DNA of 24,852 bases from the IMG/VR virus record IMGVR_UViG_3300037258_000104, positions 1 through 24,852 of that record. One strand, given 5' to 3'. Positions 1 to 24,852 of this stretch are shown here, piece by piece (positions within the stretch are counted from its first letter, which is position 1; the number at the start of each line of letters is the position of its first letter). Below the pieces are notes generated by a model. That model searched no databases and was not told where the DNA came from. It saw only the letters and a program-made list of their open reading frames with translations. The position numbers and the translations under genes were made by a program. The stretch comes from a virus.

Positions 1-41
1 GGCTGCGCTCTTCGCCATCAGTTTCAACAAACCCTGGGTGC

Positions 42-70
42 CCCAGGTCTCTCGCATTTGGAGACCTGGG
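42..70. repeat. Host hairpin element (10-bp perfect inverted repeat)
   Basis: CCCAGGTCTC at 42-51 is exactly complementary to GAGACCTGGG at 61-70, with a 9-nt loop. It is preceded by a related CCTGGGTGCCCC string. I associate similar 'gggtgcccc / agacctggg' strings with intergenic DNA of Acidobacteriia genomes (recollection, not a search). There is no T-tract, so it is more likely a repeat element than a terminator. Confidence 0.6.
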
Positions 71-180
71 AAAGCACAGACCTGATCCAGCCGCTTCCGA
101 GAGCTGCCAAAGCAGGCTTGTCCCGCCGCGCGGCTCTCGAAAGCGCCTTTTTAAATGTGTTCTTAGACTTGTCTCTCAAG

Positions 181-308
181 CATGCCCGGCAGTGGGTCAG
201 TTTGAAGGGTACGGGCTTCAGCCCGTACGTTACCCTCGCAAAATCAGCATGGCTTTAGCCCCAGAGGGAATGCTGATTCAAAATGACCCATTACCGCATG
301 CCCGGCAA
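181..308. repeat. REP-like composite palindromic element
   Basis: The element is flanked by direct copies of CATGCCCGGCA (181-191 and 298-308). Inside are nested inverted repeats: TGGGTCAGTTTGAA (193-206) pairs with TTCAAAATGACCCA (277-290) with one mismatch; GTACGGGC/GCCCGTAC (209-216/221-228) pairs around a TTCA loop; AATCAGCA/TGCTGATT (242-249/271-278) also pairs. Such a nest is typical of bacterial extragenic palindromic (REP/BIME) elements. It lies on the host side of the tRNA. No coding gene is supported in 1-385. Confidence 0.6.
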
Positions 309-385
309 AGTTGACACACCCCGCCGCATTTGCGAGACTCAGAGTTGCTGCCGGTTCAGCAGATTACGCTGAACTTGTTGACTGT

Positions 386-472
386 GCCGAAGTGGCGGAA
401 TTGGCAGACGCGCGTGGTTCAGGTCCACGTACTCGCAAGGGTGTGGGGGTTCGAGTCCCTTCTTCGGCACCA
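386..472 (+). tRNA. tRNA-Leu (anticodon CAG), probable phage attachment target
   Basis: The acceptor stem GCCGAAG (386-392) pairs with CTTCGGC (462-468), followed by discriminator A469 and an encoded CCA (470-472). The anticodon stem is CGTGG/CCACG (413-417/425-429) with loop TTCAGGT, giving anticodon CAG at 420-422, which reads CUG (Leu). A long variable arm makes it a class II tRNA, as expected for leucine. The T-arm has a GGGGG stem (two G-U pairs) and the loop TTCGAGT. Phage genes begin shortly downstream and a tyrosine integrase sits at the opposite end, so the 3' part of this tRNA is the likely attB core. The duplicated core expected at the far end is not inside the window. Confidence 0.97.
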
Positions 473-506
473 TGTCAAGCAAAAAATCGCAAAAACCCAA
501 TAAATA

Positions 507-538
507 AAGGCTTCCCGAAGGATTTGGGGAGCTTTTTT
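507..538 (+). terminator. Rho-independent terminator after tRNA-Leu
   Basis: The arm at 507-516 (AAGGCTTCCC) pairs with 526-536 (GGGGAGCTTTT) in a roughly 10-bp stem containing two G-U pairs, and runs into T6 (533-538). It lies 35 nt beyond the tRNA CCA end and probably terminates the tRNA transcript. Confidence 0.7.
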
Positions 539-602
539 GGCGTCAGGGCGATTTTCGCCGTCTAACCAAGGGACAATGGCGGACAGGTTCTATAACTGAC
601 GT

Positions 603-735
603 ATAACTAAGGGGTTACGAAATTATTTTCCAAAATTGGCGGTCAAAAGGCGGTGTCGCCAATATCCGAGTTCAGGAAAAAACATAACTAAGGTATGACT
701 AAATTATTTTCTAAAATCGGGGCGAAAAGGCAGTG
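603..735. repeat. Two-copy imperfect direct repeat (about 53 bp) at the left prophage border
   Basis: Copy 1 (603-655) and copy 2 (684-735) share ATAACTAAGG, then AAATTATTTTC, AAAAT and AAAAGGC.GTG in the same order, with one 1-nt gap. TATAACT occurs additionally at 591-597, an 11-bp step before copy 1. The position between the tRNA and the first phage gene suits integrase or excisionase arm sites. Alternatively it is a duplicated gene 3' end. The stretch 541-812 holds no gene I can support beyond a possible out-of-frame continuation of the nozzle-like gene. Confidence 0.6.
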
Positions 736-812
736 GGCTCCGTATCCATCCGGGGTGAACACCTTGGCGTAGGATTGAGCCATGCCCCCCGAAGTTCCTA
801 ACGCCGTTATTC

Positions 813-2111
813 CTATCCATTGGAAAGCCGTCGAGGTTCCGCGAAGCGGTGCCCCGTGGCACAAGAAGCCATATAGGCGGTCGAGATGGCGCGGGTAGCA
901 AGCGAATTGCAAGTCCACACCGCTGTCCCGTCCGTGACGGTCGTGGGTGTTGGAGAGGCAACACCGCCTGAATAATTTGGCGTTGGTGTCCCGGTCGTCA
1001 GGCCGGAGGGTACGGAGCTTGCCGTGGTGCCGCTCGTGGTTAGCTGCCAAACCCACGGGCCTGTGCTTGTATTGCTGTCAAGGATGAATGGCTGCGGCCA
1101 ATAGTAGGTGGATGCTGCCCACGCTGGCTCTGCGGCCACGGCAACGGTCTGTACGGTAGGAGCGACCGTGGGTGCCACGATGCCCATGTCCTGTACTGCA
1201 TTGCCCCAACTAATCCAGCCAGCCGTTCCGCCTGTATCAAGCGAGACGCTTTGAACGACCGAGCCGCCTGAAAACACGGTTCCACTCGTGGGCGCTGCGG
1301 TCTGTGTCAAGTCAACAGCGATGCCCGATTCAGCGGTCGTGGAGTAATTCGCCGTGACGTAGGCAGCGGTAAATGAGCCTGTTGTGGAGGTCAGAACTTT
1401 TAGAGTGGCACCATTCAGACCTGTCTTTTGAGTGAGGCCGTAGAACGTAACAGAATCGCCTTGATTGATTGTCCCGGTGCCGCTGTAGTCGATGGTGATG
1501 ATGTTGCTTGAGACACTGGTGCTGACCAGCAGAACGGCATAGCCAAGGCACTCCTGTATGTTGTTCGCGGAGTCGAGAACGCATGTACCGGTAGTGTACG
1601 GAGTGTCAGCAACCCACGACGGGAACCAAGTCCACTTCTTCGTGCTGACGCCATCGCCCCAAAATAAGGAGTTGCCTTCGCCTTTGAGTCGGCTGATGCC
1701 AGCGCCAGCGGCCTTGGTGTACAGAAGGGTCTTACATGGGGTGCCATTGATTGAAGCGACGTAGACCGCTGTGGCGGTGTCTACGATGACCAGAACTTGC
1801 TCACCGACGCTGGATTCAAACGGACGGAAGCTATAGAAATTCACCACGTCGGTGAAGTTGTTGTCATTACAGACCGTGCAACCGGGACGGCGAATGAGAG
1901 TCAGGCGTGGGGATATTTCTGTGTTGAGCCCAGCCGCAATCTTGTCGTTTCTCGCGGCACCGTAAAACTTGAGATAGAGGTACTGCACGGCGGCATCACG
2001 GTATGGCGCGGAGTTCGGCCAGTAGCCGGAGAACAGTTGACTGACAGCAAGGGGTACGGCCTTGTGCGGCTTGTCGTTGTTAGAACCTAAGACTTCAAAT
2101 TGATTGGCCAT
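813..2111 (-). CDS. Nozzle-like phage tail/stabilization protein, C-terminally truncated
   Basis: This 432-aa protein is the last gene of the leftward late operon. The N-terminal part contains 'LTLIRRPGCT' followed by β-rich sequence with 'LFWGDGVSTKKW'. A conserved R-P-G near the start and this kind of blade-like repeat occur in podovirus tail-nozzle and DNA-stabilization proteins, which close the connector after packaging; family assignment is by resemblance only. Residues about 335-403 form a Thr/Gly/Trp-rich module ending TVTDGTAVW that recurs in the next two genes upstream. After it the frame gives 29 unconvincing residues and stops. Nozzle proteins are usually much longer. Another minus-strand frame stays open to 688, so a frameshift or deletion at the prophage edge is possible. 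It starts 2 nt after the TAA of the preceding gene. Confidence 0.55.
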   Translation of the reverse strand: MANQFEVLGSNNDKPHKAVPLAVSQLFSGYWPNSAPYRDAAVQYLYLKFYGAARNDKIAAGLNTEISPRLTLIRRPGCTVCNDNNFTDVVNFYSFRPFESSVGEQVLVIVDTATAVYVASINGTPCKTLLYTKAAGAGISRLKGEGNSLFWGDGVSTKKWTWFPSWVADTPYTTGTCVLDSANNIQECLGYAVLLVSTSVSSNIITIDYSGTGTINQGDSVTFYGLTQKTGLNGATLKVLTSTTGSFTAAYVTANYSTTAESGIAVDLTQTAAPTSGTVFSGGSVVQSVSLDTGGTAGWISWGNAVQDMGIVAPTVAPTVQTVAVAAEPAWAASTYYWPQPFILDSNTSTGPWVWQLTTSGTTASSVPSGLTTGTPTPNYSGGVASPTPTTVTDGTAVWTCNSLATRAISTAYMASCATGHRFAEPRRLSNG

Positions 2112-2113
2112 GG

Positions 2114-3016
2114 TTACACCCCACGGGCGGAGATGCCCTGCGATGAGGTCTGCATCCGCGATGTCTCAACGAGTGTCGCGTCCCATGCCTGTAAGAACTG
2201 ATTGATTTGGGTCTGAGACAAGCCATCGAAGTATGCAAGCACAAGCGCGATGAACTGCTGGCTTGCCCACTGGTAGCGAGAGTCACTCTTATAGAGGAAT
2301 GCCAGCGCCAGGACTCCGAAGGAGTACGCATAGAACAGGTAGTCGGGGATGGGAGCCCACGAGTTGCTCAGACTCGTAAAAGGGGCGTGAAGCCGCTGAT
2401 ATTGAATGCTCACCGGATAGGCCGTAACTGGTGTTGGTGTGAGCCGAATCCCGATGTCGCCTGCGTTGTCATCCGACTGTGCAGCAATGAACTTGGGACA
2501 TGCCGGTGTGGTATCACGCGGGAGGTTAAGGCTGATGCCAAGCTCTTTCCACGTACTCCCACTCAGCACGTCTTGCACCATGGCCTTTTCGATATAACCG
2601 AAGTCATTGATGGCAGGGATGGCACCAAGCGCCCCGATGCTCTGCCAAGTCACGGTGTTGTCGGTCGTGGAAGTGAACAGGCTTACGCTCCACGCCGGGG
2701 CAGTGCCTCCCGATGTGCCAGCGGTGATTACAACCTGCCCATTGCCATAGGGGTCGATGATGACGGTACCGAGGGCGTAGACCGTGCTTATTGCCCATGA
2801 CCCAGCGTTCAGGTAGGTCTGAGTTCCCGGCGTTGTCACAAAGTTGACCGCATTGCGATTGAAGTTTGGTTTGAACGGCGGAGCGAGAATGACTTGAGCC
2901 ACACGCTCACACATCCCGATGAAGGGCTGCTGAGAAGCGCCCAACGTCAGAGGGAAGTAATTCACCCAAGGCGAGACGAATTGCAAGGTAGTCGTTAATG
3001 TATTTGTAGCTGCCAT
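2114..3016 (-). CDS. Adaptor-like phage connector protein (paralog of the 3043-4350 gene)
   Basis: This 300-aa protein sits between a larger paralog and the nozzle-like gene, the position of podovirus head-tail adaptor proteins. The N-terminal segment (1-70) and the helical C-terminal segment (from 'IPDYLFYAYSFGVLALAFLY' on) are separated by an inserted β-rich module at about residues 74-128, containing GTSGGTAPAW and TTDNTVTW. The C-terminal segment aligns by eye with the equivalent part of the 435-aa neighbour (IPDeLy.Y...G....l..KS.dar.), which suggests duplication. The ATG is preceded by the recurrent motif at 3017-3038 and by no strong Shine-Dalgarno sequence. Adaptor function is inferred from gene order. 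Confidence 0.5.
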   Translation of the reverse strand: MAATNTLTTTLQFVSPWVNYFPLTLGASQQPFIGMCERVAQVILAPPFKPNFNRNAVNFVTTPGTQTYLNAGSWAISTVYALGTVIIDPYGNGQVVITAGTSGGTAPAWSVSLFTSTTDNTVTWQSIGALGAIPAINDFGYIEKAMVQDVLSGSTWKELGISLNLPRDTTPACPKFIAAQSDDNAGDIGIRLTPTPVTAYPVSIQYQRLHAPFTSLSNSWAPIPDYLFYAYSFGVLALAFLYKSDSRYQWASQQFIALVLAYFDGLSQTQINQFLQAWDATLVETSRMQTSSQGISARGV

Positions 3017-3038
3017 ATATATCTAAGAAAGCGATAGT
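3017..3038 (-). promoter_or_regulatory. Recurrent late-gene motif, copy C
   Basis: The minus strand reads ACTATCGCTTTCTTAGATAT and then TATATG, where the final ATG starts the 300-aa gene. It matches the consensus ACTATCGCYCTCYTAKWTA also found ahead of the genes starting at 5936 and 13717, and in variant form at 10321. It could be a phage promoter, an RNA-processing site or a translation signal. Confidence 0.4.
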
Positions 3039-3042
3039 CCAA

Positions 3043-4350
3043 TTACCAATACGGGTAGTCCGGGCGCGGCGAGAAATAGCCCCACGAAGGCTGCTGTAAT
3101 GGGTCGGTCGGCACTATCCAGAAGTTGTCCGGCTCCCTGTTGCCAGAACGCACGGCGTTATCCAACGATTGAATCCAGAGAGGGTACATGGCTGAATATT
3201 TCGCCCGTGTCTTTGCGTCGTGAGACTTCATGCCGAGACGAATCTGAAACCCATCGCTCATATATGTGTAAAGCTCATCGGGAATCGGCGTGATGTAGCT
3301 TTCGTTGCTCGTATATGCGACTGGCTTGGCTTGCGCCCGTGGCCGAATCTGCCAAACCCTACCCGTCTCCGAAGCGATAGGGCTGAGGCGGAATCCCTGC
3401 GCATTCGGGTTGATGGCCGTCCATACGCATGTGCCATCCGTAACAGTGGTAGCTGTGGCGTTCGGACTTACATAGTTCGGATAAGAAGGACTGGAAGGCC
3501 ATGACGGTTGCGTAGACCCGCATGTGCCGAAGGTGGTCAACACCCAGTAGTTTCCGTTGGGGTCGATGATTTGGGTGATGGGGTTCGATGGAGTGACGTT
3601 GGCTCCGAACGGGTTTACATACTCCACGTTCGCGCCGGGGTTGCTCAAACCGAATTCATTGTTGAGCGCGTTGCCGCCCCAAGTGCCATACATGAGTTGA
3701 TAGTTCTGGAGCCAGCAGATGTAGCGCGGCCATCCCACAAGGTTGGTCACCGTGAGGTCTTTGGAAGCCTCAACGTCAATGACCGGCTTGGGGACGGTCG
3801 TGTTGTTGACATCGACCGCTTGGCATCCTTCCAGCCAAGCGATGTTAAGAGCGTTTGAAGCGTAATCCTGCTGCCAAGAATTCGTAAGGAACGGGGTTGG
3901 GAAGATGCGGTTCCACTTCCAGCCCATAGTTTGCACGACGGGCCCGCCATTCATTATGTCCACCTGAACTCGATTAAGTTCCGCCAGCCCCCGAAGTTGC
4001 GAGGGAGCGCCAGCCAGGACGGGGGCGGTGTCTCCGTTCATCTCCGCTTCCATGATGCGTTGTTCGCATTTGATCGCGCCCGTGTAGACCGGAGTGGAGT
4101 AAGAAGGAGTGGGTGAAGCATCGCCGAAGTACAAGGCAGAGACAGGGGCATAGGTGGGAGCCACTTGAAACGTCACAGCCCAAACGCCGGAGCCCACGGA
4201 GGAGATGACATAATCTGTCGAGGGCGTCATGTAGATGCCAGCCACGTACACGGCCAAATCCGGGGCGGTGCTCCCCCCGGTGTACAGGGTGAAGAGTTGG
4301 TTCACCCCGTTCACTACGCCGTTCAGACTGACTTGGCTTGGACTTCCCAT
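3043..4350 (-). CDS. Phage structural protein, adaptor/connector-like
   Basis: This 435-aa protein has three visible parts. Residues 1-75 form a β-rich domain ('NGVNQLFTLYTGG', 'DYVISSV') like small domains in phage virion proteins. The middle part is Trp-rich. A module at about 258-314 has 'GTCGSTQPSW' and 'TTVTDGTCVW', related to modules in the next two genes. The C-terminal helical part (IPDELYTYMSDGFQIRLGMK onward) resembles the C-terminus of the 300-aa neighbour. It starts 3 nt after the stop of the frameshifted gene upstream. The context of capsid, small head protein and then this gene suggests a neck or adaptor component; the exact function is not established. Confidence 0.5.
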   Translation of the reverse strand: MGSPSQVSLNGVVNGVNQLFTLYTGGSTAPDLAVYVAGIYMTPSTDYVISSVGSGVWAVTFQVAPTYAPVSALYFGDASPTPSYSTPVYTGAIKCEQRIMEAEMNGDTAPVLAGAPSQLRGLAELNRVQVDIMNGGPVVQTMGWKWNRIFPTPFLTNSWQQDYASNALNIAWLEGCQAVDVNNTTVPKPVIDVEASKDLTVTNLVGWPRYICWLQNYQLMYGTWGGNALNNEFGLSNPGANVEYVNPFGANVTPSNPITQIIDPNGNYWVLTTFGTCGSTQPSWPSSPSYPNYVSPNATATTVTDGTCVWTAINPNAQGFRLSPIASETGRVWQIRPRAQAKPVAYTSNESYITPIPDELYTYMSDGFQIRLGMKSHDAKTRAKYSAMYPLWIQSLDNAVRSGNREPDNFWIVPTDPLQQPSWGYFSPRPDYPYW

Positions 4351-4353
4351 TCG

Positions 4354-4949
4354 TTACTTACCGATTCCGTTTCTGACAAAGCGTTGGGTTACCTCGTGAT
4401 TGATTGAGGTGCCTCCGCGTGTCCAACGAATCTGAGGAAGAACCATGGTGTGAAGTTCGCTGTCAAAGTTGTAGGCTTCGTTGTATTCATCCGTTGCCTT
4501 CGCAAAAGCGAGAGGGTCAAACGTCCCGCCCTTTTCCTTGGCGAGAAATGCACCGTCTTTCCCAACAAAGAAATCAGTTTCCACAGGGGTACCCATACCT
4601 TGCGGCAGCGGGAGCAACGAATCATCACATCGCCGGTGGGAAGCTGAACCTTACTAACGCAGTAAGGCTCTGAGGTCTTTCCACGGCCAGACACGAACGC
4701 CTGATGGTCTTTCGCACCCATGTGGTGATTGCAAGTCCGACGCATCGCGGCATGGAGATTTTCCGGGCGCTGCGAACGTAGAGCATCGCCACGGCGCTTG
4801 CTGGACTCGGCCTTGTCTTGCTTTTCCATCCGGTGCTCATCGGCCTCGCGGCGGAGCTTTTCATTGCTGAGTTTCTGGGCTTCAATGGCGAGCTTCTTCT
4901 CTTCTAGTGCAAGGGCTCTCTCTTCGAGTTCAAGCTGTTCCTTAGTCAT
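4354..4949 (-). pseudogene. Frameshifted coiled-coil / zinc-site phage protein
   Basis: The first frame (ATG at 4949, after AAAGGTATTT) encodes a charged helical N-terminus (1-60) and a Cys/His segment with CNHH (73-76), C97 and CSRC (112-115), which reads like a zinc ribbon. After '...CRKVW' this frame turns into implausible sequence and ends at 4389. The -1 frame at the same point continues with 'GTPVETDFFVGKDGAFLAKE' and an ordinary C-terminus ending at 4354. Restoring one base in the G-run (complement of 4592-4594) gives a continuous protein of about 198 aa (...RKVW-GTPVETDFF...). I therefore read it as one gene with a 1-nt deletion or a sequencing error. I see no canonical slippery heptamer, so programmed frameshifting is less likely. 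Function unknown. Confidence 0.6.
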
Positions 4950-4961
4950 AAATACCTTTCT

Positions 4962-5591
4962 CTATGCAACCCCTCGGTCGCTTCTAATTTGCTGTAATGA
5001 CCTTCTGTAAAGAAGGCTTGCTTCGTTCAATAGCGGCCTTCCAAATATCTTGTGAGCCTGTGCCTCGCTGATAATTCCCTTCGCTATGAGTTGAATCAGA
5101 ACAGAGCGCCAACCCACGAATCTGCGATTGAGTTCAAGCCCATATCTGTCGTAGTTAAAGAGGCAGAACTCGGTTGTCCATCCCAACTGCACTGCGCAAA
5201 TGTACTGAACCCCCAACTGCTCATAACCCTTGCGGAGAGCTTTCAGACCTACCAGCCCTTTGACTGGCTGCGGGTTGAACCAACACCGGACGCCGGCGGC
5301 CCTCAGCTTCCTGAGAAAGGTCATGTGATGCATGAGCTTTCCTTTGCGCTGAAACTCATTTCGCTTCATCCACAGGTTGTCTTCAAACTTGCTGCCCTTC
5401 ACCTTGTCCGCATTTCTCTCGAATGCTTGGCAATAGGCTTCATCGTTTTGCGCACACTTGGATGAGTCCCGCTTAGGCAAGGAATCGATGTAGGCTTGCT
5501 GGGCAGGGGTCAGCCCCTTACCCTTTATCTCGTCTTCCCACGTCTCTTTACGACGCTTGGCTGTGCCGGTGAAATTGAATTCCTGATGCAT
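4962..5591 (-). CDS. Hypothetical phage protein (209 aa)
   Basis: This basic, Arg/Lys-rich protein carries no signal peptide or membrane segment. Its 'KLMHHMTFLRKLRAAGVRCW' region and the following 'VQYICAVQLGWTTEFCLFNY' look like a folded α/β core, and the C-terminus is helical and Arg-rich. It lies in the late operon between the small head protein and the frameshifted gene. Its ATG is 3 nt beyond the stop of the gene upstream (TAACGCATG), so it is probably translationally coupled. I do not recognise the family; the position suggests a virion or assembly role. Confidence 0.7.
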   Translation of the reverse strand: MHQEFNFTGTAKRRKETWEDEIKGKGLTPAQQAYIDSLPKRDSSKCAQNDEAYCQAFERNADKVKGSKFEDNLWMKRNEFQRKGKLMHHMTFLRKLRAAGVRCWFNPQPVKGLVGLKALRKGYEQLGVQYICAVQLGWTTEFCLFNYDRYGLELNRRFVGWRSVLIQLIAKGIISEAQAHKIFGRPLLNEASLLYRRSLQQIRSDRGVA

Positions 5592-5594
5592 GCG

Positions 5595-5936
5595 TTAGAC
5601 CCACGTAATCGTGATGGCACCCGCCGCCAATGAAGCGTTCTGGGCGATGGTGATGCCCTTCTGGCAAGGCGTTTGAAACTCGACAACGGTTCCTGCTGTT
5701 GCGGAGCCGGGGATGAGGGCAACGATGGTTCCAGAGCCAGCGGTCGCATTGTCATAGACCGTGATGGCCTGTGAGGCCGTGGTTGCGGTGGTGACGAGGA
5801 TGCGGCACACACGCCCAGGTGCGGCCTTGATGACCACAACCCCAGCGGCGATGGATGCAGCGGCGACAGTGGTTGTAAACTTGCCAACGCCAACGAGGGT
5901 CTCGCCCTCAACGCCGGATTGATATATAGCTGCCAT
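5595..5936 (-). CDS. Small β-rich phage head protein, possible decoration protein
   Basis: This 113-aa protein is dominated by Ala, Thr, Val and Gly, with alternating hydrophobic strands ('ASIAAGVVVIKAAPGRVCRI', 'ITIAQNASLAAGAITITWV') and almost no charged residues in its second half. That composition fits a β-sandwich capsid-associated protein. It is the first gene after the major capsid protein and its terminator, and has its own copy of the recurrent upstream motif and a good ribosome-binding site (AGAGG, 5 nt before ATG). The decoration or head-stabilising role is inferred from position and composition. Confidence 0.65.
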   Translation of the reverse strand: MAAIYQSGVEGETLVGVGKFTTTVAAASIAAGVVVIKAAPGRVCRILVTTATTASQAITVYDNATAGSGTIVALIPGSATAGTVVEFQTPCQKGITIAQNASLAAGAITITWV

Positions 5937-5941
5937 AAATA

Positions 5942-5964
5942 CCTCTAACTAGGAGAGCGATAGT
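5942..5964 (-). promoter_or_regulatory. Recurrent late-gene motif, copy B
   Basis: The minus strand reads ACTATCGCTCTCCTAGTTAG. It begins directly after the capsid-gene terminator and ends at the ribosome-binding site of the 113-aa gene. A promoter here would restart transcription past the terminator, which is the best positional argument that the motif is a promoter. Confidence 0.45.
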
Positions 5965-5967
5965 CAT

Positions 5968-5997
5968 AAAGAAAAGGGGTTCCCGCGAAGGAACCCC
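5968..5997 (-). terminator. Rho-independent terminator after the major capsid gene
   Basis: On the minus strand GGGGTTCC and GGAACCCC form a perfect 8-bp stem with a 6-nt loop, followed by TTTTCTTT. It starts 18 nt after the capsid gene stop. Partial termination here would make capsid mRNA more abundant than downstream connector mRNA. Confidence 0.85.
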
Positions 5998-6015
5998 TGT
6001 GTTATTGAGCCGGGA

Positions 6016-7050
6016 TTAGCTGACCGCGCTGGCAGCATCAATGGTGCGGATACGCTGCGTAGGGTCAGGGCTGGTGCCGCCACAGAAGTGGACGAGGTAG
6101 CCTGCCCAGCTTGGAACCAACCCAAGAGGGTCGGCGACCGAAGGAGCAACGTCCTTGTGAATCTTGCAAAGGATGTTCTCCCACTTGCCGTCACCAAAGT
6201 CCGTGTCGTTCGGACCCGCGAGACGAACGCGAAACGCGCCGTCCTGCCCGAAGATATAAGTACGGAGGGCGGTCAGGCCGCTGACAGACTTGTAGTTGGA
6301 AGTCTGAGTCACGAGATTGCTGGTGTAGAACTCAGCGCCGGAGGCGGGAAGTTCTACCAAGTCATCAACCTTGCCGATGCCCAGTTCTTCAAAACGGTCG
6401 TAGCCTTCCGACGTGTGTTTCAAGAGGTCGAGGACGCCGTTATTGCTGTTGTCTGCAATGCAATCACCAAGGCCGAATGGATGCATGACACCAGTCATCA
6501 ATTGCTTGGCGCGATTGAATGGCTTGATGGAACGACCAGCCATAGACTGAACTTCGTTGCGAATGACGTTCAGAGACAGCGCCGTGAAGCTAGTCGTGGA
6601 GGATGCAGCAAGCTGCACCTGTACGCTAGAGTCGATGGAGTTCGCTCCGTTCGCAGCAGTCATTATCAGGTCGGAGAGAGACTCACCAAGCTGGTAAGAA
6701 AGCTCACGCGCAAAGTTGTCAACCGCTTGGTCAATCGCGGTCAGGTCAGCATAAGAACTGATGGACGCATAGTCGCCATACTCACCGATAGTGAAAGACG
6801 TATCAATGACGTTCAGCGTCTCAGACGAGCCGGGGTCGCCTTCTGCTGTCTGGTTCGTATCAGCGGAAAGAGGCTGGTACTGGAAGATTTTGTAGGTGTT
6901 ACCGGACTTTACCGGCAACTCAAGACTCTCGGCGCACTTCACAAAGGGCGTGCTTGCGTGAAGACCTTCACGGAAGGAAGAGTCATAATAAATTGCTTGT
7001 GTCTGTGGCAGGTTCCCTTGCTGGTTGCCTGCTGGAAATGGATTGCCCAT
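6016..7050 (-). CDS. Major capsid protein, N4-gp56 family type
   Basis: This 344-aa protein forms the icosahedral shell. The N-terminal part matches the N4-gp56-type pattern: 'YYDSSFREGL' (21-30), then a 'LPVKSGNTYKIFQYQPLSAD' stretch, an acidic TEGxP-like loop (TAEGDPGSSETLN, 68-80), and 'EYGDYASISSYADLTAID' (90-107), followed by a helix with LGESLSDLIM. Length is close to that of family members. RBS GAGG lies 9 nt before the ATG. It is preceded by the scaffold-like gene, the usual order, and followed by a strong terminator. The family match is from memory of its conserved motifs, but several line up in order, so I am confident. Confidence 0.92.
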   Translation of the reverse strand: MGNPFPAGNQQGNLPQTQAIYYDSSFREGLHASTPFVKCAESLELPVKSGNTYKIFQYQPLSADTNQTAEGDPGSSETLNVIDTSFTIGEYGDYASISSYADLTAIDQAVDNFARELSYQLGESLSDLIMTAANGANSIDSSVQVQLAASSTTSFTALSLNVIRNEVQSMAGRSIKPFNRAKQLMTGVMHPFGLGDCIADNSNNGVLDLLKHTSEGYDRFEELGIGKVDDLVELPASGAEFYTSNLVTQTSNYKSVSGLTALRTYIFGQDGAFRVRLAGPNDTDFGDGKWENILCKIHKDVAPSVADPLGLVPSWAGYLVHFCGGTSPDPTQRIRTIDAASAVS

Positions 7051-7077
7051 AATGTAATTCCTCGATTGCTAAGTGAG

Positions 7078-7911
7078 TTATTTATTGAAATAGATAGGGT
7101 TCGCTTTCACGAACTTCTTCTGTTCCTGATTACTCATCTTGCGAAATTGTTCAATCGTAACCACGTCCTTCTTTGTCTCTCCATGGGTTGTTCCAAGTTT
7201 CCTTGGCACCGTGGTCGGGATAGGCGGAGTTACGTGTTGACGCTGTGTTGCTCTACCATCAGGAGCAGTAATGCGACTGTCAGTAGTAGCCGACTCCGGC
7301 GTTGGAATCGTCCTCGCAACCGAGGGACTCACTTCCAATGCGGGGAGTAAGTCTTCGAGAGCCTTATCAAGGTTCTCTATAGTGATATTCATATTTCGAT
7401 TTTTTACCCAACTTACGATGTCATTATTGTTTTTGACACTCGCATGGTATTCCGGGTGCATGTCTTTCCATGCTGCTGCCTGTTGCTCGGCATGAAGTAG
7501 CGCGGCATAGCTGGCGTTGGAATTGACGGTATCGGAAACTGACTTAGGCTTTGCGCCGAACTTGGCTTCAAGTGCCAGGTCTAATGCGGCATCAACTTTT
7601 TCGGGGTCGTGCAACTCGCGTGAAAGACGGTAACGCTCCTCGGCTGTCAGAGCGCGGGGCTGGAAGCTCACTGGCTGCGGTGCCATGGCTGCGCCATCGG
7701 GAGCTTTTCCTTCTAGCTTCTCCTTGCGGAGGAGTTCGCGATTCTTGCGGTATAGGTGGTTGTAGTTATCGGCTTGTTTTTGAATGAGGCCGTAGTAGGT
7801 CTCATCCTCAACTACTTGAACCCCACCGATAGGAGTTCCATCGTCCAAGGTTGGTTGCCATTCGTAACGGTAAAGCTGCTTGCCATCTTTTTCTATGGTC
7901 GTAATGCCCAT
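7078..7911 (-). CDS. Putative scaffolding protein (277 aa)
   Basis: This hydrophilic protein is rich in Gln, Glu and Lys, with helical segments (about 35-130), a low-complexity Pro/Thr middle and a basic C-terminus ('FRKMSNQEQKKFVKANPIYF'). A charged, mostly helical protein located directly before the major capsid gene and after the portal is the classic position and character of a phage scaffold, which guides procapsid assembly and is then released. I chose the ATG at 7911 because AAGAAGG lies 8 nt upstream; the frame also opens at a TTG 8 codons earlier (7935). Function is inferred from order and composition. Confidence 0.65.
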   Translation of the reverse strand: MGITTIEKDGKQLYRYEWQPTLDDGTPIGGVQVVEDETYYGLIQKQADNYNHLYRKNRELLRKEKLEGKAPDGAAMAPQPVSFQPRALTAEERYRLSRELHDPEKVDAALDLALEAKFGAKPKSVSDTVNSNASYAALLHAEQQAAAWKDMHPEYHASVKNNNDIVSWVKNRNMNITIENLDKALEDLLPALEVSPSVARTIPTPESATTDSRITAPDGRATQRQHVTPPIPTTVPRKLGTTHGETKKDVVTIEQFRKMSNQEQKKFVKANPIYFNK

Positions 7912-7947
7912 GTAATTTACCTTCTTGCCTATCAATGCGGATAGGGA

Positions 7948-8250
7948 TTATTCGTACAGTTGTTCAGTCTGGTCGGCCAGTATCGCCGGTTCAGACTTCT
8001 TGTATTGCCGGTGGTTGGCAATCTGCTCAATCTCATCGACCAGCGCACCAAGCGATGCTTCTACGCCGACCGCCAGCTTGTGATTGCTTGCGACCCGCTG
8101 CTCATCGGCTGGGTCTGTGAGCCTAAGCCTGTCCCAAAAGTCAAGGATTCGGCGCTGGCATACTTTCTTAATCAAGCACCACTTTCGGTGGTCGTTGACC
8201 AAGCCTTCAATCGTTATAAGTTCGTCTTCGGTGAAATCTGCAAGGTTCAT
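7948..8250 (-). CDS. Small helical phage protein (100 aa)
   Basis: This predominantly helical, charged protein begins 'MNLADFTEDELITIEGLVND' and lies between the portal and scaffold-like genes. It starts 16 nt beyond the portal stop codon. No catalytic motif or membrane segment is visible. Small genes at this position are often assembly or head-associated factors, but I do not recognise this one. Confidence 0.65.
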   Translation of the reverse strand: MNLADFTEDELITIEGLVNDHRKWCLIKKVCQRRILDFWDRLRLTDPADEQRVASNHKLAVGVEASLGALVDEIEQIANHRQYKKSEPAILADQTEQLYE

Positions 8251-8266
8251 TTATGTGGTTCCATAG

Positions 8267-10321
8267 TTAGAATTGTTGGAGAGCATCCCCACCAAAACCA
8301 TCGTCTGTAGGTGAGCCGGTCACGGCTTCACTTAGGCCAGCGGCCTTGAAGCTGTCACGAGTAATTTGTTCCTTAATCCTGTTGTCGGTCTCTTGGTCGA
8401 GTAGTTGCTGCTTCTGTGCGAACTTCTGGTTGTTGATGGCCATGGCCTGTTGCATCTTCACGGCAGCACCATTCTGCGCATCATGCTGTTGCTTTTGTTG
8501 CGGTGTCATGGGCTTGAAGATGTCGTTCTCGATACCGGAGCCCCACTGAGAACACTCAAACAAAGTGCGAACCAGCGGCTTGAAGTCAACGATCTCGCCA
8601 TTGATGTCTGCGATATTTGCCTGAATCTGCGGATTATTGAGAAGCTGGAAAATCAGCACAAGGGACTGTGCCATGGCGGCACGAGCGGCCAGCTTTGCAC
8701 CGGCCAGAACGTCGTAGTCGGCTTCATAATCGTGAAAGTGCTCTAGGTCGGCGATGAAATCCTGACCACGCCGCTTGCCGAGGATGTCCGCAATCTGCCG
8801 GTCGGAAACATACTCCTTAATCATGGCGTCCAGAATGTAAAGGAACGGAACGAACACTTGGTCAATGAAATTGTCCAGCGGCCCGTCAAGCCGGGTAGCG
8901 GATGCTCCCGCCAGGATGCTGGCACCGCCAGCGGTGCGACCCATAGATGTACGCGGCCCTGACGAGGAGCCGCCCACCAGCATTTGGTCAGCGCCAGTGG
9001 CCGATTCCGATTCCGCCTTGGACGATGCAAGCGCATTCCAGAGATCGGCTGGCACGTCAGGCGTCTCCATGACTTTGTAAGCCTTAGCAGGGTCGGAGAC
9101 CGAGAGGACGCGCCCTAGCCCCGTCTGGATGGTCTGTGAGGGCATGTTAGCGTCGGCGTTGCGCAGGTAGGGCGCATTGGTCTTCATCTGCAAAAGTTTC
9201 AGAGCCGACCCGATGGTTCCTTGTTGAACCCTCTGGTCACTTCCCCCGATGATGCCGACCCCGAAACCCCAGAAATTCTCACGGATGTTCCAATAATTAG
9301 CCGAGAGGAATGGAACCTTTTTCCAAGGGTTGTCCATTTTGCGAATCAAATGCATCCCGTTCAGAACGGTCTTGGTTTCAGCGCCATTCCAATACTCAAT
9401 CAAACTCATCTTGTTCATCAACGGATTCGAGGCTTCGATGGCTGGCTGCTGGGAGTGCATGGCCATGCCGTTGTTCTGCGTAGCCGAGGCGATTTGTCCA
9501 AGCGGAGCATTGACCGGCTGGCCGGGATTGAACCACCCTTTGATTACTTCGTCTTCGACTTGTAGGCCATCATAGGAAGGGTCTTTCTTTAGCTCCAACA
9601 AGTCGTAGTAGTTGACATAGCGTTGCTTCGCTACCTCCGCCGCCTCGGAGATGTCAGGTACGGAGAGCTTGGGGTCTACATATATCTTGCCGATGTCGAT
9701 TGACTCAAGGAACGGCCAGTAGCGAAGCACAGTGGTGCTCTCAATCTTCGGGCGCTCATCGCTAAAGATGGGAGTGTCGCTGTTCGGGACTTCTACCTTC
9801 TTGAAGAGCCGCTTCTTAACCTCTTCCTCTTCGCACTTGATTCCGTATTGCCAGATGCCGGTGCCGAGGAGAACTTGCTGCTCCATCCCACGCTTGATTT
9901 CGCGTTGAAACTTCATTTTGGTAAGGAAGGCGGACATGATGTCTTTCTTGAGGTCGGCAATTTCCTTAGTCGCACCTTGGCTGGGCTTCAGCATGAATGG
10001 CGGGTCATCGTAAAGGAGCCCCTTGTAAAATTGGGGGACGATGGAGTTAACGTCCTTGGCGACCGTGAACCGGCGCACGTTCGGCTCCATGATGTAGCTG
10101 GAAGAGAATGTGGAGAAGGGGCGCGGCGACTGGTACAGCATGTCGCTCTCTTCCCATCCTGCCTTGTGCTTGTTGTTGACAACGAATGCCTCGGCGTCAC
10201 GGACGAACTGCATTACCTGAGCAACGTCATCGTTGACGGACATTGGTGTGCCGTCTGCCGAGAAGTCTGTTGCTTGTAATATGCCAGTCCGATTCTGGTC
10301 GGGCATTGCTTTTTCATTCAT
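8267..10321 (-). CDS. Portal protein
   Basis: This 684-aa protein follows TerL directly and precedes the scaffold and capsid genes, the canonical portal position. Portals form the dodecameric DNA channel at the capsid vertex that docks the terminase. Portal-like features are a clip/wing-type α/β region with 'VPFLSANYWNIRENFWGFGV' (336-355), a long helical stem-like part after 'SDQRVQQGTIGSALKLLQMK' (361-380), and a Gln-rich C-terminal coiled coil (about 615-660). The size fits podovirus portals, which are larger than those of most siphoviruses. The start is 18 nt after the TerL stop, with an alternative ATG at codon 6. The ribosome-binding site is poor. Confidence 0.8.
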   Translation of the reverse strand: MNEKAMPDQNRTGILQATDFSADGTPMSVNDDVAQVMQFVRDAEAFVVNNKHKAGWEESDMLYQSPRPFSTFSSSYIMEPNVRRFTVAKDVNSIVPQFYKGLLYDDPPFMLKPSQGATKEIADLKKDIMSAFLTKMKFQREIKRGMEQQVLLGTGIWQYGIKCEEEEVKKRLFKKVEVPNSDTPIFSDERPKIESTTVLRYWPFLESIDIGKIYVDPKLSVPDISEAAEVAKQRYVNYYDLLELKKDPSYDGLQVEDEVIKGWFNPGQPVNAPLGQIASATQNNGMAMHSQQPAIEASNPLMNKMSLIEYWNGAETKTVLNGMHLIRKMDNPWKKVPFLSANYWNIRENFWGFGVGIIGGSDQRVQQGTIGSALKLLQMKTNAPYLRNADANMPSQTIQTGLGRVLSVSDPAKAYKVMETPDVPADLWNALASSKAESESATGADQMLVGGSSSGPRTSMGRTAGGASILAGASATRLDGPLDNFIDQVFVPFLYILDAMIKEYVSDRQIADILGKRRGQDFIADLEHFHDYEADYDVLAGAKLAARAAMAQSLVLIFQLLNNPQIQANIADINGEIVDFKPLVRTLFECSQWGSGIENDIFKPMTPQQKQQHDAQNGAAVKMQQAMAINNQKFAQKQQLLDQETDNRIKEQITRDSFKAAGLSEAVTGSPTDDGFGGDALQQF

Positions 10322-10339
10322 ATATAAGAGTCCGGTAGT
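10322..10339 (-). promoter_or_regulatory. Recurrent late-gene motif, variant copy D
   Basis: The minus strand reads ACTACCGGACTCTTATAT between the TerL stop codon and the portal ATG. It fits the ACTATCGCYCTCYTAKWTA consensus with two or three differences and fills the whole intergenic gap. Confidence 0.3.
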
Positions 10340-12148
10340 TTACTTAAACGCATCCATGGGGCTGTAAGTGACGTAAGAAGGTATCTCCTCGGCTGACCGC
10401 TGCTCTGACCAGTCGGCGAATCCGCCGTTGCCTGTATTGAGGCCGTAGACGTGGTTGTAGAGGCTCCGCTGGCGTCGTGCTTGCACCTCTTCCTGCATGT
10501 CGGTCTTGAGAGCCGCTGCCGATGCCTCAGGTGTGTACTGGAAATAATTAACGGCCAGACTCATCGCATCCACGATGTCATCGTTCGGTGCCGACGTTTG
10601 AAAGCCCTCTAGTTCGTCGTAGAGCTTGTCCAGCGTCGGGATGCCATTGCTGAGAATGATTCGGCCTTCGCCGAACATCTTGGCGACCGGCGCGGCAAGG
10701 ATGGACTTGCGGTTCTTTTTGTTCTGCGCAAGTTGGGCTAGTTCTATCTGGACGCGGCAATTCATCCGCTCCATCTCTCGGTAGATTTCGTTGGTGAGCC
10801 AGCGGACACCGTTGGTATCCTCAAACACCACGCGGTGAGGTCGCCATTTCGACATCGACTCGGCCATAACGCGGCTCACTTCAAGGTCGCTGAACTGCCC
10901 ACGCACCATGTCCAAGAAGTAAAATCGCCCACCAAGGATGAGAGCGGTGAGACCCACCGTGTAGTTGGCCATCGTCCTATCTGAGTAGGCGGTATCCCAC
11001 GCTTGCACGAGGAGCCCCTGCCCGTTATGCACGGCGGGAATCTGTGAGAACACCCGCGTCTGGCGCTCCATGACAACGCGCTGGAAGCGGACGCTCCTAG
11101 CCTGATTCGGGTTGTTCATCAACTGCGAATGGAAGTTCTCAGGGTCGCGGCGGTACTCCCCCATCAACCATTTCCAATGAACACGCTGTGGGAAGTAGAG
11201 CTTCCAGTCGTCCTCTCTCAACGTGCCGTTAATATCAATCTCGACATCGCCCTTCTCCCACATAGCGGGGCGGAGCATAATCTTCGTGATGCACTTCTTA
11301 TCCTCAATGTCGCGGGAGTCACAACTGCGATGCGACTTGTCCCACACGAGAGTATGGTTGTCTTCCTCGGCTCGAATCATCACGCCGTATGCATCTTGCG
11401 GGTTGTACCAAGTGCCAATGACCGAGCAATAGCCATCCGGGTTCATCAGTTTGCGGTGGAACGACATTTGGCTGCGAACTTTGAGGAGTCGAGCGGGGTT
11501 ATTCGAGTTCTCGTTTGATACCGCGTCATCGAATATCAGCACATCGCAACGCACACCAGACTGGGCGGTTTCCACGCCGCAGGATTCAACCGTTGCTTCC
11601 TTCATGTTCACTTCAGTTCGGCATGGAACCGTGAAGGTAGTAATCGGGTTCTTCCCTTCTATGCAAAACTCAGGGAAGAGCAGTTGGAAGAACGATGGCT
11701 TCCCGTCGATGAGGCGCGGGTCTCCATCATCCTGACGGCGGAAGTGGGATTGGACTTCTGTTAGGAACTTTTTTCCGAGGTCTTCGGTGCTTGTGACCAA
11801 GAGGATGCGGATGTTCGGCCAGCAGATAATCCACTGAACCATGTCAATCATGTTGCTGGTGGACTTAAAGCAGTTACGTGGGATGAATAGGGCGCGGTCG
11901 TGAGTTGACTTATCGGCGAGGGCGAATTGCTTGAAGGGGATGGCTGGGTCTTTTTTTACATAGAAGTCCCACACTTCGCCGTGAACTTCGGGAATGAAGT
12001 CGTTATAGCCAAGCGTCTTTGCAAGGAAGGCATGATCGGTGATGCACTTGAGCCGATACTTCTCTAAGTCATCCGTGCTGATTCTGCTTTTTGGATTCTT
12101 GCGAAACCATTCGTCCCACCACTGAAGGGCTGCTTTAGGTAGAGCCAT
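10340..12148 (-). CDS. Terminase large subunit (TerL)
   Basis: This 602-aa packaging motor has an ATPase domain and a nuclease domain. Walker A is in the PRNCFKST segment (90-97), an atypical form in which the usual G before K-S/T is F. Walker B is VLIFDD (203-208) and the coupling motif is GTWYNP (245-250). The C-terminal RNase H-like nuclease shows D385 in 'QAWDTAYSD', E443/D444 in 'VFEDTNG' and D523/D524/D527 in 'PNDDIVDAMS', the expected acidic metal-binding set. Length and domain order match complete terminases. A separate small subunit is not certain; the AT-hook gene at 14524-14931 is one candidate. Confidence 0.93.
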   Translation of the reverse strand: MALPKAALQWWDEWFRKNPKSRISTDDLEKYRLKCITDHAFLAKTLGYNDFIPEVHGEVWDFYVKKDPAIPFKQFALADKSTHDRALFIPRNCFKSTSNMIDMVQWIICWPNIRILLVTSTEDLGKKFLTEVQSHFRRQDDGDPRLIDGKPSFFQLLFPEFCIEGKNPITTFTVPCRTEVNMKEATVESCGVETAQSGVRCDVLIFDDAVSNENSNNPARLLKVRSQMSFHRKLMNPDGYCSVIGTWYNPQDAYGVMIRAEEDNHTLVWDKSHRSCDSRDIEDKKCITKIMLRPAMWEKGDVEIDINGTLREDDWKLYFPQRVHWKWLMGEYRRDPENFHSQLMNNPNQARSVRFQRVVMERQTRVFSQIPAVHNGQGLLVQAWDTAYSDRTMANYTVGLTALILGGRFYFLDMVRGQFSDLEVSRVMAESMSKWRPHRVVFEDTNGVRWLTNEIYREMERMNCRVQIELAQLAQNKKNRKSILAAPVAKMFGEGRIILSNGIPTLDKLYDELEGFQTSAPNDDIVDAMSLAVNYFQYTPEASAAALKTDMQEEVQARRQRSLYNHVYGLNTGNGGFADWSEQRSAEEIPSYVTYSPMDAFK

Positions 12149-12168
12149 AATCTATGTCCATCCGTGCT

Positions 12169-12459
12169 TTAAGCTGTTACTCCGCCCATGCCAGGTTGCC
12201 CAGCGCCCATGGGAGCCTCTGAGTCGGCATCGCCATCTGGCGGAGCCATCTGACCACCCATGTGGTCTTCAAGAGCCTGATGCACAGCAGCCATATCGTC
12301 GGCGGTGTGCTCTTGGTCGGGGTCGTTGGGCTTGCCGGAAGAACGGCGGACGATGTACTTGCCATCGTGCTGTTCCTTGGCGTGAAATTCTTTGAGGGGT
12401 TTGACCTTCGGCTTCTTTTTTGTGCCGGTCTTCAATGCATTAAGTACGAGTGCATCCAT
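12169..12459 (-). CDS. Small hypothetical phage protein (96 aa)
   Basis: A basic N-terminus (KKKPKVKPLKEFHAKEQ) is followed by 'HDGKYIVRR', a His/Asp helical stretch and a Gly/Met/Pro-rich tail. RBS AAAGGAAG stands 6 nt before the ATG. It lies between the coiled-coil gene and TerL. I recall similar short 'KEFHA..HDGKY' proteins near terminase genes in other prophages, but know no function. Confidence 0.65.
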   Translation of the reverse strand: MDALVLNALKTGTKKKPKVKPLKEFHAKEQHDGKYIVRRSSGKPNDPDQEHTADDMAAVHQALEDHMGGQMAPPDGDADSEAPMGAGQPGMGGVTA

Positions 12460-12471
12460 AATTCACTTCCT

Positions 12472-12804
12472 TTAATTCGAGAGTTGGGCTGAGTCGATGT
12501 AAACGTTCAAGCATCCATCCACGTAGTCTTTGAGAGCGCCGTCGCCTTGGCTGGCGACCATCTTGGCGATCTTCTCGGCGGCGGTGAGGCTGGCATCAAG
12601 GATGACGCCAAGGCGAATCTCAAACTCCGTGTTCTGGGAAGCGAGAGCTTCCTTGAATGCGGTCTCCATCTGTAGCCGCTGGGCGGCTAGGGCTTGCTCA
12701 TAGGCGCTCTCTTGTAGTTCAAGAGAGGCACGGTAGAGAGCCGTCTGCTCACTGATGAGGATGTCAATGCCCAGCCAGCGTAGGATGCGTTCCTTGAGGG
12801 TCAT
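12472..12804 (-). CDS. Coiled-coil phage protein (110 aa)
   Basis: Residues about 15-70 form a long Ala/Gln/Glu-rich helix with heptad-like spacing ('ALYRASLELQESAYEQALAA'). The protein starts directly after the stop of the upstream gene (TAAATG), so it is translationally coupled. There is no transmembrane segment. It could be a virion-associated trimerisation protein or an assembly factor; not identified. Confidence 0.65.
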   Translation of the reverse strand: MTLKERILRWLGIDILISEQTALYRASLELQESAYEQALAAQRLQMETAFKEALASQNTEFEIRLGVILDASLTAAEKIAKMVASQGDGALKDYVDGCLNVYIDSAQLSN

Positions 12805-13077
12805 TTACTCACCAAGGATGGAGTAGCCGAGACTGGCTCCGGCCGGCCCGTAGGTTGCAACCTGAGCTTTTGTGATGAAATTGCCGCCGCCTGCGATGGT
12901 GGAGTCACATGCCTGTGTGGTTGCCGACTGCTGAGTGCCGTCAAAGAGTTTCGGGCTGGTGGATTGACCCGGCTGCGGGATGGTGACGATGGAACCGGAA
13001 TCATAGACTGCCACGGTGTTGCCGTTGCCGGAAACGCCGTCAAGGTAGTTGGTGTTCTTAGTGAGAGCAAAAGCCAT
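12805..13077 (-). CDS. Small Gly/Ser/Thr-rich phage protein (90 aa)
   Basis: I place the start at the ATG at 13077 (MAFALTKNTNYLDGVSGNGN), which has a GAGGTCTAC ribosome-binding site. A longer open frame beginning at 13164 overlaps the preceding gene and has no such signal. The product is β-rich with little charge ('NTVAVYDSGSIVTIPQPGQS') and sits beside another β-rich protein, suggesting a virion surface or fibre-associated role. Not identified. Confidence 0.6.
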   Translation of the reverse strand: MAFALTKNTNYLDGVSGNGNTVAVYDSGSIVTIPQPGQSTSPKLFDGTQQSATTQACDSTIAGGGNFITKAQVATYGPAGASLGYSILGE

Positions 13078-13129
13078 GTAGACCTCGTAATGTAGTTCCG
13101 GGCATCGCTGCTCTGACACCCGGAATGGT

Positions 13130-13717
13130 TTAGTTGTCGTTTGAGACGTAGAACGAACTGACACTTACGGTCTCGGTCGTGTCGCTGACGGAATTTGTGA
13201 ATGTCAAGGCGAACTGGAGAGCCGGAGTCTGAGCACCGGCCAACGGGTTGGTGACGTTGGTTCCAACGTTGTTGGTGCCGAACGTGATGCTGGTCAGAGT
13301 CGAAGCAAGTACGGTATTGGCCTTGGTGGTAGCTGTTACGCCGTCAGTGACGGTGTAGAAACCGCTCATGATGCCGCTGGTGTTATCAGCGAACAAGGTG
13401 GCGTTCAATAGCCAAGGGTAGACCGTGCCAGCGGTCAGAGTGCCTGATGCTGTGCCGGTTCCAAGCTGGGTGCCTGAGAAGGCAGACGTGCTGTACGCAG
13501 CGCCCTGAAAACCAACAGCGATGGTCTGTGACGTGCCGTGAGCCTTTACCCAACCTTGAGCGGTCAGATAAAAAGGCTTGCCGTTGTAAATCTGCCCACC
13601 GAGGTTAATGACGAGAGCGGACGTACCGTTTTTGATAACCTGTGCCGATGTGCCGGAGCCGGAGGTCATAGTGACCGGAAAATTGGTAGGACCGACAGCG
13701 GTTGCGAAAATAGACAT
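13130..13717 (-). CDS. β-rich putative virion surface protein (195 aa)
   Basis: The protein is dominated by Thr, Ser, Gly, Ala and Val with repeated short strands ('SGTLTAGTVYPWLLNATLFA', 'TVLASTLTSITFG') and almost no Lys, Arg, Asp or Glu, as in jelly-roll or Ig-like phage surface proteins. RBS AAAGGA lies 7 nt before the ATG. The recurrent motif copy A lies about 45 nt upstream. The location upstream of TerL is unusual for a tail component, so an accessory capsid fibre or decoration is possible. No family is recognised. Confidence 0.6.
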   Translation of the reverse strand: MSIFATAVGPTNFPVTMTSGSGTSAQVIKNGTSALVINLGGQIYNGKPFYLTAQGWVKAHGTSQTIAVGFQGAAYSTSAFSGTQLGTGTASGTLTAGTVYPWLLNATLFADNTSGIMSGFYTVTDGVTATTKANTVLASTLTSITFGTNNVGTNVTNPLAGAQTPALQFALTFTNSVSDTTETVSVSSFYVSNDN

Positions 13718-13750
13718 AATGCATCCTTTGGTTTGCCGAAATAAAGCGGG

Positions 13751-13770
13751 CTATATAAGAGGGCGATAGT
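13751..13770 (-). promoter_or_regulatory. Recurrent late-gene motif, copy A
   Basis: The minus strand reads ACTATCGCCCTCTTATATAG, overlapping the stop codon of the 64-aa gene (TAACTATCGC). The TATATA part and the 50-nt gap before the next ATG are compatible with a promoter for the 195-aa gene. Confidence 0.4.
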
Positions 13771-13964
13771 TAGAATTCTTTCGGGCGAATCATTTGAAAG
13801 CCCATTGCAGAGGCCAGCGGTACTTGATTCGAGGTCTCCGGCTTATCTTGCATCTCATTGACCTCAATCACAGGAGCGCGGGATGACAGCCTGATGGCCT
13901 CCGCAGCACAACGAGCGGTCACATACTTTCTCACGACGTATTTTCTCCAGATGTCCTTAGACAC
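13770..13964 (-). CDS. Small basic hypothetical protein (64 aa)
   Basis: I take the GTG at 13964 as the start (VSKDIWRKYVVRKYVTARCA), overlapping the stop of the 94-aa gene in GTGTCTAA. The longer version of the frame begins with an Arg-rich stretch that is the antiphase of the neighbouring gene. It has a basic N-terminus and a neutral C-terminus and no known domain. Tight overlap supports translation from the same mRNA. Confidence 0.55.
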   Translation of the reverse strand: MSKDIWRKYVVRKYVTARCAAEAIRLSSRAPVIEVNEMQDKPETSNQVPLASAMGFQMIRPKEF

Positions 13965-14241
13965 GGGTGACCTTCTTCTCCGCCTGCTGCTGTTGAGACG
14001 CCATCCCCTCAGCCACCGCAAGCACACGGCGTTTGACCTCAGCCTTGAATGCTTCCCGCCCGTCCTCAGGGATGATGCGTTCCATCAGCAGGCCGCAGGT
14101 AACGTCAAGGCTGATAAGTTGCTGCTGCAAGAGGTTGAAGATGAACTCCGTTTGTTTATGGAACGCGGCGAATTGGGCGGCGGTAACCGGGGCGTTTTCC
14201 TCGGCAATTTGTGCGCGGATGATGGTTTCGATGTTGCTCAT
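13957..14241 (-). CDS. Small helical phage protein (94 aa)
   Basis: This mostly helical protein ('IETIIRAQIAEENAPVTAAQ', 'FNLLQQQLISLDVTCGLLME') has a basic Gln/Lys C-terminus. It overlaps both neighbours by a few nucleotides (ATG overlaps the stop of the 102-aa gene), a typical compact phage operon. No motif identifies it; a terminase small subunit-like or assembly role cannot be excluded. Confidence 0.6.
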   Translation of the reverse strand: MSNIETIIRAQIAEENAPVTAAQFAAFHKQTEFIFNLLQQQLISLDVTCGLLMERIIPEDGREAFKAEVKRRVLAVAEGMASQQQQAEKKVTRV

Positions 14242-14546
14242 TGGTTGCCCTCGTAGTAAAACTCAATCGGTATATCAACCCTCTCGCCATGAGCGGGGGG
14301 TCTACAAAACTCAAATGTGAGGGAGGCGTCCGCAAGTGTCAGGGATGAAATGGACGGTCCCTCGTACGAGCGATGCAGCGCCAAGACGGGCTTGTGGTCG
14401 CCCCGGAACTCCATCCCCACCGGAGCCGCCGTTAGGTCAATGCGGAGTGTAGTGCTCTCCCCGTCCCCATTGAGCATGAAGAACCGGCTCCACATGGGAT
14501 TCTCACCACGAATATTTGTTGTGTTAAACGTCATCATCGCGGACAT
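14238..14546 (-). CDS. Hypothetical phage protein (102 aa)
   Basis: A β-rich small protein with 'LRIDLTAAPVGMEFRGDHKP' and 'LTLADASLTFEF'. The start is uncertain: ATGs at codons 1, 4 and 5 are all possible, and AGGA stands 8 nt before codon 4 (14537). It overlaps the AT-hook gene upstream by about 20 nt and its stop overlaps the next ATG. Function unknown. Confidence 0.6.
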   Translation of the reverse strand: MSAMMTFNTTNIRGENPMWSRFFMLNGDGESTTLRIDLTAAPVGMEFRGDHKPVLALHRSYEGPSISSLTLADASLTFEFCRPPAHGERVDIPIEFYYEGNQ

Positions 14547-14931
14547 CCTGTTCCAACTCGTTCAACGCTGCCAATAAGTCGAACGGGAGCTTGCCTCCCT
14601 CGCTCACGCTCTGACCCATCCGCAGCAGACGCTCACGATACTTGTTAACGTTCCTCTTGGCCTGCTGGTTGATATAGACCTCTTCGCAGGCCAAGAGCAG
14701 ACGACACGCGGAGATGATGTTGCGGTGGTACTCCGCGCCCATGTCGCCGGAGCCGCGATCTTGTTCCCGCGTCAAATAAGAGCGGAGCCAAATACGTACC
14801 CACTCGATGTTCTTAGCACGGACGCCGGTGTATTGATTTACAGGGCGATGGTTTGGCGGACGCCCGACCGGGCGCTTGGGAGCGTCATCCTTGCGGGGTC
14901 TACCCACGGGTCTCTTATCGCTGGATTCCAT
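14524..14931 (-). CDS. AT-hook DNA-binding phage protein, possible small terminase
   Basis: The N-terminus contains two or three AT-hook-like elements (KRPVGRPRK, KRPVGRPP) in residues 6-26. AT-hooks bind the minor groove of AT-rich DNA. The rest is helical and Arg-rich ('NIEWVRIWLRSYLTREQDRG', then helices to the acidic end DVRDDDV). RBS AAGGA is 9 nt before the ATG. It overlaps the zinc-ribbon gene by 17 nt. A small DNA-binding protein upstream of TerL could be the terminase small subunit, but several genes intervene, so this is a hypothesis. It may instead be a late-operon regulator. Confidence 0.65.
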   Translation of the reverse strand: MESSDKRPVGRPRKDDAPKRPVGRPPNHRPVNQYTGVRAKNIEWVRIWLRSYLTREQDRGSGDMGAEYHRNIISACRLLLACEEVYINQQAKRNVNKYRERLLRMGQSVSEGGKLPFDLLAALNELEQDVRDDDV

Positions 14932-15085
14932 GGGCGGGATTCCTTCGTGCAGGGGCTGAGATGGTGGACGGAGATTGAACTCCGCACTCAGGACAGGCGG
15001 TCGTGTGGGTCGCGTCGTAGTCGGCGCGGTTCATCAGCTTGGTGAAGGAGCCGCAGGCGGGGCAGGTGAATTGTTTGAGGGGCAT
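14915..15085 (-). CDS. Small zinc-ribbon protein (56 aa)
   Basis: The protein starts MPLKQFTCPACGSFTKLMNR and has C-P-A-C (8-11) and C-P-E-C (31-34), a complete four-Cys zinc ribbon with a 19-residue spacer, ending in a basic tail. RBS AAGGA lies 8 nt upstream. The last 17 nt overlap the start of the AT-hook gene in another frame, so the two are probably translationally coupled. Small zinc ribbons of this type often bind DNA or RNA polymerase; a late-gene regulatory role is possible but unproven. Confidence 0.7.
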   Translation of the reverse strand: MPLKQFTCPACGSFTKLMNRADYDATHTTACPECGVQSPSTISAPARRNPAHGIQR

Positions 15086-15104
15086 GGATACTTTCCTTAG
15101 TTGA

Positions 15105-15200
15105 ATTAGTCAGGGGAACCGGATTGAACCGCAACGACCGGACGGAGGGAGAATTTTTCGAGGCATGGCGTCCCCGTGCGATTACTCCGCCCTGACTAAT
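15105..15200 (-). ncRNA. Candidate structured RNA closed by an 11-bp stem
   Basis: ATTAGTCAGGG (15105-15115) is perfectly complementary to CCCTGACTAAT (15190-15200), with 74 nt between. It lies in the leader between the 53-aa gene and the zinc-ribbon gene, and the stem would end about 20 nt before the zinc-ribbon start codon. It could be an mRNA leader structure controlling that start. I could not fold the interior into a tRNA. Confidence 0.35.
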
Positions 15201-15203
15201 GTG

Positions 15204-15365
15204 TTAAAGGGTGGGTGGGGAGGTCTGTAGTCCGGATAGGACAGCGCCGATTACTTCCCTAACGTCATCCTCAAATTGAGCGCGGGTGATGACACCCTTT
15301 TCTAAAAGTAGGTTGAGGGCGAATTGCTTGAGTTCGATTTCTAGGCGTTCCAAGGGGATGTGCAT
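15204..15365 (-). CDS. First gene of the late operon: small helical protein (53 aa)
   Basis: The frame ATG 15365 to TAA 15204 gives MHIPLERLEIELKQFALNLL and then a second helix with 'AQFEDDVREVIGAVLSG'. It is an amphipathic helical hairpin of balanced charge with convincing protein-like composition. An in-frame stop lies just before the ATG. The ribosome-binding site is weak (AGAGG 12 nt upstream). It is the most upstream leftward gene next to the divergent control region. No family recognised. Confidence 0.55.
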   Translation of the reverse strand: MHIPLERLEIELKQFALNLLLEKGVITRAQFEDDVREVIGAVLSGLQTSPPTL

Positions 15366-15992
15366 AAGTTATAAGTGCCTCTGTAAGTGGTATCTGATAG
15401 TCGGAATTATTTGTTTGCTAGTTATTTGCTAACGATAATTATTTGAAAATAGCTTTTGCGTGGCAAAGCTGCCAGACCTCGCGGGGTGGTACCGAGCGTC
15501 CCCACCCTGCCCCCCGAACTAGGGAAGTTAGGCCATTTCAAGCCGTGCGGATGCCTCTAAGTCCAATCTAATCAACGTCTAAGTGACCTGTATCATACGC
15601 CGATGCCCTGCCAAGATGAGCCCTGTCCCCAAACCCGCGTCAAATGCCGAGTTCAAACCCGGCATAAGCGGAGGGTATCCCTCCAGTTAGCTCTGAAACA
15701 TGACTAAGCTGGCCTTCCAATGCCGAGCTATGCCTCTATTGTGTTGATAACACAGACACTTTCTAGTCTATGGTGCCGAGTACATTGTTCGATACCAGAT
15801 TGAAATACCCCAAAAATAACTCGAAACATGGCCTAAGTTGGGGCTCTCAGGGCTCAAAACATGGGTTTCGCTTGGAATAACTTGGAAATGGCCTGTTTTG
15901 GCTTGGAAAATAAAGTTGCGTGACGTACACCAACAGCCGTGTTTGTGATAACTTGTGTTTCAGCGGTCACCAAACCGCATAAAGGGGACACA
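15366..15992. promoter_or_regulatory. Divergent early/late control region with phased short repeats
   Basis: About 630 bp without a supported gene separates the leftward late genes from the rightward early genes, so both promoters should lie here. Visible elements: TTATTTG three times (15407, 15422, 15439), nearest the late side; CTCTGAAACATGACTAAG (15691-15708) and CTCGAAACATGGCCTAAG (15820-15837), plus CTCAAAACATGG (15853-15864); the palindrome TGTGTT-GAT-AACACA (15740-15754); and CTTGGAA at 15871, 15881 and 15902, nearest the early side. ATGCCG/CGGCAT forms a small hairpin near 15650. I could not fix -35/-10 boxes with confidence. Confidence 0.55.
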
Positions 15993-16217
15993 ATGTCAAA
16001 GAAGGATTTCATTGCATTAGCGGATTGCATCCGCTCCCACAATGAGGCGAAACACAGGGCTTTCGGTGTCAATGCCGAGCGTATGTGTTTCAACGTTGAA
16101 CAACTAAACGCATTAGCTGAGTTCTGCAAACAACAGAATGGGGCTTTCATGCGGGAACGCTGGTTAGGCTACATAGCTGGGGAGAATGGCCGTAACGGCG
16201 GAAAGGTGGCCAGCTAA
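15993..16217 (+). CDS. First early gene: small hypothetical protein (74 aa)
   Basis: I chose the ATG at 15993 (MSKKDFIALADCIRSHNEAK) because AAAGGGG lies 5 nt upstream; the frame extends further 5' without a signal. It is a small helical protein with 'FNVEQLNALAEFCKQQNGAF' and a 'RERWLGYIAGENGRNGGK' C-terminus. Proteins starting like this occur in the early regions of many phages and plasmids, without a known function that I can name. Its stop overlaps the next start (TAATG). Confidence 0.7.
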   Translation: MSKKDFIALADCIRSHNEAKHRAFGVNAERMCFNVEQLNALAEFCKQQNGAFMRERWLGYIAGENGRNGGKVAS

Positions 16218-16867
16218 TGCTCACCACCATCCCATTCTCAGGCTTCTACTACTCAATGCATGACGCGGAATTTGACCGTGAGATAGAGAACATGGTCAGC
16301 GATTCCTCAGGATGTCATCCAATCTCACAGCGTATAGCTGATGACCTTTGGTCACACATCACCACTCCCACAGCCCAATATGCCCAGCGATTCATGGAGG
16401 ATTTTGCGCTGTACTTCACTGGTGAAACTGGCATCAAGCTAAAGCTAACCTTCGATGCGTTGGACTCGCCCCGCGAATACAATTTCAGGACTGACCGCAT
16501 CTTTGCCCATGTCTCACTGGCCACGGTCAGGGCTCTCTATCGTGCATGTGACAAGTCAATCCTTGACGCGGTAATTAAAGAACGGTTTACCAGCTATGAC
16601 GGGTTCATCAGCTATTACCGGCCTGACCGTTCATCATGGGGCAAGCTGACCGAATGGGACTGTAATCAAGTTGCTTGCCTCATCCTCGCATTAGTCAGGG
16701 AGCATTGCAGCGATGAATGGGAATGGAACATCGTTGAAGACTGGTCAGGGAGTGGCATCCTGTCGAATTGGATGTATGACGGACTAGACGCTGAAGGCAA
16801 ACGGCTGGTCAAGATTGCCGACTATCTCCGCTCACGGGAAGAACGCCAGTATCGGAGGGTAGCCTAA
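16217..16867 (+). CDS. Conserved early phage protein (216 aa), function unknown
   Basis: Motifs resembling a widespread phage hypothetical family are visible: 'IPFSGFYYSMHDAEFDREIE' at the N-terminus, 'DSPREYNFRTDRIFAH' in the middle and 'ERFTSYDGFISYY' later. The two-part 'FSGFYxSxHD ... SPREYNFxTD' signature is what I recognise; no enzymatic function is established to my knowledge. It is soluble, acidic and tightly coupled to both neighbours through TAATG overlaps. Host-takeover or anti-defence roles are common for genes in this position but cannot be shown here. Confidence 0.75.
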   Translation: MLTTIPFSGFYYSMHDAEFDREIENMVSDSSGCHPISQRIADDLWSHITTPTAQYAQRFMEDFALYFTGETGIKLKLTFDALDSPREYNFRTDRIFAHVSLATVRALYRACDKSILDAVIKERFTSYDGFISYYRPDRSSWGKLTEWDCNQVACLILALVREHCSDEWEWNIVEDWSGSGILSNWMYDGLDAEGKRLVKIADYLRSREERQYRRVA

Positions 16868-17205
16868 TGACCCATATCACAGCGTCAATCCGTGGCCAGA
16901 TACAGGGGCAGATTTGGATGCCCTGCTGTGTCTGCACTAAACCATTTGCCATTGGCGAAGGTGATTTCCGGTACAGTGACGGTTCTCGGCCATCCCTCCG
17001 CGATATGGTGTTACGCGCAACGAATGATGGGGATTTCCAAGGCGCAGACATAAGCTATGGTTCCCTCCGCCTTGAGATGCGGATACCCCGCAATGATGGA
17101 CAGGGATACACCCGCAAGGTCAGAGAGCTTGACCTTCGCCAGTTTCCCTCCATCGCTGACTGCATTGTTTCCGAAGATGAAATCGAGTATGGGGAGGAAT
17201 TCTGA
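16867..17205 (+). CDS. Hypothetical early phage protein (112 aa)
   Basis: It starts in a TAATG overlap with the preceding gene and ends in a TGATG overlap with the next. There is a C-C-x-C cluster near residue 20 ('MPCCVCTKPF') but only three Cys in total there, so a full zinc site is not obvious. The C-terminus is acidic. Function unknown; the overlaps argue for coordinated expression in the early operon. Confidence 0.65.
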   Translation: MTHITASIRGQIQGQIWMPCCVCTKPFAIGEGDFRYSDGSRPSLRDMVLRATNDGDFQGADISYGSLRLEMRIPRNDGQGYTRKVRELDLRQFPSIADCIVSEDEIEYGEEF

Positions 17206-17597
17206 TGACCATTCGAGAGGCTGCACAACAGGCAATAGACGTGCAAAATGCATGTAACCTTTCCGGGGTTGTGGCAGCGATGCACACAGCCGTTATGGAC
17301 GTTCTCTGGCCTGAGGCTAGGCGCATCGGTCAGGGTACTAGCTGGGTCAACACTCACCCCATTGTGTATCTCTACCTTGACAAGCTGGCGAGTCTGAACG
17401 GTACCCAGTGTCTCTGCTCTGACAATCTCAACAGTTATTCCAAAGCGTATGCCAAGGTTGAGGCTATGGCCACGGCGGAAAATGAGAATAATGGCGTCTG
17501 TCCAAAATGCGGATTGGCTACAGTGAAACCCGATGACCGCAGCCCGTGGCAACATGCTGGAAGCGGAATGATTCTCTGTGAAGGTACTCATTCCTAG
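17205..17597 (+). CDS. Early phage protein with C-terminal metal-binding site (130 aa)
   Basis: Residues 1-95 are helical ('IREAAQQAIDVQNACNLSGV', 'HTAVMDVLWPEARRIGQGT', 'WVNTHPIVYLYLDKLASL'). I recall similar 'AxxAxDVQxACNLSGV ... WVNxHPI' proteins in phage and plasmid early regions, without a known function. The C-terminal 35 residues contain C-P-K-C and a later H/C pair, a possible zinc knuckle. It is the last gene of the four-gene early operon and is followed by a GC hairpin. Confidence 0.7.
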   Translation: MTIREAAQQAIDVQNACNLSGVVAAMHTAVMDVLWPEARRIGQGTSWVNTHPIVYLYLDKLASLNGTQCLCSDNLNSYSKAYAKVEAMATAENENNGVCPKCGLATVKPDDRSPWQHAGSGMILCEGTHS

Positions 17598-17605
17598 CAG
17601 AGTGG

Positions 17606-17626
17606 ACGGGGCGAACCCAGCCCCGT
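17606..17626 (+). terminator. Weak hairpin after the early operon
   Basis: ACGGGGC and GCCCCGT form a perfect 7-bp stem with a 7-nt loop, but only TTAA follows. It is probably an attenuator or partial terminator. The rest of 17598-17753 contains further short GC-rich inverted repeats and no gene. Confidence 0.4.
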
Positions 17627-17753
17627 TTAATGCGGCGTATGCGGTCACAAGCCCCGCATTGTTAGACTGGACAGTCAGCCGTGCCGCACCTTTACGGTAA
17701 GCTGACCGTCTGGGGTGGTACCCGGTGCCGGTACGTAACCCGGCTATATCCCT

Positions 17754-17954
17754 ATGACCCAATGGACTCCCAAACTCGATATGGCTACCATCCCCGATGA
17801 CATCCTCTTTAAAGAGGCTGGAAGGCGTACCAGTGCTATGCGGAGTGTCAAGGCTGGCGGAAGGCCATCTGTAACCCGTCTCTGCCCCCACTGTGGCAAG
17901 GGATTCGGTGCGAGGGCATTACGAGAGCATATCCCTAGCTGCCCTAAGCGATAG
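17754..17954 (+). CDS. Small zinc-finger protein (66 aa)
   Basis: The C-terminal third carries C-P-H-C...H-x4-C (LCPHCGKGFGARALREHIPS then CPK), a CCHC-type zinc finger, after a basic 'GRPSVTRL' linker. It is a compact DNA- or RNA-binding candidate, commonly seen as a small early phage or plasmid gene. The start is uncertain: no ribosome-binding site is obvious for the ATG at 17754 or for the later one at codon 10. A strong terminator follows 23 nt after its stop. Confidence 0.65.
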   Translation: MTQWTPKLDMATIPDDILFKEAGRRTSAMRSVKAGGRPSVTRLCPHCGKGFGARALREHIPSCPKR

Positions 17955-17977
17955 TTTCAGCCGGTAGCGTCAATGAG

Positions 17978-18008
17978 CCCCAGCCCTAACCGGCTGGGGT
18001 TTTTCTTT
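17978..18008 (+). terminator. Strong Rho-independent terminator ending the early region
   Basis: CCCCAGCC (17978-17985) and GGCTGGGG (17992-17999) form a perfect 8-bp stem with a 6-nt loop, followed by TTTTTCTTT. It isolates the early operon from the membrane-protein cassette. Confidence 0.9.
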
Positions 18009-18309
18009 GCCTGCCTGATTCCCTGCCCGATGCGGAGTCTGGCCGGTATGCATTTTTGAGGCCAAACGGGTTTTTCCGTCGCCATATCCGAGTAAGGGTA
18101 AAGTTCAAATCTTGAACTTCAAATGCCAAAATCGCGCCCGACAGTACAGTACAAGTAGGGCGATAAAGATTGCTGACCACCCCGGCAAGTCAGCGGAGGG
18201 TTGCGATCTTGGCCGGGGTTGAGGGCGTGGTCGAGTCAGACCCGGTCAGATGCTATTCTGGATGGCATCATTCACAGTTCAAGTAGGCGGACGGAGATAC
18301 AACGCCAAT
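18009..18309. other. Intergenic region before the membrane cassette
   Basis: About 300 bp without a convincing gene. It holds the inverted repeat ACCCCGGC (18179-18186) / GCCGGGGT (18212-18219) around a 25-nt spacer. The promoter for the following two genes should be here, because a strong terminator precedes it, but I cannot assign boxes. The next frame is open from an ATG at 18250, so part of this region may be coding. Confidence 0.35.
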
Positions 18310-19227
18310 ATGAAAAAAGCTCGGCAATTCGTCGCTGGATCAGGGATACTTCTATCCGGAGTGTTCCTCGCCATAGCTCCCGTGCAATGGGATGCTTGGA
18401 GCAAGCACGAATGGGGCATGTCAGGCCATATATCGATTGGCCTCGTCGCGGCGTCTCTCGCCTGTCTCCTTTTTTGGCTATTTATGAAAGACCCTGTGGA
18501 AGCTCCGTCACCACCGCCCATTGTTCCGACCATCGCTGGCAACCAAGTGAATGCCGTGAACAATTCTGGAAACCAAGTCGGCGGAGACAATAGCGGAATG
18601 GTGGTTGGAAGCGTCAACAACCTTTATGTGGCTCGGGCAGTTCCACCGAAGCTCCCTGTAAAACAGTCTGAGCCACAAGTAGAACCAACGCTAATAATCT
18701 CTCAGCCTGAGTCCCGACATTACATCTTTAGAGATGGGCAGTGGTATCCATTTACCTCTGCCGGAACAAGGCATCTCATTGTGAACGTGGAAAACAAGAC
18801 AGCCGAACAAGGACAAATTGCGAAGGACGCCAACGGGGTTGTCGCTTCCGTCGCTTATATCGATAAGGGCAGAAACAAACTCGCCCATGTCTCACGAGCC
18901 TATTGGTGCCGGGAGAGGAGCAACGAAGTGAATCTCGAAATTGGAGCGAGTAAGGAATTGCTCCTCGGCACCCATCTCATGGGTAAGTATTGTTCGACAT
19001 GGATAGGATTCGAGAATTGCTATTCAGCGCCCTCCCGTATCACCCCTCACTACGGGCTCGAAAAGTACCCTACTCCCAAACAAGCACCGTTCGACTTCGT
19101 CGCAATGTTATACATCGAAGTTTCCCTCATTCACGTCCGAACGGGAAAGACTTTCAAGAAGTTCTGCGTTGAGGTAGTGGATAAGGGGAACGGTATGCTG
19201 ACAACTATGACAGTGGGTGGGGTATGA
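18310..19227 (+). CDS. Membrane-anchored protein of unknown function (305 aa), cassette gene 1
   Basis: From the ATG at 18310 the protein has two transmembrane helices (about 8-24 and 40-59), a Pro-rich linker, and a low-complexity Asn/Gly/Val segment (77-106: 'GNQVNAVNNSGNQVGGDNSG' and on) that looks like a short β-helical or spacer repeat. A soluble domain of about 190 residues follows. With a short N-terminal tail the soluble domain should face the cytoplasm, by simple hairpin topology. Upstream in-frame ATGs at 18250 and 18262 are possible; GGAG lies 13 nt before the chosen start. It overlaps the next gene by 4 nt (ATGA). No phage structural or replication family is recognised. Separation by a terminator suggests a moron-type cargo gene, perhaps superinfection exclusion or defence (inference). 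Confidence 0.6.
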   Translation: MKKARQFVAGSGILLSGVFLAIAPVQWDAWSKHEWGMSGHISIGLVAASLACLLFWLFMKDPVEAPSPPPIVPTIAGNQVNAVNNSGNQVGGDNSGMVVGSVNNLYVARAVPPKLPVKQSEPQVEPTLIISQPESRHYIFRDGQWYPFTSAGTRHLIVNVENKTAEQGQIAKDANGVVASVAYIDKGRNKLAHVSRAYWCRERSNEVNLEIGASKELLLGTHLMGKYCSTWIGFENCYSAPSRITPHYGLEKYPTPKQAPFDFVAMLYIEVSLIHVRTGKTFKKFCVEVVDKGNGMLTTMTVGGV

Positions 19228-19871
19228 CCCCAGACCAAATAGCATTCTGGACTTTCGTTGTCAGCATCGTTGCTGCTCTAGCGGCAATAGTGGCAATCTT
19301 CGTCGGGCTCCGTGCGATTTACTACGCCAAACAGGCTCCCACGACTGAAGACCTTAGGCGAGTCGAAAAGAACACCGCTGAAACGTCGCGGCACCTTGAG
19401 GGTATGCACGGCAAGATTGCCAGCATGGACACCCGCCTCGACCAGCAAGCGGAACATGACACACTCGTCTCACGGGCTAATCGCGTTTCTACTCTTATCG
19501 AAGGCGAAGATTTAGTCGGGAATTGTCTTTCCATCCGCCTCACGCTAAAAGACCCCAAAGTCACCTTGATACGCCTTGACCTGTTGAATGAGCGAGGTAT
19601 TGTCTTTGGGTCTCCTGATTGCGAAGCGACCGCATACCTTCAATTCACCGCGACCATTGACCCGGCCACGATTTTAAAGTGGTTCGATGGCGGGACAATA
19701 ACTGTAGCCGGATGGTCGGCGAGGTCTCAACTCGGTCTCCGCGTTCACATGTTGGTCAGCGGAAACAATGTCCATCGGCAGGTTGCGGTGATCCTGTACC
19801 GTGCGAACCAATCAGACCCGGCCAACCCACTCGTCCGGCATCAGGTCTGGAGGATCGAAGGCAGCGTCTAA
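19224..19871 (+). CDS. Single-pass membrane protein (215 aa), cassette gene 2
   Basis: There is one N-terminal transmembrane helix (about 8-34: 'FWTFVVSIVAALAAIVAIFV'), a charged coiled-coil segment (about 40-85), then a soluble β-rich domain of about 125 residues. It begins inside the stop codon of the preceding gene (ATGA), so the two are translationally coupled and likely act together in the membrane. Known families with TM plus coiled coil plus sensor domains exist in defence and exclusion systems, but I cannot assign one. No counterpart is needed for virion formation, supporting an accessory role. Confidence 0.65.
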   Translation: MTPDQIAFWTFVVSIVAALAAIVAIFVGLRAIYYAKQAPTTEDLRRVEKNTAETSRHLEGMHGKIASMDTRLDQQAEHDTLVSRANRVSTLIEGEDLVGNCLSIRLTLKDPKVTLIRLDLLNERGIVFGSPDCEATAYLQFTATIDPATILKWFDGGTITVAGWSARSQLGLRVHMLVSGNNVHRQVAVILYRANQSDPANPLVRHQVWRIEGSV

Positions 19872-20036
19872 TCGCCGGAGGCGCGGCGGCGGAATCCTTC
19901 CGTACTTCGGGGAGCGGGAACCTTCCCTGCCTCTGCTCTTTGGGTCTAGCACTCCCTCCGGGTGTACCTTGCCGTCCCACCCCCTCGTGAGAGAGGTCTT
20001 TTTCCCCGAAGGGGAGGGCGTGTATAACTCCCTGAC
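19872..20036. other. Non-coding GC-rich spacer before the origin repeats
   Basis: No supported gene. It contains CCCC-GAA-GGGG (20005-20015) with T's on the wrong side for a plus-strand terminator, and several short GC-rich inverted repeats. Together with 20037-20341 it makes a gene-free stretch of about 470 bp in front of the replication genes. Confidence 0.5.
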
Positions 20037-20075
20037 GGGTTCCTTCCGGGTTCCTTGCGGGTTAATGACGGGTTA
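20037..20075 (+). repeat. Four CGGGTT repeats at an exact 11-bp period
   Basis: CGGGTT starts at 20037, 20048, 20059 and 20070; the first two copies extend to CGGGTTCCTT. The 11-bp spacing puts every copy on nearly the same DNA face, as for arrays bound by an origin or regulatory protein. It precedes the 20-bp iterons by 45 bp. Confidence 0.7.
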
Positions 20076-20118
20076 CCCACGTTATCACTAATAGAATCAA
20101 CACCAGCCGCTCAGCCCG

Positions 20119-20228
20119 TGAACAGTGCGTTCAATAGGCGAACAGTGCGTTCATTACGTGAACAGTGCGTTCAATAGGCGAACGGTGTGTTCATTAGGCG
20201 AACACGCCACTGTTCAATAGGCGAACAC
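20119..20228 (+). repeat. Iteron array (20-bp direct repeats), putative replication origin
   Basis: The unit GAACAGTGCGTTCAWTASGY recurs at an exact 20-bp period: AACAGTGCGTTCA at 20121, 20141 and 20161, and AACGGTGTGTTCA at 20181. A diverged fifth unit (GAACACGCCACTGTTC, with the CACTGTTC half inverted) and a terminal GCGAACAC half-site follow to 20228. Each unit is itself a GAAC-N5-GTTC dyad. Iterons in front of a rep gene are the hallmark of Rep-protein origins of plasmids and some phages. The next genes are an HTH protein and a winged-helix initiator-like protein. The same sites may also autoregulate those genes. Confidence 0.85.
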
Positions 20229-20279
20229 TTAGCTCTGAGCATTTAGCCTTCAAATAATCACTCGCAAGTTAGCGAAAGT

Positions 20280-20310
20280 GTTACGTAACTATCCGCCCCT
20301 CTTACGTAAG
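20280..20310. promoter_or_regulatory. Twin TTACGTAA palindromes upstream of the replication genes
   Basis: GTTACGTAAC (20280-20289) and CTTACGTAAG (20301-20310) are perfect 10-bp palindromes with centres 21 bp apart, two helical turns, so they could be bound cooperatively by a dimeric regulator. They lie 32 bp before the start codon of the small HTH gene, whose product is the obvious candidate ligand. Confidence 0.55.
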
Positions 20311-20341
20311 CCAAAACGAGCTACACAAGAGGAGCACCACA

Positions 20342-20542
20342 ATGACCGTAAGAGACACCCGCACTGAGGCCCGCACAAAGATTGCCGAATACTTAAAGGC
20401 TCACCCCGAGGTCAGCTACAAAGAGCTTGCTGCCAAGCTCGGCTGTGCTGCCTCCACCATTGCCACCATCGCTCATAAGGCCGGTATCGTCCGCCAGCGG
20501 AAAGCTCTCAATCTAGCCGACGTATCCAAGCTGGAGGGATAA
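20342..20542 (+). CDS. Small HTH DNA-binding protein (66 aa)
   Basis: Residues about 9-52 form a helix-turn-helix ('IAEYLKAHPEVSYKELAAKL', then 'GCAASTIATIAHKAGIVRQR') of the winged or AsnC-like N-terminal type, with the recognition helix around STIATIAHKAG. There is no effector domain. RBS AGAGGAG lies 7 nt before the ATG. It sits between the palindromes/iterons and the replication-initiator-like gene (3-nt gap), so it is probably a repressor or co-activator of that operon, or a copy-number control protein. Function inferred from fold and position. Confidence 0.75.
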   Translation: MTVRDTRTEARTKIAEYLKAHPEVSYKELAAKLGCAASTIATIAHKAGIVRQRKALNLADVSKLEG

Positions 20543-20545
20543 GCT

Positions 20546-21235
20546 ATGTCCTTCCGGTACACCGACGCGGTGAACAGACTCAACAAGACCGGGGAGTGCT
20601 GTGCGTTCTGCGGCATTGAGTTCACTGGCGGCAAGATAGTCCAGCGAAGGAACAAGAATGGCTTGTACATTGAGCATGTCCAAACCGGCCATGAGGAATT
20701 GCTCGAACACAGCAAGACGCATCCATACGGTGCGGTGGAGAGGACCGTATTACTCCAGTTAGCCGAACACGCGAACGATGAGGGGGGATGCTTTCCGGGC
20801 TATACCCTGCTACACGAAGAGACCTATCTCTCCAAGGGAGCCATCTCCGAGGCCATCGGCAATCTGGTCGAGCTTGGCCTAATCTCCATTGTCGAGAAAG
20901 GTAGACGCCGTTCAACCACCTACCTGTTGAACATCAATCCCAACCCCCAAGCCCCGGTGACAGCCTTGCTCAAAAGACCGAAGCCCATCGAGAAGCCCAA
21001 GCCGTTCAACATCGAAGAAGAGGATGAGGACGACTTCGATTACTACGATAATTTTCCTCATGAGCCGGTCGCTCACGCGCGTGTGCAACCACCACGAGCC
21101 TCGGTGCCGACCTCCGTCCCACCACAGGCGAGGGTGCCGGATACACATGTATGCCGAGACTGCGGCGACAGTTTTCTTGGAGGGTTTGCCTACGGCCAGC
21201 ACCGCCTAAGTGCCCACCCGGTGCTTCGCTCTTGA
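20546..21235 (+). CDS. Winged-helix replication initiator-like protein with C2H2 finger (229 aa)
   Basis: The N-terminus contains C-C-x2-C (18-22) with C19/C22 as a possible metal pair. Residues about 62-128 are a winged helix ('AVERTVLLQLAEHANDEGGC', 'LSKGAISEAIGNLVELGLIS', 'EKGRRRSTTYLL') of the HTH_36 type found in phage O-like and plasmid initiators. An acidic linker (157-169) and a Pro-rich stretch lead to a C-terminal C2H2 finger with C203, C206, H219 and H224. RBS GGAGG is 8 nt before the ATG. Following an iteron array, it is the best candidate for the origin-binding initiator. It lacks a helicase or primase domain, so it would recruit host factors. Confidence 0.7.
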   Translation: MSFRYTDAVNRLNKTGECCAFCGIEFTGGKIVQRRNKNGLYIEHVQTGHEELLEHSKTHPYGAVERTVLLQLAEHANDEGGCFPGYTLLHEETYLSKGAISEAIGNLVELGLISIVEKGRRRSTTYLLNINPNPQAPVTALLKRPKPIEKPKPFNIEEEDEDDFDYYDNFPHEPVAHARVQPPRASVPTSVPPQARVPDTHVCRDCGDSFLGGFAYGQHRLSAHPVLRS

Positions 21236-21681
21236 GCGCCTGCTGACTAAACTGAGACCGGCGGCGGTAGAGCCTTCTGGTTTTTTCCCGGTGAAAAGGG
21301 CGACCCCGCATTGCTCAAGGCCACCGTCAGCGAGGACTTCATTCCATAACTTGAGCAAGTAACCTCATCGTAACGCGGAGACTCGCGACATCTGTCGCGA
21401 CTTACGTATACGGAGGCGGATGGAGTTATAGGGAAAATGTTAGGAAATTATTTCCGGCGTTAAGAACTAATTTGAAAGGAGTAACATCATGATGCACTCA
21501 ATGCTCGTGGGAACGTCTTAGGACCATAATATGCGTTGTGCCCAGTGTTTATGCGGGAATTAGCGAGTAACAGTATTAGCGAGTACTAAATAATCATACG
21601 AGTCGAAATACAATCATCGGTATCATATGTATGTGGACATTGACGGAATTACAAGGTCAAGACCGCATTGGAGACACTTAC
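21236..21681 (+). promoter_or_regulatory. Regulatory region upstream of the Mom-like gene
   Basis: About 445 bp without a full gene but dense in symmetric elements: TTGCTCAAG/CTTGAGCAA (21311-21319/21350-21358), TCGCGAC-ATCT-GTCGCGA (21383-21400), the palindrome GGAAATTATTTCC (21443-21455), and the 11-bp direct repeat ATTAGCGAGTA at 21559-21569 and 21575-21585 (16-bp step). CTTACGTATAC (21401) resembles the TTACGTAA sites near 20280. The architecture suggests tight control of the following operon. Confidence 0.5.
21489..21521 (+). CDS. Possible 10-aa leader peptide
   Basis: MMHSMLVGTS is preceded by a strong ribosome-binding site (AAAGGAG, 7 nt before ATG) and ends at TAG 21519. It is too short for any protein-level test. 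A real ribosome-binding site in an otherwise regulatory stretch makes a leader peptide plausible; chance is the alternative. Confidence 0.25.
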   Translation: MMHSMLVGTS

Positions 21682-21726
21682 ATGGCAAAGCAAGTAACAA
21701 CATCACCGTGGGTTCCGGTAAGCTAA
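21682..21726 (+). CDS. Mini-ORF (14 aa) overlapping the Mom-like gene start
   Basis: MAKQVTTSPWVPVS has GGAG 8 nt before its ATG, and its TAA overlaps the next ATG (TAATG). That arrangement is identical to the overlaps between early genes here and predicts translational coupling. The frame is also open upstream to an ATG at 21631 (31 aa) without a ribosome-binding site. Confidence 0.45.
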   Translation: MAKQVTTSPWVPVS

Positions 21727-23099
21727 TGCCGCCGATTACCCTCGTCTCGGAGGACATCCTCGCTCGGTACACGGCTCTCGATGCCAAGCTGACCAGCAGT
21801 ACGCGTAAGTGGGTCAAGCAATGGGAGGCGGACATACCGTTGCTGGCAGAGATGCAAACGTTGTTAGGGCAGCGTAGCTCCATGCGTGTGCAGGATATGC
21901 CGGAGAGTTGGACATCGTGGTTCAATTCGTTTGTTGAGGGCACTGGGTTCCCGCTGTCCCTGCGGCAGGTGCAGCGCAAGATCGCTATGCTGCGTGGAGA
22001 CGCACCCGCCACCCCGGCAGAGGAACCGAAGGAACTCCCCGAGGAGAGGCTCTTGGCGGAGGCACGGGAGCAGTTCGGAGCAGCGGCTGCGGCGGGCAAC
22101 GAGCAAGCCATCGCCATCATTGCTGACTATGCGCAGCGGCTGGCAGACGCAGAGGACACCGAGGAAGCCAAGCAGAACATCAACGTGGTCGCTGTTGAGA
22201 TGACCCGCCGTCTGCAATCCGTGGCAACGCGCAGGAACGAGATGAACCCGAGTGTCAGGACAAATCTAATCGCTGCGATGCGCACCACGTTGGAGTTATT
22301 GGAGGCGGACTTTCAGCAGCCGGTGGCCACCGGCAAATGTCACCAACGTTTGGTGCGTGAGCACATGGCTACGTTGCCTGACCCCGACCTTGAGGCAAAG
22401 ATGGCAGTGTCTGCGGATTTCTCACTCGCCAGCGTGAGAGAGATTAGCTACGAGGAGGCTCAGACGGTCATCTTGAGCAATGAATACTTGGGGACGATGG
22501 GCTCCGTCAGCCACTCGTACGGGCTCTACTTCGGCCAGTTTTTGGGTGGCTGCGTCTGCTTGGGGTCCACCGCCGGGACAGGCACAAGCATGTTGTGTGG
22601 TGACACGCACCAAGACAAGGTGACGACCATCGTCAGGGGAGCTTGCTTGCCGTGGACTCCGGTCAATTCCGCCACGTATCTGGACGCTAAGGCTTGCAAG
22701 CAGATGGCCAAGTATGGCAAGCACATCTTCATCAGCTACAGCGACCCGGCTGGAGGCGAGGTTGGCACTATCTACTCCGCCATCAATCATCTGTACTGCG
22801 GCATGACAACACCGACTGAGAGGTACCGCTGGCATGGCCGGGTCTACGATGGGCGTCAAGTAAGCGGTATGGCCAGAGACCGCACTGGCGGGACTCTAAA
22901 GATGAGGCGTAGCAGAGCGCAACAGAAGGCGTTGCTCATTGAGCAGGGTGCCGAGTTTTTCCTTGGCAACGCCAAGCATCGGTGGGTTGGATTCTACGGC
23001 TCCCCCGGCCTGAAGAAGACGCTGAGGGCGGCTCTGACATGGGACGTGGAGACGGCACTACCTAAGCGGGAATCGCAACAGGAGACACTTGCAGCGTAA
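21726..23099 (+). CDS. Mom-like GNAT-fold protein fused to a helical N-terminal domain (457 aa)
   Basis: Start chosen at ATG 21726 because of the TAATG coupling; the frame opens from 21627. The N-terminal about 100 residues contain 'LSLRQVQRKIAMLRG' (77-91), like the DNA-binding helices of replication/ParB-like or DUF3102-type proteins. A long Ala/Glu-rich coiled coil follows (about 100-200). The C-terminal part (about 235-427) resembles phage Mu Mom and relatives: 'SVSHSYGLYFGQFLGGCVCL', 'RGACLPWTPVNSATYL', 'FISYSDPAGGEVGTIYSAIN', and an end segment 'KHRWVGFYG' like the usual K-x-R-Y/W-V-x-F. Mom modifies adenine in phage DNA and blocks restriction enzymes. The assignment is from remembered motifs, not a search; another GNAT role is possible. 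Confidence 0.5.
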   Translation: MPPITLVSEDILARYTALDAKLTSSTRKWVKQWEADIPLLAEMQTLLGQRSSMRVQDMPESWTSWFNSFVEGTGFPLSLRQVQRKIAMLRGDAPATPAEEPKELPEERLLAEAREQFGAAAAAGNEQAIAIIADYAQRLADAEDTEEAKQNINVVAVEMTRRLQSVATRRNEMNPSVRTNLIAAMRTTLELLEADFQQPVATGKCHQRLVREHMATLPDPDLEAKMAVSADFSLASVREISYEEAQTVILSNEYLGTMGSVSHSYGLYFGQFLGGCVCLGSTAGTGTSMLCGDTHQDKVTTIVRGACLPWTPVNSATYLDAKACKQMAKYGKHIFISYSDPAGGEVGTIYSAINHLYCGMTTPTERYRWHGRVYDGRQVSGMARDRTGGTLKMRRSRAQQKALLIEQGAEFFLGNAKHRWVGFYGSPGLKKTLRAALTWDVETALPKRESQQETLAA

Positions 23100-23163
23100 T
23101 TTGGCACCCTTATTTGGAACGCGAAATTCGCAGTATTAGAACTCTACTGAAGGAGGCACCACC

Positions 23164-23358
23164 ATGGACTTGATTGAGCAAATTGAAAACTGGGGTCGCG
23201 CACTAAAGGTAGAGGAACTTGCTCACCTTTTGCAGATTTCGGAGAAGACCATATATCGATACATCAGCGCGAGAAAGCTCCCCGCCTTCCGCCAGGGCGG
23301 CATCATGCGATTGGAGGCCCACCGGACGGCTGAGTGGGTGAGGTCTAGGTTGTCTTAG
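23164..23358 (+). CDS. Excisionase-like HTH protein (64 aa)
   Basis: A single MerR/HTH_17-type winged helix: 'LKVEELAHLLQISEKTIYRY', then 'ISARKLPAFRQGGIMRLEAH' and a final helix 'RTAEWVRSRL'. This is the standard small excisionase/DNA-binding helix-turn-helix fold, whose partner is the integrase encoded nearby on the other strand. RBS GGAGG is 8 nt before the ATG. Excisionases bend att DNA to direct excision. A regulator role is an alternative for this fold. Confidence 0.75.
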   Translation: MDLIEQIENWGRALKVEELAHLLQISEKTIYRYISARKLPAFRQGGIMRLEAHRTAEWVRSRLS

Positions 23359-23382
23359 TTTAGTTTGTACAATGCCCATAGA

Positions 23383-23410
23383 GAAGCCCCACGGTAAGCT
23401 GTGGGGCTTC
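23383..23410. terminator. Bidirectional-type terminator hairpin after the excisionase-like gene
   Basis: GAAGCCCCAC (23383-23392) and GTGGGGCTTC (23401-23410) form a perfect 10-bp stem with an 8-nt loop. The following GTTCTCTT is T-rich but not a pure T-tract. It lies between convergent genes (23164-23358 plus, 23417-23584 minus) and can serve both. Confidence 0.7.
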
Positions 23411-23416
23411 GTTCTC

Positions 23417-23584
23417 TTAGAGGTATTTTTCGGAGCCGGTTTCCGCAAGGAATAAAAGGTTTCCTTCTTCGCATAACTCCCATTTGGTTGGTCCAGTTTC
23501 GATGCAAGTGCAGTCGGAGGTGTGATTTCTGACCGCATCAAGGTGTAGTTTGAATGGGCTTTCTTCCTTCATATCCTCTTCCAT
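23417..23584 (-). CDS. Small acidic hypothetical protein (55 aa)
   Basis: I chose the ATG at 23584 (MEEDMKEESPFKLHLDAVRN) because GGAGG lies 5 nt upstream; the frame extends six codons further. The product has 'CTCIETGPTKWELCEEGNLL' with three Cys, a possible metal site. It lies between two terminators, so it probably has its own promoter within 23585-23622. Function unknown. Confidence 0.55.
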   Translation of the reverse strand: MEEDMKEESPFKLHLDAVRNHTSDCTCIETGPTKWELCEEGNLLFLAETGSEKYL

Positions 23585-23615
23585 AAATTCCTCCGCCAGC
23601 AATTATAGGCCAGCA

Positions 23616-23646
23616 ACAAAAAGCCCTCAGGTTTGTGCCTGAGGGC
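23616..23646 (-). terminator. Rho-independent terminator of the integrase gene
   Basis: On the minus strand GCCCTCAGG and CCTGAGGGC form a perfect 9-bp stem with a 6-nt loop, followed by TTTTTGT. It begins 25 nt after the integrase stop codon. Confidence 0.9.
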
Positions 23647-23670
23647 TTCGTGGCATCGGATGACGGTTTC

Positions 23671-24852
23671 CTACGCCCCCGCGAAGGCGGCGTTGCAAGC
23701 GTTCTGGAGTACCGACATCCCCGCTGGCTTCAAGTACCGCTCCGTCGTTTCCAACCTTGAGTGACCTGCAAGCAACTGGACATCACGGCTGTTGACATGG
23801 CTAAGCATGGTTGTCATATACGTAGCGCGAAACGTCTTGAGCTTCGCCTTGGAGCATTCATTCTTTTGGACGCATTTGGGGCAACGACCGCAGTTGAGAC
23901 CCGCTTGCCGCCAATCACTCTTGAGCGCCTTGAGCAGCTTGATGTCAGGCCGGTCGCTCTTCGTGCCGAACACAAACCGGGACTTGGGGAATTTCAGCCG
24001 GTGCGCTTTCAGTTCGGCCAGCAACGCGGCGGGAATCGGGATGTCACGCTCCTCGGAATCCTTGCTCTTCCATTCGAGTTCGAGGTTCCACGGATAGGAG
24101 CCCTTCGACTTGAACCTTACCTTCCAAATGGACTTGTCAAAGTCCACATCCGGCCATTCACCGTAAGCAAGCTCTTCATCGCGGAGGCCTAGGTTCCAAT
24201 AGGCAGTCCAGATGAGCCGGTGCCGTTCAGACGCGACTTCCAAGACTGCCTTAATTTGGTCAGGCGAGTAGGTATCGACCGCCAGCTTCGGCTTGAGCTT
24301 GAGCTTTTTATGTTCCGAGGCGGAGATTGCTTTGTTGGGATCGAGACCGGCGTGTTTGAGGAAGCACCGGACGTACCCGTACCGGGTCGCCCTCGTGTTC
24401 TTCTTGTTCCCGAGCGACTCAAGGTGACGGTCGAAGGCAATCACATCGTCCTCGTTAATCTCCGAACTCTTGGACTTGCCGCGCCGGTAGAGCATACTCA
24501 CGAACTCGGAGCCGACGTAGTTGTACGCATAGATGGTGTCGGCGGAACCATGCGCGAACTTTTCGATGTAGGTCGTGAGAAGGGTGCCGAGGGCTTTCGG
24601 CTCTTCCTTCTTCTCCGGCTCCGGCACCCCGAGGCTCTGCCGGAGTTTGGTGGTGGCGAATTCCTTGAGCATCGCCTGAGCGGGTTCGAGTTCGTTGCCC
24701 ACCGACTTGTACACTACTTTTCCGCCCTGATAGAACCGGATTTGGAAGACGCCGACCTTCGCGTCAACCTCTTCGCCGTTGTAGAACATCACGCCCGGTT
24801 TGATTTTTCCATTCTTGGAAGATTGAACAAGTGAGCCCCGCCGCCAGCCAAG
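23671..24852 (-). CDS. int: Tyrosine recombinase / phage integrase (N-terminus beyond the window)
   Basis: The C-terminal catalytic domain shows the Arg I box 'GLRDEEL', the β-hairpin Lys in 'WKSKDSEERDIPIP', the Arg II box 'LKTFRATYMTTML', 'LLAGHSRLETTERYL' with H/W-position His and the nucleophilic Tyr of ERYL. The usual His of the H-x-x-R box is Lys here (K-T-F-R). A Cys-rich insertion (C-x2-C-x2-C-x5-C: CGRCPKCVQKNEC) before this box may bind zinc; I recall it from acidobacterial integrases. The middle part is the SAM-like core-binding domain. A GTG at 24792 could start it, but the frame stays open for all 20 codons to base 24852 (LGWRRGSLVQSSKNGKIKPG) with plausible integrase-like sequence, so the true start is probably outside. 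It mediates integration, presumably at tRNA-Leu. Confidence 0.92.
   Translation of the reverse strand, partial: LGWRRGSLVQSSKNGKIKPGVMFYNGEEVDAKVGVFQIRFYQGGKVVYKSVGNELEPAQAMLKEFATTKLRQSLGVPEPEKKEEPKALGTLLTTYIEKFAHGSADTIYAYNYVGSEFVSMLYRRGKSKSSEINEDDVIAFDRHLESLGNKKNTRATRYGYVRCFLKHAGLDPNKAISASEHKKLKLKPKLAVDTYSPDQIKAVLEVASERHRLIWTAYWNLGLRDEELAYGEWPDVDFDKSIWKVRFKSKGSYPWNLELEWKSKDSEERDIPIPAALLAELKAHRLKFPKSRFVFGTKSDRPDIKLLKALKSDWRQAGLNCGRCPKCVQKNECSKAKLKTFRATYMTTMLSHVNSRDVQLLAGHSRLETTERYLKPAGMSVLQNACNAAFAGA

Follow-up and report, generated by a model that had tools for sequence, protein, structure and literature searches.

The stretch of DNA analysed here, referred to as the window, comprises 24,852 bases and represents an entire virus contig. 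Two overlapping genes, designated A and B in this report, lie between its early operon and its replication region. The question raised by this locus is whether the pair represents a new two-component membrane defence system, as proposed in a preliminary description made from the sequence, or accessory cargo of the virus. By its sequence the window is a prophage residing in a tRNA-Leu gene of an Acidobacteriota host, a soil bacterium. Similarity to many host genomes spans the tRNA-Leu and about 80 bases upstream of it and ends near position 472, at the 3' end of the tRNA, and the integrase gene is located at the other end of the window (for the coordinates see Table 1). Exact matches to the tRNA core were found in 48 stretches, the titles of which are nearly all of Acidobacteria or a subgroup thereof, except for two MAGs named Rhodanobacteraceae and Formivibrio. 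The structural genes are on the minus strand and the early and replication genes on the plus strand, and identity to the Tunturiibacter phage Tunturi_3 was 34% for TerL, 42% for the portal and 57% for the major head protein. Tunturi_3 is a podovirus of an Acidobacteriota host (PMC11924767).

Two other genes of the prophage are described here for completeness. The homolog of a tail/decoration protein close to the tRNA comprises the N-terminal part only, with 432 amino acids where three relatives have 1037, 1136 and 1234. It stops about 340 bases short of the attachment end at the tRNA; on that side the prophage looks truncated. A protein of 490 amino acids carries a C-terminal Mom-like DNA modification domain (PF25680, E 2.9e-16) behind a long N-terminal part without clear match, and has one viral relative (in L098, 40%).

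Table 1. Location of the features discussed in the text within the 24,852-base window.
Feature	Position	Strand	Remarks
tRNA-Leu	386-472		integration site
Tail/decoration protein homolog	813-2111	-	N-terminal part only
ORF ending at the twister ribozyme	17205-17597		
Type-P5 twister ribozyme	17596-17657	+	Rfam RF02684, 52.9 bits, full length
Terminator-like hairpin	17975-18002	+	11 pairs, T-rich tail; between early operon and cassette
Cassette leader	18009-18309		about 300 bases, taking 18310 as the gene A start
Operator-like palindrome	18103-18117		GTTCAAATCTTGAAC; in cassette leader; fits array pattern GTTC-N7-GAAC
Degenerate array unit	18277-18292	+	edit distance 2; 17 bases before gene A start
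Gene A	18310-19227	+	305 aa; from ORF, translation, hydropathy, codon usage, relatives
Overlap of genes A and B	19224-19227		ATGA
Gene B	19224-19871	+	215 aa; from ORF, translation, hydropathy, AF2 helices, relatives
Repeat array	20109-20226		6 palindromic repeats, 20-23 base spacing; upstream of HTH and replication genes
HTH protein	20342-20542	+	66 aa; directly after array; weak HTH matches
Replication initiation O-like protein	20546-21235	+	PHROG 391, E 1e-12
Mom-like protein	21627-23099	+	490 aa
Integrase	23671-24792		opposite end of window from tRNA-Leu

Genes A and B are real genes on the plus strand, each with the read frame scoring best of six frames in codon usage, and the ATGA overlap of the gene A stop with the gene B start is evident in both ORF and translation. 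The cassette is shorter than the range 18009-19871 originally assigned to it: the start of gene A is most likely 18310 because its relatives begin there, and position 18009 thus falls within the leader. The membrane topology was recovered as first described. Hydropathy analysis placed two N-terminal transmembrane (TM) segments in protein A, at residues about 6-26 and 36-61, followed by an Asn/Gly/Val-rich spacer (about 76-106) and a soluble domain of about 170 amino acids, predicted to be beta-rich; protein B has a single TM segment at residues about 4-36, then a coiled coil and a soluble domain likewise predicted to be beta-rich. From the charge pattern (N-terminus +3 and loop -1 for protein A; N-terminus -1 and +2 after the TM segment for protein B), both soluble domains are predicted to face the cytoplasm under the positive-inside rule. 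Structure prediction of the soluble domains, called for in the preliminary description, was carried out by AF2 with the window sequence alone as input, without relatives, and gave no usable model, the mean pLDDT being 30.7 for the A domain, in which strands were predicted but at pLDDT below 50, and 48.9 for protein B. Within protein B solely the N-terminal helices are reliable; its first 30 residues showed a block mean pLDDT above 90, giving a confident TM helix and the start of the coiled coil. Profile comparison of the two soluble domains returned a probability of 0.2% and hence no evidence of kinship.

In order to identify the families to which the two proteins belong, sequence libraries were searched with both. 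Neither protein has a match in Pfam at the curated cut-off, in PADLOC or among the phage core families, nor a relevant match in PDB, and NCBIfam returned nothing worth naming (RdrB came closest, at E 0.099 and well below the cut-off of that model). The TM/coiled-coil portion of protein B has a match to PHROG 6169 (E 5e-4), a family without assigned function. No match to A or B was found in 50,697 phage records, Tunturi_3 included (E up to 1), or in 72,556 plasmid records (E up to 0.1). Back-translated patterns and a search of GTDB contigs, methods that reach close relatives only, detected no viral relative, and 14 related viral contigs gave no match in the stretches covered, the closest contig ending near TerL, before the slot of the cassette; none of the 10 records searched over their full length matched gene B. 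This absence of family matches is the sole support for the initial statement that the pair plays no evident role in virion or replication. No title or abstract start describing this gene pair was found in the literature, which is not proof of absence.

Relatives of both genes were found in host-type genomes only. The main search covered 347 genomes of one order. For gene A, 10 genomes matched at E 0.01 or below, of which 8 were retained after their frames had been read (G072, G038, G009, G294, G326, G116, G288 and G208; E 1e-16 to 7e-4). The other two, G268 and G150, were set aside because stop codons interrupt the frame that matched. A second place in G288, an amidohydrolase-like frame, was discounted too. 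The aligned relatives of gene A have two TM segments, linker and soluble domain in common and are 18-28% identical to protein A in the various alignments; the exception is the L079 frame, which as aligned is without the first TM segment. For gene B, 6 genomes matched and 3 were retained (G234, with an internal stop, G208 and G150; E 3e-21 to 5e-9), after removal of an ATP synthase b-type subunit (G214) and a match to the TM segment only (G168), while a secreted protein of doubtful kinship (G030, E 0.0018) was left out of the count. A match in G019 (E 0.078) was likewise not counted. The closest relative of gene B is the one that carries an internal stop, and gene B can therefore be lost. When profiles were run against 396 genomes of the phylum, two further gene A relatives emerged (G426 and G585), a third match (G581) being dropped for a stop inside its 57-codon frame, and no gene B relative. 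A family-level sample of 124 genomes yielded no new relative of either gene, with G234 recurring and the G214 match again an ATP synthase subunit. The true sequence relatives of A and B are uncharacterised membrane proteins of Acidobacteriota with two and one TM segments, respectively. Their genes stand singly in the chromosome, whereas in the prophage the two form one overlapping pair.

The pairing of A and B was not conserved among these relatives. Only one genome (G208) carries both families, on the separate contigs C55 and C333, and in none of the genomes or neighbourhoods read did the two stand side by side. Comparison of three gene B sequences with the 10 gene A loci produced nothing at E 0.05, and in the opposite direction, covering 3 loci, a single chance-like match appeared (E 0.012), inside the stretch of another gene. 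The search for a conserved neighbourhood, proposed at the outset as a check, failed to reveal any in the loci read. Most relatives stand alone among housekeeping genes, Pfam neighbours being mostly of the type of squalene-hopene cyclase, citrate synthase, LytB and polyprenyl synthetase. Among 96 neighbouring ORFs of the 10 loci, some of which are spurious because a simple longest-ORF picker was used, 7 PADLOC families were detected at E 1e-5, each in one ORF. The proposal of a new two-component membrane defence system was thus not borne out: neither protein has a PADLOC match, and the relatives occur singly and mostly in housekeeping contexts, the very finding that the preliminary description had named as contrary to it. 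Passage on an IS1595 transposon was also considered and rejected, since transposases were located near 2 of the 10 relatives but no bounding inverted repeats were found.

A few neighbourhoods are of a different kind. In L075 a PIN-domain toxin-type gene precedes the gene A relative, and two distant relatives of gene A adjoin conflict-type genes, one facing a gene for a DUF4062/TPR/GYF protein (L113, 3872-7088) and the other among HNH and DUF4238 genes (L114, 2978-8757); because of these two, we keep in view that the gene A family may have a role in conflict. In both G208 and G326, the gene A relative is situated beside a response regulator gene and genes that we take to be uvrB and ccmF, the latter also by Pfam. 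The products of uvrB, the response regulator gene and ccmF are 91%, 57% and 82% identical between the two genomes, respectively; the best alignment of the two gene A relatives covers 55 residues at 24% identity. This divergence is suggestive of rapid change or replacement, although one pair is not proof. The relatives on the uvrB side (L120, 6405-7547; L077, 6775-8298) can hardly be aligned with each other, and a second copy of the soluble domain appears to be present in L077.

We then examined the sequences that could control the cassette, which lies between the terminator-like hairpin and the repeat array and has a leader in which no sigma-70-like promoter passed the scan. The claim that a strong terminator insulates the cassette from the early operon held in part: the hairpin is present and has the most pairs of all sites detected, but the scan in total gave 8 sites versus 6.4 +/- 2.8 in shuffles. 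Upstream of this hairpin, the twister ribozyme begins at the stop codon of the preceding ORF and constitutes a self-cleaving motif within the phage early transcript; a search of 10 related loci, viral or prophage, yielded none that reached the gathering score. The repeat array is a candidate for origin iterons, an operator, or both, and two sites resembling it were detected in the cassette leader. The exact pattern GTTC-N7-GAAC occurs 6 times in the window versus 0.45 expected, five times in the array and once in the leader palindrome, and with an array-derived matrix this palindrome was the top site outside the array, narrowly (11.3 versus 10.6 and 10.5). The other site, a degenerate array unit, was the sole match in the window with 2 or fewer edits outside the array, as determined by full edit-distance scoring. 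The exact form GTTCA-N5-TGAAC appeared in 2 of 5000 leader shuffles and a match to the array unit at that edit distance or less in 4 of 1500, figures that are optimistic because the motifs were chosen after looking. The presence of both sites in the leader suggests that the cassette and the replication region may be under shared control, for which the 66-residue HTH protein and the O-like protein would be candidate binders. What these data add is this combination of an array-like palindrome and a degenerate array copy in the leader of the cassette.

How, then, can the pair be explained? As a conserved defence system, protein B would sense and protein A would act on the membrane. The ATGA coupling fits this, as do the conflict-type genes and the PIN-domain toxin-type gene next to relatives of gene A, the high divergence of the two uvrB-side relatives, and the predicted 2TM plus beta-rich architecture, which recalls the S-2TMbeta effectors, such as Cap15 of CBASS and OptE of Panoptes (PMC12657218). 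Protein A resembles these two in having two N-terminal TM segments and then a predicted soluble beta-rich domain, but differs in the Asn/Gly linker that separates this domain from the TM segments. Up to E 1, neither Pfam nor PADLOC gave a match to the S-2TMbeta family, in libraries that may be without such a model; a PDB profile search returned MglB alone, at 0.97, and PADLOC detected no nucleotide synthase among 10 window proteins, 8 of them from the early or replication region. With no gene B relative in any of the 10 gene A loci at E 0.05 or below, the two families on separate contigs in the one genome sharing them, no PADLOC match and mainly housekeeping neighbours, we consider a conserved defence system improbable. 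Another reading takes A and B as a membrane anchor that tethers the replicating phage genome near the origin array. The p16.7 protein of phi29 has an N-terminal TM segment, a coiled coil and a C-terminal domain, a layout shared by protein B, and its gene is an early gene tied to replication, in which A and B may also be likened to it. It organises membrane-associated phage DNA replication (PMC11476376). The position of the cassette, immediately ahead of the array and the O-like gene, would suit such a role, as would the array-like sites in the leader. The relatives of A and B, unlike p16.7, are chromosomal singletons without replication genes, and phmmer of protein B against PDB chains, the solved p16.7 chains included, gave nothing relevant at E 1, which makes a replication anchor hard to credit.

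Lysis genes, with A as holin or pinholin and B as Rz-like spanin, were likewise considered, in view of the combination of a 2TM protein with a 1TM/coiled-coil protein and a weak match to PHROG 739 (Rz-like spanin, E 0.1). Both proteins are large for these roles, the C-terminus is predicted from the charge pattern to be cytoplasmic and not periplasmic, no endolysin was recognised nearby, and no lysis genes were noticed alongside the chromosomal relatives; on size, predicted orientation and relatives the lysis cassette was ruled out as very improbable. The pair might instead be a neutral passenger of a decaying prophage, having no present function, to which the shortened tail protein and the broken best relative of gene B would correspond. 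This we hold to be unlikely, though less so than a lytic role, as both frames are intact with coding-like codon usage and the array-like sites are kept in the leader.

The explanation that we favour, at about even chance, is a prophage cargo (moron) unit of two translationally coupled proteins anchored in the inner membrane. Cargo is plausible because the cassette is preceded by a terminator-like hairpin, lacks phage-core matches and has relatives in host-type genomes only, and relatives among host genes are what a moron should have; of the profile originally drawn, this part stands, and the two-component defence part is unsupported. The gene pair is real and ordinary in kind: cargo of a prophage, from families as yet unknown, for which the leader sites hint at a regulatory link. 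Its most likely source is the accessory genes of the Acidobacteriota hosts, from which the prophage would have taken A and B into the space separating early operon and replication region, where the array-binding factor might also control them. The pair may then alter the inner membrane of the lysogen so that the entry or establishment of incoming phage DNA is hindered. The cargo reading is much firmer than this functional step: superinfection exclusion or another fitness effect is our guess, held well short of even chance, with phage exclusion, again as a guess, the likeliest single function.

In such a role the pair would resemble exclusion of the P22 SieA type, SieA being a prophage inner membrane protein able to block DNA entry (PMC10883804). 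The likeness lies in the carriage of inner membrane protein by a prophage and in the proposed effect on phage DNA entry; the pair differs in that two proteins are present instead of one and their exclusion is putative, and neither A nor B has a sequence match to SieA or other exclusion families. A more elaborate form of the idea, in which the 2TM/beta-domain proteins of Acidobacteriota are a fast-diversifying, membrane-anchored conflict family and the prophage joined a member of it with a second membrane protein under sites of its replication initiator or repressor, making an exclusion device wired to the origin and switched together with the start or block of phage replication, appears to us a long shot.

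Acidobacteriota are abundant in soils but, to our knowledge, their phages have received little study. Were the cassette to act in exclusion, its genes, sites and candidate regulators would make it an example open to experiment. Otherwise the case still indicates that two membrane genes may overlap in a prophage without belonging to a conserved system, and it defines two small uncharacterised host protein families, of which one may be diverging unusually rapidly beside uvrB.

Host LexA was also considered as the binder of the cassette sites. It is an unlikely one because GTTC-N7-GAAC was found in one of 10 host lexA loci (L106), far from the gene start, and because a distinct TTCGC-type repeat precedes the gene in the 5 loci with the start on the strand read; the promoter reading covered these 5 loci, the other 5 being on the opposite strand. 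The repeat common to these lexA start regions, ATTCGCTTTTT(C/A)TTCGCTA(T/C)AAT, is located at about 1450-1500 in L103, L106, L107, L108 and L111, and is perhaps the LexA box of this lineage, placed over a -10 element.

What the first reader, a model, noticed from the sequence alone, without database searches (positions are those of the whole stretch)
21627..23099. Mom-like DNA-modification candidate fused to a DNA-binding/coiled-coil N-terminus, with a coupled mini-ORF
The C-terminal half carries the ISYSDPxGGxxGTIYSAIN and KHRWVGF segments that recall Mu Mom and related phage acyltransferase-fold proteins, but the protein is about 457 aa, well over the size of Mom, with a replication- or ParB-like helix region and a coiled coil in front. 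A 14-codon ORF with its own ribosome-binding site ends in TAATG at the start codon. In phage Mu the small gene com overlaps mom and controls its translation, so the arrangement here is a suggestive parallel, although the mini-ORF encodes no zinc finger.
Basis: partly seen in the sequence, partly recalled or inferred. Interest (0 to 1): 0.72.

Follow-up and report, generated by a model that had tools for sequence, protein, structure and literature searches.

The report
Phage Mom-type enzyme with helper fused
A phage that probably infects Acidobacteria carries a relative of phage Mu's Mom DNA-modifying enzyme, welded to a helical helper segment that appears to be a separate neighbouring gene in a related bacterium, so the enzyme is of a known kind but its build and active site are unusual.

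Summary
ORF 21726-23099 (457 aa) has a C-terminal Mom domain: Pfam Mom E=2.9e-16 (60.2 bits against a 27.1 cut-off), PHROG Mom-like 3.8e-17. A confident AlphaFold model of residues 230-447 matches the Mu Mom crystal structure 8bv8 at Z 18.7; the next GNAT scores 12.9.

It belongs to a sister clade of canonical Mom ("E-type") in which the conserved His58 of Mu is Glu. That clade gave at least 466 IMG/VR loci. This protein is also Thr where Mu Ser124 (S124A is inactive) sits.

The N-terminal ~203 aa is all-helical at low confidence and matches no family, ParB included. It resembles genes that sit separately, with 4-nt ATGA overlaps, directly upstream of both E-type Mom genes of Occallatibacter savannae. 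Two other acidobacterial relatives fuse Mom to a different N-terminus, one also fused to an MT-A70 methylase in another phage. Some relatives have a ParB-like gene directly upstream.

The Com parallel is weak: the mini-ORF encodes no zinc finger, the RNA is unremarkable, and about 1% of shuffles give as much.

Verdict: new variant of a known kind. Most likely a restriction-evading adenine acyltransferase with a fused DNA-contact or oligomerising module. Its chemistry is untested.

The parts
21726..23099 (+). CDS, 457 aa, Mom-family protein with N-terminal helical extension
   Evidence: Open frame; Pfam PF25680 Mom and phrog_1384; codon composition
21726..22334 (+). N-terminal helical extension, residues 1-203 (helper-like segment)
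   Evidence: All-helical AF2 prediction at pLDDT 40-64; local similarity to separate upstream genes in Occallatibacter; linker similarity to L098
22335..23096 (+). Mom/GNAT domain with its conserved leader motif C-H-Q-R-x-x-R (residues 204-457)
   Evidence: Z 18.7 to 8bv8 over residues 228-447; Q207 46/46 and R211 45/46 in E-type relatives
22482..22484 (+). Glu253, replaces His58 of Mu Mom; Glu in 45/46 E-type relatives
22635..22637 (+). Arg304 = Mu Arg111, invariant
22674..22676 (+). Thr317 = Mu Ser124 (S124A is the 'inactive mutant' of PDB 8bv8); Ser in 43/46, Thr in 3/46
22743..22745 (+). Asp340 = Mu Asp149
22758..22760 (+). Glu345, Glu in 45/46 E-type relatives; His in most canonical Mom, Arg154 in Mu
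22773..22775 (+). Tyr350 = Mu Tyr159, invariant
21682..21726 (+). 14-codon mini-ORF MAKQVTTSPWVPVS ending TAATG; possible leader for translational coupling
   Evidence: Shine-Dalgarno UGGAGA, -6.4 kcal/mol; 1.15% of shuffles reach this; no exact copy of its ribosome-binding and start region in IMG/VR
23164..23358 (+). AlpA/excisionase-like HTH gene downstream
   Evidence: HTH_17 1.5e-10; 53% identical to a gene near the Mom locus of L174
23671..24792 (-). tyrosine integrase (temperate phage context)
   Evidence: Phage_integrase 3.2e-10, phrog_1 3.8e-27
23383..23410 (+). terminator-like hairpin after the mom - HTH pair
   Evidence: 12-pair stem followed by a T-rich tail

Best explanation
This is a Mom-family GNAT-fold DNA-modification enzyme of a temperate phage that most likely infects Acidobacteriota. 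By homology it transfers a small acyl-type group to a DNA base, most likely adenine N6 as in Mu, and so shields phage DNA from host restriction enzymes. The N-terminal ~203 residues are a helical helper module fused in frame to the enzyme; in a relative a similar helper is made from a separate, translationally coupled gene. The helper most likely contacts DNA or drives oligomerisation, setting where or how processively the enzyme acts. The 14-codon ORF most likely serves only to bring ribosomes to a poorly initiating start codon. Shown: family, fold, clade, active-site columns, the separate upstream genes and their overlap. Inferred: the chemistry, the helper's role, the anti-restriction purpose and the host.
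For: Mom profile matches: Pfam E=2.9e-16, PHROG 3.8e-17. A profile of 46 relatives finds exactly one solved sequence, Mu Mom 8bv8, at 1.7e-20. AF2 pLDDT is mostly 82-98 over residues 231-440; 8bv8 Z 18.7 over 199 residues against 12.9 for the next chain; Foldseek 4e-10. Mu Arg111, Asp149 and Tyr159 are kept. In a 90-sequence tree the window protein sits in a 6-row clade with 100/100 support whose other rows are four acidobacterial loci and one viral contig. Occallatibacter savannae carries two E-type Mom genes, each preceded by a separate ~272-275 aa gene overlapping by ATGA. The window N-terminus matches these at E=2e-6 (68% over 25 aa) and E=2e-4 (24% over 123 aa). The linker also matches L098 at 9e-5. 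Integrase and AlpA-like genes of the window recur near acidobacterial Mom loci. Phage context: terminase, portal, capsid and integrase genes.
Against: Helper homology rests on short or weak local matches (one alanine-rich) in one genome. The N-terminal model is unreliable (pLDDT 45.5 alone). The window protein departs from 8 of 29 near-invariant E-type positions, more than any other E-type member, including Ser317Thr, Gln351Ser and Tyr420Trp; it could be altered in activity or decaying. No modification has been measured.
Confidence: 0.72

Rival explanations
1. The E-type clade, this protein included, is a Mom relative with different chemistry: Glu at the two positions held by His in canonical Mom (Mu His58 and the GHxG histidine) implies a different metal or acceptor arrangement, hence a different modification or target base.
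For: Glu253 and Glu345 are each Glu in 45/46 relatives and change together; the one exception has His at both. E-type and canonical rows are split at 100/99. Gly305-Ala306 and the CHQRxxR leader are further clade-wide differences.
Against: Arg304, Asp340 and Tyr350 and the overall fold are kept. No biochemical data exist.
Confidence: 0.3
2. The window protein is a decaying or inactive copy.
For: It has the most departures from near-invariant positions of any E-type member, 8 of 29, one of them at the Mu Ser124 position.
Against: The 457-codon frame is intact with strong third-position bias throughout. Thr at that position also occurs in two relatives, L039 and L059. Arg, Asp and Tyr are kept.
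Confidence: 0.15
3. A com-mom-like regulatory operon: the mini-ORF product or its translation controls mom in trans, as Com does in Mu.
For: Mini-ORF with a good ribosome-binding site overlapping the start codon; weak site at the main start.
Against: 14 residues without cysteine; no zinc finger next to the gene; RNA fold of 21627-21790 no better than shuffles, z -0.41. Simple coupling explains it.
Confidence: 0.04
4. The fusion is an assembly or gene-calling artefact: two genes in reality.
For: In Occallatibacter the two parts are separate overlapping genes.
Against: Single frame with uniform codon composition across the junction; acidobacterial relatives L097 and L098 are also single long frames with a similar linker.
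Confidence: 0.05

Closest known systems
Phage Mu Mom (241 aa as annotated in NC_000929, PDB 8bv8, Pfam PF25680, PHROG 1384)
   Same: GNAT-type fold over residues 228-447, Arg111/Asp149/Tyr159 equivalents, phage context
   Different: 19% identity; Glu for His58, Thr for Ser124, extra ~203 aa N-terminus, no com gene
Mom-REase fusions of jumbo phages (PMC7824862)
   Same: Mom domain joined to another domain
   Different: There a restriction endonuclease-fold nuclease; here a helical module without a recognisable nuclease
MT-A70 methylase fused to an N-terminus of the L098 type (Bradyrhizobium phage ppBdUSDA122-1, L167)
   Same: The same N-terminal type is fused to E-type Mom in acidobacterial relatives L097/L098, suggesting a shared module for base-modifying enzymes
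   Different: The window's own N-terminus shares only the linker with L098, not the region that matches L167
Separate helper gene + E-type mom pairs of Occallatibacter savannae (L173:4843-6413 and L099:3174-4846)
   Same: Order helper then Mom, local similarity to the window N-terminus, integrase gene nearby in L173
   Different: Two genes with a 4-nt overlap instead of one protein

Membership tests
Mom family (PF25680 / PHROG 1384) | Profile match above the curated cut-off | tested here: met
   60.2 bits against 27.1, E=2.9e-16; PHROG 3.8e-17
Mom family (PF25680 / PHROG 1384) | GNAT-type fold closest to Mu Mom | tested here: met
   8bv8 Z 18.7, rmsd 4.0, 199 aligned; next 12.9
Mom family (PF25680 / PHROG 1384) | Conserved Arg, Asp and Tyr (Mu 111, 149, 159) | tested here: met
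   Arg304, Asp340, Tyr350
Mom family (PF25680 / PHROG 1384) | Serine at the Mu Ser124 position | tested here: inconclusive
   Thr317, a conservative change also seen in 2 of 45 relatives
Mom family (PF25680 / PHROG 1384) | Makes N6-(carbamoylmethyl)adenine in DNA | not testable with these tools
   Needs LC-MS
Canonical (His-type) Mom subfamily | His at Mu position 58 | tested here: not met
   Glu253, as in 45/46 E-type relatives; separate clade 100/99
Mu com-mom operon | Overlapping zinc-finger com gene upstream | tested here: not met
   The mini-ORF lacks Cys; no zinc-finger-like ORF next to the gene start
Mu com-mom operon | Inhibitory RNA hairpin at the mom start | tested here: inconclusive
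   RNA fold z -0.41, not more stable than shuffles
ParB-like N-terminal domain | ParB_N / ParB PHROG profile match in residues 1-205 | tested here: not met
   No match up to E=10 in Pfam or PHROGs; the in-house ParB profile also gives no hit in the window

The most novel reading that the evidence does not exclude
E-type Mom enzymes form a widespread, undescribed branch of phage DNA hypermodification, with a Glu/Glu active site and interchangeable partner modules (helical helper, MT-A70-type N-terminus, ParB-like protein, GIY-YIG nuclease). They make a base modification different from Mu's, at sites set by the partner; the window protein is the fused helper form.
Probability: 0.2. Interest if true: 0.75.

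Novelty: new variant of a known kind. Interest (0 to 1): 0.45.

Why it matters
As far as I know, how Mom chooses its sites and what accessory proteins it needs is poorly understood. A form in which a helper is physically joined to the enzyme, with relatives where it is a coupled neighbour gene, gives a direct way to test what the helper does. The E-type clade, at least 466 loci, suggests that Mom-like modification is far more common in phages than Mu alone implies, and possibly chemically different.

Tried and rejected
N-terminal 200 aa against IMG/VR, phages, Pfam, NCBIfam and PHROGs and a 396-genome draw of the phylum of G004: nothing except the Occallatibacter upstream gene, which lies in the centre genome of that draw. 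A DUF3102-like reading of residues 36-90 was made by eye only and no profile confirms it. AF2 of the N-terminus alone with 4 sequences gave pLDDT 45.5 and pTM 0.24; no fold search was run on it, so no fold is claimed or excluded. The best PDB sequence hits of the full protein by phmmer were designed repeat proteins, taken as compositional chance. PADLOC: no match. Exact search for the mini-ORF's ribosome-binding and start region in IMG/VR: none. Literature searches found no report in the held library of E-type Mom, ParB-Mom pairs or this fusion; most subscription papers are not held.

Full report
What is there. The + strand frame 21726-23099 encodes 457 aa. The frame is open back to an ATG at 21627 (490 aa), but third-position GC is 0.48 there against 0.75 from 21726 on, so 21726 is the likely start. 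The gene lies in a temperate phage fragment of 24.9 kb with terminase, portal and major head genes on the minus strand, a replication-initiation-like gene upstream, and an AlpA/excisionase-like HTH gene and a tyrosine integrase downstream.

Mom identity. The C-terminal part matches Pfam Mom at E=2.9e-16, 60.2 bits against a curated 27.1, and PHROG 1384 Mom-like DNA modification protein at 3.8e-17. A profile from 46 relatives finds one solved sequence, Mu Mom 8bv8, at 1.7e-20. An AlphaFold model built on those relatives is confident over residues 231-440. It matches 8bv8 at Z 18.7 over 199 residues, with other GNATs at 12.9 or lower; Foldseek gives 4e-10.

Which kind of Mom. In an alignment with Mu and other Mom proteins, Mu Arg111, Asp149 and Tyr159 are kept as Arg304, Asp340 and Tyr350. 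Mu His58 is Glu253, and the His common at the position of Mu Arg154 is Glu345. Both are Glu in 45 of 46 relatives, and the single exception has His at both. A maximum-likelihood tree separates these 'E-type' sequences from canonical ones with 100/99 support. E-type proteins also share an N-terminal C/A-H-Q-R-x-x-R leader (Q207 46/46, R211 45/46). They are numerous: one scan of IMG/VR gave 466 confirmed loci, of which 80 were kept. The window protein is the most divergent E-type member, differing at 8 of 29 near-invariant positions, including Thr for Ser at the position whose Ala mutant is called inactive in the title of 8bv8. Thr occurs in two relatives too, so this does not show inactivity.

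The N-terminal extension. Residues 1-203 match no family in Pfam, NCBIfam or PHROGs and nothing in IMG/VR or phage records. The predicted structure is helical but unreliable. The informative evidence came from acidobacterial genomes. Occallatibacter savannae has two E-type Mom genes, each preceded by a separate gene of 272-275 aa that overlaps it by ATGA. The window N-terminus matches one at E=2e-6 over 25 aa and the other at E=2e-4 over 123 aa. Each match is modest, and one is alanine-rich, but order and position agree. Two further acidobacterial relatives, L097 and L098, are single long proteins whose linker resembles the window's (E=9e-5 for L098). Their most N-terminal part is of another type, PHROG 33995, also found fused to an MT-A70 methylase in a Bradyrhizobium phage. 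The window protein, L097 and L098 group together at 96/79 inside a 6-row clade with 100/100 support. The AlpA-like gene and integrase of the window have relatives near L098's locus, and the integrase has one near one of the Occallatibacter loci. An acidobacterial host is therefore likely but inferred.

A broader pattern. In 12 of 82 non-redundant E-type loci with enough upstream sequence, a ParB-like gene ends within 78 nt of the start of the Mom domain, mostly in one clade. Three of these proteins scanned against PHROGs match ParB-like families and the ParB part of a DNA methyltransferase family. Another clade carries a C-terminal GIY-YIG nuclease domain. E-type Mom thus appears with several kinds of partner; the window shows one more.

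The mini-ORF. ORF 21682-21726 has a good ribosome-binding site (-6.4 kcal/mol) while the main start has a poor one (-2.2); 1.15% of shuffles give an overlapping ORF with such a site. Translational coupling is plausible. A Com-like role is not: the peptide has no cysteine and the RNA folds no better than shuffles. In Mu, Com is a zinc-finger protein that opens an inhibitory hairpin in mom mRNA (PMC6483171).

Interpretation. The most likely reading is a restriction-evading DNA-base acyltransferase of the Mom family with a fused helper that contacts DNA or oligomerises (0.72). That Mom protects Mu DNA from restriction comes from PMC6483171 and PMC7824862; the chemistry of this protein is not shown. 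The leading rival is that E-type enzymes make a different modification (0.3, not exclusive). Decay of this copy is possible (0.15).

Limits. The helper homology rests on one genome with two loci; the N-terminal fold is unknown; no modification data exist; and the literature search covered open-licence papers only.

Noticed in passing
L065:2971-4425, L074, L078, L080, L082, L091 (whole E-type ORFs of 485-512 aa): E-type Mom fused at its C-terminus to a GIY-YIG nuclease domain (Pfam GIY-YIG 3.3e-9 in L065), a single clade, on contigs including 246-328 kb ones.
   Followed up: partly
L029, L033, L035, L038, L046, L051, L053, L060, L071, L072, L083, L101 (gene directly upstream of the Mom ORF): ParB-like gene directly upstream of, usually overlapping, the E-type Mom gene; three scanned against PHROGs also match the ParB part of PHROG 498 DNA methyltransferase.
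   Followed up: partly
L086:2932-4705: Two E-type Mom ORFs in tandem in one viral contig.
   Followed up: no
window 17596-17657 +: Type-P5 twister ribozyme, 52.9 bits against a 37.6 gathering score.
   Followed up: no
window 386-472 +: tRNA-Leu (anticodon cag) near the left end of the phage record.
   Followed up: no
L166:576-1598 and L167:2492-4471: An N-terminal domain similar to that of L098 (PHROG 33995 type) occurs in a Synechococcus phage hypothetical protein and, fused to MT-A70, in a Bradyrhizobium phage.
   Followed up: partly
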